Source of the DNA: an uncultured Anaeromyxobacter sp. | GTDB taxonomy: Bacteria > Myxococcota > Myxococcia > Myxococcales > Anaeromyxobacteraceae | Assembly: GCA_903904005.1 (NCBI GenBank) | Contig: CAIVAR010000011.1 | Location: forward strand, 1 to 64,000 | Reading direction: 5' to 3' | DNA: 64,000 nucleotides | Shown: piece after piece, positions 1 through 64,000 of the stretch | How positions within the stretch are numbered: the first letter of the stretch is position 1 | How the letters are laid out: each line of letters starts with the position of its first letter | Notes under the pieces: model-generated | The model's database searches: none | What the model was told of the DNA's origin: nothing | The model's input: only the letters and a program-made list of their open reading frames with translations | Position numbers and translations under genes: made by a program

Positions 1-176
1 CCGCTGCCCCGGCTGCCCCGGCTGCTCCCGCCGCCGCCCCGGCCGCTCCCGCCGCCAAGCCCGCCGCTGCCGCGGCCGCTCCCGCCGCCGCCCCCGCGAA
101 GAAGGACACCAAGAAGGCCAAGAAGGCCAAGAAGGCCCCGCCGGACACCACGACGCAGCCGAACATGAACAAGTAG
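1..176 (+). CDS. C-terminal end of an Ala/Pro/Lys-rich protein (5' truncated)
   Basis: The gene begins before the window; the open frame runs from base 3 to a TAG at 174-176. The visible 57 residues are almost only Ala and Pro, followed by Lys-Ala repeats (KKAKKAKKA) and a short tail ending QPNMNK. This is a disordered basic tail like those on histone-H1-like or other nucleic-acid-binding proteins, but the folded part is outside the window, so no function can be assigned. A hairpin with a T-rich tail follows at 203-237. Confidence 0.6.
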   Translation, partial: AAPAAPAAPAAAPAAPAAKPAAAAAAPAAAPAKKDTKKAKKAKKAPPDTTTQPNMNK

Positions 177-202
177 TCGAACTGCGATTCTGGTAGCTTG
201 GA

Positions 203-237
203 GGGCCGGTTGCCTACGCAGCCGGCCCTTTCCTTTT
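203..237 (+). terminator. Rho-independent terminator
   Basis: GGGCCGG (203-209) pairs with CCGGCCC (222-228) and is followed by TTTCCTTTT. It lies 26 bases after the truncated gene and before the kinase at 257. Confidence 0.75.
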
Positions 238-256
238 CGCGCCTCCTCCGGGTCCC

Positions 257-1786
257 GTGTCGTCCATCCGAGCCAAGATCATCGCCCTCTTCACGGTGAT
301 CCTCGTGCTCAGCATGGGGATCGCCGCCGCCTTCGGGGCGAGCGCGGCCGCGCGCGCCGTCGAGTCGGCGGTTCGCGCCCGGGCCGTCGAGGTGGCCCGG
401 GCCGTCCGGTCCGACCTCGACCTCTCCCACGACCTCGACCCTGCGCGGGCCGCCGACCGGCTCGCGGCGGCACTCCGGCAGCACCGCGGCGTCCGCTCGG
501 CCGAACTCATCATCCGCAAGCCCGGCAAGGACGACGTGGTCCGGATGCAGTACGGCCCCAACGGGCCGGAGACCACCTTCAGCGAGGTCGACTACTCCTT
601 CCCGGCCCAGACCAACTCGCAGATCGTGGGGGACGGCGAGGACCGCGTGGTCCAGGTCGAGCTCCCGGTGAAGGACTCGTTCGGCCACCCGGTCGCGGCC
701 ATCCGGCTCGAGGCCAGCCTCTCCGACGCCGAGCGGCTGGGGCGCGGCCAGGGGCTCATCTTCGCCGCCTCCACGGCGCTCGCCGCGGTCTTGGTCTTCC
801 TCGCCTTCACCATCCTCCTGAACCGGATGCTCGTCCGCCCGCTCTCCGAGCTGGCGGGAGCGGTCGGCGGCATCGAGTCGGGCGCCCTCGGCACCGCCCC
901 GGTACCCGGCACCGGGCGTCGCGACGAGATCGGGACGCTGGCCCGCGGCCTCGACGCCATGCTGGGGCGGGTTCGCGGCTTCAACCGGGAACTGCAGGAC
1001 CGCGTGCTCGAGGCCACCGCCGACCTGGCCCGCACCAACCGGGAGCTCGCCGAGCTGAACGAGCTGCTCATGGAGGCGCGCCGCGAGCGCTCGGCGCAGG
1101 AGCGGCTCGCCGCACTCGGACAGCTCTCCGGAACCATCGCCCACGAGCTCGGCAACCCGCTGAACGCCATCTCCGGGAACGTCCAGCTGCTGGCCCGCCA
1201 CCCCGCCTGCCCGCCCGACATCCGGGAGCAGCTCCAGGTCATCGAGCGGGAGGTCCAGCGCATGACCTCCATCATCCGACGCTTCCTCGACTCGGCCCGC
1301 GCGCTCGTGCCCCGTCCGGAGCCGGTGCAGCTCTCCACCCTCGTCGACGAGGCGCTCTCGCTCAACGTCTCGGCCGAGGCCCGCCACCGGATCGAGGTCC
1401 GGCGCGAGGTCCCCGCCGACCTCGGCCCGGCCAGCATCGACCCGTCGCTGGTCCGCCACGTCCTCGGGAACTTCATCTCGAACGCGGTCGACGCCATGGC
1501 CGGCGGCGGAAGCCTGACCGTCCGGGCGCGCCGGGTCGGGGACCAGCTTGCACTGTCGGTGATCGACACCGGCCACGGGATCTCCCCCGACGCCCGCAAG
1601 CACATCTTCGAGCCCTTCTTCACCACCAAGGACCCGGGCAAGGGCACCGGGCTCGGCCTCGCCATCTCCCGGGAGATCGCCGCGGCGCTCCGCGGCCGCA
1701 TCGAGGTGGAGTCGAGCCCGGGCGCCGGCGCGACCTTCACCCTCCTCTTCCCCGCGCCGCCCTCCTCCCCGTCCCCCCCGCGCTAG
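257..1786 (+). CDS. Membrane sensor histidine kinase (HAMP, HisKA, HATPase)
   Basis: A 509-aa kinase starting at GTG. TM1 is about residues 6-27, then a periplasmic domain to about 165, TM2 about 167-188, HAMP about 190-245 and a coiled coil. The phospho-acceptor is His296 in the box IAHELGNPLNAI. The ATPase part has the N box NFISNAVDAM, DTGHGI and GTGLGLAIS, so it should be active. The sensor domain shows no CxxCH motif, unlike the three other membrane kinases here. The NtrC-type regulator starts 8 bases downstream and is the obvious partner. The signal sensed is unknown. Confidence 0.9.
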   Translation: MSSIRAKIIALFTVILVLSMGIAAAFGASAAARAVESAVRARAVEVARAVRSDLDLSHDLDPARAADRLAAALRQHRGVRSAELIIRKPGKDDVVRMQYGPNGPETTFSEVDYSFPAQTNSQIVGDGEDRVVQVELPVKDSFGHPVAAIRLEASLSDAERLGRGQGLIFAASTALAAVLVFLAFTILLNRMLVRPLSELAGAVGGIESGALGTAPVPGTGRRDEIGTLARGLDAMLGRVRGFNRELQDRVLEATADLARTNRELAELNELLMEARRERSAQERLAALGQLSGTIAHELGNPLNAISGNVQLLARHPACPPDIREQLQVIEREVQRMTSIIRRFLDSARALVPRPEPVQLSTLVDEALSLNVSAEARHRIEVRREVPADLGPASIDPSLVRHVLGNFISNAVDAMAGGGSLTVRARRVGDQLALSVIDTGHGISPDARKHIFEPFFTTKDPGKGTGLGLAISREIAAALRGRIEVESSPGAGATFTLLFPAPPSSPSPPR

Positions 1787-1794
1787 GACTGCCC

Positions 1795-3150
<1,356 letters not shown>

Positions 3151-3157
3151 CCGCGTG

Positions 3158-3182
3158 CCGCCGCCCCGCTACGGGGTGGCGG
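3158..3182. terminator. Hairpin between convergent genes
   Basis: CCGCCGCCCCG (3158-3168) pairs with CGGGGTGGCGG (3172-3182) with one G-U pair. It covers the ihfA stop and ends 8 bases after the opposing regulator. No T-run lies on either side, so it is either a weak bidirectional terminator or a 3'-end stabiliser. Confidence 0.4.
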
Positions 3183-3489
3183 TCGGGGCGCCGGTGCCGG
3201 GCTCGTCGGCGCCGTTCAGCGCGTTCTTCAGCACCTGGCTGGGCCGGAAGGTCAGGACCCGGCGCGCCGAGATCTCGATCTCCTCGCCGGTCTGCGGATT
3301 GCGGCCGACCCTGGACTTCTTGTCCCGGACGATGAAGTTGCCGAAGCCGCTGATCTTGATCTTCTCGCCGCGCTCGAGGGTTTCCTTGATGGTGTCGAAC
3401 ACCATCTCCACCACGTCGGCCGCTTCCTTCTTGGAGAAGCCCACCTTCTCGTAGACGCTCTCGATGATGTCGGCCTTGGTCACGCTCAC
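3169..3489 (-). CDS. ihfA: Integration host factor alpha subunit (HU/IHF family)
   Basis: About 106 residues. The HU/IHF fold is clear: TKADIIESVYEKVGFSKKEA, the beta-arm GRNPQTGEEI and RRVLTFRPSQVLKNALNG. I chose GTG at 3489 because AAGGGG sits 5 bases upstream and the extra 23 residues to 3558 match nothing in the family. It follows pheT, as in the enterobacterial pheST-ihfA order, which favours IhfA over HU. IHF bends DNA at sigma-54 promoters; a consensus site lies upstream of hemA at 30383-30395. The C-terminus has a short Gly/Pro/Thr tail. Confidence 0.92.
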   Translation of the reverse strand: MSVTKADIIESVYEKVGFSKKEAADVVEMVFDTIKETLERGEKIKISGFGNFIVRDKKSRVGRNPQTGEEIEISARRVLTFRPSQVLKNALNGADEPGTGAPTATP

Positions 3490-3582
3490 CTCATCCCCTT
3501 CGGGCGCGGCAGCGCCCAAGTGCTCGTGTTCGTTAGCTGAATCGGCGCGCCGTGTCAAACGAACGCTTCATCCCTGCACCGT

Positions 3583-5994
3583 CTACCCGCGGAGGTCCGC
3601 GCCCAGGTCGGCCTGGAGCCTCGCCACGATCCGCGCATGGGCGGCATCGGCCTCGGAATCGGTCAAGGTCCGGTCGCCGGCCCGGTAGCGGATGGCCATG
3701 GCCAGGTTCTTCCGCCCCTCCGGGATGGGCGCCCCCCGGTAGACGTCGAAGAGGGTCACTTCCTCGACGAGCGGCTCGGCCCGGACCCCCTCGAGGACGG
3801 CGCGGGCCTCCACCTCGTTCGCGACCACCACCGCTAGGTCGCGCAGGACCGCGGGGAAGCGCGGCACGTCGGCGTGGCCGCGCACCGGCCGGGCGGCGGC
3901 CGCCAGCGCCGCGAAGGAGAGATCGAAGGCGAAGACGCCGCGCGGGAGATCGAAGGCCGCGGCCACGCGCGGGTGGACCTCGCCCACCACGCCGAGCACC
4001 ACCGGCTCGGCGCCGCCCCCCGGCCAGGAGAGCGTGGCTGCCGACCGGGGATGGAGCCAGGAGGCTCCGCCGGGCACCCAGCGGACGCCCTCGATCCCCA
4101 GCGTCTCGAGGAGCGGCTCCAGCGCGCCCTTCACGTCGTGGAAGTCGAGCGGGTCGCCGCCGGCGGACCAGCCCACCGGGTGGCGCCTCCCGCTCGCCAC
4201 GCCGGCCAGGCGCAACTCCTCGCGGGCGGGCGTGTCGTCGGTCGCGTCGGCGGCGCGCGGATGGTAGGTGCTCGCGATCTCGTAGATCCGGACCTCCTCG
4301 ACCCGCTGCCGGCGGTTGTAGGCGAGCACCTTCAGGAGCGACGGGACGAGGCTGCCCCGCATCACCGCCAGGTCGGCGCTGATGGGGTTCTTGAGCGGGA
4401 TCCCCGCCCCGCTCCCGGCGCCGAGCGGCGTGAGGTCGCCGGGGGCGACGAAGCTGAAGTTCACCGCCTCGGAGAAGCCCGCCCCCTCGAGCGCCTGCCG
4501 GACCCGCTCGGTGACCACGGCCTCCAGCGAGGGCGCCGGGGTGTCGGAGACGATCACCGGAAGGGTCTCGGGGATGGCGTCGTAGCCGCGCAGGCGAACG
4601 ATCTCCTCGATCAGGTCCTCCTCGCGGGTGACGTCGAGCCGCCAACTGGGCACGCGGAACGTGCCGTTCCGGGGACCGGTGGAGGTGAGCTCGAACCCCA
4701 GCGACTGGAGGGCTGCACGGGCCTCCTTCCGGCTGACCGGCATGCCCAGGATCTCGCCGGGGCGCGTCCAGGGCAGCGTCACCTCGACCGGCTTCCGCCG
4801 GTGCGGGTGTGCATCGACCGCACCGCGCCGGACCGTCCCGCCCGAGAGGGTGGCGATCATCGCCGCGCAGCGGTCGAGCGCCGCGACCACGCCCTCGGGG
4901 TCGACGCCCCGCTCGAAGCGGTGCGACGCCTCGGTGTGGAGACCGTGCCGGCGCGCCGTGCGCCGGACGCCGGTGGGCTCGAACCAGGCCGACTCCAGGA
5001 GCACGCGGCTCGTGCCCGCCGAGATCTCCGAGTCGCCACCCCCCATGACGCCGGCGAGCGCGCTGGCCCGTTCCCTGTCGGCGATGACGAGGTCGTCGGG
5101 CGAGAGGGTCCGCACGACGCCGTCGAGGGTGGTCATCTTCTCGCCGGCGCGCGCCATCCGGACGACGATCTCGGCGCCGGCCACCTTGTCGAGGTCGAAG
5201 GCGTGGAGCGGCTGGCCGCGCTCGAGGAGCACGAAGTTGGTGGCGTCGACGACGTTGGAGATGGCGCGCACGCCGCAGGCCTCGAGCCGCCGGGCCAGCC
5301 AGGCCGGGGAAGGGCCGATGCGCACCCCCTCGATGACCCGCGCCGCGTAGCGGAAGCAGCGATCGGGCGCCTCGACGGTGACCCGCAGCGCCGTGGACGC
5401 GGCCGGTGCCTCCTGCCGGAGCCCGGCCTCGGGGTAACTCACCTCGGCGCCGGTGGCCGCTGCCACCTCCCGGGCGATGCCCAGGTGGGAGAGCGCGTCG
5501 GGGCGGTTCGGCGTGACGTTCACCTCGAGGACCACGTCCTCGATCCCGAGCACCTGCGCGAGCGGCGTGCCCGGAACGGCGTCGGCAGGAAGGAGGAGCA
5601 GCCCGGAGGCGTCGTCGTCGAGCCCGAGTTCCTTCGCCGAGCAGAGCATCCCGTGCGAGTCGACACCCCGGAGGCTGGCCCGGTCGATGCGATGCCCGGC
5701 CGGCATGCGGGTCCCGGGCGTGGCGAGCGGGACCACGTCGCCCACCTTCCAGTTGGTGGCGCCGCAGACCACCTGCACCGTGCCGGCACCGGCCTCGACC
5801 TGGCAGACCGCGAGCTTCTCGGCGTTCGGGTGGCGCTCGGAGGAGAGGATGCGCGCCGCCACCACCCCGTCGAGGGACGCCCCCACCCGCTCCACCGCCT
5901 CGACCTCGAGGCCGACGTCCGTGAGTCGACGGGCCAGCTCCGCGGGGGGCGGGAGCGGCACGTAGGCGGAGAGCCAGGCGATGGAGATGCGCAT
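3583..5994 (-). CDS. pheT: Phenylalanyl-tRNA synthetase beta subunit
   Basis: 803 residues, normal for bacterial PheT. It starts MRISIAWLSAYV, has the OB-fold tRNA-binding domain (about 40-150), the B3/B4 editing region, B5, the catalytic-like core and the C-terminal ferredoxin-fold anticodon-binding domain (DVPRFPAVLRDLAVVV). With PheS it forms the alpha2-beta2 enzyme that charges tRNA-Phe. Only 6 bases separate it from pheS, so the two are co-translated. Confidence 0.97.
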   Translation of the reverse strand: MRISIAWLSAYVPLPPPAELARRLTDVGLEVEAVERVGASLDGVVAARILSSERHPNAEKLAVCQVEAGAGTVQVVCGATNWKVGDVVPLATPGTRMPAGHRIDRASLRGVDSHGMLCSAKELGLDDDASGLLLLPADAVPGTPLAQVLGIEDVVLEVNVTPNRPDALSHLGIAREVAAATGAEVSYPEAGLRQEAPAASTALRVTVEAPDRCFRYAARVIEGVRIGPSPAWLARRLEACGVRAISNVVDATNFVLLERGQPLHAFDLDKVAGAEIVVRMARAGEKMTTLDGVVRTLSPDDLVIADRERASALAGVMGGGDSEISAGTSRVLLESAWFEPTGVRRTARRHGLHTEASHRFERGVDPEGVVAALDRCAAMIATLSGGTVRRGAVDAHPHRRKPVEVTLPWTRPGEILGMPVSRKEARAALQSLGFELTSTGPRNGTFRVPSWRLDVTREEDLIEEIVRLRGYDAIPETLPVIVSDTPAPSLEAVVTERVRQALEGAGFSEAVNFSFVAPGDLTPLGAGSGAGIPLKNPISADLAVMRGSLVPSLLKVLAYNRRQRVEEVRIYEIASTYHPRAADATDDTPAREELRLAGVASGRRHPVGWSAGGDPLDFHDVKGALEPLLETLGIEGVRWVPGGASWLHPRSAATLSWPGGGAEPVVLGVVGEVHPRVAAAFDLPRGVFAFDLSFAALAAAARPVRGHADVPRFPAVLRDLAVVVANEVEARAVLEGVRAEPLVEEVTLFDVYRGAPIPEGRKNLAMAIRYRAGDRTLTDSEADAAHARIVARLQADLGADLRG

Positions 5995-6000
5995 GAGGGA

Positions 6001-7077
6001 TCAGAACTGTTCGAGGAAGCGGAGATCGTTCTCGTAGAAGAGGCGCAGGTCCCCGATGCCGTACTTGAGCATCGCCATGCGCTCCACCCCCATGCCGAAG
6101 GCGAAGCCGGTGACGGCGGACGGATCGAAGCCCACGTTCTCGAGCACCTTCGGGTGGACCATGCCGGAGCCGAGGACCTCCAGCCAGCCGGTGCCCTTGC
6201 AGGTGCCGCAGCGGGCGCCGGAACGGTTGCCGACGCCGCCGCAGATGGAGCAGGAGACGTCGACCTCGGCGCCCGGCTCCACGAACGGGAAGTAGCTGGG
6301 GCGGACGCGCGTCCGCGTGCCGGCGCCGAAGAAGGCGCGCGCGAAGGCAGCCAGCGTCCCCTTCAGGTCGGCGAAGGTGATGCCCGGCCCGACGCAGATC
6401 CCCTCGACCTGGTGGAACATGGGGGTGTGGGTCTGGTCGTAGTCGCTGCGGTAGACGCGCCCGGGCGCCACCACGCGGACCGGCGGCGCACCGGCTCGCT
6501 TCATGGCCCGGATCTGGATGGGCGAGGTGTGGGTGCGCAGCAGGACCGCGCCCTCCCCTCCGACCCTCCCCAGCGCCGACTCGTCGACGTAGAAGGTGTC
6601 CTGCATGTCCCGGGCGGGATGGTCGGCCGGGATGTTCAGCGCCTCGAAGTTGTACCAGTCGAGTTCGATCTCCGGTCCGCTCGCCACCTCGTACCCGAGG
6701 CGGGAGAAGATGGCGACGATCTCCTCGGTGGTCCGGGTGACCGGGTGGCGGTGGCCGCGCGGCAGGAGCCGCCGGCCGGGCAGCGTGACGTCGATGCGGG
6801 CGCCCTGCAGTTCCTTCTCGAGGCGGGAGTCCTCGATGCGCTGCCGGGCCCGAACGAGGAGTGCATCGACCTCGTCGCGGACGCGGTTGGCGACCTCACC
6901 GACGCGGGGACGCTCCTCGGCCGCCAGCTGCCCCATGCCCCGGAGCACGGCCGAGATCTCCCCCTTCTTGCCGAGGTACCGGACGCGCAGCTCCTCGAGC
7001 GTGCGATCGTCCGGCGCCTGCGCGATGGACTGCCGGGCCCCTTCCGCCAGGGCCTCCAGGTCTCGGACCAGATCCAC
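6001..7077 (-). CDS. pheS: Phenylalanyl-tRNA synthetase alpha subunit
   Basis: 358 residues with an N-terminal coiled coil (1-90) and the class II catalytic core: motif 2 around RVYRSDYDQTHTPMFHQVEG and motif 3 GFAFGMGVERMAMLKYG. Between them is a CSIC...CGTC segment (two CxxC pairs), an insertion found in many bacterial PheS proteins and probably zinc-binding. It lies 13 bases after rplT and 6 before pheT. Confidence 0.97.
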   Translation of the reverse strand: MDLVRDLEALAEGARQSIAQAPDDRTLEELRVRYLGKKGEISAVLRGMGQLAAEERPRVGEVANRVRDEVDALLVRARQRIEDSRLEKELQGARIDVTLPGRRLLPRGHRHPVTRTTEEIVAIFSRLGYEVASGPEIELDWYNFEALNIPADHPARDMQDTFYVDESALGRVGGEGAVLLRTHTSPIQIRAMKRAGAPPVRVVAPGRVYRSDYDQTHTPMFHQVEGICVGPGITFADLKGTLAAFARAFFGAGTRTRVRPSYFPFVEPGAEVDVSCSICGGVGNRSGARCGTCKGTGWLEVLGSGMVHPKVLENVGFDPSAVTGFAFGMGVERMAMLKYGIGDLRLFYENDLRFLEQF

Positions 7078-7090
7078 GATCCCCTGGCCC

Positions 7091-7435
7091 CTAGGCCTGG
7101 GAGGCGCGGACCACGGCCGCGAAGTCGGCCGGGAGCGCCAGCGCGATCTCGGCGAGCACCTTGCGGTCGATCGCCACGCCGGCCTTGCGCATCGCGCCGG
7201 CCAGGCGCGAGTAGGTCGTGCCGTTGGCGCGGGCGGCGGCGTTGATGCGCACGATCCAGAGCGCGCGGAACTCGCGGCGGCGGCGGCGGCGATCGCGCGT
7301 GCTGTAGTCGAGCGCGCGCTCGACCGCCTGGTTGGCGCGGCGGAATGCGTTCTTGCGGCGTCCCCGGAAGCCCTTCGCGAGCTTGAGGATTCGGTTGCGA
7401 CGACGGCGAGCCTTCACACCCTTCTTTACGCGCAT
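7091..7435 (-). CDS. rplT: 50S ribosomal protein L20
   Basis: 114 residues, standard for L20: a basic N-terminal helix ([20 protein letters not shown]) and the globular end ([15 protein letters not shown]). In other bacteria L20 helps early 50S assembly and represses its own operon; a 16-bp palindrome lies in the 90-base gap before it. Confidence 0.98.
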
Positions 7436-7465
7436 GCTTCTCTCCTGCTGTGCCGGCGGGGGGCC

Positions 7466-7481
7466 GGGAGGACGTCCTCCC
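7466..7481 (-). promoter_or_regulatory. Perfect 16-bp palindrome in the rpmI-rplT gap
   Basis: GGGAGGACGTCCTCCC is its own reverse complement and would fold as a short RNA hairpin about 30 bases before the L20 start. L20 autoregulation is known to use structured RNA in this operon, but whether this element takes part is a guess. Confidence 0.35.
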
Positions 7482-7525
7482 GAGCGCTTCGAGAGCCCCG
7501 CTGGGGCGTTTGGTTCCCGTTCACC

Positions 7526-7729
7526 CTATCGGGCGTACGGGAAGTTTTCCTTGATCTTCTTGGCGTCGCTGTCCGACAGGTGGTCGGTACCGCGAAGCCC
7601 ACGCTTCTGCTTGGGCGTCTTCCCGAACGTCGCCAGGTGGCGGGAGCCGGCACGGCGAAACTTCACCGCCCCGCTCTTCTTCACCTGGAAGCGCTTCTTG
7701 GCAGCGCTCTTGGTCTTGAGCTTCGGCAT
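7526..7729 (-). CDS. rpmI: 50S ribosomal protein L35
   Basis: 67 residues beginning MPKLKTKSAAKKRF, the L35 signature; basic throughout. It sits between infC and rplT in the conserved order. Confidence 0.98.
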   Translation of the reverse strand: MPKLKTKSAAKKRFQVKKSGAVKFRRAGSRHLATFGKTPKQKRGLRGTDHLSDSDAKKIKENFPYAR

Positions 7730-7755
7730 CTTCCTCGTTCTCCTGTGCTGCGGCG

Positions 7756-8436
7756 CTAGGCTGCGCCGCCTTCGTTTTCGGTGGGAGCGGCCGGCGCCGG
7801 GGCCTCGGTGGCGGGAGCCGGCGCGGCTGCGGGAGCGGCGGGAGTGGCGGTGGCCGCAGCGGCCGCGGCGGCCTTGGCCTTGTCGCGCTGCGACTGCAGC
7901 ATGCGCGGGTTGGGCGCGAGGATCATGAACATCTGGCGTCCCTCCATGCGGGCGGACGCCTCGATCACCGCGACCTCCTTCAACTCGCTCACGATGCGCT
8001 CGAGGACCTTGGTGCCGAGCTCGCGGTGGGACAGCTCGCGTCCGCGGAACATCACGGTGACACGGGCCTTGTTCGACTCCTCGAGGAACTCCCGGATCTT
8101 CCGGATCTTCGTCTCGAAGTCATGCTCCTCGGTCCGGGGTCGGAACTTGACCTCCTTCACCTGAACCACGACCTGGGTCTTCTTGGCCTCGCTCTGCTTC
8201 TTCTTCTCGGTGTACTTGAACTTCCCGTAATCCATGATCTTGCAGACGGGTGGCTTGGCGAGCGGGCTGACCTCGACGAGGTCGAACCCGTTCTCCTGGG
8301 CCATCCGCAGCGCCTGCTCGATCGTCAGGATGCCGAGCTGCTCGCCGGCGGGCCCGATGCAACGCACCTCCCGGGCCTTGATCCGGCGGTTGGTGCGTGC
8401 GTCGCGGCTCGTCGCTCTCTGGTCTTTTCCGTTGAT
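7756..8436 (-). CDS. infC: Translation initiation factor IF-3 with ATC start and Ala/Pro tail
   Basis: I place the start at ATC (8436-8434), giving 226 residues. In frame upstream of the first GTG (8367) lie 23 codons encoding RTNRRIKAREV, the conserved IF3 N-terminus, and AGGAG lies 7 bases before the ATC. Rare AUU/AUC starts on infC are known and support autoregulation; M. xanthus IF3 (Dsg) is reported to use AUC. The N-domain and C-domain (FRGREL, ELKEVAVIEA) are complete. About 45 residues of Ala/Pro/Thr/Glu follow, a C-terminal extension also reported in the M. xanthus protein. Confidence 0.95.
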   Translation of the reverse strand: MNGKDQRATSRDARTNRRIKAREVRCIGPAGEQLGILTIEQALRMAQENGFDLVEVSPLAKPPVCKIMDYGKFKYTEKKKQSEAKKTQVVVQVKEVKFRPRTEEHDFETKIRKIREFLEESNKARVTVMFRGRELSHRELGTKVLERIVSELKEVAVIEASARMEGRQMFMILAPNPRMLQSQRDKAKAAAAAAATATPAAPAAAPAPATEAPAPAAPTENEGGAA

Positions 8437-8448
8437 GGGCGGTCTCCT
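8434..8448 (-). promoter_or_regulatory. infC ribosome binding site with ATC start codon
   Basis: Read on the minus strand: AGGAG, seven bases, then ATC AAC GGA. It decides the infC start, since no ATG, GTG or TTG lies in frame at this site and the coding conservation extends up to it. Confidence 0.8.
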
Positions 8449-8450
8449 GT

Positions 8451-8469
8451 CGTCCCCCAGGGGGGGACG
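8451..8469 (-). promoter_or_regulatory. Stem-loop just upstream of the infC ribosome binding site
   Basis: CGTCCCCC (8451-8458) pairs with GGGGGACG (8462-8469) with a 3-base loop. It lies 2 bases before the AGGAG of infC. There is no downstream T-run, so it is not a normal terminator; it could affect infC translation or mark the ilvC 3' end. Confidence 0.35.
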
Positions 8470-8508
8470 GGAAAAAGCGGCGTGATGATAAGGATTTCCC
8501 GTCCGATG

Positions 8509-9537
<1,029 letters not shown>

Positions 9538-9545
9538 CTATCCGT

Positions 9546-10079
9546 TCACTTGAGGTTGGGGGGTGCGAGGGTCTTGAATCCACGCTCGAGGGCGATCCGC
9601 CCGGAGCGACAAAGCTCCTGGATGCCGTACTGCGCCAGCCGGTCCTCCAGCGCGTCGAGCTTGCCGGCGTTGCCGCTGGCCTCGATGACGAGCGCGTCGG
9701 GGGAGACGTCGACGATCTTGGCCTCGTAGGTCTCGGCCAGCGCGCGCAGCTCGGCGTGGTTCTTCTCCGGGGTGCGGATCTTCACGAGGAGCAGCTCCCG
9801 CTCCACGAGATCGACCGGGGAGAGCTCGCGCACCTCCACCACCGGTACGAGCTTCTGCACCTGCCGGACCACCTGCTCCACGGTCTTCGAGGAGAGGCGG
9901 ACCACGATGGTCATGCGCGAGTACTCGGGGCGCTCGGTGGGCCCCACGGTGAGGCTGGCGATGTTGTAGCCGCGCCGCGAGAAGAGGCCGGCGATGCGGT
10001 GCAGCACGCCCGGCTTGTTCTCCACGAGGAGGCTCACGGTGTGGCTGCTGCTGGTGGGCAGCTTGTCGTCGTGTTCCAT
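9546..10079 (-). CDS. ilvN: Acetolactate synthase small (regulatory) subunit
   Basis: 177 residues with an N-terminal ACT domain (VSLLVENKPGVLHRIAGLFS) and the conserved C-terminal half. It should confer valine feedback inhibition on IlvB. Gaps of 10-11 bases to ilvB and ilvC show a tight operon. The length matches the long (IlvH-type) small subunit. Confidence 0.95.
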   Translation of the reverse strand: MEHDDKLPTSSSHTVSLLVENKPGVLHRIAGLFSRRGYNIASLTVGPTERPEYSRMTIVVRLSSKTVEQVVRQVQKLVPVVEVRELSPVDLVERELLLVKIRTPEKNHAELRALAETYEAKIVDVSPDALVIEASGNAGKLDALEDRLAQYGIQELCRSGRIALERGFKTLAPPNLK

Positions 10080-10089
10080 GTCGATCCTC

Positions 10090-11796
10090 CTATTCGCCGT
10101 CGATCATGTCGTTGAGGGGCGCGCCGGCCGGCACCATGGGATACACGTGCGCGTCGGGGCGGGTGCGGATGTCGACGATGACCGGGCCGCCCTTGTGGGC
10201 CAGCGCACGGTCGAGGACGTCCTCCAGCTCGGACGGCTTGCGGGCACGCAGCCCCAGGCAGGAGTAGGCCTCGGCCAGCTTCACCAGGTCGGGCAGGTCG
10301 CTGAGCGGCGTCTCGGAGAGCCGCTTCTCGTAGAAGAGATCCTGCCACTGGTGGACCATCCCCAGGAACAGGTTGTTCAGGATGAAGATCTTGATGTTCA
10401 GCTTGAGGTCGACCGCGGTCGCGAGATCCTGCAGCGTCATCTGGAACGACCCGTCGCCGTCGATGCCGATGACGAGCGCGTCGGGCTTGCCGAGCTGAAC
10501 CCCGATCGCGGCGGGGAGGCAGAAGCCCATCGTCCCCAGCCCGCCCGAGGTGATGAACTGCCGGGGCCAGATGGTCTTCCAGTACTGGGCCGCGAACATC
10601 TGGTGCTTGCCCACGCCGGTGGTGACGAGCGCCTTGCCCTGGGTCTTCTCCCAGATCCGCTCGATCACGTGCTGCGGCTCGATGAACTGGTCGCCCTGGG
10701 GAGCGTGGTGGAGCGGGTGCTTCTCCCGCCAGGCGCTCACCTTGATCCACCACGGAGCGATGTCGGCGCGCCCGGAGGCGGCGAAGGCCTTGCGCGTCTG
10801 CTCGGTGAGCTGCGGGAGCAGGAGCTTGAGATCGCCCACCAGCGGCACGGTGGCCGTGACCAGCTTCGAGATCTCGGCCGGGTCGACGTCGAGGTGGACG
10901 ATCTTCGCCTCGGGGGCGAAGGTGGAGAGCTTGCCGGTGACCCGGTCGTCGAAGCGGGCGCCGAGCGCGATGATGAGGTCGGCGTCCTGCACGGTGTAGT
11001 TCGTGAACTTGGCCCCGTGCATCCCGAACATGCCCAGGCACTGCGGGTGGCTCTCGGGGAGCGCCCCCTTGCCGTGCACGGTGGTCACCACCGGCGCGCC
11101 CACCAGCTCGACGAACTGGGCGACCTCGTCGTAGGCACCGGAGGTCCGAACCCCTCCACCCAGGTAGATGACCGGGCGGCTGGAGGCGCGGATGAGCGCC
11201 GCCGCGTCCTTGAGCCGGGGCTCCTCCCGCACCGGCGGGTGGTAGCCCGGGATGTTCACCGAGTCCGGGTACTCGAACTCGAACTCGGCGTTCTGGATGT
11301 CCTTGGGGATGTCGACGAGCACCGGACCGGGACGGCCGGTGCGGGCGATGTAGAAGGCCTCCTTGAGGATGCGGGGAAGGTCCTTCACGTCCGTCACGAG
11401 CCAGTTGTGCTTCGTGATCGGCATGGTGATGCCGGTGATGTCCGCCTCCTGGAAAGCGTCGCTGCCGATGAGCGAGGAGGACACGTTGCCGGTGATGGCC
11501 ACCATGGGCACCGAGTCCATGTAGGCGTCGGCGATGCCGGTGACGAGGTTCGTGGCCCCCGGCCCCGAGGTGCCGAAGCACACCCCCACCTTGCCCGTGG
11601 CGTGGGCGAACCCCTCGGCCGCATGGGCGCCTGTCTGCTCGTGGCGCACCAGCACGTGCTTCACCGTCCTGGAGTCGAAGAGCGCGTCGTAGATGGGCAG
11701 GATGGCTCCGCCCGGCACGCCGAAGACCCATTCGACGCCCTCGGCCTCGAGCGCCTTCACGACCGCCTTCGCTCCCGTCGTCTTTTCCTTTGCCAT
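10090..11796 (-). CDS. ilvB: Acetolactate synthase large subunit
   Basis: 568 residues, a thiamine-diphosphate enzyme: the N-terminal PYR domain with the catalytic Glu in VRHEQTGAHAAEGFA, the central FAD/TPP-fold domain, and the C-terminal PP domain with GIDGDGSFQMT...NIKIFILNN for Mg-TPP binding. It condenses two pyruvates, or pyruvate plus 2-oxobutyrate, as the first common branched-chain step. Confidence 0.96.
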   Translation of the reverse strand: MAKEKTTGAKAVVKALEAEGVEWVFGVPGGAILPIYDALFDSRTVKHVLVRHEQTGAHAAEGFAHATGKVGVCFGTSGPGATNLVTGIADAYMDSVPMVAITGNVSSSLIGSDAFQEADITGITMPITKHNWLVTDVKDLPRILKEAFYIARTGRPGPVLVDIPKDIQNAEFEFEYPDSVNIPGYHPPVREEPRLKDAAALIRASSRPVIYLGGGVRTSGAYDEVAQFVELVGAPVVTTVHGKGALPESHPQCLGMFGMHGAKFTNYTVQDADLIIALGARFDDRVTGKLSTFAPEAKIVHLDVDPAEISKLVTATVPLVGDLKLLLPQLTEQTRKAFAASGRADIAPWWIKVSAWREKHPLHHAPQGDQFIEPQHVIERIWEKTQGKALVTTGVGKHQMFAAQYWKTIWPRQFITSGGLGTMGFCLPAAIGVQLGKPDALVIGIDGDGSFQMTLQDLATAVDLKLNIKIFILNNLFLGMVHQWQDLFYEKRLSETPLSDLPDLVKLAEAYSCLGLRARKPSELEDVLDRALAHKGGPVIVDIRTRPDAHVYPMVPAGAPLNDMIDGE

Positions 11797-11812
11797 GTTC
11801 CCTCTCGTGGTC

Positions 11813-13417
11813 CTAGACGCGCCCCAGCGCGCTCTTCTCTTCTTGCACCTGCTCCTCGGGGCGGATGCGCAGGGCGATGCGGTTCACCACGTCGAGGAAC
11901 GCCTGCGCGCTCCCCTCGATGACGTCGGTGGAGAGGGCGCGGCCGCGGTACACGCCGGTCTCGTGCTCCACCTCGAGGCTCACCTCACCCTGGGCGTCCT
12001 CGCCCACGGTGACGGACTGGATGCGGTAGTCGCGGAGCCGCACCTCGATGCCGGTGATCTTCTCGATGGCCTTGAAGACGGCGTCGACCGGCCCGTCGCC
12101 GGCGGCGGCGTCCTGGAAGCGCTGCCCGCCCGCCTTGACGAGCGAGATGGAGGCCGCCGGCAGCGTGCCGGTCCCCGAGGTGGTGGAGAGCGCGGTCATC
12201 TCCCAGAGGGCGAGCCCCTTGAGGAGCTGCCCGTGGATGACGAGCGCCTCGAGGTCGGCGTCGTAGATCTCCTTCTTCTTGTCGGCCAGCAGCTTGAAGT
12301 CGGCGAAGACCTTGTCGAGCTGCTCGTCGGAGAGCCGGTAGCCGAGCTCGGTGAGCCGCTCCTTGAGGGCGTGGCGCCCGGAGTGCTTGCCGAGCACGAG
12401 CTGCGACTTGGTGAAGCCGACCTCCTCGGGGCGCATGATCTCGTAGGTCTCGCGGTGGGTGAGCATGCCGTGCTGGTGGATGCCCGCCTCGTGGGCGAAG
12501 GCGTTCTGCCCGACGATGGCCTTGTTGCGCTGCACCAGGTTACCGGTCACCTGCTGGACCATCTTGCTCGCCGGGTAGAGCTTCTCGGTGTGGATGCCGG
12601 TGCGGACCCCGAAGACGTCGGCGCGGGTCTTGATGGCCATCACCACCTCCTCGAGGGAGGCGTTGCCGGCCCGCTCGCCGATGCCGTTCAGCGTGCACTC
12701 GACCTGTCGCGCGCCCACCTGCACGCCGGCCAGGCTGTTGGCGACCGCCAGGCCGAGGTCGTTGTGGCAGTGGACCGACATGACCACCCGGTCGATCCCG
12801 CGCACGTTCTTGCGAAGGTACGAGAGGGTCTCGGCGTAGGTGGAGGGCAGCGCGTAGCCGACCGTGTCGGGGATGTTGAGGGTGGTGGCGCCGGCCTCGA
12901 TGGCCGCCTCGACCACCTGGGCCAGGAACTCGAGCTCGGTGCGGGCGGCGTCCTCGGTGGAGAACTCGACGTCGTCGAACTTCTCGCGCGCCATCTTCAC
13001 GCCCTCTACGGCGCGGCGGACGATCTCCTCCTTGGCCATCTTGAGCTTGAAGTCGCGGTGGATGGGGCTGGTGGCGAGGAAGACGTGGCAGCGTCGCCGC
13101 GGCGCGTCCTGCAGCGCCTTCCAGGAGGCCTCGATGTCGCCGCGGGTACAGCGGGAGAGGCTGCAGATGATGGGCCCCTCGATCTGGCGGGAGACGCCCT
13201 GGATGGCCTCGAGGTCGCCCGGCGACGCGGCCGCGAAGCCGGCCTCGATGACGTCCACGCCCAGTTCCTGGAGTGCGCGCGCCACCCGGAGCTTCTGCCC
13301 GAGGTTCATGGAGAAGCCGGGGCTCTGCTCGCCGTCGCGGAGGGTCGTGTCGAACACGATCACGCGATCGGGGATGCGATCGGGAGGGGTTGCGGGCTTC
13401 TGGCTCTCACTCGACAT
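11813..13417 (-). CDS. leuA: 2-isopropylmalate synthase
   Basis: 534 residues. The TIM barrel starts [17 protein letters not shown], the acetyl-CoA/metal site includes [17 protein letters not shown] and [15 protein letters not shown], and the C-terminal leucine-binding regulatory domain (about 390-520) is complete, so it should be leucine-inhibited. It is the first gene behind the promoter at 13592-13620 and precedes ilvB by 16 bases. Citramalate synthase is less likely given the closeness to LeuA type 1. Confidence 0.95.
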
Positions 13418-13591
13418 GGCGGTTTCTCGGGCTCCGGTTGGGGGGCCGCAGGAGCGAACTCGCCATCGAGATCGACCCCTCCGGCCATTCAGGCGGAAGA
13501 GGTCGCGGCAGAGGGTTCAGCCTCGCCGGGAGTCCTCTCCCGCCGGGCGAAGAAGTCGATGCGCTCTGCGTACGAAAGACACGGACTGAGC

Positions 13592-13620
13592 AGAATACGG
13601 ATCCCGTCATGTCGTGTCAA
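13592..13620 (-). promoter_or_regulatory. Housekeeping-type promoter for leuA-ilvBNC
   Basis: On the minus strand TTGACA (13620-13615), 17 bases, TATTCT (13597-13592). The -35 is a perfect consensus and the -10 matches 5 of 6. The transcript would start near 13585 and leave about 170 bases of leader before leuA. The leader contains a GC hairpin but no run of Leu/Ile/Val codons and no T-box motif that I can see. Confidence 0.8.
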
Positions 13621-13647
13621 CACGCCCGACCGGGGCCTCCCGCCGGG

Positions 13648-15600
13648 TCAGTACGGTGCCGCCCCCTCCCGGCGCAGGAGTTCCACGAAGACGTCGAGCG
13701 GCATGGTCTTCAGATCCTCGCCGCCGCGGCGCCGGGGCGAGACCCCCTTCGACTCGACCTCCTTCTCGCCCACCACCACGGTGAAGGGGATCTTCTGCAG
13801 CTGGGCGTCGCGGATCTTGGCGCCCAGCTTCTCGCTGGTCCGGTCGAGCTCGACACGGAAGCCCTCGGCCTCGAGCCGCGCCGCCACCTCGGCGGCCCAG
13901 TCGTTGAAGCGGTCGGAGACCGTGACCACCCGGGCCTGCACCGGGGCGAGCCAGGTGGGGAAGGCCCCGGCGAAATGCTCGGTGAGGATGGCGAGGAAGC
14001 GCTCGAACGACCCGTAGATGGCCCGGTGGATCACCACCGGCCGGTGCTCGGCATTGTCGTCCCCCACGTAGGTGAGGTCGAAGCGGTCGGGGGCCAGGTA
14101 GTCGAGCTGGATGGTGGCGAGCTGCCACTTGCGGCCGATCGAGTCGGTGACGTCGAAGTCGATCTTGGGACCGTAGAAGGCCCCCTCCCCCGGCTTCACC
14201 TCGAATGGCAGCCCCACCGCCTCGAGCGCGCCCCGCAGGGCCGCCTCGGCGCGGTCCCAGGTGGCGTCGTCGCCGAGCTTCACCGCGGGCCGGGTGGAGA
14301 ACTTGGCCGTGTACTCGAGCCCCATGGCCTTGTAGACGACGTCGATCTGCCGGACCAGCGAGCGCACCTCCTCGACGATCTGCGACTCGGCCAGGTAGAT
14401 GTGGGCGTCGTCCTGCTGGAACTGCCGCACCCGGGTGAGGCCGGAGAGCGTGCCCGAGGCCTCGTTGCGGTGGAGCACGTCCTGCGTGTGGTAGCGGATG
14501 GGCAGCTCGCGGTAGCTGCGCTTCTGCATCGCGTAGAGCAGGTGGTGCGACGGGCAGTTCATGGGCTTGAGCGACTGGGTGCAGCGGTCCTCGAGCGGCA
14601 GGCTCTCGTCGGTCTCGCTGTCCACCACGAGGAACATGTTCTCGCGGTACTTGCCCCAGTGCCCCGAGGTCTCCCAGAGCTTCTTGTTGAAGAGCAGCGG
14701 CGTCTTCACCTCGAGGTAGCCGTTCTTCCGGGTGAGCCGCCGCATGGCGTCGCCGAGCAGGTGGTAGAGCGTCGTCCCCTTGTCGAGCCAGAAGGCCGCG
14801 CCGGGCGCGTAGGGGTGGAAGGTGAAGAGCCCGAGCGCGGGGCCGAGCTTGCGGTGGTCGCGCTTGCGCGCCTCCTCCATCCGCAGCACCCAGGCATCGA
14901 GCTCCTTCTTGCTGAAGAAGCTGGTCCCGTAGATGCGCTGGAGCATCGGGTTCCTGGGATCGCCGCGCCAGTAGGCGCCGGCCACCGAGGTGAGCTTGAC
15001 CACGCCGATCCGGGCGGTGGACGGGCCATGGGGGCCGAGGCAGAAGTCGACCCAGTCGCCGTGCCGGTAGAGGGTGAGCGTGGTCGCCCCCCGGGCGGCG
15101 ATGTCCTTCACGATCTCGACCTTGTATCCCTCCCCCAGCTTCTCGAAGAGCGCGAGCGCGTCCGCCATCGACACCTCCTCGCGCACGAAGGGGTGGTCGG
15201 CGGCGATGGCCTCGTTGGTGGCCTGCTCGATGCGGGCGAGGTCCTCCGGGGTGAAGGGCGTCTCCCGGGCGAAGTCGTAGTAGAAGCCGTCCTCGATGGC
15301 GGGCCCGATGGTGACCTGGGTCCCGGGGTAGAGCTTCTGGACCACGCTCGCCATGACGTGGGCGGCGTCGTGGCGCGCCACCTCGAGCGCCTCGGGGTTC
15401 TTCGTGGTCACCACCTCGAGCCGGACGTCCCGGTCGATGGGGCGGGAGAGGTCCACCGGCTCGCCGTCGAGACGGGCCACGTAGGCGGCCTTGGCCAGCC
15501 CCTGGCCGATCTGCTCGCGCACGAAGTCGCCGACGCGGGTGCCGCGCGCGGCCTCCTTCTGCGTCCCGTCGGGGAGCGTCACCTTCACGAGTTCGGACAT
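13648..15600 (-). CDS. thrS: Threonyl-tRNA synthetase
   Basis: About 650 residues: the TGS domain ([13 protein letters not shown]), the editing domain with HDAAHVMA and YYDF, the class II core (motif 1 near [11 protein letters not shown], motif 2 [21 protein letters not shown]) and the anticodon-binding domain ([12 protein letters not shown]). I start at ATG 15600, where the TGS domain begins. A longer GTG start at 15657 would overlap the upstream stop as GTGA but adds 19 residues foreign to ThrS. No clear ribosome site precedes either. Confidence 0.95.
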
Positions 15601-15653
15601 ATGGCGAGGTCTCGTAGCACGCGGTGTGGGGGGTCGCAACCTCGCGACGGAGT

Positions 15654-16292
15654 TCACTCCGAGTAACCGTAGCCCCCGGTCCGGACCCCGGTGACCCGGC
15701 CGTCACGGACCTGGACGTGGCGCACCAGCGCACGCGGCCCGAAGTCGTAGGTCCAGCTCTCCTTCACGATCCCCATCGAGGTCCCGGTGGCCCAGGCCCC
15801 ATCCCCCTCGGCCACGGTCACCTGCTCCTCGCGGATGTCCCGGAAGACCGGCTCGCCGCAGAGCGAGAGCAGGTCGTAGGTGCTGTCGCCGGCGCGGATG
15901 CCGGTGGGGTCGCAGGGGGCGCGTGGGACGAAGCCGCGGGTCTGTCGTGCCGATGCAGCACGGCCGTAGCCGCCGGTCCGGACGTCCACGACCTTGCCGG
16001 CCTCGATCCGGACGAACTGCACGAGCCGGGAACTGCCCAGGTCGTAGGTCCAGGTCTCGATCGAGATGGTGACGGTGCGGGAGGCGCCCTGCACCCTGTC
16101 TCCCACCCACTCGGTGACCTGGGACGGCCTGGACTCGACCATCGTCGCCGGGCCGCACTTTCCGAGCAGGTCGAGGCGGGAGTCGCCCACCGACACGACG
16201 CCGCCCGGACAGCTCATCCCGTCGTTCGCACCCGCAGGGGACGCGACGGAGAGTCCGAGGAGGATCGCCGCGGTGGCGAGGGAGGCGTTCAC
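15654..16292 (-). CDS. Secreted protein with two DUF2845 repeats
   Basis: 212 residues with a signal peptide ([17 protein letters not shown]) and two copies of a Cys-containing unit. Each copy has C...GDS..DLL..CG, then ESWTYDFG- or ETWTYDLG-like strands, then V..VRTGGYG (copy 1 about 28-110, copy 2 about 126-210). The pattern fits DUF2845, whose function is unknown. It probably lies in the periplasm. It is just upstream of thrS on the same strand, but a functional link is not apparent. Confidence 0.75.
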
Positions 16293-16363
16293 CCGGACAT
16301 CCTAGACGGACCTGAACGGAATGTCAGACCCTCGTGGTTCCTTGTGGGTGAGGAGAGGACGCC

Positions 16364-16540
16364 ATGAAGGACCTCAAGGAACGCGAGCAGGAAGCCCGGG
16401 CCCGGTTGAAGGAGCGGCTGGCCAGGCTCCGCGTCGAGCTGGGCCGGCGCCCCGTCGTGGCGGGCCCCGGAGGGGCGCGCGTCCGCGCGGCTCCCCCCCG
16501 GGTCGAGCCCGAGCAGCCCAACTGGTGGTGGCAGCGGTAG
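16364..16540 (+). CDS. 58-aa charged small protein ending in a Trp-rich tail
   Basis: ATG 16364 to TAG 16540, with AGGAG 8 bases upstream. The first half is a strongly charged helix (KDLKEREQEARARLKERLAR), the middle is Gly/Pro/Arg-rich, and the end is EPEQPNWWWQR. There is no signal peptide or long hydrophobic stretch. The intact ribosome site and typical high-GC codons argue for a real gene. No family is recognised; the amphipathic helix could mediate self-association. Confidence 0.55.
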   Translation: MKDLKEREQEARARLKERLARLRVELGRRPVVAGPGGARVRAAPPRVEPEQPNWWWQR

Positions 16541-16549
16541 GCGGGGCCT

Positions 16550-17053
16550 TTAGCCCCCGGTCGCCGCGAACCAGGCGCCGGTGGAGCTCGTCACCAGGAC
16601 CACCGGGGCGATGCAGGGGCTCGGCAGGTCGAGCGCCGCCTCGACGTCGGCATCGCCGGTGGGCGTCGCGGGGAAGTCGCCGGTAGACCGGTTGGCGGTC
16701 ACCGCGGCGCCGCTGGCGTCGACGGTGAGGCAGCTCACCACGACGCGGAAGTTGGCGCTGGGGTTCGTCAGCCGGCGGGCGGGCGGCACGGCGGGGTCGT
16801 CGGCGATCACGAGCCCGCGCACCTTCACCTCGATCCGGCCGTCGGCCTTCACCTCGCCCTTGCCCACCCGGATGATCCAGGGAAGCCCTCCGCCGCTGAG
16901 GCCCCGGATCGGATTTGAACCGCCCGTGTACGGGCGCCCCACCCCCGCCATGGTCTCGAAGGCGAGGACCTTCTCGCTGGCGATGGAGGCCGGAGCGAGG
17001 ACCATGGCCGCGAGCGCGAACGCTGCCCGCACCGCATGACGCATCTCGATCAT
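16550..17053 (-). CDS. Secreted protein of unknown function
   Basis: 167 residues, starting at ATG 17053 with AGGAG 7 bases upstream. The signal peptide is AAFALAAMVLAPASIAS. The mature part starts VLAFETMAGVGRPYTG, continues with a Gly-rich stretch (IRGLSGGGLPWII) and has two Cys near SCLTV and SPCIAP that may form a disulfide. Alternating hydrophobic residues suggest an all-beta fold. I do not recognise a named domain, though proteins with this opening occur widely in bacteria. Confidence 0.7.
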   Translation of the reverse strand: MIEMRHAVRAAFALAAMVLAPASIASEKVLAFETMAGVGRPYTGGSNPIRGLSGGGLPWIIRVGKGEVKADGRIEVKVRGLVIADDPAVPPARRLTNPSANFRVVVSCLTVDASGAAVTANRSTGDFPATPTGDADVEAALDLPSPCIAPVVLVTSSTGAWFAATGG

Positions 17054-17183
17054 CTTGTCTCTCCTGGTTCCTGTTGAGGAACATGGCCGCCCCGGAAGAC
17101 CCGGGTGCGGGCTGCCCCCTGTAACCCCCGATGGCGGCCTCGCGGGCCAGGTAAGTGGGACTTCCGGGCGCGGTGCAGCCGGC

Positions 17184-17744
17184 TCAGGGCCAGCTGCATC
17201 CGAGCAGCACGGGCCCCTCGGCGGTGGGCTCGTACCGGCACGTGCCCATGCAGGCGCCCCGGCAACCGTCGCCGGCCCACTCGCCGAGGTACCCCACGCC
17301 GTGCCCGTACGAGCCGGCCCAGCCCACCCACAGGTCGTGAAGGGCCTGGCAGTCCCACCAGCGGGCGTCCACGTGGTTCGCGTCCCCCAGGAAGACGTGC
17401 CCGGCCTCGTGCAGGAAGGTGGAGTGGACGAAGTCGGGGACGTCCCGCGTGTTGACGGTGATGGTCCGGTTCGACGGGTCGGTGCACCCGTCGTGACCGC
17501 CGTGCCCGGCGCACCACACATCTCCGTCCTTCACGATGAGTCGCCATCCCGAGAGCCGCTCCGGGGACCCGCCCCAGTAGCCCGCCGCCACGGTGCCCGC
17601 CTCCCGTATCTGAAGACGCAGGTCCGCTCCGTCGAACCGCGCGGTCTCCGCGACCAGGTGCATCCCGTGGACGTCCGCCTCCCCGTCCCAGCCGCATCCG
17701 GCCAGGAGGAGCACGAGGAGCGTCGCCACGGGGTACCGGACCAT
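17184..17744 (-). CDS. Putative zinc metalloprotease lipoprotein
   Basis: 186 residues. The lipobox LLAGC puts the lipidated Cys at 17. HEAGH (112-116) is a zinc-protease motif, and His124 eight residues later could be the third ligand. Several Cys in the second half (CAGHGGHDGC, CRGACMGTC) suggest disulfides. It is probably anchored in the outer membrane or periplasm. The genes around it are unrelated hypotheticals. A catalytic role is inferred from the motif only. Confidence 0.65.
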   Translation of the reverse strand: MVRYPVATLLVLLLAGCGWDGEADVHGMHLVAETARFDGADLRLQIREAGTVAAGYWGGSPERLSGWRLIVKDGDVWCAGHGGHDGCTDPSNRTITVNTRDVPDFVHSTFLHEAGHVFLGDANHVDARWWDCQALHDLWVGWAGSYGHGVGYLGEWAGDGCRGACMGTCRYEPTAEGPVLLGCSWP

Positions 17745-18191
17745 GTTCGACCCGGAGCGTATCGGAGCAGCGCCGGGTTCGGGCTGACGCCGGTCAGGAG
17801 GAAGCGGATGTCGTGGAGGAAGTCGAACACGGGGAGCACGTTTTTACGCCCCAACAAAGCTGCGGCGGCCCGCCGCAGCGTCAGCCTGGATACTCCGTCG
17901 GCGTTTGCACCCTGGAGGGGCGAATGTCCGGTAGCCGAACAAATTCTTTAGCCAAGGCAGTCCGGACGGTTCCCCATTCCGGGTGACTGAACAACGACCG
18001 TGCAGAATCGATTCTTTTTCGTTTACCTCCCTGATTCTGGATGCTTCAAGATCGGGTTGTCCCTTGCCCACGGTACATGCCGACCCGCCCAGATCCGGCT
18101 TAATGAGGAAATCCACATCATGGATCATGCCGGTCCATGATGCTCTCGCGGATGTGGTCAGACGCCGCGGCAGGTGGACGGGGAGCGTGGA
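17745..18191. other. Gene-free stretch with unusually low GC
   Basis: These 447 bases separate the lipoprotein from the divergent ECF sigma gene. From about 17940 to 18130 the base composition falls to near 50% GC, far below the rest of the window. It holds a perfect 9-bp hairpin at 17859-17879 (GCTGCGGCG/CGCCGCAGC) and the inverted repeat at 18116-18142. A 92-codon minus-strand frame exists but has no ribosome site and codon use unlike its neighbours. Confidence 0.6.
18116..18142. repeat. Inverted repeat upstream of the ECF sigma gene
   Basis: CATCATGGA (18116-18124) and TCCATGATG (18134-18142) are perfect inverted arms around 9 bases, ending 49 bases before the sigma start. This is the size of a dimeric regulator operator, or a leader hairpin. 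Confidence 0.45.
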
Positions 18192-18761
18192 ATGGCGAAT
18201 GGCGCGGGGAATCCCAGGGACGACCAGCAGAGCCAGGTGTCCCGGCTGTACCGGGAGTTCGGCCCCGTGGTCTACCGGCGCTGCCTCCGGCTGCTCCGGG
18301 ACCGTACCGCCGCCCAGGACGCGACCCAGGAGGTCTTCCTGAAGCTCCTCGGCAATGTGGAGAAGCTCCAGGAGCGGGAGACGGTGCTTCCCTGGATCTA
18401 CCGGGTCGCGACGAACCACTGCTTGAACCTCCGGCGAGACCTGCTCCGCCGCGGCGAAGAGGCCGCCGCGGAGGACGACCAGGCCCTGACGCCCTCCCCC
18501 CACGCGCGAGGTGGCGACGCAGCCGTCGACTGGAACCTGGCCCGGTCGGTCCTGGCCCGGTTCGACGGGGAGACGCAGGCCGTGGCGGTGGGCGTCTTCG
18601 TCGACGGGATGAACCACGACGAGGTGGCCGACGCGCTCGGGATCTCCCGGCGCACGGTGTCGCGGAAGCTGGAGCGCTTCGTGGATGGGGCGCGCCGCTT
18701 CATCGGATTCGAGAGCGGCCTGGCAGGTTCCCGCCGCCCCGGTCCCGCCCCGGGCAGGTGA
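18192..18761 (+). CDS. ECF-type RNA polymerase sigma factor
   Basis: 189 residues from ATG 18192; GGGGAG lies 6 bases upstream, better than the GTG at 18174. Region 2 is LYREFGPVVYRRCLRLLRD...AQDATQEVFLKLL with the core-binding helix and LPWIYRVATNHCLN. Region 4 is VGVFVDGMNHDEVADALGISRRTVSRKL. There is no neighbouring anti-sigma gene with a membrane segment or zinc-binding HxxxCxxC motif, so it is an orphan. Its C-terminus is a short Gly/Pro/Arg tail. Confidence 0.9.
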   Translation: MANGAGNPRDDQQSQVSRLYREFGPVVYRRCLRLLRDRTAAQDATQEVFLKLLGNVEKLQERETVLPWIYRVATNHCLNLRRDLLRRGEEAAAEDDQALTPSPHARGGDAAVDWNLARSVLARFDGETQAVAVGVFVDGMNHDEVADALGISRRTVSRKLERFVDGARRFIGFESGLAGSRRPGPAPGR

Positions 18762-18771
18762 CCGCGGGGCG

Positions 18772-19275
18772 TCAGCGGAACGACGCGCTGCAGTCGGCCT
18801 TGGCGGGGTCCGTCTTCATGGCCTGGAGCAACCGGCCGCAGACAGCCACGTCGCGAATGACCGCGGAGCAATCGTACTCGAAGGTTCCGGCGGTCTCGTC
18901 GCAGGCGCCGGGCTTTCCCCCGGGTGCGTTCAGGCAGCGGACGAACGTGCCGCAGGCCTCCCGCGCCTGCTCGAGCCCCGCGACCCGGAGCGCTTCCTGC
19001 CGCTTCCGATCCGCCTCCTGGCGCTTGCTCTCCTTCGCCCGCTCGGCCTCGACCCGCCGCTCCCACCGGGGCGAGCCCACCTTCCCGCAACCCACCGGCT
19101 CGCGGCAGGTGCAGGTGTCGGCGAACCAGAAGCGGTCCTTCGCGGGCATGGTCGCGTTGGGCGACTCGCCGATGTCCTGGCAGAGCTCGTCCATGTCGTC
19201 GGGCGCGGTCGGGTAGTCGCCGGCCGCGGCGGGCGAGGAGAGGAGCAGCATCAGGGCGATCGCCACGGTTCGCAT
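18772..19275 (-). CDS. Secreted Cys-rich protein of unknown function
   Basis: 167 residues from ATG 19275. Signal peptide MRTVAIALMLLLSSPAAAG. The N-terminal part has DTCTCREPVGCG, the middle is a charged helix of Arg/Glu/Lys (about 75-105), and the end has paired Cys (CGTFVRCLN, CDE, CSAV, CGRL, CSAS). It is likely periplasmic with several disulfides and a coiled coil. No family is recognised. It is convergent with the ECF sigma gene (10 bases apart). Confidence 0.65.
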   Translation of the reverse strand: MRTVAIALMLLLSSPAAAGDYPTAPDDMDELCQDIGESPNATMPAKDRFWFADTCTCREPVGCGKVGSPRWERRVEAERAKESKRQEADRKRQEALRVAGLEQAREACGTFVRCLNAPGGKPGACDETAGTFEYDCSAVIRDVAVCGRLLQAMKTDPAKADCSASFR

Positions 19276-19322
19276 CGAGGCTCCACTTGCTCCCGCGGGA
19301 TCCCCGGACGGGAGATCCCTGG

Positions 19323-19357
19323 AAAGGAAAAGGGGGTCGGCGTTTCCGCCAACCCCC
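19323..19357 (-). terminator. Rho-independent terminator after tRNA-Val
   Basis: On the minus strand GGGGGTTGGCG pairs with CGCCGACCCCC around a GAAA loop (19332-19357), followed by TTTTCCTTT. Confidence 0.88.
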
Positions 19358-19364
19358 CGATTTC

Positions 19365-19439
<75 letters not shown>

Positions 19440-19486
19440 GCGAATCGACGGAAGCGGGCCGTTTCTACCCGCTGAGGGCGAGGGTG

Positions 19487-20068
19487 TCAACGCCCGCCGG
19501 TGTCGTGGGCGCGGCGTCCCATGCGCGCGCTCGAGAGGAAGGCGGAGCCGTACTGGACCGCGCTCCCGATCACGAGCGCGCAGGCCACGACACCGAGCGC
19601 CGCGACCCAGGAGGCGGTCCGGGCCGTGGGGGCATCGTGGTAGTCGGCCACGAGGACCACCACCACGATGAGCGCCACGAGCGCCATCGCGTATTTCCCG
19701 ATCCGGGTCGGACGCACCGGCAGGGGCGCACGGGTCGCGAGCAGGAAGACCGAGCCCGCCGCGAGGATGAGGTCGCGCCCCACGACCACGCCGGTGAGCC
19801 ACCAGGGGACCTGCCCCTTCACGGCGAGCGCGATGAGGGCGCAGGCCACGAGGAGCTTGTCGGCGGCGGCGTCGAGGAAGGCGCCCAGCCGGGTCTGCTG
19901 GGCGAGCAGGCGGGCCAGCAGTCCGTCGAGTCCGTCGGTGAGCGCCGCCACCGCGAAGGCGATGAGCGCCCCGTCCTCGTCGCCCACGAGGTACCGCCAG
20001 AGGAAGACCGGGGCGAGGACTATCCTCGTCGCGGTCAGCACGTTGGGGACGTTGAGCCAGCGGGGCAC
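19487..20068 (-). CDS. pgsA: CDP-alcohol phosphatidyltransferase, probably phosphatidylglycerophosphate synthase
   Basis: 193 residues from GTG 20068, chosen because GGAGGT lies 7 bases upstream and the family usually begins NVPNVLTATRI. The catalytic motif DG-x2-AR-x8-G-x3-D-x3-D is complete (DGLDGLLAR...GAFLDAAAD). There are about five membrane segments. It would transfer a phosphatidyl group from CDP-diacylglycerol to glycerol-3-phosphate at the inner membrane. Another CDP-alcohol transferase activity cannot be excluded from sequence alone. Confidence 0.82.
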   Translation of the reverse strand: MPRWLNVPNVLTATRIVLAPVFLWRYLVGDEDGALIAFAVAALTDGLDGLLARLLAQQTRLGAFLDAAADKLLVACALIALAVKGQVPWWLTGVVVGRDLILAAGSVFLLATRAPLPVRPTRIGKYAMALVALIVVVVLVADYHDAPTARTASWVAALGVVACALVIGSAVQYGSAFLSSARMGRRAHDTGGR

Positions 20069-20120
20069 CGACCACACCTCCGGTGGCGCCGATCCTAGCA
20101 GGCCCCGAGGCGCCTTCGCA

Positions 20121-20831
20121 TCACCAGTCGTCCCGGAGCCCCCGGAGCGCCACGAAGGGCCCGTCCCCACCCGCCCGGAGGAAGGGGTTCACGAGGACCT
20201 CCTCGCCGAGCTCCGTCGCCTCGGGCTCGACGCCGGCGGCCCGGGCGGCCCGGACCGCGGAGAGGCGCCCCGCCGCGGCCTGGTTGGCCGGCTCCCGGTC
20301 GAGGACGAATGGCAGGTTCGCCTCGGCGTAATCGTGGCCGGGGTGGACCTCGAGACGCGGGTCGAGCGCCGGCAGGACGGTGCGAAAGGTCGTGGCGAGG
20401 AGGGACGGATCGCCCCCGTGCCGGCAGTTGCCGCATCCCGACCAGAAGAGGGTATCGCCGGTGAGCAGCCTCCCCTGCCATTCGAGCAGCACCGAGCCCG
20501 GGGTGTGGCCCGGGGCGGGGTGCACGCGGATGCGCAGCCGTCCCAGGTCGAGGACCGTCGTGCCGGAGAGGTCGCGGTCCGGCGCGAACCAGGCGGCGTC
20601 GTCGCCATGGCCGATCACCTGGGCCCCGAGCTCCTGCCGGAGGCGGGCGCTCCCACCCGAGTGGTCGACGTGGCCGTGGGTGTGCAGGATCCACCTCGGC
20701 CGGACCCCCGCCGTCCGGACGGCGTCGAGCGCCACCGCCGGGTCGGCCGGGTCGACGAGCACGGCGTCCTCCCCCTCCGCGAGAAGGTAGAGGTAGTTGT
20801 CCCTCGCGAAGCGCCGCCGGACGAAGGTCAC
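20121..20831 (-). CDS. Metallo-beta-lactamase fold hydrolase (glyoxalase II-like)
   Basis: 236 residues from GTG 20831, overlapping the previous stop as GTGA. It has the zinc motif HTHGHVDHSGG, a later His in APGHTPGS, Asp in TGDTLF and His in HPGHDY, giving a full two-metal site. The set resembles hydroxyacylglutathione hydrolase or related thioesterases. It is coupled to a glyoxalase-fold gene, which fits a role in detoxifying a 2-oxoaldehyde or similar compound, but the substrate is not shown. Confidence 0.82.
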   Translation of the reverse strand: MTFVRRRFARDNYLYLLAEGEDAVLVDPADPAVALDAVRTAGVRPRWILHTHGHVDHSGGSARLRQELGAQVIGHGDDAAWFAPDRDLSGTTVLDLGRLRIRVHPAPGHTPGSVLLEWQGRLLTGDTLFWSGCGNCRHGGDPSLLATTFRTVLPALDPRLEVHPGHDYAEANLPFVLDREPANQAAAGRLSAVRAARAAGVEPEATELGEEVLVNPFLRAGGDGPFVALRGLRDDW

Positions 20832-21217
20832 CCCTCCTCCGGCCAGTGGGAAAGGGCGACACGGTTCCCCTCCGGGTCCCGGAAGAAGAGGGAGAAGGGG
20901 CTGCGCCGGGCGAGGCGGACGCCAGCCGCGGCGAGCCGCGCCTCCCAGGCCCGCCGGTCGGCGCGAGGAATGGACAGCGCCACCACCTGCCACCCGGCCG
21001 GGGTGTCCTCGAACGGTGCCTCCTCGGACGGCCTCGACGCGCGCTCGAGCGCCAGGAAACCGGCCCCCGTGGAGAGCCACACGCTCCGGTCCCCTCCACC
21101 CTCGGCAGCCCACCGGCGCAGCACCGGAAGGCCGAGAACCTCCCGGTAGAATGTCTCGCACGCCTCCAGATCGGCGCAGCGCAGCGCCACGTGGTGCAGC
21201 CCCTCCACCTGCTCCAT
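20828..21217 (-). CDS. VOC (glyoxalase-fold) family protein
   Basis: 129 residues starting MEQVEGLHHVALRCADLEA, with GGGAGG 5 bases before the ATG. The two beta-alpha-beta-beta-beta units of the vicinal-oxygen-chelate fold are visible, with candidate metal residues His8/His9 and Glu in FFRDPEGNRVAL. It forms a translationally coupled pair with the metallo-hydrolase. A lactoylglutathione-lyase-like activity is possible but not certain. Confidence 0.8.
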   Translation of the reverse strand: MEQVEGLHHVALRCADLEACETFYREVLGLPVLRRWAAEGGGDRSVWLSTGAGFLALERASRPSEEAPFEDTPAGWQVVALSIPRADRRAWEARLAAAGVRLARRSPFSLFFRDPEGNRVALSHWPEEG

Positions 21218-21304
21218 CACGACCTCCCTGGTGCGGTGAGGGGCTCTTTCCCCTTGCCGGTTCGACGCAGCGCGTATATGAACCCGCCCGCCTCCCCCCC
21301 TCCC

Positions 21305-23170
21305 ATGATCGCTCGAGACAAGATTCGCAACGTGGCCATCGTTGCCCACGTCGACCACGGCAAGACAACGCTCGTGGACTTCATGCTGCGCCAGGCCGGC
21401 ATCTTCCGCTCCAACGAGACCCTCGTCGAGCGGGTGATGGATTCGAACGACCTGGAGCGCGAGAAGGGCATCACCATCCTCGCGAAGAACACCGCGGTCA
21501 CCTGGGCCGGGATCAAGATCAACATCGTCGACACCCCCGGTCACGCGGATTTCGGTGGCGAGGTCGAGCGGGCGTTGCGCCTCGTGGACGGGGTGCTGCT
21601 CCTCGTCGACGCCGCCGAGGGCCCCCTCCCCCAGACCCGATTCGTGCTCTCCAAGGCGCTGGCGCTGGGGCTGCCGTCGGTGCTCGTCGTCAACAAGGTG
21701 GACCGGCAGGACGCGCGGGCGAAGGAGGTCCTCGACCTCGTCTACTCGCTCTACATCGACCTCGGCGCCAACGAGCACCAGATCGACTTCCCGGTCATCT
21801 ACACCATCGCCCGCGAGGGGCGCGCCGCCCACACCGTGGCCGGCGCCTTCGAGTCCGACACGCTGAAGCCCCTCTTCGACGCCATCCTCACCCACATCCC
21901 GGCCCCTCCCGAGGAGGAGCATCCGACGCTGCAGATGCTCGTCGACAACCTCGACTACGACGACTACGTCGGGCGCCTCGCCATCGGCCGCATCGCCTCC
22001 GGCGTGGCCCGCGAGGGCGCGACCATCTCGGTCATCCGCGAGGAAGGCAAGATCGTCCCCGCCAAGATCGTTCGACTCTACGTCTACGACGGCCTGAAGC
22101 GAGTCGAGGTCAAGGACGCCGGCCCGGGCGAGATCGTCTGCATCGCCGGCGCCGAGCACATCGGCATCGGCGACACCCTCTGCGACCCCTCCGCCCCTGT
22201 GGCCCTCCCACGCATCAGCGTGGAGGAGCCCACCATGTCGATGGTGTTCCGGGTGAACGAGGGGCCCTTCGCCGGACGCGAGGGCAAGTACGTCACCAGC
22301 CGCAACATCCGCGAGCGGTTGCACCGCGAGGCGTACAAGAACGTCTCCATCCGCGTCGAGGACACCGAGACCCCCGACGCCTTCAAGGTGGTGGGTCGCG
22401 GCGAGTTGCAGCTCGCGGTCATCGTCGAGAACATGCGCCGGGAGGGGTTCGAGCTCACCGTGTCGAACCCGGAGCCGGTGCTGAAGAACATCGCCGGCGA
22501 GGTCCACGAGCCCATGGAGCTGCTCGTGTGCGACCTGCCCGCCGACGGGGTGGGACCGGTCACGAGCGCGCTCGGCCCGCGCAAGGGGCGCATGGTCGAC
22601 ATGCAGCCGCTCGGCTCGGGTCGCACCCGGCTCCAGTTCCGGGTCCCGGCCCGCGGCCTCATCGGCTTCCGCTCCGACTTCCTCACCCTCACCCGCGGCG
22701 AGGGCATCCTCTCCTCGCAGTTCGACGGCTACGAGCCCTGGCAGGGGCGCATCGACAAGCGCCAGGCTGGCGCCATCATCTCCGACCGCGAGGGCGAGAC
22801 GGTCGCCTACGCCTGCTTCTCCGGGCAGGAGCGCGGCAAGCTCTTCGTGAAGCCGGGCGACAAGGTCTACAACGGCATGATCGTGGGCGAGCACTCCCAC
22901 GACAACGACATCGAGTACAACATCTGCCGGGAGAAGAAGCTCACCAACATCCGCGCCGCCGGCCGGGACGAGAACATCATCCTCACGCCCCCGCGCGACA
23001 TGAACCTCGAGAAGTCGCTCGAGTGGATCGCCGAGGACGAGCTCGTCGAGGTGACGCCGCTCTCCATCCGGCTGCGGAAGAAGGCCCTCGATCCAAATAC
23101 CCGGTACCGGCTGGAGCGGGACCGCAAGCGCGGTGGGTCGGGCGGGCCGCCCGAAGTCCCGCCGGGATAA
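21305..23170 (+). CDS. typA: Ribosome-associated GTPase TypA/BipA
   Basis: 621 residues from ATG 21305. G1 AHVDHGKT, G2/switch [11 protein letters not shown]3 [10 protein letters not shown]4 NKVD; then domain II, the EF-G-like domain III/V and the TypA-specific C-terminus ([28 protein letters not shown]). It supports ribosome assembly and stress growth in other bacteria. An in-frame ATG at 21278 would add 9 residues (NPPASPPP-rich); neither start has a good ribosome site. A terminator follows at 23244-23279. Confidence 0.96.
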
Positions 23171-23189
23171 GCTGCGCCGACTTCCCGCA

Positions 23190-23209
23190 GCGCCGACTTC
23201 AGTCGGCGC
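23190..23209. repeat. CTTCAG-centred perfect hairpin 1
   Basis: GCGCCGACTTCAGTCGGCGC, a 9-bp stem centred on CTTCAG, lies 19 bases after typA. It shares its centre but not its stem with the hairpin at 23305-23324, as in REP-like intergenic repeats. Confidence 0.5.
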
Positions 23210-23243
23210 AAGAGCGGGTCCTCGGAACCGGACCGCAAATACG

Positions 23244-23279
23244 AAGGGCTGGCGATCGCTCGCCAGCCCTTTCGTGTTT
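23244..23279. terminator. Bidirectional rho-independent terminator between typA and rplC
   Basis: AAGGGCTGGCGA (23244-23255) pairs with TCGCCAGCCCTT (23260-23271) around TCGC. The plus strand continues TTCGTGTTTC and the minus strand TTCGTATTTG, so it can stop both converging genes. Confidence 0.85.
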
Positions 23280-23304
23280 CGGAACCGTTCCGTGAGTGGT
23301 TCTT

Positions 23305-23324
23305 GCGGCGGCTGAAGCCGCCGC
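23305..23324. repeat. CTTCAG-centred perfect hairpin 2
   Basis: GCGGCGGCTGAAGCCGCCGC, a 9-bp stem; its reverse complement is centred on CTTCAG like the repeat at 23190-23209. It ends 3 bases before the rplC stop codon. Confidence 0.5.
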
Positions 23325-23326
23325 TG

Positions 23327-24037
23327 CTACACCTTCGGCTTGGCCCGCTCGCGGACTTCCTGCTTCTTCTTGGGCTTGGGCTGCCCCTTGGAGGCGGTGT
23401 CGACGTAGACGAGCCCGTCGGCGTGGCCGGCCACGGCACCCTTCACGAGGAGGAGGTTGCCCTCGGCCTCGATGCCCGCCACGATGAGGTTCTGGGTGGT
23501 GATGTTGTCGACGCCGTAGTGACCAGGGAGGTGCTTGCCCTTCCACACCTTGCCGGGCGTCTTGCGCTGTCCGATGGCGCCCGGGTGCCGGTGGTGCTCG
23601 TGGGCCGTGGACGAGTCACGGGCCGCACCCTTCATGCCCCAGCGCTTGAAGACGCCGGCGAAACCGCGCCCCTTGCTGGTGCCGGTGACGTCGACACGCT
23701 GGTCGAGCTTGAAGACCTGGTCGACCGTGAGGACGTCCCCGGTCTTGAGCTCGCCGAGGAGCTTCGGGTCACGGGGGCGAACCTCCTTCAGGTGGCGGAA
23801 CACCGCGGTCCCGGCCTTCTTGAAGACGCCCACCTCGGCCTTCGTGAGCCGCTTCTCCTTCTTCTCGGCGACCTCGACGAAGCCCAGCACGACGGCGTCG
23901 TAGCCGTCCTTCTCCGCTGTCTTGCGGCGGATGACGGTGCAGGGGCCCATCTGGAGAACGGTGACGGGGACGCAGTCGCCGTCGGCGGTGAAGATATGGG
24001 TCATGCCGACCTTGCGACCCAGGAGACCAGTAGCCAT
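23327..24037 (-). CDS. rplC: 50S ribosomal protein L3, as a single-gene unit
   Basis: 236 residues. It opens GLLGRKVGMTHIFTADG and has the L3 loop HRHPGAIGQRKTPGKVWKGK and NLLLVKGAVAGH, so it is full length. A basic KPKKKQ tail ends it. L3 nucleates 50S assembly. In most bacteria rplC sits in the S10 operon before rplD; here typA and a kinase flank it and no other ribosomal gene adjoins. It has its own promoter (24113-24141), GAGGT 5 bases before the ATG, and a terminator. Confidence 0.96.
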   Translation of the reverse strand: MATGLLGRKVGMTHIFTADGDCVPVTVLQMGPCTVIRRKTAEKDGYDAVVLGFVEVAEKKEKRLTKAEVGVFKKAGTAVFRHLKEVRPRDPKLLGELKTGDVLTVDQVFKLDQRVDVTGTSKGRGFAGVFKRWGMKGAARDSSTAHEHHRHPGAIGQRKTPGKVWKGKHLPGHYGVDNITTQNLIVAGIEAEGNLLLVKGAVAGHADGLVYVDTASKGQPKPKKKQEVRERAKPKV

Positions 24038-24112
24038 GTTCGACCTCGCATTGGTCCGCCCCGCGACGACCGGCCGGGGGAGACTTGCAGAAAAACGTTT
24101 GGGGAGCGCGGA

Positions 24113-24141
24113 CTTGTAGCGGAGGGGCTGGTCCCTGTCAA
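24113..24141 (-). promoter_or_regulatory. Housekeeping-type promoter for rplC
   Basis: On the minus strand TTGACA (24141-24136), 17 bases, TACAAG (24118-24113). Transcription would start near 24106, about 70 bases before the L3 start. Confidence 0.75.
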
Positions 24142-24162
24142 GACTTCCCGGGGCCCCTGCCC

Positions 24163-24846
24163 CTACCCCTGGCGGCGCGGCGACTCCGGTGCCGGCAACT
24201 CCAGGATCCAGGCCCCGCCGTCGACGCCGACCGCGCCCCCGAGCAGCGCACAGGCCCGCCGCGCAGCCGGGAGGGCCAGCGCCGAACCGCGGGTGTCCCC
24301 GCTGTCTCCGCGCCTGGGGTCGACGAGCTCCTCGGGCGTGGCCTTCGCCCCCTCGAATCGGAAGCGGGCCACCCCACCCTTGCGGGTACCCGTGACGCGG
24401 ACGTCAGCGCCCCCTCGAGCGGCGGCGAGGAGGATCCCCTCGACGATCCGGCGCGCCAGGCCGGGGTCACCCACCACAGACAGGCCCGGCTCCAGTTCGA
24501 GTTCGATCGACCCTGCTCCGACGGTGATGGCCCCGGGGAACATCTCGCGCGCGGGGACCTCCTCCAGCTCGAGCGGGATTCCGCCCACGTCGAGGCGGGC
24601 GATGAGGAGGTGATCCTCGACGAGGCGCCGGAGCCGCGTGAGCGCGCGCAACGACATGCGGGAGAGCTTCTCCCCGCGCGCGCCGCCCCGTTCCTCGGCG
24701 CTCATCCGGGCGAGCATCTCCACGCTCCAGAGGGCTGTGGAGAGCGGGTTGCGGATCTCGTGCGCGACGAAGGCCAGCTGGCTGGCCTTCTCTTCGGTAA
24801 CGGGACGAGATTCGGCAGTTGGAAGGGTCGGACGGAGTTCGCTCAT
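24163..24846 (-). CDS. Soluble histidine kinase-like protein with degenerate ATPase domain
   Basis: 227 residues, no membrane segment. The HisKA helix pair is clear with His29 in FVAHEIRNPLSTAL. The ATPase half is eroded: the N-box Asn is absent (RIVEGILLAAARGG), no DxGxG box is visible, and only GSALALPAARRACALLGG recalls the G2 box. It may serve as a phosphotransfer or dimerisation partner rather than an active kinase. It is divergent from the sigma-32-like gene. Confidence 0.7.
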   Translation of the reverse strand: MSELRPTLPTAESRPVTEEKASQLAFVAHEIRNPLSTALWSVEMLARMSAEERGGARGEKLSRMSLRALTRLRRLVEDHLLIARLDVGGIPLELEEVPAREMFPGAITVGAGSIELELEPGLSVVGDPGLARRIVEGILLAAARGGADVRVTGTRKGGVARFRFEGAKATPEELVDPRRGDSGDTRGSALALPAARRACALLGGAVGVDGGAWILELPAPESPRRQG

Positions 24847-24905
24847 GGCCGATTCATGGCGTCCACGATGCGATCGCCGGCCCTTCTGTGCAAGGGTTCC
24901 CGGCG

Positions 24906-24944
24906 ACCCAGATGGGTCAGTACCCAGAACCCCGCCCAGTTGGG
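24906..24944. promoter_or_regulatory. Tandem palindromes, candidate enhancer sites
   Basis: ACCCAGATGGGT (24906-24917) and CCCAGTTGGG (24935-24944) are near-identical palindromes with centres 28 bases apart. They lie 140-175 bases upstream of the sigma-54 promoter at 25082, where bacterial enhancer-binding proteins normally bind. A 9-bp GC hairpin follows at 24948-24969. Confidence 0.45.
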
Positions 24945-25081
24945 TGTCTCTGGGGCGCTTGCCCCAGAGGGGGCGTTTTCAGGGGCCGGATCGGTAAAAA
25001 GGTAACCATCCAACCCCCGGCTCGTGTCCCTCGAAGCAGGGAACCACCGGAGTTTGGGGCCGATCCGGCACCCCCGCAGCA

Positions 25082-25097
25082 TGGCACTCCTGTTGCT
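25082..25097 (+). promoter_or_regulatory. Consensus sigma-54 promoter before the sigma-32-like gene
   Basis: TGGCAC (25082-25087), 5 bases, TTGCT (25093-25097): a full match to TGGCAC-N5-TTGCW. With the -12 C at 25096, transcription should start near 25108, three bases before the ATG at 25111. Confidence 0.8.
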
Positions 25098-25110
25098 CTG
25101 TGTCTTTCTC

Positions 25111-25938
25111 ATGCGCGAGACCGTCTCCGCCTATCTCCAGGACGTTGGCCGCTACCCGATGCTCTCGGTGGAGGAGGAGCAGGCGCAGGCGCGGGCCTAC
25201 CGGGAGCGTGGAGACCTGCGCGCGGCCCACCTCCTCGTCACCTCGAACCTCCGCTTCGTCGTGAAGGTCGCGGCTGGCTACCGGGGATACGGGCTCCGTC
25301 TCGCCGACCTGATCCAGGAGGGGAACCTGGGGCTTCTCCGTGCCGTGACCAAGTTCGACCCCGAACAGGGCATCCGGCTCGTCACCTATGCCTCCTGGTG
25401 GATCCGCGCCTACATCCAGGGATACGTGCTCCAGTCCTGGTCGCTCGTGAAGGTCGGCACCACGCAGGCCCAGCGCCGCCTCTTCTTCGCGCTGGCGCGG
25501 ACGCGCCGTGAACTCGCCCGGGCCGGTTGCGACGAGGACCTCGACGAACGCGTGGCCCGGAAGCTCCGGGTCAGCACGGGGGAGGTCCGGGAGGTGTCGC
25601 GCCGGCTCGAGCTCCGCGACCAGTCGCTCGACGCCCCGGTGTCGGACGGCGGGCCCACCACGATGGAGCGCTGCGCGTCGAGCGAAGAACTCCAGGACGA
25701 GCGGCTCTCCCGCGTCCGCGATTCGGCCCGCCTGAACCGCGGCGTCGCCGACGCGCTCGCCCTCCTCGACGACCGGGAGCGGACCATCGTCGAGCAGCGC
25801 TTCATGGCCGACGAGCCCGCCTCGCTGCAGGACCTCGGCAACCGGCTCGGCTTCTCCCGCGAGCGGGCCCGGCAGCTCGAGATCCGGGCCCGCGGAAAGC
25901 TCCGCGCGGCGCTCGAGCCGCTGGCCGCCGCCGGGTAG
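25111..25938 (+). CDS. Alternative sigma factor of the sigma-32 (RpoH/SigB/SigC) type
   Basis: 275 residues from ATG 25111. Regions: 1.2 SAYLQDVGRYPMLSVEEE; 2 LVTSNLRFVVKVAAGY...DLIQEGNLGLLRAVTKFDP and YASWWIRAYIQGYV; 3; region 4 DRERTIVEQRFM...FSRERARQLEIRARGKLR. The layout matches RpoH and the M. xanthus SigB/SigC group. I chose this start because it begins region 1.2 and because the sigma-54 promoter at 25082-25097 would start RNA about 3 bases before it, so longer in-frame starts (25024, 25081) could not be translated from that RNA. The message may be leaderless; no ribosome site is visible. Confidence 0.88.
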   Translation: MRETVSAYLQDVGRYPMLSVEEEQAQARAYRERGDLRAAHLLVTSNLRFVVKVAAGYRGYGLRLADLIQEGNLGLLRAVTKFDPEQGIRLVTYASWWIRAYIQGYVLQSWSLVKVGTTQAQRRLFFALARTRRELARAGCDEDLDERVARKLRVSTGEVREVSRRLELRDQSLDAPVSDGGPTTMERCASSEELQDERLSRVRDSARLNRGVADALALLDDRERTIVEQRFMADEPASLQDLGNRLGFSRERARQLEIRARGKLRAALEPLAAAG

Positions 25939-25959
25939 CGGCGCCTCCGGGGCTCGGTC

Positions 25960-27342
25960 TCAGCCCATTCCGTGCTTCTTCAGGCGGTAGCGGAGCGTGT
26001 CCCGGCTGATCCCGAGCAGGCGTGCCGCGCGCGACTGGTTCCCGCTGGAGCGTTCGAGCGCCTCCTGGATGAGCTTCCGCTCCACGTCCTCGAGCAACAG
26101 CCCGTCGGGCGCGACGGCGGCCGGCTTCTCGGGGCGGCGCGCCGCGACGGCCGCGCCCCGCAGCTCGGGCGTGAGGTGCTCCGGGCGAAGCTCCTCGACA
26201 CCGGCGTGGAGGATGAAGGCCCGCTCGACCGCGTTGCGCAGCTCCCGCACGTTGCCCGGCCAGCGGTGGGCCTGGAGCAGCTGCATGGCGGCCGAGCTCA
26301 CCCCCTTCACCCGGCCGTTCATCTCCTCGTTGAACCGGGCGATGAAGTGGACGCAGAGCGCCGGCACGTCCTCCGGGTGGTCCCGGAGCGGCGGGAGCAC
26401 GATTCGCACGACGTTGAGCCGGAAGAAGAGATCGGCCCGGAAGCGCCCCTCGGAGACGCGCTGTTCCAGGTTGACGTTGGTGGCGGCCAGCACCCGCACG
26501 TCGGCCCGCAGCTCGGAGACGCCGCCCACCCGCCGGAAGGTCTTGTTCTCGAGAAGGCGCAGGAGCTTCGCCTGCCCTCCGGCGTGAAGATCGCCGATCT
26601 CGTCGAGCATCACCGTGCCGCCCTCGGCGCTCTCGAAGAGGCCGCGCTTCTGGGCGTGGGCGTCGGTGAAGGCTCCCCGCTCGTGGCCGAACAGCTCGCT
26701 CTCGAGCAGGTGCTCGGGCAGGGCCGCGCAGTTCACCTGGAGGAAGGGACGCTCGGCGCGTCCGCTGGAGAAGTGGATGGCCCGGGCCACCACCTCCTTG
26801 CCCGAGCCGCTCTCCCCCTCGACGAGAACGGTGGTGGCGTCGCTCCCGGAGAGGCGGGACACCATGGCGCGAACCTGCTCCATGCCGGGCGAGTGCCCCA
26901 CCAGCGCCGAGAGGGCCTCCCCGCCCCCGCGCCGCTCCTGGGTGAGCGCCTCGATCTGCCGGCGTGTGCGGGCCGCGGTGAGGGCGCGTTCCACGGCCGC
27001 GTCGAGCGCCTGGAAGGGAAACGGCTTCACCAGGAAGTCGATGGCCCCGTGCTTCATCGCCTCCACGGCGATGTCGACGGTGCTGTGGGCCGACATCATG
27101 ATCACGGCGAGCTCCGGGGCCTGGACGAGCGCCCGCTGCAGCGTGAGCAGGCCGTCGATGCCGGGGAGGCGCACGTCGAGCAGCATGAGGTCGGGAGGCC
27201 GGGAGGCGACGGCCTCGAGCGCCTCCTCCCCCGACTCGGCCGAGACCACCTCGTAGCCTCCGCGCTGCAGCCGCTCGCCCACCGACCAGCGGATGAGCTT
27301 CTCGTCGTCGACGACCAGGATCCGGGCGGGCGAGGTGGTCAT
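25960..27342 (-). CDS. NtrC-family sigma-54 response regulator
   Basis: 460 residues: receiver (Asp56 in LLDVRLPG), AAA+ with GESGSGKE, and Fis HTH (NQSRAARLLGISRDTLRYRL). The sigma-54 loop reads GAFTDA instead of GAFTGA, a variant seen in some family members. Its ATG overlaps the kinase stop (ATGA), so the two are coupled. Sigma-54 sites lie on both sides: in front of the sigma-32-like gene and in front of hemA. These are likely targets, by position only. Confidence 0.93.
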   Translation of the reverse strand: MTTSPARILVVDDEKLIRWSVGERLQRGGYEVVSAESGEEALEAVASRPPDLMLLDVRLPGIDGLLTLQRALVQAPELAVIMMSAHSTVDIAVEAMKHGAIDFLVKPFPFQALDAAVERALTAARTRRQIEALTQERRGGGEALSALVGHSPGMEQVRAMVSRLSGSDATTVLVEGESGSGKEVVARAIHFSSGRAERPFLQVNCAALPEHLLESELFGHERGAFTDAHAQKRGLFESAEGGTVMLDEIGDLHAGGQAKLLRLLENKTFRRVGGVSELRADVRVLAATNVNLEQRVSEGRFRADLFFRLNVVRIVLPPLRDHPEDVPALCVHFIARFNEEMNGRVKGVSSAAMQLLQAHRWPGNVRELRNAVERAFILHAGVEELRPEHLTPELRGAAVAARRPEKPAAVAPDGLLLEDVERKLIQEALERSSGNQSRAARLLGISRDTLRYRLKKHGMG

Positions 27343-28844
27343 GCGGTCATCTCCTGGGGGCGCTCGGGGACCGTCTTCACCGGGTGGAGGATGATCGTGA
27401 AGACCGTCCCCCCTCCGGCCGGGCAGCGATAACCGATGTTCCCGCCGTGCTCGGCGACGATGCGGGCCGAGATGGCGAGCCCGAGGCCGTTGCCCTCGCG
27501 CTTGGTGGTGAAGAACGGCTTGAAGAGGTTGGGGCGGACGTGCTCCGGGATGCCCGGGCCGGTGTCCTCGACGTCGACGACGACCTGTCCCTCGGTGGCC
27601 CGGGAACGCACGGTGATCCGGCCTCCGGCCTGTCCCAGCGCCTGGCAGGCGTTGAGGCAGATGTTCAGGAAGACCTGCTCCAGCTGGTCGGGATCGGCGA
27701 GCACGTGCGGGACCTCGCCGAGGTCGGCCTCGACGTGGACGGATGCCAGCCGGCGCTGCTGGCGCACCAGGAAGAGGACCTTCTGGATGGTGGCGTTCAG
27801 GTCGGTGTCCCGCAGCTGGGCCTTGGGGGGACGCGCGAAGGAGAGCAGGCTCTCCATGGTGTGGGCGAGCCGCGCGACCTGGTGGCGCATCTCCCCCACC
27901 ACGTCAGCCTGGCGGGGGTTGCCGGCCAGGTCCTCGGCGAGCAGCTCGAGCGCCCCGGAGAGCCCGGCCAGCGGGTTCTTGATCTCGTGGGCGAGCCCGG
28001 TGGCCATCTCGCCCACGGTGGCGAAGCGGTCGGCCCGGACCATCCGCTCCCGGTAGAAGGACTCGAGCTCCGCCTGGCTGCGGCGGAGCGCCGCCAGCGT
28101 GGCGTCGAAGCCGCGCGCGGCGGTGCCGAACTCGTCGGGCCGGCCCTCGTCGGCCCGGACGGTGAGGTCGCCCGACTCGGCCCGGGCCATGGCGGCCACC
28201 AGCCGCTGGAGCGGCGCGACCGCCTCCCGCCCGATGAGCCACCAGGCGATCGCGAGGAGGAGCAGGAGGGCGACGCCCGTGCTCACCGAGAGGGTCCGGG
28301 CGAGCTCCCCCTGCGCGGCGACGGCCGGAGCGCGCGTGAAGCGCAGGTCGACCCAGCCGTTGATGCGGGTCCCGGGGCCGTGGCAGTTGGCGCACCGCTC
28401 GGAGTTGGCGAGCGGACGGACGACGGCGTAGTGGAACCGGGCGCCCGCGGGCTCGGAGACCACCCGCGGCTGTCCGAACGGTTCCATGTCCCGCCACGGC
28501 ACGCTGCCGATGAGACGGTGGTCGGTGGAGTAGGCGATCTGGCCGTTCGGACGGAGCAGGCTGATCGACTCGAGGTCGGCCCGGTGGCTCCGGGCCAGCT
28601 CGAGGAGGTCGGGGATCTGGGCGGGCTGCCCTTCCAGCATGCTCTGGGTGACGCCGGAGGCGACGTTGGCGGCGAAGATCTCGGCCCGCTCCCGCTGGAC
28701 CTTCTCGATGTCGGCCCCGTAGGCTTGCACGGCCGAGTAGACCATCGCGCCGAGCACGACCGCGAAGAGCACAGCGGTGGGGAGGAGGATCCGGGCGCGT
28801 ACGCTCCGGGCGAGCCTCCTCCAGACCTCTTTCAGCGCGTCCAT
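27339..28844 (-). CDS. Sensor histidine kinase with periplasmic haem-binding motif
   Basis: 501 residues. TM1 about 18-38; periplasmic domain 40-185 containing CANCH (151-155), a c-type haem attachment motif; TM2 about 187-206; HAMP; HisKA with LAHEIKNPLAGL; ATPase with NICLNACQALG, DTGPGIP and GNGLGLAISARI. The arrangement resembles DUF3365/Tll0287-like haem sensors. It probably reads redox state, a small gas or haem supply in the periplasm and signals to the coupled NtrC-type regulator. It follows hemA by 210 bases on the same strand. Confidence 0.88.
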   Translation of the reverse strand: MDALKEVWRRLARSVRARILLPTAVLFAVVLGAMVYSAVQAYGADIEKVQRERAEIFAANVASGVTQSMLEGQPAQIPDLLELARSHRADLESISLLRPNGQIAYSTDHRLIGSVPWRDMEPFGQPRVVSEPAGARFHYAVVRPLANSERCANCHGPGTRINGWVDLRFTRAPAVAAQGELARTLSVSTGVALLLLLAIAWWLIGREAVAPLQRLVAAMARAESGDLTVRADEGRPDEFGTAARGFDATLAALRRSQAELESFYRERMVRADRFATVGEMATGLAHEIKNPLAGLSGALELLAEDLAGNPRQADVVGEMRHQVARLAHTMESLLSFARPPKAQLRDTDLNATIQKVLFLVRQQRRLASVHVEADLGEVPHVLADPDQLEQVFLNICLNACQALGQAGGRITVRSRATEGQVVVDVEDTGPGIPEHVRPNLFKPFFTTKREGNGLGLAISARIVAEHGGNIGYRCPAGGGTVFTIILHPVKTVPERPQEMTA

Positions 28845-29054
28845 GGTTCCGATCGCTCCGGTTGGACCTGGATGGGTCGCAGGGACCGCGCCATTTCACC
28901 CAGTGCCGCGGAAACATCTTCGAATATGCGCTATTTGCCCCACTTTTCGGGTCCGGGTCAATCCCGATCGGGGCGTACCAAGATGGTCGCTCGCGGGTTC
29001 CGCGCCCAGGAGGGGCGTGGGCGCGAGGGTTTGCCGTGGGCGCACGGGAAAGGC

Positions 29055-30326
29055 TCAGGCCGGGCTGGCCGGCCCGGCCTCGGCCTGGACGTCGAAGATC
29101 CGGGCGGCGGCCGCCATGAGCTGGTCCCCCCCTTCGACATCCTGCCCCGCCATGCGCAGCCGCACGCTTGGCTGGTGCAGGAGCTTCGACACGATTGCAC
29201 CGGCCAGCGCATCGAGGCGCCGCTCCAGCTCCGGATCGCCGCCGAGACGCCGGACGGTGCGCTCGACCTCCTCGCGAGCGATCTCCGAGGCACGGTGACG
29301 GACCGCCGCGATGATCGGCGCGGCCCGACGCTCGGCGAGGGCCCGGGCGAAGTGCTCGACCTCGTCGTCGATGATCCGCTCGGCGTCCCGCACGGCGCTG
29401 GACCGCGCCTCCTGGGCCTGGCGCTGGATGCGCGCGAGGTCGTCGACGTCGCAGACGTAGATCCCGTCGACGTCGCCGAGGGCGGTCGGGACCGCACGAG
29501 GCACGGCGAGATCGATGAGCAGGAGCGGCCGGTGACGGCGCCGCTTCATGAGCGCCCTGGCCCCGCTGGGCTCGAGCGCCTCGAGCGCGACCGGGGCCGC
29601 GACCACCGCCACGTCGGCGCGGATGAGCTCCTCCGCGAGCGCGTCGACCGGGAGGGCCTCTCCCTCTACCTCACGGGCAAGGGCCTCCGCGTTCGCGAGC
29701 GTCCGGTTCACCACCGCGAGGGTCATCCCCTGCTCGTGGAGGTGCTGCGCGGACAGACGGGCCATCTCGCCGGCGCCGACAACCACCGCGTGGCGCCCCT
29801 CGAGCGGGCCGAGAACCTTCTCGGCAAGATCGGCCGACGCGTGCCCCCACGAGATCCCCGCCCGCCCGATCGCCGTCTCGCTGCGGACCCGCTTCGCAAC
29901 CCGGAGGACGCGGGCGAACACCGAGGAGAGCTCCTTGCCCACCGTGCCTGCCTCGGCTGAGTTCCCGAAGGCCTCCTTGACCTGGCCGAGGACCTGCGGC
30001 TCCCCGACGACCCCCGACTCCAGGCTGGCGGCAACGCGGACGAGGTGCCGGAAGGCCTCCGGCCCCCGGAGGTCGAGGAGCGGAAGTTCGGGGTCCGCGC
30101 CCCTCCGGCGAAGGGCCCCTGCCAGGCTGGCGGCGGCCGCCGACGGGCAGGTCGAAGCGGCGTAGACCTCTACGCGGTAACAGGTGGACAGGACGAAGAG
30201 CTCGTCCACGCCGTCGAGGGCGGCATAGGACCGGAGCAGGGACGGAAGATCCTCCCCGGCCGCCGCGAGCCTCTCGCGGGACGCAACGGAAGCCCTCTTC
30301 CTGTCGACTCCGATGGCGACGAGCAT
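29055..30326 (-). CDS. hemA: Glutamyl-tRNA reductase
   Basis: 423 residues. The catalytic domain has the nucleophilic Cys in [12 protein letters not shown], then [21 protein letters not shown]; the NADPH domain has [14 protein letters not shown]; the C-terminal dimerisation helix bundle is complete. First committed step of C5 tetrapyrrole synthesis, feeding the many haem proteins here. GGAGGGG precedes the ATG. A sigma-54-type promoter with an IHF site lies directly upstream (30351-30395), an unusual control for this gene. Confidence 0.95.
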
Positions 30327-30350
30327 CGACCCCTCCGGGCCAACCCGATT

Positions 30351-30366
30351 AGCAATCGCTGTGCCT
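30351..30366 (-). promoter_or_regulatory. Sigma-54 promoter for hemA
   Basis: On the minus strand AGGCAC (30366-30361), AGCGA, TTGCT (30355-30351): one mismatch to TGGCAC-N5-TTGCW, with GG and GC at the invariant spacing. The start point would be near 30340, 14 bases before the hemA ATG. Confidence 0.7.
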
Positions 30367-30382
30367 TTCGAAGTAGCTGTAA

Positions 30383-30395
30383 TATCAATATGTTA
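30383..30395 (+). promoter_or_regulatory. Consensus IHF binding site upstream of hemA
   Basis: TATCAATATGTTA matches WATCAANNNNTTR completely. It sits in an AT-rich pocket between the sigma-54 promoter and the inverted repeats, the usual position for IHF-assisted looping. Confidence 0.6.
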
Positions 30396-30419
30396 GGCCA
30401 TCATTTCGACGCATGGGTT

Positions 30420-30449
30420 GCGCAATTTGCGCCCCGGGCGGGTCGCCCG
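30420..30449. promoter_or_regulatory. Two adjacent inverted repeats, candidate enhancer sites for hemA
   Basis: GCGCAATTTGCGC (30420-30432) is a 6-1-6 inverted repeat and CGGGCGGGTCGCCCG (30435-30449) a 6-3-6 inverted repeat. They lie about 55-85 bases upstream of the -24 element. Confidence 0.4.
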
Positions 30450-30487
30450 CGAAAGGGTTGCGGCCTCGACCTCGCGGCGGCCCGGGC

Positions 30488-31912
30488 TCAGGGACGCGGC
30501 GGGTGCGGGAAGAGCGGCGGCCTGTCCAGGTCGTCCCGGGCGAGTACGGGCTCGCCGCTGGTGTCCGTCGTCTCGACGGGATGCACGACCCAGGGACCGG
30601 CGCTGCGCGCCCCGCCCCCCTGCGGGCTCCGGCCCGTTCTCGCGCCCCCGAAGCTCCGTCGGCATCGCTCCGCCATCGACGCCACCTCGTCGAGCTCCAT
30701 GGCGAGCGGCTTCACCACGGGGTCGACCTGGTTGAAGTGGCGGTAGTCCCGCGTGACGACGTGCGGACCCCAGGTGCGCCAGGCAGGCGTGTAGGGCAAG
30801 GGCGTGAGGACGGGGAATCGGGCCAGGTCAGGGTCCCAGGCGAGCGCGCGGGCCAGGGTCTCCTCGACCGTCCCGGGCGTCTCGTCCGGAAACCCGATCC
30901 AGAAGGAAGTCTCCGAGGTGATGCCGGCGGCGCGCAGCGCACGGATGGCCCGATGCCCGTCGGCCAGCGCGCGGGACCTCGCGTCGCCCACCAGCCGATC
31001 CTCGGACGGGTCCCGGCAGATCCCCACGTGGATCACCCCGGCCTGGCGCCAGCGTTCCAGCACCGCCTCGTCCCGGAGGACCTCCTCCACGCAGGACCAG
31101 ATCACGAGTTCGAGCCCGAGGTCGAGCTCGGCGAGGCGGCTCGTCAGCTCCGCGAAGCGGGCGCCATCGGCAGCCGGCGCCGGATCGTGGAACGCGACCA
31201 CCTCCACGCCGTGGTCTCGACGGAGGGTGGTGAGCTCGTAGGCGACCGAGTCCACCGAGCGTTTTCGCCAGGAGCCGTCGTAGAGGGCCGCCTCGCTGCA
31301 GGACCGGCACCGGCGGGGGCAGCCCCGCGAGCTCGTGATCGCCCCCAGGATCGAGCCGGGCCTGCCCGGCCAGCGGTAGGGTCCTCCGTCGAGGAGGTCC
31401 CAGGCCTTGGGCAGGGGATCGAGCGACCCCGTCCGCGGCCTCGGAGCGGTGCGGATCACCCGGCCGCCGAGGGCGAAGGCGATGCCGGCGATGCGGGCCG
31501 GGTCTGAACCGGTCTCGAGGGAGCGCAGGAGCTCGGGAAGGGTCTCCTCACCCTCCCCCACCACCGCGAAATCGATCCCTCCGCCGGGGAGGAACTCCGG
31601 ATACATGAAGGACGCATGGATCCCGCCCACGACCGTGGTTCGCCCCGGCGCCCTGACCCTGCGGCACAGCTCGAGGGCCGCCGGAAATCCGGGGGTCGAC
31701 GCCGACACGCAGACCACGTCCGGGGCCGTCTCGCGGACGATCCGCTCCAGCTCCTCGAACCCGAGACCCTTGGCGAGCGCGTCGACGATGGAGCAGTCGT
31801 GACCCGCCGCGCGGGAGGCGCCGGCCAGGTGAACCAGGGCAAGGGGGAGCCAGGCGCCGGTGGATTCGACCACCGGTCCCGGCTCAGGCGCGCTCGTGAA
31901 CAGGACCCTCAC
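30488..31912 (-). CDS. B12-binding-fold radical SAM protein
   Basis: 474 residues from GTG 31912, with GGGGAG 7 bases upstream. Residues 1-150 form a cobalamin-binding-like Rossmann domain (VRVLFTSAPE, VCVSASTPGF, VVGGIHASFMYPEF) but no DxHxxG ligand motif is seen. The radical SAM core carries CxxxCxxC (Cys198, 202, 205). This is the architecture of class B methylases and BchE-like cyclases. The substrate is unknown. A sigma-54-type site lies at 32032-32047. Confidence 0.82.
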   Translation of the reverse strand: MRVLFTSAPEPGPVVESTGAWLPLALVHLAGASRAAGHDCSIVDALAKGLGFEELERIVRETAPDVVCVSASTPGFPAALELCRRVRAPGRTTVVGGIHASFMYPEFLPGGGIDFAVVGEGEETLPELLRSLETGSDPARIAGIAFALGGRVIRTAPRPRTGSLDPLPKAWDLLDGGPYRWPGRPGSILGAITSSRGCPRRCRSCSEAALYDGSWRKRSVDSVAYELTTLRRDHGVEVVAFHDPAPAADGARFAELTSRLAELDLGLELVIWSCVEEVLRDEAVLERWRQAGVIHVGICRDPSEDRLVGDARSRALADGHRAIRALRAAGITSETSFWIGFPDETPGTVEETLARALAWDPDLARFPVLTPLPYTPAWRTWGPHVVTRDYRHFNQVDPVVKPLAMELDEVASMAERCRRSFGGARTGRSPQGGGARSAGPWVVHPVETTDTSGEPVLARDDLDRPPLFPHPPRP

Positions 31913-32031
31913 ACGCGCTCTCCCCGCCCCGGCCCTGATCGCTCCCCTCCCGGGGCGACCAAGGCGGTCGAGAGAAGAGCAAGGACCGGGCCGGTGTCGC
32001 GGTCGTGCCGCCCTGCGTGGATCCGGGCGCT

Positions 32032-32047
32032 TGCAAGTCTTGCCCCA
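32032..32047 (-). promoter_or_regulatory. Sigma-54-type promoter for the radical SAM gene
   Basis: On the minus strand TGGGGC (32047-32042), AAGAC, TTGCA (32036-32032). The -12 element is perfect, the -24 keeps the invariant GG, and the spacing is right. The start would be near 32021, about 110 bases before the GTG. Confidence 0.5.
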
Positions 32048-32104
32048 CGCAGCGATGGGGCTCACGACCCATGTCCGGCGGGATCCGGGGGATTTGGCGC
32101 AGGT

Positions 32105-32119
32105 GGGGCGGACCGCCCC
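32105..32119 (-). terminator. GC hairpin after the NarL-type regulator
   Basis: GGGGCG and CGCCCC pair around GAC directly after the regulator's stop. No T-run follows, so termination would be weak. Confidence 0.3.
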
Positions 32120-32120
32120 G

Positions 32121-32774
32121 TCAGGTGTCGACGCGGATGACGCCCCGCCGCAGGGCAAAGCGCACCAGCTCGGTCCGGTTGTGGAGACCGAGCTTCTCCA
32201 TGACCTTCTCGCGGTGGGACATCGCGGTCTTCACGCTGATGCCGAGGACGTCGGCCACTTCCTTGTTGGCGAGCCCCTCGGCGACCAGCTTGAGTACCTG
32301 CTTCTCCCGGTCGGTGAGGGACTCGTAGGGATCGCCCCCCCCGGCCGCGGCCGGTCCGCCGTCCTCCATCGCGGTGCGCGCGACCTCCGGGTCGAGCACC
32401 AGCCCGCCGCGGTGAACGGCCCGGATGGCGTTCGGCAACTCGGCGCCCGCCGACTTCTTGAGCAGGTACCCGGAGACCCCCGCCTTGAGAAGGCGTCGGA
32501 CGTACTCCCGGTCCTCGTACTGGGAAAGGACGAGGATGCGCGCGCGCAGCCCCTCCTTCTTGATCTCGATGGTCGCCTCGAGCCCCCCCAGGCCCGGCAT
32601 GGCGATGTCCATGATCACCACGTCGGGGTCGAGCTTCCGGGTGGCCTCGATCGCTCCCTGGCCGTCGACGGCCTCCCCCACCACCTCGATGTCGTCGCAC
32701 AGCGCGAGCAGCGCCTTCACACCTTCCCGCAGGATGGCGTGGTCGTCGGCGAGCAGCACCCGGATCTTCGACAT
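32121..32774 (-). CDS. NarL/FixJ-family response regulator
   Basis: 217 residues: receiver domain (Asp55 in VIMDIAMPG) and LuxR-type HTH (LTDREKQVLKLVAEGLANKE...ISVKTAMSHREKVMEKLGL). Three bases separate it from the NarX-type kinase, its likely partner. It closes a row of closely spaced genes running from the respiratory cluster through the M56 peptidase. Confidence 0.92.
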   Translation of the reverse strand: MSKIRVLLADDHAILREGVKALLALCDDIEVVGEAVDGQGAIEATRKLDPDVVIMDIAMPGLGGLEATIEIKKEGLRARILVLSQYEDREYVRRLLKAGVSGYLLKKSAGAELPNAIRAVHRGGLVLDPEVARTAMEDGGPAAAGGGDPYESLTDREKQVLKLVAEGLANKEVADVLGISVKTAMSHREKVMEKLGLHNRTELVRFALRRGVIRVDT

Positions 32775-32777
32775 CGC

Positions 32778-34628
32778 CTACGCCTCCCTCGGGAGCGGGA
32801 CCGCCAGGCGGATGCGCGTCCCCTGCCCCGGCGCGGAATCGATCACGACCTTGCCTCCCAGGATCTCCACCCGTTCCTCGATTCCCATGAGCCCGAAGTG
32901 TCGCCGCTCGGCGTGCGACACGTTGTCGGGCTCGAAGCCGCGCCCATCATCCTCGATCTCGATGCGGATCTCACCCTCGCCCTCCGAGAGCTGGACGAGC
33001 ACGCTCTCGGCATGGGCGTGGCGCGCGATGTTGCTCATGGCCTCCTGGCAGACCCGGAAGAGCGCCGTCTCGAAGGCGGCCGGGAAACGCCGGTCGGGGG
33101 CGTCGAACTCGCACCGGACCGAGATGCCGCGCCCGGTCAGGTGCCGCTCGGCGTACCAGCGGATGGCCGACTGCAGCCCCAGGTCGTCGAGGACCGAAGG
33201 GCGCAGGTCCAGGATCATCCGGTGGACCTCCTCGATGGTCCGGACGGCGAGCGCCTTGGCCTCCTCGAGGCGCGGGGTGAGTCCGGCCTTGAGCGCCGCC
33301 AGGGAGCCATCGATGGCCATGACCAGGGCGGCCAGGCTCTGGCTGGTGTCGTCGTGCAGTTCGCGGGCGATGCGCTTGCGCTCGTCCTCCTGGGCCGACA
33401 CCACCTTCTCGTAGAGCCGCGCCAGCGCCAGCTCGCGGTCGCGAAGCTGCTCGTTCGCCTCGCCGAGCTGGGCGGTCCGCTCGACCACCCGCGCCTCCAG
33501 GCGCGTGTTGGCGTCGGCCACGATCCCGATGAGATCGGCCAGCGAGCGGCGCATCTTCTCGAGCGCCTCGGCGAGGCGCCCCACCTCGTCCTCCCCGAGC
33601 CGGGGGATCTGGCCCGAGAGGTCGCCGGCGGCGATGGTCTCCGCGGCCCGGGTGAGCGCCACCACCGGGAGGGCCACGCTTCGTGCCGCCCCCCAGGCCA
33701 GCAGGGCGCCGCAGGCGAGCGCCACGAAGATCATCCCCCCCAGCCAGGCCGGGAACGCGCCGGTGGCCCCCATCACCTCCGAGGCGGGCACGCGGGCCAT
33801 GATCACCCAGGGTGCGTTGGCGACCGCGGCGGTGGTCACCGCGGCGCGCCCCCGGACGTCCTGCGACCGCCCGGAGTGGCACTCGCTGCAGAGCCGGGAG
33901 TACCCCTTGCCCTCCGCGATGAGCCGGCGCACTCCGGAGCAGGCGGTGGTGGTGGCCGGCCGCCCAGGCTCCGTCGTGGCGAGGACGCGCCCCGCCTGGT
34001 CGACGATCTCCGCGGACCCGTCGGCGCTCTGCCGGAGGTAGCGGAGCATGACGAGGAGGTGGTGCTGCGAGGTGTCGATGACGCCTCCGGCGAGGCCGGT
34101 GACGCGCCCCTCCCAGTCCCGCACCGGTATCAGCTGGTAGACGTGCTCGCCGGACCGTCCCGCCACGAAGGGCGTGACCACGGGGCGCCCGGAGTCGATG
34201 GCGCCCCGCACCGCCGGCAGACCGGCGGCCGGGGCGATGGAACGCGACCCGCGGTCAGGCTCCTCGGCCACGACGTTGCCCGCGACGTCGAGGAAGAAGG
34301 CTCCGCCGGGAAACTGGAGCCTCACGCGGGGATCCCGCAGCGCCGCATGCTCCGCGGTGGCGTCGTGATCCTCGAGATTCACATGGGACGCCATGGCGGC
34401 GCGCTGCAGGACCTCGAACCCCTGGTTGAGCTCTTCCTCCACCTGCCCGGCCACCGTCCGCGCCGACCACTCCCGGGCGGCGACGAGCTGCTCGTCGAGG
34501 CGGGCCACGCGGACGCCGAAGGCCCAGGCGAGCATGGCGACCGGGATCACCGCGCTCACCGCGAGCAGCATGTAGACGCGGGTCTGCAGGGAACGCCGCA
34601 GGCGCTCCCGGATCGAGGGTGAGCTCAC
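32778..34628 (-). CDS. NarX-type sensor histidine kinase with haem-binding motif
   Basis: 616 residues from GTG 34628 (GTGA overlap with the gene before). TM1 about 18-38; a large periplasmic sensor (40-290) with CSECH at 247-251 and an extra Cys230; TM2 about 292-315; HAMP; a coiled coil; HisKA_3 with RKRIARELHDDTSQSLAAL; and ATPase with EAMSNIARHAHA, DDGRGF and HFGLMGIEERV. The CxxCH suggests covalent c-type haem in the sensor, as in the kinases at 27339 and 43970. Confidence 0.88.
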   Translation of the reverse strand: MSSPSIRERLRRSLQTRVYMLLAVSAVIPVAMLAWAFGVRVARLDEQLVAAREWSARTVAGQVEEELNQGFEVLQRAAMASHVNLEDHDATAEHAALRDPRVRLQFPGGAFFLDVAGNVVAEEPDRGSRSIAPAAGLPAVRGAIDSGRPVVTPFVAGRSGEHVYQLIPVRDWEGRVTGLAGGVIDTSQHHLLVMLRYLRQSADGSAEIVDQAGRVLATTEPGRPATTTACSGVRRLIAEGKGYSRLCSECHSGRSQDVRGRAAVTTAAVANAPWVIMARVPASEVMGATGAFPAWLGGMIFVALACGALLAWGAARSVALPVVALTRAAETIAAGDLSGQIPRLGEDEVGRLAEALEKMRRSLADLIGIVADANTRLEARVVERTAQLGEANEQLRDRELALARLYEKVVSAQEDERKRIARELHDDTSQSLAALVMAIDGSLAALKAGLTPRLEEAKALAVRTIEEVHRMILDLRPSVLDDLGLQSAIRWYAERHLTGRGISVRCEFDAPDRRFPAAFETALFRVCQEAMSNIARHAHAESVLVQLSEGEGEIRIEIEDDGRGFEPDNVSHAERRHFGLMGIEERVEILGGKVVIDSAPGQGTRIRLAVPLPREA

Positions 34629-35197
34629 CGGACCTCCCCGTGGATGCTTCGGGCCATGCGGATCAGGTCCTCGAGGGAGCCGCGCCCCCGCAGGAGGAAG
34701 TGGCGCCCGCTCCGTCTCCAGGCGAGCTGGTTCCACAGCGTCCCGTCCTCGGCAACCACGCGCGCCAGGACGGCGTCGTCGCCCAGGGGGGCGCTCTGCT
34801 GCTGGATCACCGCGAGCCGCCCCTGCAGCCCCTCGGGGATGGCCGCGTCCCCGCGGACGGTCTGGGCGAGGAAGAGCGCGGGCGCGCCGTCCTTCGCCAG
34901 GAAGTCGAGCGCGACCGAGCCGCCGTCGTCCCGGATGAACCGGACCGCCGAGGGCGGCCAGCGGAGGGTGTCCGGAAAGTAGGACGGGAGGAGGACCCGG
35001 GCCTGCACGCGCCGCTCGGCCTCCTCGATGGTCGCTGCGCGGCGGACGCCGCGGGGCTGGCCGTGCATCCAGGTGGGGATCGCGTCGAGCGTCGCGAGCG
35101 CCGCCGCGGCGCCCCCGAGCACGAGGGTCAAGGTCCAGAGGGCGCGGGCTCCCTCGCTCACCGTGCTTCCCATGGCCACGCCCCTCGCGGCCGTCAT
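34625..35197 (-). CDS. Membrane-anchored DUF4367-like protein
   Basis: 190 residues from ATG 35197, overlapping the M56 stop as ATGA (ATG 35173 is the alternative). One TM segment near residues 18-38 (LTLVLGGAAAALATL). The outer part has RVLLPSYFPDTLRWPPSAV and ends LLRGRGSLEDLIRMARSI, recalling DUF4367-type extracytoplasmic domains. It is coupled on both sides, to a BlaR1-like peptidase and to the haem-motif kinase, so it may modulate that sensor. Function unknown. Confidence 0.6.
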   Translation of the reverse strand: MTAARGVAMGSTVSEGARALWTLTLVLGGAAAALATLDAIPTWMHGQPRGVRRAATIEEAERRVQARVLLPSYFPDTLRWPPSAVRFIRDDGGSVALDFLAKDGAPALFLAQTVRGDAAIPEGLQGRLAVIQQQSAPLGDDAVLARVVAEDGTLWNQLAWRRSGRHFLLRGRGSLEDLIRMARSIHGEVR

Positions 35198-36186
35198 ACC
35201 ACGAAGAACAGCAGGAATCCGAGGCCGAGGGCGGCGGCGGCGAGGCGCATCCGCGCGAGGGGAACCGGCGCCGGCGCCGGGCCCATGAGGGCGCGGCAGC
35301 GCAGCTCGATGTCGTGGGCCCGGGCCCTTGCGATGGGCTCGGCGAGCGCCGCGGAGAGCGGGGTCGCCCCCGCCGTACGCGCAGGGGCCCGTCCCTCGGT
35401 GGCACGGAAGAGCTTGAGGAGCCCGCTCGCCAGGGCGAGCCGGTCCCGGCAGGCGTTGCCCGCCCGCTCGTCGGCGATGCGCTCGGCGTCCCGGGCGATG
35501 GCCCGGACCAGGACCTGTACCCCGGGGTTGAACCACATGAGGGCCCGCGCCCCCATGAGCGCCCAGGAGAGGGTCGGGTCGCGCTTCTCCAGATGTGCGA
35601 GCTCGTGAGCCAGCGCTCCGGCGAGCTCGGCGGGGTCGAGCAGCTCCACCGCCGCCCGGGAGATGACGACGGTGGGCTGCCGTGTCCCGGTGCAGAACAG
35701 CACGGGTGGCCCTTCGGCCACCCAGGCGAGCGGCGGCTTCTCGATGCCGAGCGCGGCGGCCGCCTGCCCGAGCGCTTCCTCGGCTGGCCGGGCCATGGGC
35801 GCGCCGGCGATCCACGCCGGCGACCGGGCATTGCGAGCGCGAAGCCAGGGGACGAGGTCGAGGAGGAAGAGCCCCAGGCCGGCGGCCACCATGAAGCCGA
35901 TCCACCAGCCGTAGAGGCCGACACCCAGGAAGGCGAGATCGTCCCAGTGGCGCCCGGCGAAGAGGGCGCGCGCGTCGCGGAAGGTCTCCGCCTCCCGGCC
36001 CGGGAAGGCGAGAAACAGGGCGGGGACGACGAGCAGCGGCCAGCCCAGGGCGAGCAGCCGGAACCCGGTCCGCTGCTCCGGCTGGCGCACCCGCCAGAGC
36101 CGGATCAAGGCCTCCACCACCAGGGCGGCGACCAGGGTGTGGAAGATCGCCTGGCCCGTGAAGTCGATCCACCTCGGGCCGGTCAT
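35194..36186 (-). CDS. M56-family (BlaR1-like) membrane metallopeptidase
   Basis: 330 residues with TM segments at about 15-35, 43-62, 85-112 and 305-330. The zinc motif HELAHLEKRDP (His194, His198) is cytoplasmic in M56 proteins, and ERIADERAG supplies the third ligand. Such peptidases cleave regulators after a signal. Only 24 bases separate it from the cytochrome b gene, so it may be read with the respiratory cluster. No BlaI-like repressor is present nearby. Confidence 0.82.
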   Translation of the reverse strand: MTGPRWIDFTGQAIFHTLVAALVVEALIRLWRVRQPEQRTGFRLLALGWPLLVVPALFLAFPGREAETFRDARALFAGRHWDDLAFLGVGLYGWWIGFMVAAGLGLFLLDLVPWLRARNARSPAWIAGAPMARPAEEALGQAAAALGIEKPPLAWVAEGPPVLFCTGTRQPTVVISRAAVELLDPAELAGALAHELAHLEKRDPTLSWALMGARALMWFNPGVQVLVRAIARDAERIADERAGNACRDRLALASGLLKLFRATEGRAPARTAGATPLSAALAEPIARARAHDIELRCRALMGPAPAPVPLARMRLAAAALGLGFLLFFVV

Positions 36187-36210
36187 GCGGCGGGCTCGGC
36201 CCGGTGCGAC

Positions 36211-36981
36211 CTAATGCCCGTGCCCGTGATCGCCTGGCTCGCGCCCCTCGAGGCGCGCCAGCTCGAGCGGGTGCTCGTGCGCCATCCGCTCCCGGCTGAT
36301 GCTCCCCGTGAAGATGGAGGCGTCGAAGGGGAAGACGTCGGGGTGGAGGTGGGCGTTGAAGATGTGCCAGATGGTGATGACGAGGAACGCCATGAGCCCC
36401 TCGTTCGAGTGGGCCACCTTGGCCGCCGGGATGATCTCGCCAGGACCGAAGCGGGCCACCACCGCCGGGTACATGAGCGTGAGGCCGGAGAGGATCATGA
36501 TCACGTTGCCGATCATGAGGCTCCAGTACTCCCACTTCTGCTTGTAGTCGTAGCGATCGAAGGCGGCGGGGTGGTCCTCGAGCCCCAGGTAGTAGCGCAG
36601 CGTCGTCACCGCGTCGGTGAAGTCCCGCTTGTTCACCGCCATGCTGAAGCCGACCTTGCGCGACAGGATGGCCCGCATCGCGCCCACCGCGTGCCAGAGC
36701 ACGGCGACGATGAGCAGGATCCCGAAGAAGCGGTGGATCCAGCGGACGCCGTCGATCCCGCCCAGGTTTCCGATGAGCCACTGGGCCCACCGGGCGGTGT
36801 AGAACTTCTGCGGAAGGCCGGTCAGGACCAGGCCGACGAAGTCGACCATGGTCACGAAGTGCTCGACCCGCTGGGCCGGCGAGAAGCGGAGCAGGAACCC
36901 CGCCTCGGAATTCACCGCCTCGTCGCTCATCGTGCCGCTCCTCGCTCCGGTCCCGGAGGCGCCCGCCGTGTCGCCGCTCAT
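36211..36981 (-). CDS. Membrane cytochrome b (formate-dehydrogenase gamma/b561 type)
   Basis: 256 residues from ATG 36981 (ATGA overlap). Four TM segments at about 45-65, 80-105, 150-175 and 190-215. Candidate haem ligands are His in VEHF, WIHRFFGILLIVAVLWH, VAHSNEG and TIWHIFNAH. The tail is His-rich (DHGHGH). It is likely a di-haem quinone-reactive subunit that passes electrons to the nine-haem cytochrome encoded just upstream. Confidence 0.87.
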   Translation of the reverse strand: MSGDTAGASGTGARSGTMSDEAVNSEAGFLLRFSPAQRVEHFVTMVDFVGLVLTGLPQKFYTARWAQWLIGNLGGIDGVRWIHRFFGILLIVAVLWHAVGAMRAILSRKVGFSMAVNKRDFTDAVTTLRYYLGLEDHPAAFDRYDYKQKWEYWSLMIGNVIMILSGLTLMYPAVVARFGPGEIIPAAKVAHSNEGLMAFLVITIWHIFNAHLHPDVFPFDASIFTGSISRERMAHEHPLELARLEGREPGDHGHGH

Positions 36982-38021
36982 CGGTTCACCACCACCCGCC
37001 ACAGGTGCAGCGCGATCTGGATGACCAGGCTGAGCAGGATGAAGGGGATGAGCACGTAATAGAAGATCTGGACGCTCCAGACGAGCGGCGACTTCTTCAG
37101 GCTCGGCTCGTAATGGGACATCCAGGCCTTGGGGAAGTCGGCGGTGGCGCCGGCGTGGCACTTGCCGCAGGTCTTCACCAGATTTGCCTGCATCACCGAC
37201 GACTTGGGGTCGTCGGGGCGCTGGATGTCGTGCACGCCGTGGCAGTCGGTGCAGCCGGCCGCCAGCCGGTCGCCCTTCCCCTTCTTGCCCTTCTGCAGGG
37301 AGGCCGCCATGCCGTGGAAGTCGGCCAGGTAGCTCGCGACCACGTTGGTGGAGAGGCCGTACCGCTTCATCAGCTTCGGATCGGTGTGGCAGCGGCCGCA
37401 GATCTCGGCGGTGCGCAGCGACAGCGCCCCGGCGCGGGGATCGGCCACGTCGTGGGCCCGGTGGCAGTCGGTGCAGACCGGCACGTCGGGGTTTCCCTGG
37501 GTGACGGCCTTGCCGTGGACGCTGCTCTTGTAGACGTCGAAGACCTTCTTGTGGCAGTTCGAGCAGGTCTCGGAGACGCGGGTGCGTGGCTCGGCCGGGC
37601 GCCCGATGGCGTGGGAGCCGTGGCAATCGACGCAGAGCGCGGCCTGCCGGTTGCCCTTCTCGGCGACCTGGAAGTGCACGCCGTCGAGGGTCTTGGTGTA
37701 GTTCGAGAAGTGGCACTTCTTGCACTGCTCGTAGTAGGCGACGGTGACGTCCCGGCGGTTCTTGAAGGGCTTCGACTCGTGGGGGTAGTCGGCCTTGTCG
37801 GTGTGGCAATCCGTGCAGCGGAGGATGTCCCCGTGGACCGACTTCCCGAAGGCGGCCTGGTCGACGTGGAGCGGGAGCTTCTCGCCGCTCGGCAGGTCCA
37901 TGGTCATCGAGGGGTCGCTGCCGTGGCAGCCCAGGCAGCTGTCCTGCTCGGCCGGGATCTCGGCGCGCACGGGGGCGGCGAGGAGCACCACCGCGAGCAC
38001 CAGAATGAACCTCATCGGCAT
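36978..38021 (-). CDS. Nine-haem membrane-anchored cytochrome c
   Basis: 347 residues from ATG 38021 with AGGAG 5 bases upstream. Signal peptide (FILVLAVVLLAAPVRA), then nine CxxCH motifs (first CLGCH at 29-33, last CGKCH), many extra His for distal ligation, and a C-terminal TM helix (VQIFYYVLIPFILLSLVIQI). It should face the periplasm and exchange electrons with the coupled cytochrome b. Its gene lies 256 bases after the three-haem cytochrome and may have its own promoter. Confidence 0.92.
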   Translation of the reverse strand: MPMRFILVLAVVLLAAPVRAEIPAEQDSCLGCHGSDPSMTMDLPSGEKLPLHVDQAAFGKSVHGDILRCTDCHTDKADYPHESKPFKNRRDVTVAYYEQCKKCHFSNYTKTLDGVHFQVAEKGNRQAALCVDCHGSHAIGRPAEPRTRVSETCSNCHKKVFDVYKSSVHGKAVTQGNPDVPVCTDCHRAHDVADPRAGALSLRTAEICGRCHTDPKLMKRYGLSTNVVASYLADFHGMAASLQKGKKGKGDRLAAGCTDCHGVHDIQRPDDPKSSVMQANLVKTCGKCHAGATADFPKAWMSHYEPSLKKSPLVWSVQIFYYVLIPFILLSLVIQIALHLWRVVVNR

Positions 38022-38215
38022 GTGCACTCCTCGTGTCTGTCGGGGGACCCCGGAAGTTGACTGGCGGTCCTCGATCCGACCCCGTCGCGTGTAGCAGATC
38101 CACACAGGTCGCGCCAGCGGAACGATGAACGAGTGCCATGTATTTCCCCGGTAAATTCACATTTCTTCATCGACCTGTGCGGGTGAGTTGGGCCACCTCG
38201 CCCAGGACGCATGAT

Positions 38216-38252
38216 GCGCGCGCCCGAGGTCCCTTTCGGGCCGGGCGCGCGC
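38216..38252. promoter_or_regulatory. Strong stem-loop between the two cytochrome c genes
   Basis: GCGCGCGCCCG (38216-38226) and CGGGCGCGCGC (38242-38252) are perfect 11-bp arms around 15 bases. No T-run follows on the minus strand. It could be a terminator, an mRNA processing site or a 3'-end barrier that sets different levels for the two halves of the cluster. Confidence 0.45.
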
Positions 38253-38277
38253 AAGGATTTCGCCGGTCAGCGACCGT

Positions 38278-38622
38278 CTAGCGGTGGCACGTGTCGCAGG
38301 AGTCGAACCCGAAGGCGCCCTTGCCGTGACAGGCGCCGCACTGGCCACCCTTCTCCATCACCGCGTGGCGGATGGGGGCGCCGTTGGCCGTCGCGCCCTT
38401 CTCCAGCATCTGGAAGAGCTTCGGGTGGCAGGTGGTGCAGCCCGGCTTCTTCACGTCCACGTGGCTCTGGTGGCTGAAGGTCACCTTGCCCGGGCTTCCG
38501 TCCCCCGGCGGATAGGTGAAGTCGGGCGGGAGCTTGTCGAGCCCTCCGGCGAGCGCCGTGGTGGCGAGCGCGGCGGCGGCGACGACGGCGAGGCGGCGGA
38601 GGGTCTTTCCGATCGGATTCAT
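38278..38622 (-). CDS. Three-haem cytochrome c7-like protein
   Basis: 114 residues: signal peptide (VVAAAALATTALAGG), then CTTCH (62-66), CGACH (95-99) and CDTCH (109-113), with His51, His54 and His86 available as distal ligands. This fits the cytochrome c7 class of small periplasmic electron carriers. Its ATG overlaps the stop of the lipoyl-fold gene (ATGA). A likely shuttle between the quinol-facing subunits and periplasmic acceptors. Confidence 0.9.
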   Translation of the reverse strand: MNPIGKTLRRLAVVAAAALATTALAGGLDKLPPDFTYPPGDGSPGKVTFSHQSHVDVKKPGCTTCHPKLFQMLEKGATANGAPIRHAVMEKGGQCGACHGKGAFGFDSCDTCHR

Positions 38623-39317
38623 GGCGTCCCCTGGGTTTCCTTGGTGCGGAAGAACTCGCGGGCGACGTCGTCCCAGTGCTCCGGGTCGATCTCCCGCGCG
38701 ATGCCGTGGACCGGCGCGCCGCCGTCCTGGAGGACCGGTGCGGGCTCCGGGGAGAGGCGCGCCGCCAGCCTTCGCCCCTGGTCCTCGAGCCAGTCGCGCG
38801 CCGCCGCGCCGTCGAGCAGCTGGGCCCGGCTTCGCTTCCAGCCATCCGGCCGGACCCGGAAGAGCCAGCCGCTCCCGTACGGGTCGAGGTGGGCGTCCGG
38901 CGCGGCGTTGTAGGCGATCACCTCGCCGTCGACCGGGGAGACCACCTTCACGCTTCGTCCACCGGCGGAGAGCGTCACCGCGGGAGCGCCCTGCTCGACC
39001 CGGTCCCCGCGCCCCGGGACGTCGATCCGGTCGAGGTCGCCGACCAGTCGGTGGCCCAGGTCGTCGAGCCCGACCGAGACCGACCCGTCGTCCTCCAGGC
39101 GCGCCCAGCTGTGACCCGGATGCAGGGCCACGCCGTCGGGCACCGTGAACCAGCCGGTGTGCACCGGCTCGGCCCCGACCCGCGCGGCCGCGCCGGCGGT
39201 GGCCCGGCCCCCCTGGAGGTACCGCCAGAAGCCCACGAAGAGCAGCAGGTAGGCGACGGCGAGACCGTACTCGACCAGCTTCGCGGAGTAGCCGACCAGG
39301 AACTCGTTCCCGTGCAT
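38619..39317 (-). CDS. Membrane-anchored GcvH/lipoyl-fold protein lacking the lipoyl lysine
   Basis: 232 residues. TM helix about 16-35, then a domain like glycine cleavage H protein (GLDDLGHRLVGDLDRIDVPG, SPVDGEVIAYN, YGSGWLFRV). In gapless alignment with lipoyl domains the modified Lys falls on Gly120 (TLSAGGRSVKVVSP); the nearest Lys is 124 in the next strand. So lipoylation seems unlikely and a structural role is inferred. It is fixed between NrfD and the c7 cytochrome, with a 4-base overlap to the latter. Confidence 0.75.
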   Translation of the reverse strand: MHGNEFLVGYSAKLVEYGLAVAYLLLFVGFWRYLQGGRATAGAAARVGAEPVHTGWFTVPDGVALHPGHSWARLEDDGSVSVGLDDLGHRLVGDLDRIDVPGRGDRVEQGAPAVTLSAGGRSVKVVSPVDGEVIAYNAAPDAHLDPYGSGWLFRVRPDGWKRSRAQLLDGAAARDWLEDQGRRLAARLSPEPAPVLQDGGAPVHGIAREIDPEHWDDVAREFFRTKETQGTP

Positions 39318-39327
39318 GGCGCCCTCC

Positions 39328-40551
39328 TCAGTGCTCGCCGGCGTTGGACTTCATGGGGCGCAGCACCGGCATCCGGTTGACGATCCAGCGGAACGCCAGG
39401 ACGCCGATGACCACCAGGGCGAGCGAGACGGAGACCTCCATCCAGCTCGGCCAGTAGCGGACGGACTGGTGGTAGTTGTAGGCGACGAGCGAGACGTTGA
39501 GCCGGTTGAGGACGATTCCGCTCACGCCCAGGATGGCGGCCACCCGCACCACCGTCACGTGCCGGTTCCGGGCGCCCCAGGCGAACATGAGCGAGGGGAG
39601 GAGCACGAAGCCCAGCATCTCCACCAGGAACCACTTGCCGTAGAAGCCCATCCCGATGAGGCCGAGGGCGTGGTTGTCGATGACCCCCTGCAGCTTGAGG
39701 AAGAAGTAGGCGAACATCACCACCGCGCCGGCCTTGGCGAGCCCGAGCGTGAGCTTGTCGACGTCGACGTGGTGCCCCTCGAACTGCTCGGAGAAGAGCC
39801 GGTGCGAGAGCGTGCTCTCCACGATGACCATGCAGATGCCGGCGATGACCGCGCTGATGAAGAAGAACAGGAAGATCTGGCTGGAGTACCAGAGCGGGTG
39901 GAGCTTGCCCGGGGCGATGATGAAGAGGGAGCCCAGCGCCGACTGGTGCATGGTCGAGAACATCACCGAGAGCACGGTGAGGCCGAGCAGCGCCTTCTTG
40001 AGCGGGCGGTAGAAGCGCTCCCAGCCCAGCCACTCGAAGAACGGGACCGCGAACTCGAGCAGGAGGACGGTGGTGTAGCAGCAGACGCACCAGGCGACCT
40101 CGAAGAGGACCGACTGGGTGCCGTTGTTGGAGAAGATGCCGATCATGTTCCAGGGCTTGCCCAGGTCGGCGATGAGCCCGATGACCGCCATCATGTAGCC
40201 GAGGAAGCCGGTGAGGATCGCCGGGCGCTCGATGGAGTGGTACTCGTCGAGGCCGAAGATCTCCACGGTCGCGCCGATGGTGAACCCGCCCGCGGCCAGC
40301 GCGATGCCGGTCATCATGTCGAAGCCGATCCACAGCCCCCAGGGCTGGGTCTGCGACAGGTTGGTGGTGGCGCCCAGGCCGGCGACGAACCGGTAGACGA
40401 GAACCGGGATGCCGACGGCGAGGATGGCCGTGCAGACCACGTTGAAGGGCGTCCAGAGGGACCGGAGGTACTGCGGGAAGGTCATGCCGAGGAAGATGCG
40501 CTCCTGCACCCAGGAGCCCGGGCGGGCCGGTGCGGTGACGACGCTAGCCAT
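39328..40551 (-). CDS. NrfD/HybB-family quinol-reactive membrane subunit
   Basis: 407 residues from ATG 40551 (GGAGG 5 bases upstream). About ten TM helices; conserved polar stretches include QTQPWGLWIGFDM, STMHQSALGSLF and HPLWYSSQ. It is closest to HybB, the cofactor-free quinone-binding partner of a HybA-like Fe-S protein. Its start lies 8 bases inside the upstream Fe-S gene. With that protein it would link the quinone pool to the c-type haems of the cluster. Confidence 0.9.
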   Translation of the reverse strand: MASVVTAPARPGSWVQERIFLGMTFPQYLRSLWTPFNVVCTAILAVGIPVLVYRFVAGLGATTNLSQTQPWGLWIGFDMMTGIALAAGGFTIGATVEIFGLDEYHSIERPAILTGFLGYMMAVIGLIADLGKPWNMIGIFSNNGTQSVLFEVAWCVCCYTTVLLLEFAVPFFEWLGWERFYRPLKKALLGLTVLSVMFSTMHQSALGSLFIIAPGKLHPLWYSSQIFLFFFISAVIAGICMVIVESTLSHRLFSEQFEGHHVDVDKLTLGLAKAGAVVMFAYFFLKLQGVIDNHALGLIGMGFYGKWFLVEMLGFVLLPSLMFAWGARNRHVTVVRVAAILGVSGIVLNRLNVSLVAYNYHQSVRYWPSWMEVSVSLALVVIGVLAFRWIVNRMPVLRPMKSNAGEH

Positions 40552-41461
40552 GGTTGCCTCCGTCGGCCTTGCCGGCCCCGTGATCCGTTCCGTGCGGCTT
40601 GTTCTTTCCATCGCGGTGCGAGAAGGCCCAGAGCCCCATCAGGAGCGGCGGCCAGAGCGTCATGACCACCGGCGGCACGCCCAGCGCCCCCCGGACCAGC
40701 TTCGGGTAGGAGTTGTCGTTGACCGCGACCTCGAAGCCCAGCTTCTCGAAGGAGAGGTCGCTCACGTACATCCAGTTGGTCCCGCCGGCCTCGTGCTCGC
40801 CGTAGATGTGGGGCAGGTACTTGTCGGGGTTGCCGTAGACGCGGCGCCGCGCCTCCTCGACGAGCTGGCCGCGCGTCCCGTAGGCGAGCGCGCCGCTCGG
40901 GCAGACGCCCACGCAGGCGGGCTGCTTCCCCTCGGCCTGGCGACCCGAACAGAAGGTGCACTTGCGGACCACCGGGATGGCCTTCGAGTACTCGTACTTG
41001 GGGACCGAGAACGGGCAGGCCACCATGCAGTACCGGCAGCCCATGCACTTCGAGCCGTCGTAGGCCACCGGTCCGGTGGCCAGCTTGTCGAGCGCCCGCA
41101 CCGGGCAGGCCGACGCGCAGGCCGGCTCCACGCAGTGCATGCACTGGCGCTTGACGTACCGGGTGCTGCCGTCCGCCTTCGGGGTCGGGTTCACCACCGT
41201 GAAGCACTCCGGCCCGGTGGTCCGGGTCGCCGCGTAGGCCTTGTCGTCGCCGGGCGGGTCGGGGAGCTTGTTGGCCTCGGCGCAGGCGGCCTCGCAGCCG
41301 CGGCAGCCGATGCACTTCGTGGTGTCGACGAGGACGGAGCTCTCGTCCGCGCCCACGGCGTGGACGTCGCTGGCCGCCCGGGAACGTCCCGGGAGCGCGA
41401 CGAGCGCCGCGGTTCCGGTGGCGCCGGCGATCTGGAGGAAGGTTCTTCTGCCGAGCTTCAT
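40544..41461 (-). CDS. HybA-like four-cluster Fe-S protein, Tat-exported
   Basis: 305 residues. Tat signal RRTFLQIAGATG at 5-16; four Cys sets (CIGCRGCEAAC; CMHC with CASACP; CMGCRYCMVACPF; CTFC with CVGVCP) for four 4Fe-4S clusters; and a C-terminal TM helix (VVMTLWPPLLMGLWAF) followed by a His/Gly/Lys tail. This is the HybA arrangement: a periplasmic electron wire anchored to the membrane beside NrfD/HybB. No catalytic molybdenum or nickel subunit is encoded nearby. Confidence 0.93.
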   Translation of the reverse strand: MKLGRRTFLQIAGATGTAALVALPGRSRAASDVHAVGADESSVLVDTTKCIGCRGCEAACAEANKLPDPPGDDKAYAATRTTGPECFTVVNPTPKADGSTRYVKRQCMHCVEPACASACPVRALDKLATGPVAYDGSKCMGCRYCMVACPFSVPKYEYSKAIPVVRKCTFCSGRQAEGKQPACVGVCPSGALAYGTRGQLVEEARRRVYGNPDKYLPHIYGEHEAGGTNWMYVSDLSFEKLGFEVAVNDNSYPKLVRGALGVPPVVMTLWPPLLMGLWAFSHRDGKNKPHGTDHGAGKADGGNHG

Positions 41462-41486
41462 GGTGGGCTCTCCGGTCTTCGCGGGG

Positions 41487-41555
41487 TCAGGGGATGCGGT
41501 TCAGGAATCCAATCACGACGAGTCCGACGACGGCGAGGGCAGTGACGGCGATCAC
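41487..41555 (-). CDS. 22-aa single-helix membrane peptide
   Basis: GTG 41555 to TGA 41487: MIAVTALAVVGLVVIGFLNR plus IP. The GTG overlaps the stop of the Cys protein as GTGA, and AAGGGGG lies 7 bases before it. It is nearly all membrane helix with a basic end, like the tiny subunits CydX, KdpF or CcoQ. Position directly before the Fe-S/NrfD pair suggests a small subunit of the same complex. Too short for homology judgement; chance is possible. Confidence 0.5.
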   Translation of the reverse strand: MIAVTALAVVGLVVIGFLNRIP

Positions 41556-41776
41556 GACTGCACCCCCTTCTTCCCGTGGACTTCCTTGAGCTCGGTCTCG
41601 AGCTCCTCGATGGTGTGGAGGGCCCTGGAAAGGGCTTCCCGGTAGAGGGCGCAGCCGTTGAACCCGTCCCCCTCGCAGGCAGAGGCGGTGCTGATCCGAT
41701 CGGTCGGGATGAGCTTCTTCTGCGGGGAGGCCCCGCAGAACACCATGGTCACTTCGGTGAGGTAGGGACAGGTCAT
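41552..41776 (-). CDS. Small Cys-containing protein, first gene of the respiratory cluster
   Basis: 74 residues from ATG 41776 (GGAGG 11 bases upstream). A GTG at 41794 is the alternative, but the predicted sigma-54 transcript starts near 41795, leaving it no leader. Four Cys: MTCPYLTE, VFCGAS, ASACEG and GFNGCALYRE; a charged helix ends it. The spacing could hold a Zn or Fe-S centre. It is cytoplasmic as no signal is seen. No named family is recognised. It is coupled to the 22-aa peptide. Confidence 0.65.
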   Translation of the reverse strand: MTCPYLTEVTMVFCGASPQKKLIPTDRISTASACEGDGFNGCALYREALSRALHTIEELETELKEVHGKKGVQS

Positions 41777-41805
41777 GACGTTCGCGTCCTCCACCTGTCC
41801 CCTGT

Positions 41806-41821
41806 TTCAAGGGGTGAGCCA
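41806..41821 (-). promoter_or_regulatory. Sigma-54-type promoter for the respiratory cluster
   Basis: On the minus strand TGGCTC (41821-41816), ACCCC, TTGAA (41810-41806). It matches TGGCAC-N5-TTGCW at 9 of 11 defined positions; the C of the invariant -12 GC is A here. The start point would be near 41795. Confidence 0.55.
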
Positions 41822-41961
41822 GAGTGGGCTCCCCTCGACTCCAGGTGAAATCCAACCTGTTCACGGAAGGTTGCATCGGCACCCCCGGACGGGGCGCGGA
41901 AGCGACCGGGGGCCCGGCGATGAGTTCCTCAACGGTGCCGGGGGGCGTGGAACCACGCAAC

Positions 41962-41979
41962 GTCGCGAGATCCCGCGAC
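41962..41979. promoter_or_regulatory. 18-bp dyad, candidate enhancer site for the NtrC-type regulator
   Basis: GTCGCGAGATCCCGCGAC is a palindrome except at two mirrored positions. It lies about 140 bases upstream of the sigma-54-type promoter and 74 bases past the regulator's stop. The half site GTCGCGAG recurs at 45718-45725, upstream of the kinase gene of the same system. Confidence 0.5.
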
Positions 41980-42052
41980 ATTGGGGGTTCCGTCCCGGGG
42001 CGTCGAGAAAGTCACCGGTCGTAAAGATTCCCGCCACCCGTCCGGGACGGGG

Positions 42053-43434
<1,382 letters not shown>

Positions 43435-43438
<4 letters not shown>

Positions 43439-43968
43439 CTCGCCTCTCCCCCGCGCCGCATCACGCGGTCGCGGCACTTCGAGCAGAATTCCCCGCGCTT
43501 CCGATCCACGTCCCGTGCGTTGGGCGATCTCCCCATGACGCACGCCGGGCTGTCGCAATGGACGAGCCCGAAGCAGTGTCCCAGTTCGTGGACGCTCTCC
43601 TTGGCCAGCCGCTCCAGCGCCACCCGTGGGTCGGGAAGCCCGGGCTCCCCCAGACGGGCGGTGGAGACCACCGCGGAGCGCCCGTCGAGCTGGGCCTCGC
43701 CGAAGACGAAGGTGAGGATGGGGATGAAGAGATCCTGGTCGGTCACGGCGAGGACCTTCCCCGGCGGCCCCGTCGTTCCCAGCCAGGCCAGGATCCGCGA
43801 GGTGGCCCACTGCTTGCGCCGGGGGTCGTAGGCGTCGGGCGGCCGGGCCGGATCGTTCCAGATGCCGACGGAGGTCTGGAGCGCCCGCCCCAGGTGGAGC
43901 CGCACGTGATCGAGGGTCCGGGGACCTGGATCCTTCTCGCCGATCCACCACAGGTGTATCGCCTCCAC
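43435..43968 (-). CDS. amzA: Archaemetzincin-type zinc peptidase
   Basis: 177 residues from GTG 43968. The full signature is present: HELGHCFGLVHC (127-138), C143-x-M145 and CSKC (162-165), i.e. HExxHxxGxxHCx4CxM...CxxC, which binds a catalytic and a structural zinc. There is no signal peptide, so it is cytoplasmic. Archaemetzincins are aminopeptidase-like enzymes with poorly known roles. It starts one base after the kinase stop and its stop overlaps the regulator start, so it belongs to this two-component operon. Confidence 0.88.
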
Positions 43969-43969
43969 G

Positions 43970-45655
43970 TCACGACCCGCGCGCCGCGGGGAGCCGGATG
44001 GTGAAGCGGGTCCCCTTCCCCGGATCGCTGTCCACGCTCACGTGCCCCTTGTGCCGATCGACGATCCCGTAGACCACCGAGAGCCCGAGGCCGGTGCCCT
44101 TCTCCTTGGTGGTGAAGAACGGGTCGAAGATCTTCACCATGAGCTCGGGCGGGATCCCCGGCCCGTCGTCCTGGAAGACGATCTCGACGGCGCCCTCGCC
44201 GGGCAGCGGGCGGGTGGTCACCTGGAGGATCCCCCCCTTGCCCATGGCCTCGATGGCGTTGATGACGATGTTGATGAAGGCCTGGCGGAGCTGACCGAAG
44301 TCGGCCTGGACCGGGGGAACGGGGGCGAGGTCCTTGCGGATCTCCACGCCCAGGATGGCGACCTGGTTCGTGACCAGCGAGAAGACCTCGTCGACGACGT
44401 GGTTCACGTCGACGTCCTTGAGTTGCATCGGCCGTTCCCGGGCGAAGTCGAGGAGGTTCCGCACGATGGCTGTGCAGCGCTCCGTCTCGCGCTGGACGAG
44501 CGCCAGCTGCTTCACCAGCGTCCGGCGCTCTGCCTCCCCGACCGGGCCGTGCTCGATGGTCCGGATCATGAGCTTCGCGAAGGTGAGGATGCCGGCCAGC
44601 GGGTTGTTGATCTCGTGCGCGATGGAGGCCGAGAGCTTTCCCAGCGAGGAGAGCTTCTCGGTCCGGACGAGCGTGTCCTGGGCGGCCCGCAGCTCGCCGG
44701 TGCGCTCCTCGACCTTCAGCTCGAGCTGCTCGTTGAGGGCCTGGAGCTCCCCCTCCACGCGGCGCAGCGAGCGGATCATGTCGTTGAAGGAGGCGGCGAG
44801 CAGGCCCAGCTCGCCCCGGGAGTCGACGTGGAGCTCGGTGTCGAGCTCGTCGTGCGCCACCCGGCGGGTGGCCTGGACGAGCGCCTCCACGGGGCGGACC
44901 ACCCGGTTCTTGGCCACCCACCAGAAGATCCCGCAGAGCAGCAGGGCGAGGAGCGCCGTGACGAGGAGGCTGACGCGCCGGAAGGCCGACAGGTCCCGGT
45001 CGAGGGGGGCGAGCGAGACGCCCAGGTCGAGGACCCCGACCACCGCCTTCTCCCGCGGGTGCGCGTGGCAGGCGCTCGTGGTGCAGTCCGGGCTGGACCG
45101 GATGGGCGTGACCATGGAGAGGACCCGCCCCTGGCGCCCGTCGTAGACCCGGGCCCGCAGCGCGTCGATGGGGACGGTGAGGCTCTCGTTGTCGCCGTGG
45201 CAGGAGTTGCACCCCTCGGCCCGCTTGTCGACGAGCTGGCCGCGCTCGCCGGGCACCGTCGAGAAGGTGATGCGCCCTTCCTTGTTGAAGATCCGGACGT
45301 GGGCGATCTGCGCCTGGCGGCCGACGTTGTCGATGATGGCGTAGGCGTCGCCCCGCTCGTCCTTCAACATGGCGTGGCGGATCGAGGCCGAGACGGTCTC
45401 GCTCACCAGGGACGTGGCCGCGGTCGCGCTGGCGAGCCGCTGGCGGGCGATGGTCATCTCCACCACGGCGAAGGCCACCACCGCGGCGAGGACGAGCGCC
45501 GCCGCGACGCCGAGCAGCTGGGTGGAGATGCGGTCGCGCCAGGGGATGGAATCGAGCGCGGCGTGGTCGTGCCGGGGGCGTGTGGGCGTGCCCGGGGGCA
45601 CCGCCTCCGGACCGTTGCCGCCCTCTTCTGTCCCGCTCGACGACCCTTCCCGCAC
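43970..45655 (-). CDS. Sensor histidine kinase with two haem-type motifs
   Basis: 561 residues from GTG. TM1 about 44-66; periplasmic sensor 70-225 with CNSCH (149-153) and the spaced motif CTTSACH (191-197, CX4CH); TM2 about 228-250; HAMP; HisKA with ASIAHEINNPLAGIL; ATPase with NIVINAIEAMG, DDGPGIP and GTGLGLSVVYGIV. CX4CH haem sites are known in tetrahaem cytochromes c3, so this sensor may carry two haems. It heads the operon with amzA and the NtrC-type regulator. Confidence 0.9.
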   Translation of the reverse strand: MREGSSSGTEEGGNGPEAVPPGTPTRPRHDHAALDSIPWRDRISTQLLGVAAALVLAAVVAFAVVEMTIARQRLASATAATSLVSETVSASIRHAMLKDERGDAYAIIDNVGRQAQIAHVRIFNKEGRITFSTVPGERGQLVDKRAEGCNSCHGDNESLTVPIDALRARVYDGRQGRVLSMVTPIRSSPDCTTSACHAHPREKAVVGVLDLGVSLAPLDRDLSAFRRVSLLVTALLALLLCGIFWWVAKNRVVRPVEALVQATRRVAHDELDTELHVDSRGELGLLAASFNDMIRSLRRVEGELQALNEQLELKVEERTGELRAAQDTLVRTEKLSSLGKLSASIAHEINNPLAGILTFAKLMIRTIEHGPVGEAERRTLVKQLALVQRETERCTAIVRNLLDFARERPMQLKDVDVNHVVDEVFSLVTNQVAILGVEIRKDLAPVPPVQADFGQLRQAFINIVINAIEAMGKGGILQVTTRPLPGEGAVEIVFQDDGPGIPPELMVKIFDPFFTTKEKGTGLGLSVVYGIVDRHKGHVSVDSDPGKGTRFTIRLPAARGS

Positions 45656-45785
45656 CGTCTACCTCCCTGCGCGAGAGACCTCGAGCCACCCTACTCTCCC
45701 CGCGATAAACGTCCATTGTCGCGAGTCAACCCTACCCGGGAGACCCGTTTCCCCTTCCGGGTGCTCCGGGTTACACACTTCCCGC

Positions 45786-46637
45786 ATGCACGCCGTCCTC
45801 CTCATCCGCTGCGCCGACCGCCCCGGGATCGTGGCCGCGGTCTCCACCTTCCTCTTCCGGCACGGCGCCAACGTCGTCGACCTCGACCAGCACTCCACCG
45901 AGGAGCTGCCGGGCACCTACTTCATGCGGCTCGAGTTCCAGACCGAGGGGCTCGACCTCCCGCTCGAGCGGCTCGGCGAGGCCTTCGCCGCGGAGGTGGG
46001 CACCCCGATGGGCATGGAGTGGCGGCTCGCGAGCCACGCGGAGCGGCGGCGGGTGGCGGTCCTCGTCTCCCGGCACGACCACGCGCTCCTCGAGCTCCTC
46101 TGGAACTGGAAGCGCGGGGACCTGCGCGTCGACATCCCGCTCGTGATCTCGAACCACCCCGACCTCGGACCGTCGGTGGAGTCGTTCGGCGTTCCCTTCC
46201 TGCACGTGCCCAACTCGAGCGCGTCCCGCGAGGGGGCCGAGGCTCGGATGGTCTCGGCGCTGGAGGGCCAGGCCGACCTCGTGGTCCTCGCGCGCTACAT
46301 GCAGGTGCTCTCCCCGGGCTTCGTCGACCGCTTCGCCGGGCGGGTCATCAACATCCACCACTCCTTCCTCCCCGCCTTCGCCGGCGCCGATCCCTACCGG
46401 CAGGCCTACGACCGGGGCGTGAAGATCGTCGGGGCCACCGCCCATTACGTCACCGCGGTGCTCGACGCCGGCCCCATCATCGATCAGGACGTGGCGCGGG
46501 TGAGCCACCGCGACTCGGTCGAGGACCTGCGGGCGCTCGGGCGCGATCTGGAGCGGCGCGTCCTGGCCCGCGCGGTGCGCTGGCACTGCGAGGACCGCGT
46601 GCTCGTCCACGGCAACAAGACCATCGTCTTCTCCTGA
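45786..46637 (+). CDS. purU: Formyltetrahydrofolate deformylase
   Basis: 283 residues: N-terminal ACT domain (IRCADRPGIVAAVSTFLF) and a formyltransferase-like domain with VLARYMQVLSP, NIHHSFLPAFAGA (active-site His) and Asp in PIIDQDVARV. It hydrolyses 10-formyl-THF to formate and THF, balancing one-carbon pools. It is divergent from the haem-motif kinase operon; hemF follows after 12 bases. Confidence 0.94.
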   Translation: MHAVLLIRCADRPGIVAAVSTFLFRHGANVVDLDQHSTEELPGTYFMRLEFQTEGLDLPLERLGEAFAAEVGTPMGMEWRLASHAERRRVAVLVSRHDHALLELLWNWKRGDLRVDIPLVISNHPDLGPSVESFGVPFLHVPNSSASREGAEARMVSALEGQADLVVLARYMQVLSPGFVDRFAGRVINIHHSFLPAFAGADPYRQAYDRGVKIVGATAHYVTAVLDAGPIIDQDVARVSHRDSVEDLRALGRDLERRVLARAVRWHCEDRVLVHGNKTIVFS

Positions 46638-46649
46638 GGAGCGGCCCCC

Positions 46650-47537
46650 TTGGAGCACGCCCGGCTCGTCGATGCGATGGAGGCCCTGGTCCGGGAGCTC
46701 CAGGACCGGATCGTGGCCGGGCTCGAGGCCGTCGACGGCGCCGGGCGCTTCGCCCGCGACGAATGGCAGCGCCCGGGCGGCGGGGGCGGCGTCACCCGGG
46801 TCCTCGCCGAGGGGGAGCGGATCGAGAAAGCCGGCGTGAACGTGTCGCGGGTGCACGGCGCCGTGCCCCCCCGGATGGCGGCCCGGCTACCCGGGGACGG
46901 CGACACCTTCGCCGCGGTCGGACTCTCGATCGTCGTCCACCCGCGGAACCCCCGGGCGCCGACCACCCACGCCAACGTGCGCCTCCTCGCCCGGGGCTCG
47001 AAGGCCTGGTTCGGCGGCGGCGCCGACCTCACCCCGTACTACCTCTTCGAGGAGGACGCGGCCCATTTCCACCGGGAGCTGCGCGGGGCCTGCGAGCGCC
47101 ACCGGCCCGGCGACTACCCGTCCTTCAAGCGAACCTGCGACGCCTACTTCTACCTGCCCCATCGAGGCGAGCACCGCGGCGTGGGCGGGATCTTCTTCGA
47201 GGACCTGGGGGGGGATCCGTGGAAGGAGCTCGCCTTCGTGGAGGACCTCGGGCGCACCTTCCCCCGGGCCTACCTCCCGGTGCTGGAGCGTCGCGCCGGG
47301 CTCCCCTGGGGCGAAAGGGAGCGGGAGTGGCAGGAGATCCGGCGCGGGCGGTACGTGGAGTTCAACCTGCTCCACGACCGGGGCACGGTCTTCGGGCTCG
47401 AGACCGGCGGCCGCACCGAGTCGATCCTCATGTCCCTCCCCCCCCGGGTCCGGTGGTGCTACGACCACCACCCCGCGCCCGGCACCGAGGAGGAGCGGCT
47501 CCTCCAGGTGATCCGGGCCCCGCGCGACTGGGCCTGA
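46650..47537 (+). CDS. hemF: Oxygen-dependent coproporphyrinogen III oxidase
   Basis: 295 residues starting at TTG 46650, supported by AGGAG 8 bases upstream. Conserved blocks: GVNVSRVHG, WFGGGADLTPYY, HRGEHRGVGGIFFEDL, GRYVEFNLLHDRGTVFGL and ESILMSLPP. It decarboxylates coproporphyrinogen III using O2. Together with hemA and the cytochromes it shows a haem-rich organism that meets oxygen at least at times. Confidence 0.95.
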   Translation: MEHARLVDAMEALVRELQDRIVAGLEAVDGAGRFARDEWQRPGGGGGVTRVLAEGERIEKAGVNVSRVHGAVPPRMAARLPGDGDTFAAVGLSIVVHPRNPRAPTTHANVRLLARGSKAWFGGGADLTPYYLFEEDAAHFHRELRGACERHRPGDYPSFKRTCDAYFYLPHRGEHRGVGGIFFEDLGGDPWKELAFVEDLGRTFPRAYLPVLERRAGLPWGEREREWQEIRRGRYVEFNLLHDRGTVFGLETGGRTESILMSLPPRVRWCYDHHPAPGTEEERLLQVIRAPRDWA

Positions 47538-47544
47538 GAAACGC

Positions 47545-48510
47545 TCAGGGAGGCGGGTTCAGATCGTCGTCCGGACCCGGCTCCACCCGGCGGGTCCGCG
47601 CCGTGGCCAGCCAGGATGCGAACACGGCCACGGCCAGGATGCCGAGGACCACCGCCAGGGAGACGCCGGCGGGGACCTTCACCCAGCGCACCACCATCAT
47701 CTTCACGCCGACGTAGAGCATCACCGCCGAGAGGCCGTGGCGCAGGTAGACGAAGCGCCCCACCAGGTCGGCGAGCAGGAAGTACAGGGCCCGCAGCCCC
47801 AGGATGGCGAAGATGTTGGAGGTGAAGACGATGAACGGATCGGAGCTCACCGCGAAGACCGCAGGGATGGAGTCGACCGCGAAGGCGACGTCGGCGATCT
47901 CGATGGCGACGAGGGCGAGGAAGAGCGGCGTGGCCCGGATGCGCCCGTCCTCGCGGACGAAGAAGGCGTGGCCGCGCAGCTCGGCGGTGGTGGGGATGAC
48001 CTTGCGGACGCGCTCCAGGATGCGGATGCCCCCGGCGCCGGGGTCCTCCTCCTCGCCGGCCCAGAGCTTCCAGCCGGTGTAGACGAGGAAGGCCCCGAAG
48101 ACGTAGGTGAGCCAGTGGAAGCGGGCGAGCAGCGCCGTCCCGCCGATGATCATGGCGGCGCGCAGGACGAGCGCCGAGAGGATCCCCCAGAAGAGCACCC
48201 GGTGCTGCAGCTCGCGGGGGATCTTCATCGCCCCGAAGAGCACGACGAAGACGAAGAGGTTGTCGACCGACAGCGACTTCTCGACCACCCAGGCGGTGAG
48301 GAACTCCTGGCCGCTCGCCTCCCCGGCCCACGCGTAGACGCCGGCCCCGAAGATCAGGGAGAGGGCGATCCACATGGCGCTCCAGCGGAGGGCCTCCCGG
48401 GCGCCGATGACGTGGTCGCGCCGGTTGAAGATGCCGAGGTCGAGCGCCAGCATCCCGAGCACGAAGGCCAGGAATCCGATCCAGAGTGCAGGTGTTCCAA
48501 CCGTCGTCAT
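47545..48510 (-). CDS. TerC-family integral membrane protein
   Basis: 321 residues from ATG 48510, 7-8 TM helices. Typical TerC stretches: VVEKSLSVDNLFVFVVLFG, GTALLARFHWLTYVFGAFL, and IEIADVAFAVDSIPAVFAV with acidic residues in the membrane. Members export metals (Mn2+) or take part in tellurite resistance. The exact substrate is not shown. It is convergent with hemF. Confidence 0.9.
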   Translation of the reverse strand: MTTVGTPALWIGFLAFVLGMLALDLGIFNRRDHVIGAREALRWSAMWIALSLIFGAGVYAWAGEASGQEFLTAWVVEKSLSVDNLFVFVVLFGAMKIPRELQHRVLFWGILSALVLRAAMIIGGTALLARFHWLTYVFGAFLVYTGWKLWAGEEEDPGAGGIRILERVRKVIPTTAELRGHAFFVREDGRIRATPLFLALVAIEIADVAFAVDSIPAVFAVSSDPFIVFTSNIFAILGLRALYFLLADLVGRFVYLRHGLSAVMLYVGVKMMVVRWVKVPAGVSLAVVLGILAVAVFASWLATARTRRVEPGPDDDLNPPP

Positions 48511-48651
48511 CCGCTCACCGGAGCGGGTCATACCACGCGGGTCCCGGAGGGGGACCTCGACATCCCCTGGACGCCTAACGAAACGGCGGGTTGGCCGTCC
48601 CTCTCTCATGCGGCGCTGCAAACCCACACCCTTCCCGGTTAGAAGGAACGA

Positions 48652-49305
48652 ATGCTGACCCAACGATTCCTCCAGCTGAATCTCCTGGGCGCCGAATGGG
48701 TCAACTGGACCCTCGTCTTCCTCTCGATCATCGGATTTGCGATCACCATCGATCGCCTCATCCTCTACGGCCGGACCCGGGAGCGCTTCTCCGCCCTCCA
48801 GCCGGCCCTCCAGGACGCCCTGCGACGCCAGGACCTGGCGGCGGCACGCGCCCTCGTCGGATCCGACACGCTCGTCCGAAACGTGCTGCGGGCCGGGCTC
48901 GACGCGGTCGGCCGGGGCGAACGGGATCCCAAGGCGGTCGAGGAGGAGATGCTCGCGTCGCTCGCGGCCGAGCGCTCCCGCTACGACGCCCGGGTGGCCT
49001 GGCTGACCACCATCGCCAACATCGCGCCGCTCGTCGGGCTGCTCGGCACCATCATCGGCGTGGTCGGCGCCTTCTACGGACTCGGCCAGGCCGGGACCAC
49101 CCAGTCGGCGGGCAACCCCCAGGTCATGTCCTCCATCGCCGAGGCGCTCGCCTCCACGGCCTTCGGGATCTTCGTCGCCGTCCCCGGGGTGGTGGCCTAC
49201 AACCTGCTGAAGGCCCACATGGGCGTCCGGCTCCGCGAGGCCGAGGCGCTCATGCGCGAGGTCCTCGCCAACCTGGGCCGGCTCGAGGCGGAGGACGGCC
49301 AGTGA
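48652..49305 (+). CDS. ExbB/TolQ-type proton channel subunit
   Basis: 217 residues. TM1 near 16-38; a cytoplasmic loop; TM2/TM3 with IAPLVGLLGTIIGVVGAF and ASTAFGIFVAVPGVVAYN, the MotA/TolQ/ExbB signature. It is first in a five-gene unit with ExbD, TonB, a receptor and a lipoprotein, so ExbB is the more likely role than TolQ. AAGGA precedes the ATG. Confidence 0.93.
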   Translation: MLTQRFLQLNLLGAEWVNWTLVFLSIIGFAITIDRLILYGRTRERFSALQPALQDALRRQDLAAARALVGSDTLVRNVLRAGLDAVGRGERDPKAVEEEMLASLAAERSRYDARVAWLTTIANIAPLVGLLGTIIGVVGAFYGLGQAGTTQSAGNPQVMSSIAEALASTAFGIFVAVPGVVAYNLLKAHMGVRLREAEALMREVLANLGRLEAEDGQ

Positions 49306-49739
49306 ACACGGGCGGCTTCGGCACCGACCCGGCCGACGAGCTCGTCACCGGGGTCAACATCACCCCCATCGTCGACGTGGCACTCGTGCTGCTCGTGGTC
49401 TTCCTCGTCACCTCGTCGCTCATCGTCTCGAAGAGCATCCAGGTCGAGGTGCCCCGGGCGGCCACCGGCTCGGAGACCGCGGTGGGGCTGCTGGCGATCG
49501 TGGTGGCCGCCTCCGGTGAACTGTACGTGAACGGGCAGCCGGCCCGGGTCGACGACATCCCCCGGGCGGTCGCCGAGGCCCGCAAGCGGCTCGAGCCCGG
49601 CCGGAAGCTCTCCGGGTTCGTCTCGGCCGACGTCTCGGCCCCCTACGGCCGGTTCGCCGAGGTCGTGGACCGGCTCCGGCAGGAGGGCGTGACCGAGATC
49701 GCCCTCGACACGAAGCCCATCGAGGCTCCCGGGAAGTGA
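49302..49739 (+). CDS. ExbD/TolR-family protein
   Basis: 145 residues from GTG 49302 (GTGA overlap). It opens GVNITPIVDVALVLLVVFLV, with the membrane Asp that takes part in proton flow, and has a periplasmic domain ending LRQEGVTEIALDTKP. It works with ExbB to energise TonB. Confidence 0.93.
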   Translation: MNTGGFGTDPADELVTGVNITPIVDVALVLLVVFLVTSSLIVSKSIQVEVPRAATGSETAVGLLAIVVAASGELYVNGQPARVDDIPRAVAEARKRLEPGRKLSGFVSADVSAPYGRFAEVVDRLRQEGVTEIALDTKPIEAPGK

Positions 49740-50467
49740 CCCGCGTCACCCACACCGGCGCGCAGGGCTGGGCGATCGCGCTCGTCGTGTACGCGGCGTT
49801 CTTCGCCTGGGTGGTGCTCGCCCCGCCGGCCCGGAGGGGCGGAGACCGGACCCCGCCCACGCGGGTCACCCTGGTCGACGTGCGCCCCCCCGCGGCGGAG
49901 CCGCCGCCGCCCCCGCCGCCGGAGGCGCCGCGCAAGATGGAGGTGGCGAAGCGCGCCCCCTCGAAGACCCCGCCCGCCCCCGCCCCGCTCCTCGAGACGC
50001 CCCGGACGGCGACCCCACCGCCGCCCGCCGCACCCCGCCGCTTCGCGGTGTCCCTCGAGGCGACGGTTCCCGGCGGCGGCATCGCAGTCCCCACCGCGCC
50101 CCCGGGCTCGGCTCCGGCCCTCCGCGCCACGCCGGGGGGCACGAGCGACCGTCCCGACGCGCCCGCCTACTACGCCGAGCCCGATTCCTCCCCGAGCCTC
50201 ATCGCCCAGCCCGACGCGGCCGAGATGCGGGCCCTCTACCCGGACGCGGCGCGCCGGTCGGGGCTCGAGGGGGACGTGAGGCTGGATCTCCAGATCGCGG
50301 CCACCGGCGAGGTGACCGGATCGCGCGTGGTACGCTCCGCCGGCAACGGTTTCGACGAGGTCGCGCAGCGTCTGGTCCGGCGCTTCCGCTTCCGCCCGGC
50401 GACGAGGGGCGGCAAGGCCGTCCCTGCCACGGTCCCGTGGACCTACAAGTTCCGTCTCGAGGGGTGA
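49736..50467 (+). CDS. TonB-family energy transducer
   Basis: 243 residues from GTG 49736 (GTGA overlap). N-terminal TM helix (WAIALVVYAAFFAWVVLAP), a Pro-rich periplasmic spacer (about 50-120), and the TonB C-terminal domain (YPDAARRSGLEGDVRLDLQI...FRFRPATRGGKAV). It carries energy from ExbBD to an outer membrane receptor, most likely the one encoded next. Confidence 0.92.
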   Translation: MTRVTHTGAQGWAIALVVYAAFFAWVVLAPPARRGGDRTPPTRVTLVDVRPPAAEPPPPPPPEAPRKMEVAKRAPSKTPPAPAPLLETPRTATPPPPAAPRRFAVSLEATVPGGGIAVPTAPPGSAPALRATPGGTSDRPDAPAYYAEPDSSPSLIAQPDAAEMRALYPDAARRSGLEGDVRLDLQIAATGEVTGSRVVRSAGNGFDEVAQRLVRRFRFRPATRGGKAVPATVPWTYKFRLEG

Positions 50468-50471
50468 ATCG

Positions 50472-53066
50472 ATGCACCGAGCCGTCCGCATCCTCCCGTT
50501 CCTGTCCGTCCTCGGACTCCTCTCCGGGCCCGTCTCCGGCGCCGCCCAGGGAACCCAGGCCACCAAGGCGGTCGAGACGCCGCCGCCCCCGGTGCCCGAG
50601 CCGACGCTCGCCAGCTCCCCGAAGCTGAAGGAACTGGTGGCCGCCGACGTGCCCCCCGGCACGAGGTTCCCCACGCCCGAGGTGTTGGTGGTCCTCTCCC
50701 TCGACGTCTCCGCCGAGGGGAAGGTGGAGAAGGCGTCGGTGGAGAGCGGCGCGGGCGAACCCTTCGACGCCGCTGCGCTCTCCGCGGCCCGCCGCTTCGA
50801 GTTCGAGCCCGGGCGACTCACCACCGGCGAGGCCGTGCCGGTCACCGTCACCTTTCGCCTGCGCATCCAGGAACCCGCCGCGCCTCCGCCTCCGGCGCCG
50901 GTGAAGCTCACCGGGTACCTTCTGGAGCGGGGCTCGCGCCTCCCCATCCCCAACGTCCCGGTCTCCGCGGTCGTGGGGGACCAGGTGGTCGCCCGCGCCG
51001 CCACCGACGGGTCCGGCCGCTTCCAGATCGAGGTGCCGGGCGGGGAGTTCCGGCTCGTCGCCTCCCCTCCGGACCGGCAGAAGCTCGACCTGCTCGTGAA
51101 GGCCCAGGCGGGAGAGGTCCGCGAGGAGAACTACCTCCTCGAGGGCACCGGTGGCCCGAACGAGACCGTGGTGAGCGCCACCGCCATCCAGCGCGAGGTG
51201 ATGAAGGACGTCCTCACCGCCGAGCAGATCTTCACGGTCCCCGGCTCCGCCGGCGACACCCTGAAGGCGGTCCTGAACCTCCCCGGCGCGGCCCGCGCCC
51301 CGTTCGGCGCCGGGCTGCTCGTGCTGCGCGGCTCGGCCCCCGGCGACAGCAAGGTCTTCCTCGAGTCGCAGCAGATTCCGCAGCTCTACCACTTCGGCGG
51401 TATCCGCAGCACCTACGCGCCCGCCTTCCTCCAGTCGGTCGAGTTCGTGCCGGGCAACTTCTCGGTCGACTACGGCCGGGCCCAGGGCGGCATCATCGAC
51501 GTGCGGGTGCGCGATCCCCGCCAGGACGGGTTCCACGGGCAGGCCGACGTGAACTTCTACGACGTGGGCGTGGAGATGGAGGGCGGGCTCGGCAACGGCT
51601 GGTCGATCGGCGGGGCGGCGCGCCGCTCCTGGATCGACACCATCCTGCCCCTCTTCATCCCCAAGGACGCCAACCTCTCCTTCAGCACGGCACCGCGCTT
51701 CTACGACTTCCAGTTCATCGCCGCCTGGAACCCCGACGCCAGCCAGAAGCTCCGGTTCATCTTCTACGGCTCCATGGACCGGCTGGTGGCGCTGATCGAC
51801 AAGCCCCAGCGCGATCCGACCATCACCGGCGCGCTCGACGCGCGGGTCTCCTTCTACAACCTGCAGGCCGAGTACCAGAAGACCTTCTCCCCCAACTTCC
51901 GGCAGGACACGTCGATGGTGATCGGGCTGCAGGAGATCCAGACCCAGATCGGCCCGCAGTACTTCTTCGACCTGAACGTGCGCCGCCTCTCGCTCCGCAG
52001 CACCTGGAGCTACGCCTTCTCCTCGCAGTGGGATCTGCGCGGGGGCATCGACGCCGAGATGGGGCGGGCGGCCATCTCGGTCAACCTCCCCAACGCCACC
52101 GGCCCCAATCCGCTGCCTCCCTCCTCCCTCCCGCAGATCGGCGCCCAGCTCACCACCATGTACTACTCGCCGGCCTTCTTCGCCGAGTTGCGCTGGGCCC
52201 CGCTTCCGAACCTCTCGATCCTCCCGGGTGTGCGCGCCAACTGGTTCTCGGACATCAACCAGTGGGCGGTGGACCCGCGCCTCCTCGCCCGCTGGGAGGT
52301 GGTCCCCGGCACAGTGATCCGCGGGGCGGTGGGGCTCTACCAGCAGGCGCCCAATCCACAGAAGACCAACATCGCCACCGGGAACCCGTACCTCCTGCCG
52401 GAGCGCAGCCTCCAGACCAGCATCGGCGTGGGGCAGCGAATCGTCGACGGGGTGAGCCTCGACGTGACGGCCTTCTACAAGGACCTCACCCGGCAGGCCA
52501 TCTCCAACTCGACCTCCAGCTACGATCCCGCCGCCGCGCGCTACACCAGCACCGGGACCGGGCGCATCTACGGCCTCGAGACGCTGCTCAAGGTGGCCAT
52601 CGGCGACAGCTTCTCCGGCTGGCTCGCCTACTCGTACCAGCGGTCGCTGCGCACCGATCCGCCCACGGCACAGGTTCCCTTCGACTTCGACCAGCCCAGC
52701 AACCTGACCGTCCTCGGCACCTACCAGCTCGGGCGCGGGTGGTCGGCCGGCGCCCGGTTCCGGCTGGTGTCGGGCAATCCCTACACCCCGGTCGTGGGGT
52801 CGGTCTTCGACTCCTCCACCGGCGTGTTCGTCCCCGTGTACGGCGAGAACAACGCCGACCGGCTCGCCGCCTTCTGGGCCATCGACCTGCGCATCGACAA
52901 GGTCTGGACCTTCAAGGACTGGACCCTGACCCTCTACCTCGACACCCAGAACGTGACCAACCGGAAGAACCAGGAGGGGTGGACGTACAACTACGACTAC
53001 ACGGACAAGACGCCCACGACCGGCCTGCCCATCCTGCCCATCCTCGGGCTGAAGGGAGAGTGGTGA
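50472..53066 (+). CDS. TonB-dependent receptor carrying its own TonB-like domain
   Basis: 864 residues. Signal peptide (ILPFLSVLGLLSGPVSG); a Pro-rich linker; a TonB-C-like domain (about 45-135: LVVLSLDVSAEGKVEKASVE...AARRFEFEPGRLTTGEAVPV); a carboxypeptidase-regulatory-like beta domain (about 145-215); the plug (VSATAIQREVMKDVLTAEQI, GDTLKAVLNLPGA, VLRGSAPGDSKVFL); and a 22-strand-type barrel. The substrate is unknown. The fused TonB-like part is unusual beside a separate TonB. Confidence 0.9.
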   Translation: MHRAVRILPFLSVLGLLSGPVSGAAQGTQATKAVETPPPPVPEPTLASSPKLKELVAADVPPGTRFPTPEVLVVLSLDVSAEGKVEKASVESGAGEPFDAAALSAARRFEFEPGRLTTGEAVPVTVTFRLRIQEPAAPPPPAPVKLTGYLLERGSRLPIPNVPVSAVVGDQVVARAATDGSGRFQIEVPGGEFRLVASPPDRQKLDLLVKAQAGEVREENYLLEGTGGPNETVVSATAIQREVMKDVLTAEQIFTVPGSAGDTLKAVLNLPGAARAPFGAGLLVLRGSAPGDSKVFLESQQIPQLYHFGGIRSTYAPAFLQSVEFVPGNFSVDYGRAQGGIIDVRVRDPRQDGFHGQADVNFYDVGVEMEGGLGNGWSIGGAARRSWIDTILPLFIPKDANLSFSTAPRFYDFQFIAAWNPDASQKLRFIFYGSMDRLVALIDKPQRDPTITGALDARVSFYNLQAEYQKTFSPNFRQDTSMVIGLQEIQTQIGPQYFFDLNVRRLSLRSTWSYAFSSQWDLRGGIDAEMGRAAISVNLPNATGPNPLPPSSLPQIGAQLTTMYYSPAFFAELRWAPLPNLSILPGVRANWFSDINQWAVDPRLLARWEVVPGTVIRGAVGLYQQAPNPQKTNIATGNPYLLPERSLQTSIGVGQRIVDGVSLDVTAFYKDLTRQAISNSTSSYDPAAARYTSTGTGRIYGLETLLKVAIGDSFSGWLAYSYQRSLRTDPPTAQVPFDFDQPSNLTVLGTYQLGRGWSAGARFRLVSGNPYTPVVGSVFDSSTGVFVPVYGENNADRLAAFWAIDLRIDKVWTFKDWTLTLYLDTQNVTNRKNQEGWTYNYDYTDKTPTTGLPILPILGLKGEW

Positions 53067-53917
53067 TGAACCGCGCCCTCGCCGTCCCCGCCGCCATCGC
53101 GCTGCTCGTCGTGGCCGGCTGCAAGAACGACTTCTCTCCCCAGAGCGACCTGCTGGGCCTGCGGGTCCTTGCACTCCGCGCCAGGCCGCTCGAGCTCGCA
53201 CCGGGAGAGTCCGTGACCGTCCAGGCCACGAGCTACGTGCCGGCGGGCGCCACCGTGCTCTCCGAGCGCTGGACCTTCTGCCCGCTCAGCGCCGGGGCCG
53301 TGGCCGCCTACGCCTGCGCCGTTCCCCAGTGCGAGGTGGAGCTCACGCCCGCCCCCGACGGCACGGTCACCGCGAACCCCACCGAGATCATCGCCGCGTG
53401 CCTCGGGTTCCCCGTCGGCACGATCCCGGCTGGCGTGCCCGACCAGATCTTGACCGTCTTCCGCTACCGGATCGCCACCGACCTGCCCGCCTCCCGCGAC
53501 GCGGTCCTCCAGATCCCGCAGTGGACGCGCCGGCCCCCGCCGGATCCCAACCTCCCGCCCGTGATCGACCAGGTCCTGATCGGCGGCCGGGTGGTCTGGG
53601 AGAACGGCGCACCGGTGGGCGTGCCTCCTCTGCTGCCGCCCAATGGCCTCCTGCCGGTGGAACTGCGCATCGACCCCGCCAGCGTTCAGACCTACACCGA
53701 TGCGGCCGGGGTCCTCCAGACCGAGACCATGACCGGGTATTTCTACACGACCGCCGGCACCTTCAGCGCCGGCATCACCACCGGGGTGGACACGATCAAC
53801 GATCTGGAGGGCACGAACCTGGTGGCCGGACAGATCGCGAAGGTCTGGATCGTCGCGCTCGACCTGCGGGGCGGGCAGGCGGTGGCCGGCCCCATCGACG
53901 TCACGGTCGGTCCATAG
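53066..53917 (+). CDS. Lipoprotein partner of the TonB-dependent receptor
   Basis: 283 residues; signal and lipobox LLVVAGC (Cys19). Its ATG overlaps the receptor stop by one base (TGATG). The mature part has beta-rich, Ig-like stretches (LELAPGESVTVQATSYVPAG), four Cys (TFCPL, AYACAVPQC, AACLG) and a Thr-rich second half. No domain is named with confidence. Position suggests a surface or periplasmic accessory to the receptor. Confidence 0.75.
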   Translation: MNRALAVPAAIALLVVAGCKNDFSPQSDLLGLRVLALRARPLELAPGESVTVQATSYVPAGATVLSERWTFCPLSAGAVAAYACAVPQCEVELTPAPDGTVTANPTEIIAACLGFPVGTIPAGVPDQILTVFRYRIATDLPASRDAVLQIPQWTRRPPPDPNLPPVIDQVLIGGRVVWENGAPVGVPPLLPPNGLLPVELRIDPASVQTYTDAAGVLQTETMTGYFYTTAGTFSAGITTGVDTINDLEGTNLVAGQIAKVWIVALDLRGGQAVAGPIDVTVGP

Positions 53918-53984
53918 CGACGAGGGCCTCCGCCTCCACCGTCCCGGACGTGACTGGCGACCGGATGGCCGTTACGATTCCGGC

Positions 53985-54245
53985 ATGCCCACCGTGAAGG
54001 TCTACACCAAGTCGTCCTGCCCGTATTGCGTGCGCGCCAAGGCCCTGCTCGACCGCAAGGGGGTCGCCTACCAGGAGATCGACGCCGAGAGCGACGACGC
54101 GCTGCGGACCTGGCTCGTCGAGGCCACGGGGCAGCGGACCGTCCCGCAGATCTTCGTGGACGACCGCTCGCTCGGCGGGTTCTCGGACATCGACGCACTC
54201 GACCGGCAGGGGAAGCTCGACGCCATCCTGCGGGGCGGCGGCTAG
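53985..54245 (+). CDS. grxC: Glutaredoxin
   Basis: 86 residues with the active site CPYC (14-17), TVPQIF (cis-Pro) and GGFSD, a standard class I dithiol glutaredoxin. It reduces disulfides using glutathione or another thiol. It stands alone between the TonB operon and a convergent MFS gene. Confidence 0.94.
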   Translation: MPTVKVYTKSSCPYCVRAKALLDRKGVAYQEIDAESDDALRTWLVEATGQRTVPQIFVDDRSLGGFSDIDALDRQGKLDAILRGGG

Positions 54246-54258
54246 GCCCGATCGTGCT

Positions 54259-55515
54259 TCAGGGCTCGACGGCCCCCAGCGCGATCGCCTCCTCCCGTGC
54301 CTCCTCCCGCCGTTCGGCCCCCTCCCGGCGCAGGACCCTCGGTTGCACGGCCGCGAGCAGGATCGGCAGGCCGAGGGCCATCACCGCGGAGAAGATCGCC
54401 ACCCGCCACATCCCGACGAGCCGCCCCCCTTCGCCGGTGGCGAGCAGCAGCGACGAGAGAAGCGCTCCCCCGGCGGAGGCCAGGTGCTGGACGGCCGACT
54501 GGATCGACTGGAAGCGCGCCCGCTCGTCGGACCGGGGCACCCGCGACGCCAGCGCCGACAGGGACGGGTTCCGGATCGAGTTGGCGAGGATGAAGAGGAC
54601 GAAGAGCGCCCAGGCCGGGAGCAAGGGCTCCACGGGAACGAAGTCGAGCCCGAGGTTCACGAGCATCACCACCGTGCCGACCACCGCCGTGCGGGGCGCG
54701 CCGAAGCGGTCGATGGCCCGGCCCACGACGCGCAGCACCGCGAAGGAGAGGACGCCGCCGGCCATGTAGAGGAAGCCGAGCCGGTCCCGGGAGAGCCCGG
54801 CGTTGAACTGGAGGAAGGCGGCCAGGTTCGGAACGAGTGCGAAGGTGGCCGCCATGGTGGTCGCCGTGGCCGAGAGGCTGAGCAGCGCCGCGGGCTCCCG
54901 GAGGAAGGCGTAGCCGCGGGCGGCGGCCGCACGTGCATGGGCCAGGTGGGCGCGCATCGGCGGCATGAGGACGATGGCGCCGGCCGCGACCACCATGCCG
55001 AGCCCCGCAACGGCCAGGAACGGCGTGCGCCAGCCGCCGGCCTGCGCCAGCCAGAGCCCGGCCGGGACCCCCACGACGGTGGCGACCGAGAACGCCCCCA
55101 TCACGACGCCCATGGCCCGGCCGCGCCGCTCGGCCGGGACGGTGTCGGCGACGATGGCGAAGGAGAGGGAGGTGGCCGGCCCCCCGAAGAGTCCGGCCGC
55201 GACCCGCGCCGCGAGCAGCGTCCAGAGTCCGGTGGCGAGCCCAGCCGCGGCCGTCGCCAGGACGAGCCCCGTCATGGACACGGCGAGCGCCGACCGGCGG
55301 TCGAAGCGGTCGAGGAAGCCGGAGCCGGCCGCCCCCGCGGCCGCCGCCGCCAGGGTGTAGCTCCCGGTCACGAGGCCGAGGTGGTTCATGGGAATCCCGA
55401 GCGCCGACGCGAAGTCCGGGCCAAGCGGGACGACCATGACGAAGTCGAGGACGTTGACGAACTGGACCGCCGCGACGAGCAGGAGGATGGTCCGCTCGCG
55501 CCCCCCGGGCTTCAC
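54259..55515 (-). CDS. MFS transporter
   Basis: 418 residues from GTG 55515 (GTGA overlap with the regulator). Twelve TM helices; the loop 2-3 motif GSGFLDRFDRRSALAVS and motif RAMGVVMGAFSVATVVGVPAG match drug:H+ antiporter or sugar-efflux-type MFS proteins. The C-terminus is a charged helix rich in Arg/Glu. The substrate is unknown. Coupling to the B12-binding regulator suggests light- or cobalamin-controlled expression. Confidence 0.88.
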   Translation of the reverse strand: MKPGGRERTILLLVAAVQFVNVLDFVMVVPLGPDFASALGIPMNHLGLVTGSYTLAAAAAGAAGSGFLDRFDRRSALAVSMTGLVLATAAAGLATGLWTLLAARVAAGLFGGPATSLSFAIVADTVPAERRGRAMGVVMGAFSVATVVGVPAGLWLAQAGGWRTPFLAVAGLGMVVAAGAIVLMPPMRAHLAHARAAAARGYAFLREPAALLSLSATATTMAATFALVPNLAAFLQFNAGLSRDRLGFLYMAGGVLSFAVLRVVGRAIDRFGAPRTAVVGTVVMLVNLGLDFVPVEPLLPAWALFVLFILANSIRNPSLSALASRVPRSDERARFQSIQSAVQHLASAGGALLSSLLLATGEGGRLVGMWRVAIFSAVMALGLPILLAAVQPRVLRREGAERREEAREEAIALGAVEP

Positions 55516-56339
55516 GACGGGTCCGGTACCGACCCGGCCTCGACGAGCTGGAGCCAGCCCCGGAGCTCCTGGAAGGTGATCACCCGCGCCCCGTAGGGGA
55601 TCCACTCCGGCCAGGGTCCCGAGCCGCCCAGCACGAGGTGAACCTCGCCCGCGCGGCAGATGGCGCCGAGCCGCTCGGTCTGGGCGAGCAGGTCGCCGGC
55701 ATCGGCGACGGCGCTGGCCGCGACGGCGACGGCTTCCACGCTTCCGCTGGCCACGTGGGCCACGATCTCGGAGAGCGGCACCCGCCGTCCGGCCCAGAGG
55801 ACCGGCCAGCCGTGCTCGCGGATGACGATCTCGGCCAGGGAGAGCCCGAGGGTGTGCTCCTCGTTCTCGGCGGTGGTGAGCAGCAGGCGGGGCGCCCCGG
55901 TGCGCGAGGGAAGCTGGTCGGCGACCTGGGCCAGGCAGCGGGAGAGCCGCTCGGTGGCGACGTGTTCCTCGAGGATGGAGAGGGTCCCCTCCGCCCAGCG
56001 CTCCCCGATCTCCTCGAGAACGGCGGAGAGCGACTCGGCCACCTTCCACCAGGCCCCGAGCCGGGCCCGCTCGGCGTAGATGGTGGCCAGTACCTGGTGG
56101 GCGTCGGCGTCGGAGAGGAGCAACTCCAGCCACCCCTCGACGTCCGGCCCGTGGTTGGGCTGGACCGCACCGGTCTGGTCCTTCAGGAACCGCTCCACCT
56201 CGACCGGGTCGAACCGACGGTGGCGCCCCACGGTGCGGGCGCACCGGAGGAGCCCCAGGTCGGCCCAGCGCTTCACGGAACCGGCCGTGACCCCCAGGAT
56301 CTTCGCCACCTCGGCGCTGGTGAGGAGCTTGTGCGTCAT
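55512..56339 (-). CDS. MerR-type regulator with cobalamin-binding domain (CarH/LitR-like)
   Basis: 275 residues. MerR-like HTH (LLTSAEVAKILGVTAGSVKRW, 5-50), a four-helix B12-cap domain and a Rossmann B12-binding domain. The CarH hallmark W-x9-EH is present (Trp115, Glu125, His126), as is ExHxxG with His162 for lower cobalt ligation. The residue after the Trp, which is the light-state ligand His132 in Thermus CarH, is Ala116 here. Expected to be a B12-dependent repressor, possibly a photoreceptor. AGGTGAG precedes the ATG. Confidence 0.85.
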   Translation of the reverse strand: MTHKLLTSAEVAKILGVTAGSVKRWADLGLLRCARTVGRHRRFDPVEVERFLKDQTGAVQPNHGPDVEGWLELLLSDADAHQVLATIYAERARLGAWWKVAESLSAVLEEIGERWAEGTLSILEEHVATERLSRCLAQVADQLPSRTGAPRLLLTTAENEEHTLGLSLAEIVIREHGWPVLWAGRRVPLSEIVAHVASGSVEAVAVAASAVADAGDLLAQTERLGAICRAGEVHLVLGGSGPWPEWIPYGARVITFQELRGWLQLVEAGSVPDPS

Positions 56340-56363
56340 CTCACCTGGAATTGTCGATTTTAG

Positions 56364-56384
56364 CGATTCGTTTCAACCGATTCG
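56364..56384. promoter_or_regulatory. Direct repeats in the regulator/PAP2 divergent gap
   Basis: CGATTCG occurs at 56364-56370 and 56378-56384, with a partial copy CGATT at 56355-56359, inside an AT-rich pocket just upstream of the CarH-like gene. Tandem repeats are the operator style of tetrameric CarH proteins, but the spacing (9 and 14) does not match an 11-base period. Confidence 0.35.
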
Positions 56385-56485
56385 TCACGGAATTCCCCGC
56401 ATGGGGCGCCCGGACCCTGGGCCCCTTGCTCGAGCCCGCCCCCCATCGAGTAGTATCCGCGCCCTTGTTCGCCCCGATCGACAGG

Positions 56486-57364
56486 ATGATGCTCGCCTTC
56501 ATCGCCTTCCTGGCGCTGGTGGCCTTCTCCGTCCACCCGGAATCGCACCACTACCTGGTGCTGCTCGGGATCATGGCGTTCGCCTTCCTGGTGGCCGCGC
56601 TCTGGGGACGGGTCTCCGAGCTGGGCCGGGTGGCGCACGCCTTCCTGCCGTTGCCCATCGTGGTGACGATCTTCAACGTCGCCGGTCCCCTCATCGGCGA
56701 GCTCAACCCGATGCGCTTCGACGGCACGATGGCGGCGCTCGACGCGAGCTGGTTCGGTCCCTTCGTTCCCGCCTGGCGCCACCTGCTCGGCCGCCCGAAC
56801 TGGCTGACCGACGCGGCCTCGCTCGCCTACGTGAGCTACTACTTCATCCCCTTCGGCATGTGCATCGCGCTCTGGGTGCAGGGACGATGGAAGGACTTCG
56901 ACGACCTGGCCTTCGCGCTCATCACCACCCTGCTCCTCACCTACATCGGTTACTTCCTCGTCCCCACCACCGGGCCCCGGGTCCCCCCCGAGCTCGAGCT
57001 CCAGGTGCTCGGTGGTGGCACCTTCAGCGCGCGCGTGCGGGACTTCCTCCGCGCCGCCGAGGTGAACCAGCTCGACGCCTTCCCGAGCGGCCACACCGCC
57101 CTCTCGCTCGTGTACCTCGGCTACGGCTGGCGCATCTTTCCGAACTGGAAGATGCGCATCCCGCTCGCCATCTCGGTGGTCGGGATCATCTTCGCCACCG
57201 TCTACCTCTCCCTCCACTACGCGGTGGACCTGCTGGCCGGCGCGCTCCTGGCACTCGCGGTGCCCCTCTTCGTCCGGGGGCTCCACGCCGTCTTCGGGCA
57301 GGGCGGCACGGCGCAGAGCCTCCCGGTCCGGCCCGATCCCGGAGAGGGCCCCGCCGCCGGTTAG
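56486..57364 (+). CDS. PAP2-superfamily membrane phosphatase (inositol-phosphoceramide-synthase-like)
   Basis: About 292 residues from ATG 56486, just before the first TM helix. The frame is open back to a TTG at 56351, but that part has atypical codons and lies 11 bases from the divergent regulator. The catalytic motifs are GPR, AFPSGHTALSL and SLHYAVDLLAG, with about six TM helices. Such proteins cleave or transfer phospho-lipid head groups at the membrane. It shares the control region with the CarH-like gene. Confidence 0.82.
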   Translation: MMLAFIAFLALVAFSVHPESHHYLVLLGIMAFAFLVAALWGRVSELGRVAHAFLPLPIVVTIFNVAGPLIGELNPMRFDGTMAALDASWFGPFVPAWRHLLGRPNWLTDAASLAYVSYYFIPFGMCIALWVQGRWKDFDDLAFALITTLLLTYIGYFLVPTTGPRVPPELELQVLGGGTFSARVRDFLRAAEVNQLDAFPSGHTALSLVYLGYGWRIFPNWKMRIPLAISVVGIIFATVYLSLHYAVDLLAGALLALAVPLFVRGLHAVFGQGGTAQSLPVRPDPGEGPAAG

Positions 57365-58206
57365 ATGCCGAGCCCGTCCCGGAAGGTCGGGTGGCGGAGC
57401 GCGATCCCGAGCTCGGCGCGGGTGCGCGCGGCGTGGATCCGGCGGTCCGGAAGGGAGGGCGCCGTCGCCCCCTCCGGCAGGCGCGGAGCGGGGATGCCGA
57501 TCCGGGCGGCGACCCAGCCGATCAGGTCACGGCGGCGAACCGGCTCCGCGTCGCTCGCGTGGTAGACCCGTCCCGCCCCTCCCCGTTCCAGGGCCGCCAT
57601 CACCGACACCACCGCGTCGTCCCGGTGGCAGAGGTTGAGCCAGGCCCCGTCGCCCGGGCCGAGCGCCATCTGCCCGCCCCGGACCCGGTCGACCGGCCAC
57701 GTCCGCCCCGGGCCGTAGAGCCCGGAGAGGCGCAAGACCATGCTCCGGAGCCCGGCCCCGGACGCATCGAGGACGAGCCGCTCCGCCTCGACGAGCACAC
57801 CGGCCGAGGCGCTCGCCGGCCGGGGCGGCGTCTCCTCGTCGACGTCGGAGCCGTCGCGCTGGCCGAAAACGCCGGTGGATCCGGTGTAGACGAACGCCAC
57901 GGGCCGGCCCCGGGATCGGGCCGCCTCGAGGAGGGCGCGCGTCGCGTCGACGTAGGCGCGCCGGTAGGCGTCGGGCCCGTCGCCGGAGGCCGACTGGCAG
58001 GCGACGATGGCGTCGAGATCGGCGGGGAGGCGCCCGGCCGCCCCCGGGGCGCAGAGGTCGAGCGCCACGCCATTCACTCCTGGTGAATCCAGCGCCGCGG
58101 CGCCGATCGGGTCGCGCCTCACCGCGGTGACGCGGTGGCCGGCGGCGGACAGCGAACGGCACAGGGCCGATCCGAGCCAGCCCGCTCCGGCGACGAGGAC
58201 GTGCAC
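57361..58206 (-). CDS. NAD-dependent epimerase/dehydratase-like protein
   Basis: 281 residues starting at GTG. The Rossmann nucleotide motif GAGWLGSALCRSL (7-19) follows MHVLVA; later YTGSTGVFGQRDG and LRLSGLYGPGR fit atypical extended SDRs of the YeeZ type. The usual YxxxK catalytic pair is not obvious, so it may not be an epimerase. Substrate unknown. Its 3' end overlaps the PAP2 gene by 4 bases on the other strand. Confidence 0.78.
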   Translation of the reverse strand: MHVLVAGAGWLGSALCRSLSAAGHRVTAVRRDPIGAAALDSPGVNGVALDLCAPGAAGRLPADLDAIVACQSASGDGPDAYRRAYVDATRALLEAARSRGRPVAFVYTGSTGVFGQRDGSDVDEETPPRPASASAGVLVEAERLVLDASGAGLRSMVLRLSGLYGPGRTWPVDRVRGGQMALGPGDGAWLNLCHRDDAVVSVMAALERGGAGRVYHASDAEPVRRRDLIGWVAARIGIPAPRLPEGATAPSLPDRRIHAARTRAELGIALRHPTFRDGLGI

Positions 58207-58222
58207 GGGAAGCTCCCCCGGG

Positions 58223-58954
58223 CTACCGGGGCATCCCCTCGACCACCACGGGGTCGCTCTGCTCGGGGATTCGCTCCGCCGCCAGGTCGATCATGTGGCC
58301 GGAGCGGCGCGCCTTGGTCTCCAGGTAGAAGCGGTTGAACTCGTTGGGCGGGATGACGTGGGGGATGCGGCCCGAGACCACCACCCCGTGCTGGGTGAGC
58401 TGGCGGATCTTGTCGGGGTTGTTGGTCACCACCCGGACCGACTTCACCCCCAGGCTGCGCACCATGTGGGCGGCGACGGCGTAGTCCCGCTCGTCGTCGC
58501 GGAAGCCCAGTGCCTGGTTGGCCTCGACGGTGTCGAGCCCCTGCTCCTGCAGCGCGTAGGCCCGGATCTTGTTGAGGAGCCCGATTCCCCGCCCCTCCTG
58601 GCGCAGGTAGAGCAGGACGCCCCGCCCCTCCCGCTGGATGGCCCGGAGCCCCTCGGTGAGCTGGTCCCTGCAGTCGCAGCGAAGCGAGCCCATGACGTCG
58701 CCCGTCAGGCACTCCGAATGGAGCCGGACGGCGACGTCCTCGGCGCCGACCACGTCGCCGTGCACCATGGCCACGTGCTCCTTGCCGTCGCGGTTGTTCC
58801 AGAATCCGACGAGGCGGAAGGGGCCGAACCGGGTGGGCAACTCGGCCACGGCGACCACGCGGACGCAGACCCGGGCCGGCCCGAATCCCTCGCACTCGTG
58901 ATCACGGTCTCGCGCCACCAGCGCGCGGAGCGCATCCTTCTCGACGACGTTCAT
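58223..58954 (-). CDS. ribA: GTP cyclohydrolase II
   Basis: 243 residues from ATG 58954 (GGAGG upstream; ATGA overlap with the FAD gene). Zinc site C-x10-C-x-C in SECLTGDVMGSLRCDCRDQ, catalytic stretch LRQEGRGIGLLNKIRAY and the GTP-binding end VTNNPDKI. It makes the first riboflavin intermediate. No RibB-type domain is fused, and no other rib gene is near. Confidence 0.93.
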   Translation of the reverse strand: MNVVEKDALRALVARDRDHECEGFGPARVCVRVVAVAELPTRFGPFRLVGFWNNRDGKEHVAMVHGDVVGAEDVAVRLHSECLTGDVMGSLRCDCRDQLTEGLRAIQREGRGVLLYLRQEGRGIGLLNKIRAYALQEQGLDTVEANQALGFRDDERDYAVAAHMVRSLGVKSVRVVTNNPDKIRQLTQHGVVVSGRIPHVIPPNEFNRFYLETKARRSGHMIDLAAERIPEQSDPVVVEGMPR

Positions 58955-59976
58955 GCCACCTCCGGGGCGGCGAGGCGCCGCCCGAGTTCCCTTCCCGATA
59001 TCCAGGCGGCCTCGACGCCGCCACCCGGCGCGAAGCGATCCCCGCAGATCCCCACCGAGCCCCCGGACGGAAGCCGGACCAGGATCGGACCGGACAGCTC
59101 CGACGCCAGGTCGGTGCGGGCGAATCGCCACCGGTGGGAGTGGGTCGCCGTCGGCCGGCCGGCCCAGTCGCCAGCCAGCCGGGCGGCCTCGGAGAGGAGC
59201 GCCCCCGGCCACTCCGGGTCGTCGAGATGGGCGCGGGACCAGGCCGGCTGCGCCTGCAGGACGAGCCCGACGAACGGGGGATCGATCCGCTTGCTCGACT
59301 CGTGGCCGAGGTACTGGAGCACCCGGGAATCCTCCGGGTACCAGGCATCCCATGCCGGGGGTGCGATTCCCGCGGGGTAGGCGGCGCAGATCGACAGCGA
59401 GGGCTCGCTCGTCCCGGTGTCGAGGAGCGCCCGAACCGAGGCCACCGATCGCGCGAGCTCGCCGGCCCCGTCGAGGAGCCGCAGCACCTGTTCCCCGGCG
59501 AGGGCGAGGACGACGTGGCGTGCACGGAGCGCCTCACCCCCCTCCAGGACCACCCCGGGCTCGGGGCCCGAGAGGTCGAGCCGCTCCACCCGGGCTGCGG
59601 TGCGAAGGGGGAGCCCCTCCGAGAGATGCTTCGGGAAGGCGGTCACGCCGTCGGCGAGGGCGACCCGCTGCTCTCCGGGACGGAAGGCCTCGGGCTGGCA
59701 GGGGCGACCCGTGCCCTCGACGATTCGCGGCCACCCCTCGACCCGCCTGGATGACGTGGCGCGGACCGCAGCCAGGAAGTCCGGATCCTGGCCGTGCAGG
59801 AAGGCGACCCCGAGATCGAAGGGCATCCCAAGGAGGCGGTGGGTCGCGCAGCGCCCCCCGACACCCCGTGCCCGATCGAGGAGGAGCACCTGCCGCCCCG
59901 ACCCTGCGAGGGTCCGCGCGCACGAGATCCCGGAGACGCCGGCACCCACCACGAGGACGTCGAGCGCTGCGATCAT
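58951..59976 (-). CDS. FAD-dependent oxidoreductase (renalase-like)
   Basis: 341 residues from ATG 59976 (GGAGG 5 bases upstream). Dinucleotide motif VVGAGVSGISCARTL (8-22), then LLDRARGVGGRCATHR, and a C-terminal FAD closing motif (GGSVGICGDRFAPGGGVEAAWISGRE). This matches the renalase/amine-oxidase-like group found in many bacteria. It is coupled to ribA, which makes its cofactor's precursor. Substrate unknown. Confidence 0.85.
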   Translation of the reverse strand: MIAALDVLVVGAGVSGISCARTLAGSGRQVLLLDRARGVGGRCATHRLLGMPFDLGVAFLHGQDPDFLAAVRATSSRRVEGWPRIVEGTGRPCQPEAFRPGEQRVALADGVTAFPKHLSEGLPLRTAARVERLDLSGPEPGVVLEGGEALRARHVVLALAGEQVLRLLDGAGELARSVASVRALLDTGTSEPSLSICAAYPAGIAPPAWDAWYPEDSRVLQYLGHESSKRIDPPFVGLVLQAQPAWSRAHLDDPEWPGALLSEAARLAGDWAGRPTATHSHRWRFARTDLASELSGPILVRLPSGGSVGICGDRFAPGGGVEAAWISGRELGRRLAAPEVA

Positions 59977-60055
59977 GTCCGCCTCCGATCCCCCACCTGG
60001 GTGGGCGCACATGCTACCCCGCGCCCCATCCGTTCCGACACTTCCCATTCGAGCC

Positions 60056-60070
60056 GTGCGAGACTCGCAC
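60056..60070. repeat. Inverted repeat upstream of the six-haem cytochrome
   Basis: GTGCGAG and CTCGCAC flank one base, ending 26 bases before the GTG start. It may be an operator or a 5'-leader hairpin. Confidence 0.35.
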
Positions 60071-60096
60071 CGGCTGTTCCCCGCACCGGAGGTCAC

Positions 60097-61509
60097 GTGA
60101 AGCACACGCCCGGACTCCCCAGGACCACGATCGGCATCCTCGGCGCCGCACTGACCACCGTGTCGGGCATCCTCATCCTCGGCCTGGCGGCCGCCGCCAT
60201 GCAGGGGCACCTGGGGAGCCCCTACATCGGCATCGTCGCCTTCCTGGTGCTTCCCGCCTTCTTCATCCTCGGACTCCTGCTCATCCCCGCCGGCGCCTGG
60301 CTGGCCCGGCGCCGGGCCCGGATCGCGGCGGAGCGGGGCGAGGAGATCCCGCACCTCCCGATCATCGACTTCAACGACGACCTGACCCGGCGGCGCGTGC
60401 TGATCGTCGCCGTGCTCACCGCTCTCAACGTCCTCGTCCTCGGGGTGGCGGGCTACAAGGGACTCCAGGTCATGGACTCGGTGGCCTTCTGCGGCTCCTG
60501 CCACTCGGTGATGGACCCCGAGGTCACCGCCTACGGCCGCTCGCCCCACGCCCGCGTCGGCTGCGTGCAGTGCCACATCGGCGAGGGGGCCAGCTGGTTC
60601 GTGAAGTCGAAGCTCTCCGGCGCCTGGCAGCTCATCTCGGTCACCTTCGACCTCTACCAGCGCCCCATCCCGGTCCCCATCCACAACCTGCGCCCGGCCC
60701 GGGAGACCTGCGAGGAGTGTCACTGGCCGTCCAAGTTCACCGGCGATCGGCTCCGCATCACCACCGCCTACGCCGAGGACGAGGCCAACACCGAGAAGAA
60801 GACGGTGGCCCTCCTGCACGTGGGCGGCGGCCAGTCGGCCACCGGCCCCATCAAGGGCATCCACGCCCACGTCGCCCAGGGCGTCCACATCCGGTACCTG
60901 TCGGACCCCAACCGGAACGCGATCTCCACCGTCGAGGCGACCTGGGCCGATGGGCGGACGGTGCTCTACCGCACCAAGGACACCCCGGCCACGCTCCCCG
61001 CGCCCGAGGCCTGGCGGACCATGGACTGCATCGACTGCCACAACCGCCCCACCCACCGCTACCGCGAGGCCGGCCCGGAGATCGACCAGGCCATCCTGGC
61101 CCACCGGATCGACGTCGCCCTCCCCTGGATCAAGCGGGAGGGGCTGAAGGCGCTCCTGGTCGCCTACCCCAGCCAAGACGCCGCCCGCGCCGGTATCGAG
61201 AAGCAGCTCACCGACTTCTACCGGCAACTCGACCCGGCTGCCTTCCCGGCCCGGGAGCCCAGCGTCAAGACGGCCGCCTCGGCACTCGGAGACATCTACG
61301 GGTGGAACGTCTGGCCGAACATGAAGATCACCTGGGGCACCTACCCGAGCTTCCTGGGTCACGACCAGGCCCCCGGCTGCTTCCGGTGCCACGACGGCGA
61401 CCACGCCGACAAGTCCGGGAAGTCGATCTCGCAGGATTGCGGCCTCTGCCACTCCCTGCTCGCGGTCGACGAGAAGGACCCGAAGATCCTCTCGCAGCTC
61501 TCTCCCTGA
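60097..61509 (+). CDS. NapC/NirT-like membrane cytochrome with six haem motifs
   Basis: 470 residues from GTG 60097 (GGAGG 4 bases upstream). Three TM helices (about 11-35, 42-66, 102-122), then CGSCH (132-136), CVQCH (156-160), CEECH, CIDCH, CFRCH and CGLCH. The first part matches NapC/NrfH quinol dehydrogenases, which normally have four haems and one TM helix; this one is longer on both counts. It should pass electrons from the quinol pool to periplasmic acceptors. Confidence 0.9.
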   Translation: MKHTPGLPRTTIGILGAALTTVSGILILGLAAAAMQGHLGSPYIGIVAFLVLPAFFILGLLLIPAGAWLARRRARIAAERGEEIPHLPIIDFNDDLTRRRVLIVAVLTALNVLVLGVAGYKGLQVMDSVAFCGSCHSVMDPEVTAYGRSPHARVGCVQCHIGEGASWFVKSKLSGAWQLISVTFDLYQRPIPVPIHNLRPARETCEECHWPSKFTGDRLRITTAYAEDEANTEKKTVALLHVGGGQSATGPIKGIHAHVAQGVHIRYLSDPNRNAISTVEATWADGRTVLYRTKDTPATLPAPEAWRTMDCIDCHNRPTHRYREAGPEIDQAILAHRIDVALPWIKREGLKALLVAYPSQDAARAGIEKQLTDFYRQLDPAAFPAREPSVKTAASALGDIYGWNVWPNMKITWGTYPSFLGHDQAPGCFRCHDGDHADKSGKSISQDCGLCHSLLAVDEKDPKILSQLSP

Positions 61510-61521
61510 CCGAGGGGGACG

Positions 61522-63417
61522 CTACCGGCCGGCGGCCCGGCGCAGCGCCGCGAGGCCGGCCGTCACGTCGGCACCCAGGTGGACCCGCAACACGCGCCGG
61601 CCACGCGCGGCGAGGACCTCCTGGTCGCCCCGGGCCTGGGCCCGGAGGAGTTCGCCGAAGCCGAGGCGGCGCCCGGGGATGGGGAGCGGTTCGCCCTCGT
61701 CGGCCGTGAGGAGCAGGAAGACGCCGCTCGGCGGGCCGCCCTTGTGCAGCTGCCCCGTGGAGTGGAGGTACCGGGGGCCGAAGCCGAGCGTCGTCGCGAC
61801 CCGGGAGGAGGCGCGCACCGATTCGCGCAGCCCTTGCAACGCCGCCACGACCGGCGCGGAGGGCTCCAGGTAGGCGTTCAGGGCGAGGTAGTCCCCCGGA
61901 GCGAGGCGGGCGAGGTGGGCCCGGATCCACCCGGCGGGCGAGGGGTCGCGTGCCGCCTCGGCGAGGACCCGGGCGTTCTCGGGGTCGGCGAAGAGGCGCA
62001 GCCCGTCCCCGGCGAGGGCGGGAACCTCGGGCGGCAGCGCGCCGCTCTCCTCGACGGCGGCCGTCACCCGGCGCGCGGCGACCTTGGCAGCCTCCACGTC
62101 GGGCTGGTCGAAGGGGTTCACCCCGAGGATGGAGCCGGCGACCGCGGTGGCGATCTCCCACCGGAAGAACTCCTGACCGAGGTCGGCGGGGTCGCCGATG
62201 TCGATCCGGACCACCGGCGCCCCGGCGCGCGCCAACGCCGCCATGGCCCGGTCCTGCTCCTCGGAAGGGGCCGAGGCGAGCCGCACGTGCACGAACAGCC
62301 GGTCGGTCCCCTGGCCGCGCGGGGTCCCGGGCGGCTCCCCGACCACCGGGACGATCCCCTTCCCCTGCTTGCCGAGCGACTCGGCGACGAGCTGCTCGAT
62401 CCAGTCGGCGAGCGCGGCGATGCCCGGAGACGGGACGAGCGTGAGCTTGTCGACGCCGTCGCGGGCGGCTGCGGCGAGAACCACGCCGAGCACGAGCCCG
62501 GGGTTCGCGTCGCCGGGCCGGTCGGCGGCACAGGCGTCGGCCATCACGAGCGCCCGGTCGAGGAGGCGCGGGACGCTCACGCCCATGGCCGCGGCAGGCA
62601 CCATCCCGAAGTGGGAGAGGGCGGAGAAGCGCCCCCCGACGCTCGGAACCCCGTGGAAGATCTTCCGGAACCCCTCGCGCGTGGCCATCCGCTCGAGCTC
62701 GGTCCCGGGATCGGTGATGGCGATGAATCGGCTCGCCGCCTGGCCGCCGAGCAGGCTCCGGGTCCGGTCGAGGAAGAAGGCGGCGAGCGCCATCGGCTCC
62801 ACCGTGTTGCCCGACTTCGACGCCACGAGGAAGAGCGTCCGGCGCAGGTCGATCTCCCGCTCCAGCGAGCGGATCTGCGCCGGGACCGTGGAGTCGAGAA
62901 CGCGCAGCACCGGGTGGCCGGGGATGCGTCCGAAGGTGCGGGCGAAGACCTCGGGGCAGAGGCTCGAGCCCCCCATCCCCAGGACCAGGGCGTGACCGAA
63001 TCCCGCCAGGCGCACGTCCTCCGAGACCCGGCCGAACTCCTCGCGGCGCGCCCGTTGCTGCTCCACGAGGCGAAGCCAGCCGACCCAGCGGTCCTCGTCG
63101 CGCCCGGTCCACAGGGTCGCGTCGCCCCGCCAGAGGCGGGCCATCTTGTCCCCGGCCACCCACTCGGCGAGGGTGCCCTTCACCTCCCGCGCGAGGGCGG
63201 CGGGGAGCGAGAGGGACTGCGGGCCGACGGGCGGAAGTGCCGGCCTGGCGCGGGGTGGGAGGGCGGCGGCGGGTCGGGTCGCCGACCCGGCCACCGGGAC
63301 AGCCTTCCTGGCGGGGGGGGGCTTCCTGGCCGCAGACGCCTTGGCCACGGGCGCCCTGGCTGGCTTCCCCTTCGGGAGCTTGCCCTTTCCCGGTTTCGAA
63401 CTGCGCTTGCTCGCCAT
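61522..63417 (-). CDS. pgi: Glucose-6-phosphate isomerase with basic N-terminal tail
   Basis: 631 residues. The SIS-fold core has LVLGMGGSSLCPEVFA, FLVASKSGNTVEP (phosphosugar site), GGRFSALSHFG and HSTGQLHKGG, as in the PGI half of transaldolase-PGI proteins; no transaldolase part is present. The first 55-60 residues (KPGKGKLPKGKPARAPVAKA...) are Lys/Ala/Pro-rich and disordered, absent from normal PGI. It interconverts glucose-6-P and fructose-6-P. Confidence 0.9.
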   Translation of the reverse strand: MASKRSSKPGKGKLPKGKPARAPVAKASAARKPPPARKAVPVAGSATRPAAALPPRARPALPPVGPQSLSLPAALAREVKGTLAEWVAGDKMARLWRGDATLWTGRDEDRWVGWLRLVEQQRARREEFGRVSEDVRLAGFGHALVLGMGGSSLCPEVFARTFGRIPGHPVLRVLDSTVPAQIRSLEREIDLRRTLFLVASKSGNTVEPMALAAFFLDRTRSLLGGQAASRFIAITDPGTELERMATREGFRKIFHGVPSVGGRFSALSHFGMVPAAAMGVSVPRLLDRALVMADACAADRPGDANPGLVLGVVLAAAARDGVDKLTLVPSPGIAALADWIEQLVAESLGKQGKGIVPVVGEPPGTPRGQGTDRLFVHVRLASAPSEEQDRAMAALARAGAPVVRIDIGDPADLGQEFFRWEIATAVAGSILGVNPFDQPDVEAAKVAARRVTAAVEESGALPPEVPALAGDGLRLFADPENARVLAEAARDPSPAGWIRAHLARLAPGDYLALNAYLEPSAPVVAALQGLRESVRASSRVATTLGFGPRYLHSTGQLHKGGPPSGVFLLLTADEGEPLPIPGRRLGFGELLRAQARGDQEVLAARGRRVLRVHLGADVTAGLAALRRAAGR

Positions 63418-63474
63418 CGAATGGTGGAGAATGCGGGAGGACGCTCCCCGGTGCAAGAGGGGTCGGAGGTGACC

Positions 63475-63984
63475 ATGGATGGACTGCATCCCGAGACGCG
63501 GGCCCTCGCCGGGCGGCTGAGGCTCGCCCCGCACCCGGAGGGTGGCTTCTACCGGGAGACCTGGCGATCCCCCCTGCGCGTGGCCACGCCGCGCGGGGAG
63601 CGGTCCGCACTGACGGTGATCGACTACCTGCTCCCGTCCGGCGCATTCTCCGCCTTTCACAGGGTCCACGCCGACGAGGTCTGGCATCACGCCGGCGGGG
63701 ATCCCGTCGAGATCCACGTCCTCACCCCCTCGGGCGCCCACGAGATGCACCGGGTCGGGGGTTCGGGGACCGCCGTGGCCATCCACCACGTGGTGGTCCC
63801 GGCCGGTCACTGGCAGGCGGCCCGCTCGATGGGACGGCGCCACGCCCTGGTGAACTGCACGGTGGGACCCGGGTTCGACTTCGCCGACTTCGAGATGGCA
63901 CGCGAGGAGGATCTCCTGCGCCTCCGCCCGGACCTGGCCTCCCTGATCCGGGGGCTCTGCCGGCCGGCCCCGGCGCCCCGCTAG
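63475..63984 (+). CDS. Cupin (DUF985 family) protein
   Basis: 169 residues from ATG 63475 with GGAGG 5 bases upstream. Family motifs LAPHPEGGFYRETWRS, LLPSGAFSAFHRVHADEVWHH and HVVVPAGHWQAARS, ending VGPGFDFADFEMA. The beta-barrel is complete. The family is common but its role is not established; sugar binding has been suggested. Confidence 0.88.
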   Translation: MDGLHPETRALAGRLRLAPHPEGGFYRETWRSPLRVATPRGERSALTVIDYLLPSGAFSAFHRVHADEVWHHAGGDPVEIHVLTPSGAHEMHRVGGSGTAVAIHHVVVPAGHWQAARSMGRRHALVNCTVGPGFDFADFEMAREEDLLRLRPDLASLIRGLCRPAPAPR

Positions 63985-64000
63985 CGATCCACCCAGGCGG

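What the first reader, a model, noticed from the sequence alone, without database searches (positions are those of the whole stretch)
36211..41776. Unusual quinol-to-cytochrome gene cluster without a catalytic subunit
Eight genes, mostly overlapping or closely spaced, encode: Cys protein, 22-aa TM peptide, HybA-like Fe-S protein, NrfD/HybB, lipoyl-fold protein, c7 cytochrome, nine-haem cytochrome and cytochrome b. HybA-NrfD-cytochrome sets are known (Hmc, Qrc and Geobacter Cbc complexes), but I do not recognise this exact set. It holds two quinone-reactive modules (NrfD and cytochrome b) and no terminal reductase. Inferred role: a membrane electron-transfer complex feeding periplasmic acceptors, perhaps for metal reduction.
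Basis: partly seen in the sequence, partly recalled or inferred. Interest (0 to 1): 0.75.

Follow-up and report, generated by a model that had tools for sequence, protein, structure and literature searches.

The report
Haem-kinase-coupled HybA-NrfD module with pseudo-H-proteins
This gene cluster encodes a membrane electron-transfer complex that across many bacterial phyla travels with its own haem-bearing sensor kinase, a gene switch, a zinc protease and lipoic-acid-free look-alikes of a glycine-breakdown protein, suggesting a respiratory complex wired directly into bacterial signalling.

Summary
In detail: eight minus-strand genes, 36211-41776, with the stated identities. They are one part of a larger unit conserved through the family (about 15 genes) and, in reduced form, across many phyla. 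The recurrent core is not the cytochromes. It is HybA + NrfD + usually two GcvH-like proteins, next to a dihaem histidine kinase, a sigma-54 response regulator and an archaemetzincin. About half of the modules have no cytochrome of their own.

The 'lipoyl-fold protein' has the H-protein fold but lacks the lipoyl lysine in nearly all relatives. In other lineages the same domain is fused to response-regulator receiver domains, once in an operon with HybA, NrfD and the dihaem kinase. A sigma-54 promoter-like site precedes the operon in most loci. The kinase's haem motifs occur where HybA/NrfD occur and are missing where they are absent.

Best reading: an Hmc/HybAB-type quinol:cytochrome electron-transfer complex under dihaem-kinase/sigma-54 control, with cytosolic pseudo-H-protein subunits tied to the phosphorelay. 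In Anaeromyxobacteraceae a CbcL-like nine-haem/cytochrome-b pair is added. Electron transfer, its direction and the pseudo-H-protein role are inferred. Metal reduction is untested. I found no published description. It is a new variant of a known kind.

The parts
43970..45655 (-). Sensor histidine kinase with periplasmic dihaem sCache-like domain (CNSCH ... CTTSACH), HAMP, HisKA, HATPase
   Evidence: Pfam; both haem motifs; AF2 model of 44987-45547 matches WalK/CitA sCache domains and haem sensor GSU0935
43435..43968 (-). Archaemetzincin zinc metalloprotease (Peptidase_M54)
   Evidence: NF033823 150 bits, cut-off 145; PF07998 77 bits; active-site motif kept in 64 of 66 relatives
42053..43438 (-). 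Sigma-54-dependent NtrC-type response regulator (REC + AAA + Fis HTH)
   Evidence: Pfam; NCBIfam
41806..41821 (-). Sigma-54 -24/-12-like site TGGCTCACCCCTTGAA, about 30 bp before CYS start
   Evidence: shuffling p=0.03 here; 42 of 68 modules p<0.05 versus 5 of 68 on the reverse strand
41552..41776 (-). Small four-Cys protein (MTCPYL..FC..SxC....FxxC), function unknown
   Evidence: conserved family, no Pfam/NCBIfam match
41487..41555 (-). 22-aa single-TM peptide MIAVTALAVVGLVVIGFLNRIP
   Evidence: equivalent 22-33 aa TM peptides before HybA in Anaeromyxobacter, Acidobacteria, Rokubacteria
40544..41461 (-). HybA/HmcB-like periplasmic Fe-S protein (Tat signal, C-tail TM)
39328..40551 (-). NrfD/HybB/HmcC-like quinone-reactive membrane subunit
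   Evidence: HybB residues R89, Y99, E148, H184 conserved
38619..39317 (-). GCVH1: one TM helix + lysine-less H-protein (GcvH) domain + conserved C-terminal tail
   Evidence: PF01597 53.7 bits; AF2 pLDDT 85, best PDB match lipoylated E. coli H-protein E=1e-11; Lys column
38278..38622 (-). Triheme cytochrome c7
   Evidence: PF14522, TIGR04257 above cut-off
36978..38021 (-). Nine-CxxCH periplasmic cytochrome with C-terminal TM
36211..36981 (-). Cytochrome b561/FdnI-like membrane subunit (alternative start 36930 fits orthologues)
   Evidence: PF01292 43 bits; orthologue starts
35194..36186 (-). Membrane metallopeptidase of the M56/HtpX type, conserved neighbour in the family
34625..35197 (-). Conserved uncharacterised membrane protein
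32778..34571 (-). Second sensor kinase, one CxxCH, dCache-like sensor
32121..32774 (-). NarL-type response regulator partner of the second kinase

Best explanation
The cluster encodes a HybA/NrfD (Hmc/Hyd-2 type) membrane complex that exchanges electrons between menaquinol (NrfD, membrane) and periplasmic cytochromes through HybA Fe-S clusters and c7. Its production is set by its own dihaem sensor kinase and sigma-54 response regulator: the kinase reads the redox state (or NO) of the periplasm by covalent haem, and the regulator fires a sigma-54 promoter before the operon. The GcvH-like subunits are H-protein folds that have lost the lipoyl lysine. They sit on the cytosolic side and act as docking or regulatory domains that tie the complex to the phosphorelay, not as lipoate carriers. 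In Anaeromyxobacteraceae a CbcL-like nine-haem cytochrome plus cytochrome b is added as a second quinol-to-periplasm branch. Shown by sequence: gene content, synteny, lysine loss, haem motifs, sigma-54-like sites, receiver-GcvH fusions. Inferred: electron transfer and its direction, cytosolic side, physical coupling, autoregulation.
For: Conserved core across phyla. Independent sampling through the sensor domain: 10 of 20 fetched Desulfobacterota loci are full modules. Of 42 modules with 5 kb either side, 37 have a dihaem kinase, 39 RR54, 34 archaemetzincin, 35 two or more GcvH-like genes. Kinase haem motifs present in 47 of 50 loci with HybA/NrfD and absent in 7 of 8 without. Sigma-54-like site 42 of 68 vs 5 of 68 on the control strand. 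GcvH: fold, Lys lost (K in 3 of 168), positive charges after the TM. Fusions with receiver domains: L245, L265, L266 and, beside HybA-NrfD and the dihaem kinase, L263, where TM-REC-GcvH keeps the GCVH1 tail. NrfD functional residues conserved. The same kinase/RR54 type flanks a Cbc5-like quinol:cytochrome cluster.
Against: No biochemistry. About half the modules have no nearby cytochrome c (19 of 42), so the periplasmic partner is not fixed and the complex could be mainly a sensor. In the window's own genus three relatives have the cluster without any GcvH gene (pair elsewhere in two of them), so tight coupling is not reflected in gene order there. The TM-REC-GcvH fusion was found in one genome of 345. 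The window's sigma-54 site has TTGA, not TTGC, at -12, and several Desulfobacterota modules show no site.
Confidence: 0.55

Rival explanations
1. The HybA-NrfD-GcvH core is primarily a signalling device: NrfD/HybA oxidise quinol and pass electrons to the kinase's dihaem domain, so the kinase reads the quinone pool. The cytochromes are regulated cargo, not partners.
For: Kinase haems co-occur with HybA/NrfD. 19 of 42 modules have no own cytochrome. Signalling genes are the most constant neighbours. GcvH-receiver fusions. GcvH + archaemetzincin + kinase + RR54 also occur without HybA/NrfD, with cytosolic PAS kinases.
Against: c7 or other multihaem genes lie near NrfD on the same strand in 23 of 42 modules. 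Ion-pathway residues of HybB are conserved, as expected of an energy-conserving enzyme. The kinases without these haems may be one lineage, so the correlation may be a single domain swap.
Confidence: 0.22
2. A plain respiratory quinol:cytochrome c oxidoreductase. The GcvH-like proteins are structural subunits and the regulators are ordinary neighbours, as with Geobacter Cbc5.
For: HmcB/HmcC-like scores; NrfD residues; a dihaem kinase + RR54 next to a Cbc5-like cluster shows that such regulators flank respiratory complexes.
Against: Does not explain the constant archaemetzincin, the GcvH genes that persist without HybA/NrfD beside kinase and RR54, or receiver-GcvH fusions.
Confidence: 0.2
3. 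Electrons run inward: the complex reduces quinone with electrons from periplasmic cytochromes (as Qrc does), for H2, formate or extracellular electron uptake. This concerns direction only and overlaps with the other readings.
For: NrfD complexes are known in both directions (PMC8076601). The genome encodes two Hyd-2-type hydrogenases.
Against: No dedicated donor gene in the cluster; the hydrogenases carry their own HybA/HybB.
Confidence: 0.15
4. Lipoamide carrier: the GcvH-like protein bears lipoate and brings dithiol electrons from the cytosol to the membrane complex.
For: True H-protein fold; LbpA-type lipoate proteins do serve a redox pathway (PMC6067878, found).
Against: The lipoyl lysine is not kept in 165 of 168 sequences, gaps included; mostly G, D, A or S.
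Confidence: 0.02

Closest known systems
Hmc complex (HmcABCDEF) of Desulfovibrio
   Same: HmcB- and HmcC-like subunits are the best NCBIfam matches; a small TM peptide is present
   Different: Both score below the curated cut-offs; no 16-haem HmcA, HmcE or HmcF; adds c7, nine-haem + cytochrome b, GcvH-like proteins, archaemetzincin and dihaem kinase
Hyd-2 HybA-HybB quinone module of E. coli
   Same: HybA (Tat, C-tail anchor) + HybB architecture; R89, Y99, E148, H184 conserved
   Different: No hydrogenase; below the HybA and HybB cut-offs; NrfD separates from HybB and from the genome's own Hyd-2 HybBs in the tree
CbcL of Geobacter (nine-haem c + FdnI-like b)
   Same: Nine CxxCH and an FdnI-like cytochrome b, adjacent genes
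   Different: Two separate genes here; direct sequence comparison with CbcL not made; the description of CbcL is my own knowledge (PMC9129911 was seen only in a search listing)
Cbc5 (CbcEDCBA) with dihaem kinase GSU0599 and sigma-54 regulator
   Same: Same kinase type (Adeh_2011/Adeh_3383 and GSU0591/GSU0599 were noted as sensors with two haem motifs, PMC3831638) and RR54 beside a quinol:cytochrome complex
   Different: Cbc5 has no HybA/NrfD, GcvH-like protein or archaemetzincin
HybA + HybB-like + octahaem cytochrome modules (Tat C-tail survey, PMC10924467)
   Same: C-tail HybA next to a HybB-like quinol oxidase and cytochrome c
   Different: Those authors saw no conserved flanking genes; here the flanking phosphorelay is conserved across phyla
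H-protein GcvH / LbpA
   Same: Fold
   Different: Lipoyl lysine lost, TM anchor or receiver fusion, unrelated gene context

Membership tests
Hmc complex | HmcB and HmcC above NCBIfam curated cut-offs | tested here: not met
   330 < 420 and 441 < 550 bits
Hmc complex | 16-haem HmcA and HdrD-like HmcF in the cluster | tested here: not met
   No such genes between 32121 and 45655
Qrc complex | QrcB molybdoprotein-like subunit; QrcC and QrcD above cut-off | tested here: not met
   No QrcB; QrcC 69 < 400, QrcD 92 < 570 bits
HybAB of group-1c [NiFe] hydrogenase | Hydrogenase large and small subunits in the operon | tested here: not met
   Absent here; hydrogenase-type genes accompany the genome's other HybA/HybB pairs
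NrfD/HybB quinone-reactive subunit | NrfD profile and functional residues R89, Y99, E148, H184 of HybB | tested here: met
   PF03916 57.5 > 25.8 bits; all four residues kept
Nhc (NhcABCD) | Nine-haem NhcA-type cytochrome with HybA/NrfD subunits | tested here: inconclusive
   Nine CxxCH present but the gene pairs with cytochrome b; NhcA was not available for comparison
CbcL | Single polypeptide of nine-haem c domain and cytochrome b | tested here: not met
   Two adjacent genes
Cbc5 (CbcEDCBA) | 7-haem CbcA, CbcB, 12-haem CbcC, dihaem CbcD | tested here: not met
   Different gene set; a Cbc5-like cluster seen in L246, L247
Lipoyl H-protein (GcvH) | Lipoyl lysine | tested here: not met
   G at that column in the window; K in 3 of 168 relatives
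Lipoyl H-protein (GcvH) | H-protein fold | tested here: met
   PF01597 above cut-off; 3ab9 E=1.1e-11, TMt 0.86
Archaemetzincin | NF033823 cut-off and HExxHxxGxx(H/D/N)Cx4CxM | tested here: met
   150 >= 145; motif present
c-type haem Cache/PAS sensor kinases (Londer/Pokkuluri type) | CxxCH in a periplasmic PAS/Cache fold, here with a second Cx4CH | tested here: met
Sigma-54-controlled operon | Promoter used in vivo by sigma-54 | not testable with these tools
   Conserved -24/-12-like site only

The most novel reading that the evidence does not exclude
Lysine-less H-protein domains are a new class of phosphorelay adaptor or output domain, and the HybA-NrfD-GcvH core is a membrane enzyme whose quinol oxidation is gated by, or read out through, a dihaem kinase: a respiratory complex and a two-component system working as one machine, found across at least eight phyla.
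Probability: 0.33. Interest if true: 0.82.

Novelty: new variant of a known kind. Interest (0 to 1): 0.62.

Why it matters
It defines a conserved, unnamed module in Anaeromyxobacter isolates and in Acidobacteriota, Rokubacteria, Desulfobacterota, Gemmatimonadota, Ignavibacteria and other MAGs. The module joins quinone chemistry, haem sensing, sigma-54 control and a zinc protease. It gives non-lipoylated GcvH-like proteins, easily mistaken for glycine cleavage proteins, a testable role in signal transduction. It gives bacterial archaemetzincin a reproducible context. It offers a direct test of whether a NrfD complex can feed a sensor kinase.

Tried and rejected
Lipoate-carrier idea: rejected by lysine loss.

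Homology of the four-Cys protein to the Cys-rich N-terminus fused to GcvH elsewhere: profile comparison gave nothing, although the two never co-occur (31 vs 15 loci, 0 both).

Sigma-54 site before the nine-haem gene: none found. A strong hairpin follows c7 but has no T-run, and no sigma-70-like promoter was found.

PDB sequence search with NrfD: no match. MtrB/PioB porin search of the own genome: no hit, but the control also failed, so it says nothing.

Literature: searches for NrfD+HybA+GcvH, GcvH+receiver, archaemetzincin+kinase found no description. PMC10553843 does not mention Nhc, Ohc, Hmc, HybA or NrfD in its held text.

A first self-training gene finder mis-called several GC-rich loci and was replaced by six-frame profile searches.
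Full report
Observation. The four-Cys protein starts at the conserved ATG 41776. The 22-aa peptide (41487-41555) starts within its stop codon. HybA-NrfD overlap by 8 bp, GcvH-c7 by 4 bp and the nine-haem/cytochrome b genes by up to 4 bp, so this reads as an operon with one 250-bp break (38028-38277). Profile searches give HmcB/HybA, HmcC/HybB (NrfD), GCV_H, Cytochrome_C7, a nine-CxxCH cytochrome and a b561/FdnI-type cytochrome b. The peptide and four-Cys protein have no library match but are conserved in relatives, so they are genes rather than chance ORFs.

The unit is larger. Upstream are a dihaem histidine kinase, an archaemetzincin and a sigma-54 response regulator. Downstream are an M56/HtpX-like membrane peptidase, a small membrane protein, a second CxxCH-bearing kinase and a NarL-type regulator. 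In the window's family (relatives named Anaeromyxobacter where names are given) the order kinase - archaemetzincin - RR54 - CYS - HybA - NrfD - GcvH1 - c7 - GcvH2 - nine-haem - cytochrome b - M56 - small protein - kinase 2 - NarL recurs in L044, L047, L049, L051 and L054 (CYS is not called in all of them). The window lacks GcvH2 in the gap. Its genus-mates G002 and G003 lack both GcvH genes in the cluster and carry the pair elsewhere; G001 (incomplete) also lacks them in the cluster. G000 itself has a further pair on contig C146.

Core across phyla. A genome-collection scan with GcvH1 gave 78 named loci. Six-frame profile annotation shows HybA-NrfD with GcvH-like genes and kinase/RR54/archaemetzincin in Acidobacteriota, Rokubacteria, a Nitrospinota MAG, Syntrophales, Syntrophobacteraceae, Desulfarculales, Gemmatimonadota, Ignavibacteria/Bacteroidota and a Phycisphaerales MAG (beside a 17-haem cytochrome). 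Many are MAG contigs, so individual assignments may be wrong. Because that scan was ascertained through GcvH, I sampled independently through the kinase sensor domain: 109 of 345 Desulfobacterota genomes have it, and 10 of the 20 loci fetched, mostly from its best hits, are full HybA-NrfD-GcvH modules. Of 42 distinct modules with 5 kb on both sides of NrfD, 37 have a dihaem kinase, 39 RR54, 34 archaemetzincin, 35 at least two GcvH-like genes, but only 23 a cytochrome c within 4 kb on the same strand. The nine-haem/cytochrome-b pair is confined to the family, apart from one other locus, L091.

GcvH-like proteins. The AlphaFold2 model (pLDDT 85) is a TM helix followed by an H-protein fold; the best PDB match is lipoylated E. 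coli H-protein. The lipoyl lysine column has K in 3 of 168 sequences, so lipoate carriage is very unlikely. Positive charges follow the TM helix, suggesting a cytosolic domain. In other genomes the domain is fused to receiver domains: L245 (REC 111 bits, GCV_H 91 bits), L265, L266 and L263. L263 is an operon HybA - NrfD - 12/13-haem cytochrome - dihaem kinase - REC-GcvH - TM-REC-GcvH; the last keeps the C-terminal tail typical of GcvH1 and an intact phospho-acceptor region. That fusion is rare (one of 345 genomes), but it supports a cytosolic location and links the domain to a phosphorelay. Some Desulfobacterota have GcvH (with a Cys-rich N-terminus) + archaemetzincin + RR54 + a soluble PAS kinase with no HybA/NrfD.

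Regulation. The periplasmic sensor has CxxCH and Cx4CH; its model matches sCache domains (WalK, CitA) and the haem sensor GSU0935. Both motifs are kept in 47 of 50 kinases beside HybA/NrfD and missing in 7 of 8 without; at least part of the exceptions are truncated contigs or a second kinase nearby. The no-NrfD kinases are one type with a different N-terminus, so this may reflect few evolutionary events. A -24/-12-like site precedes the first gene of the HybA operon in 42 of 68 loci (p<0.05 by shuffling) against 5 of 68 on the reverse strand. In the window it is 41806-41821, with TTGA at -12. No such site precedes the nine-haem gene; a strong hairpin lies after c7, so the nine-haem/cytochrome-b part may be a separate transcript.

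Quinone module. All four HybB residues reported to affect turnover (R89, Y99, E148, H184; cited in PMC8076601) are conserved in the window NrfD and nearly all relatives. NrfD separates from HybB and from the genome's own Hyd-2 HybBs in the tree.

Known context. Sensors with two haem motifs were noted in A. dehalogenans (Adeh_2011, Adeh_3383) and G. sulfurreducens (GSU0591, GSU0599) (PMC3831638). In Geobacter, Cbc5 is CbcEDCBA (PMC11434368, PMC7894505), and I see a Cbc5-like cluster with a dihaem kinase and RR54 in L246/L247. That GSU0591 is CbcD and that GSU0599 neighbours the sigma-54 regulator of cbcBA is my own knowledge. Related single-haem Cache sensors fused to signalling modules have properties of NO sensors (PMC12889525), so NO is an alternative signal. 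A Tat C-tail survey described HybA/HybB-like/cytochrome modules without conserved flanks (PMC10924467). No paper found joins NrfD, GcvH and archaemetzincin; most subscription papers are not in the library.

Conclusion. Most likely an Hmc/HybAB-like quinol:cytochrome complex, expressed under dihaem-kinase/sigma-54 control, with pseudo-H-proteins connecting it to the phosphorelay (0.55). It could instead be mainly a quinone-redox sensor (0.22). The electron acceptor, direction and metal-reduction role are open.

Noticed in passing
G000:C146 (L039:398-1802), G002:C170, G003:C94/C14, G004:C1: GcvH1+GcvH2 pairs also occur away from HybA/NrfD in the family, with unrelated neighbours; some genomes (e.g. 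A. oryzae) have several orphan copies.
   Followed up: partly
L245, L263, L265, L266: Receiver-domain-GcvH fusion proteins, an architecture I could not find described.
   Followed up: partly
L122, L103, L137, L140, L141, L144, L124, L127: A second Cys motif (CVW..AG[LV]..xxLC....C..CP[LF]D) fused to GcvH-like proteins; it never co-occurs with the separate four-Cys protein.
   Followed up: partly
window 35194-36186 and 43435-43968: Two unrelated metalloproteases (M56/HtpX-like and archaemetzincin) flank the cluster across the family; substrate unknown.
   Followed up: no
window 38180-38280: Strong GC-rich hairpin after c7 without a T-run, in the gap where relatives keep GcvH2.
   Followed up: partly
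L138 (Phycisphaerales MAG): The module lies next to a 17-CxxCH cytochrome, recalling HmcA.
   Followed up: no
L114: Two tandem dihaem kinases beside one module.
   Followed up: no
L063, L064, L059 (G000); G000:C86: The genome has two Hyd-2-type [NiFe] hydrogenase loci, an alternative-complex-III-like/cytochrome oxidase cluster and NrfA.
   Followed up: partly
window 45786-46637: A formyltetrahydrofolate deformylase-like (PurU) gene lies divergently next to the kinase in most family loci; reason unknown.
   Followed up: no

Follow-up and report, generated by a model that had tools for sequence, protein, structure and literature searches.

Conserved dyads and a predicted sigma-54 promoter between a putative dihaem kinase unit and a quinol:cytochrome c operon in Anaeromyxobacter and related loci of other phyla

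Gene content of the locus

The analysed window is a stretch of 64,000 nucleotides from a 4.56 Mb genome assembly of an uncultured Anaeromyxobacter sp. On its minus strand, genes for a histidine kinase, an archaemetzincin-like protease and an NtrC-type regulator are followed by a 276-bp intergenic region and a set of respiratory genes. The latter encode, in order, a 74-aa Cys-rich protein, a 22-aa hydrophobic ORF, HmcB-like and HmcC-like subunits, a GcvH-like subunit, a trihaem cytochrome c7, and a multihaem cytochrome (Table 1).

Table 1. Features of the locus and their positions in the window
Feature	Position	Strand	Basis or remark
Multihaem cytochrome c	36978..38105	-	
Trihaem cytochrome c7	38278..38622	-	
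GcvH-like subunit	38619..39317	-	
HmcC/NrfD-like membrane quinol oxidoreductase subunit	39328..40611	-	
HmcB-like iron-sulphur subunit	40544..41461	-	
22-aa hydrophobic ORF	41487..41555	-	comparable small ORFs precede HmcB in many relatives
74-aa Cys-rich protein, first gene of the operon	41552..41776	-	translation, comparison with relatives
Predicted sigma-54 promoter TGGCTC-N5-TTGAA, TGGCTCACCCCTTGAA	41806..41821	-	sequence and conservation
Conserved element GCAACCTTCCGTGAACA, between operators and promoter	41858..41874	-	alignment of relatives
Proximal candidate operator dyad CGTTGAGGAACTCATCG	41918..41934	-	matrix rank 1; conserved in congeners
Initially annotated palindrome GTCGCGAGATCCCGCGAC, judged not to be an operator	41962..41979	.	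not conserved
Inner dyad of distal tandem pair CGGTGACTTTCTCGACG	42001..42017	-	matrix rank 2; conserved
Outer dyad of tandem pair	42020..42036	-	decayed here (3.9 bits), intact in three congeners
NtrC-type response regulator: receiver, AAA+ with GAFTGA, Fis-type HTH	42053..43441	-	
Archaemetzincin-like zinc protease (M54)	43435..43968	-	PF07998, 77.4 bits (cut-off 24.4)
Membrane histidine kinase, Cache-like sensor	43970..45655	-	profile and structure match
Kinase haem motif Cx4CH (CTTSACH)	about 45065-45085	-	
Kinase haem motif CxxCH	about 45197-45211	-	

The comparison covered 20 homologous loci, of which 19 belong to the same family and the last to a different family within the same order. 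Kinase and regulator genes were located upstream of the operon in 18 of them (exceptions, L044 and L055), and these 18 loci together with the window provided 19 intergenic regions for the analysis of promoters and operators. The genus of the window is represented by four species, namely the window and three congeners (L038-L040), whose regulators are 93-95% identical to that of the window.

The 74-aa protein had no Pfam match; it is the first gene in most relatives and was lost in L045, L046, and L049. The GcvH-like gene was not found at the corresponding place in the three congeners. Many relatives carry two copies of GcvH-like genes.

The CxxCH motif initially annotated in the adjacent kinase is present, and a second motif, CTTSACH, was also found. 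Both haem c motifs, CxxCH and Cx4CH, occur in all 19 family kinases and in 35 of the 36 regulator-adjacent kinases of other groups, the remaining one (L277) having two CxxCH motifs. A profile of 48 sensors matched GSU0935 (3b42, E 4.2e-5) and GSU0582 (3b47, E 8.1e-5), whose haem motif aligns with Cx4CH, so that the additional motif is the CxxCH lying about 42 residues ahead. In the Foldseek search, the AlphaFold2 model of the sensor (mean pLDDT 84.1) matched Cache-type sensors, with 3b42 at rank 5. Both sequence and fold match the c-haem Cache group (GSU0582/GSU0935). In Pfam, the sensor reached 19.2 bits with PF21563, below the cut-off of 27, and PF11845 was not among the matches. The kinase is a putative dihaem c sensor, the covalent attachment of its haems being suggested by the motifs.

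The archaemetzincin ORF between kinase and regulator genes, missed in the initial annotation, matches PF07998 and contains the zinc motif HExxHxxGxxH in the form HELGHCFGLVH. This gene is missing in one family locus, L054. It accompanied the regulator in all 36 regulator-bearing loci of other groups, in 35 of them within 700 bp. Archaemetzincins are not known to have an established role in bacteria, and no paper connecting them with a two-component system was found in the open literature searched.

The regulator is of the NtrC type with an intact GAFTGA, as initially annotated, and all three domains were identified. Across 48 aligned regulators there is almost no variation in the recognition helix (DRVTLYNK in the window), which fits the use of one operator across phyla. 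The regulators of L230, L232, and L234, outside this alignment, have GAFTDA instead of GAFTGA.

Promoter and operator sites in the window and the family

The sequence TGGCTC-N5-TTGAA proposed as a sigma-54-type promoter of the first gene does occur on the minus strand, reading from 41821 to 41806, with 29 bases to the ATG at 41776 and a predicted transcription start near 41795. The match by itself is weak evidence, since TGGCNCNNNNNTTGCW with up to one mismatch has 13 matches in the window against 5.05 +/- 2.41 expected. It is conservation rather than match quality that carries the prediction. The TGG at -24 is invariant in all 19 regions, and the G at -12 is kept in 18 (exception, L051); the window has GG at -24 and G at -12 at the standard spacing. 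The weak point noted initially, an A instead of C following the -12 G, is present, yet it is shared by all four species of the genus and is therefore a fixed feature of it. The window and its three congeners thus lack the C typical of sigma-54 sites; this base is C in 12 of the 19 regions and G in L041, L056, and L054. Accordingly, the -12 element is TTGAA in all four species of the genus, and elsewhere mostly TTGC or GTGC. An rpoN gene was found in the genome. Judged by its conservation, the predicted sigma-54 promoter before the respiratory cluster is well supported.

An unbiased search for spaced palindromes in 19 upstream regions placed GTTGAG-N3-CTCAAC first; with up to two mismatches it was present in 18 of them, compared to 14 in the best of five shuffled sets. 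A dyad matrix was built by expectation maximization, leaving out one genus each time, with 500 shuffles per region, and sites were recovered in every held-out genus with a best-site p of at most 0.004. With the matrix trained without the genus of the window, the two highest scores in the whole window were 20.3 bits at 41918-41934 and 16.7 bits at 42001-42017. The candidate operator has the consensus YGTYGAG-N-W-N-CTCRACR and usually occurs three times, with the outer dyad 191-239 bp, the inner 171-220 bp, and the proximal 89-126 bp from the -24 element; the distances in the window are 214 (decayed copy), 195, and 112 bp, respectively. This layout was not followed by L051 and L052, with two dyads only, and L053, where the dyads are weak.

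The conserved dyads flank, on either side, the 18-bp near-palindrome initially proposed as the binding site. This palindrome exists, with 8 of 9 pairs matching, and its intergenic location at a usual enhancer distance would suit an operator peculiar to the species of the window. However, in an alignment of the intergenic regions of the four species it is absent from the three congeners despite their nearly identical regulators, and 18-mers as palindromic as GTCGCGAGATCCCGCGAC occur 42 times in the window (14-29 times in five shuffles). The same matrix gives it 5.2 bits. The half site GTCGCGAG, initially noted as recurring before the kinase gene, has 7 occurrences in the window against 12.1 expected, which corresponds to chance; near the start of the kinase gene in the three congeners it was found on neither strand. 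The palindrome and half site were rejected as the operator, and such a species-specific role is extremely improbable.

Between operators and promoter, 52-55 bp upstream of -24, lies another conserved element, GYAACNCNNCGTGAACA, with 0-1 mismatches in all eight loci of one genus and in L052, and 2-4 mismatches within the genus of the window. An IHF site between enhancer and promoter was considered and rejected, since the element does not fit the IHF consensus.

Of 20 loci examined, 10 (L041, L042, L043, L047, L048, L050, L052, L053, L056, and L154) have a single dyad of at least 14.6 bits before the kinase gene, and none was found at this place in the window or its three congeners. Judging from this dyad, the signalling unit probably also regulates itself in the relatives that have it.

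A tandem-dyad model, R1, was scanned over 24 family genomes and ranked the cluster site first in 16 of them, namely 15 of the 16 training genomes and the untrained G023. Among 19 further R1 places, two were sensible, the own cluster of G023 (L114) and the second HmcBC copy of Anaeromyxobacter oryzae (L129). A larger regulon was not accepted: the other places, of which L118 is an unclear case, overlapped called reading frames and were taken as chance. A search of five genomes with the single-dyad pattern was swamped by matches in coding regions and was dropped. At L129 the tandem dyads lie close before HmcB; no good sigma-54 site was found between them and HmcB, and neither kinase nor regulator genes were found within the stretch.

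Occurrence of the dyads beyond the family

Scanning of species genomes with an HmcC alignment revealed 23 loci, of which eight (L143, L144, L148, and L150-L154) were taken as lying outside the group. Dyads were found at 207, 185, and 105 bp from the best -24/-12 candidate in L148 (Acidobacteria), at 216, 196, and 104 bp in L154 (Vicinamibacterales), and at 214, 191, and 116 bp in L150 (Ignavibacteria, GC content 44%), where the promoter candidate is weak. L143 and L144 contained weaker dyads in matching places, and no dyads were found upstream of the operon in L151-L153.

HmcC relatives at E <= 1e-70 were present in 107 of 294 genomes searched in the class of L150 and in 106 of 396 in the phylum of L148. 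From these searches 60 loci were taken, mostly best matches. The regulator, with at least 44% identity, was found in 36 of them, in 24 cases downstream of the operon, and in 21 of these the upstream region was of sufficient length (L226, L228, and L235 were left out). An unbiased search of the 21 regions, which were not used in motif discovery except for L279, the L150 genome again, placed GTTGAA-N3-TTCAAC first, in 17 of 21 regions, compared to 11 in the best of three shuffled sets. A search of one class with the sensor gave a single match in 143 genomes at E <= 1e-30.

A strict three-dyad template, defined after L150 had been seen, matched 15 of the 36 regulator-bearing loci against 0.05 expected, and 4 of the other 24 loci. 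Two of the 15 matches (L223 and L255) are away from the operon start, leaving 13 at the expected place. In the family, the template was found at the promoter in 15 of 21 loci; the only match in the window falls elsewhere and was taken as chance.

These data bear on the possibility that the dyads serve another regulator, for example an FNR/CRP-like one, while the NtrC-type protein works elsewhere. AT-rich copies of the dyad, TTGAA-N3-TTCAA, resemble the FNR box, and the four template-bearing loci outside the regulator-bearing set (L224, L231, L237, and L250), with the same kind of operon, have no regulator visible close by on the contig. The contigs of L224 and L237 break off shortly behind HmcC, whereas those of L231 and L250 showed no regulator nearby. 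Against this reading, a position about 90-240 bp upstream of -24 is far for a class I/II activator, and the dyads accompany the NtrC-type regulator across differing gene orders and recur before the kinase gene. Moreover, no dyad triple was found in nine loci (L266-L274) that encode HmcB, a related kinase, GcvH, and a same-place protein with only a partial match to the regulator (33-37%); in the two inspected, L266 and L274, the match was confined to the receiver part, with no sigma-54 domain. Assignment of the dyads to another regulator is thus unlikely, and we prefer the NtrC-type regulator as the protein recognizing them.

Proposed circuit and comparison with known systems

The dihaem c kinase, archaemetzincin-like protease and NtrC-type regulator would form a dedicated unit controlling the quinol:cytochrome c operon next to it. 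In the kinase, the Cache-like periplasmic domain, predicted to carry two covalent haems, may respond to a ligand of the haems or to the redox state of the respiratory chain. The phosphorylated regulator would bind the distal tandem pair and the proximal dyad, as the conservation of these sites suggests, and activate the sigma-54 polymerase at TGGCTC-N5-TTGAA, consistent with GAFTGA and the conserved promoter. We consider this circuit as a whole quite likely. Activation of the cluster by a haem two-component system via sigma-54, as proposed in the initial annotation, is well supported by synteny, promoter and operator; its choice of the palindrome as operator did not hold. Some observations speak against our explanation: the window has a decayed outer dyad, the template matches only 15 of 36 regulator-bearing loci and also 4 of 24 others, the layout deviates in L051-L053, and L054 lacks M54.

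We infer that the sensor answers the redox state or haem chemistry. In the same circuit, the kinase could instead be a nitric oxide sensor. Haem Cache domains fused to signalling modules are reported in PMC12889525 to behave as NO sensors, and the present sensor matches the fold group of those domains; it has two haem motifs rather than one, and no NO enzyme was recognized within the operon, although neither point is decisive. NO sensing appears less probable than a redox response but deserves consideration. The most likely picture, drawn by analogy, is that a redox-responsive kinase would switch on a quinol:cytochrome c branch, as BccR reportedly does for cbcBA in Geobacter.

Both dihaem sensors and the control of respiratory genes by NtrC-type proteins are of an already known kind. 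The dyad operator, the cross-phylum layout and the archaemetzincin link were not found in the open literature searched. It is conceivable, and proposed here tentatively, that the dihaem c kinase, archaemetzincin and NtrC-type regulator, the last with a conserved enhancer code of its own, constitute a previously undescribed unit in at least three phyla (Anaeromyxobacter, Acidobacteria, and Ignavibacteria, as labelled in sequence records). The protease would then take part in signalling, for instance by trimming the kinase or regulator or by resetting one of them, and the unit would choose the quinol-to-cytochrome branch as the acceptor potential changes. The way in which bacteria possessing several quinol-oxidising branches sense potential and select among these branches becomes experimentally tractable, since a two-haem-motif sensor recurs in distant phyla together with a regulator, an operator and a promoter. 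The constant company of archaemetzincin offers a functional context for that protease family.

Among known systems, BccR (GSU0598) is reportedly needed for the low-potential quinol oxidoreductase CbcBA in Geobacter sulfurreducens. CbcBA is described as acting at low potential (PMC10553843, PMC12307469), and GSU0599 as a two-component protein that carries two motifs for haem c (PMC8396549). As described, GSU0599/BccR at cbcBA resembles the present unit in combining a two-haem-motif two-component protein with a regulator of a quinol oxidoreductase, but CbcBA is a bc-type cytochrome, whereas the operon here encodes an NrfD/HmcC-like complex with a GcvH-like subunit.

The class of dihaem sensors is already known, since sensors with an additional haem motif are reported in Anaeromyxobacter and Geobacter (GSU0591, GSU0599) (PMC3831638, PMC8396549). 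In A. dehalogenans 2CP-C, Adeh_2011 and Adeh_3383 are described as PAS/Cache-like sensors homologous to GSU0935/GSU0582 and carrying an additional haem motif (PMC3831638). Like the present kinase they would be dihaem Cache-like sensors; the description in PMC3831638 gives no target genes or operator. Sensors of the sCache_heme and DUF3365-Tll0287 types share the Cache fold with a covalent haem motif, but the kinase here has two motifs, one widened to Cx4CH, and is unmatched by PF11845.

The regulator resembles sigma-54 activators of the NtrC/AtoC type in its receiver, AAA+ domain with GAFTGA, Fis-type HTH and upstream dyads, but differs in its operator, YGTYGAG-N3-CTCRACR, and scores under every listed equivalog cut-off. 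The HmcB- and HmcC-like subunits (330.3 and 440.6 bits) are related to the Hmc complex of sulphate reducers but lie below the NCBIfam equivalog cut-offs of 420 and 550, and the cluster here adds GcvH-like, c7 and multihaem proteins.
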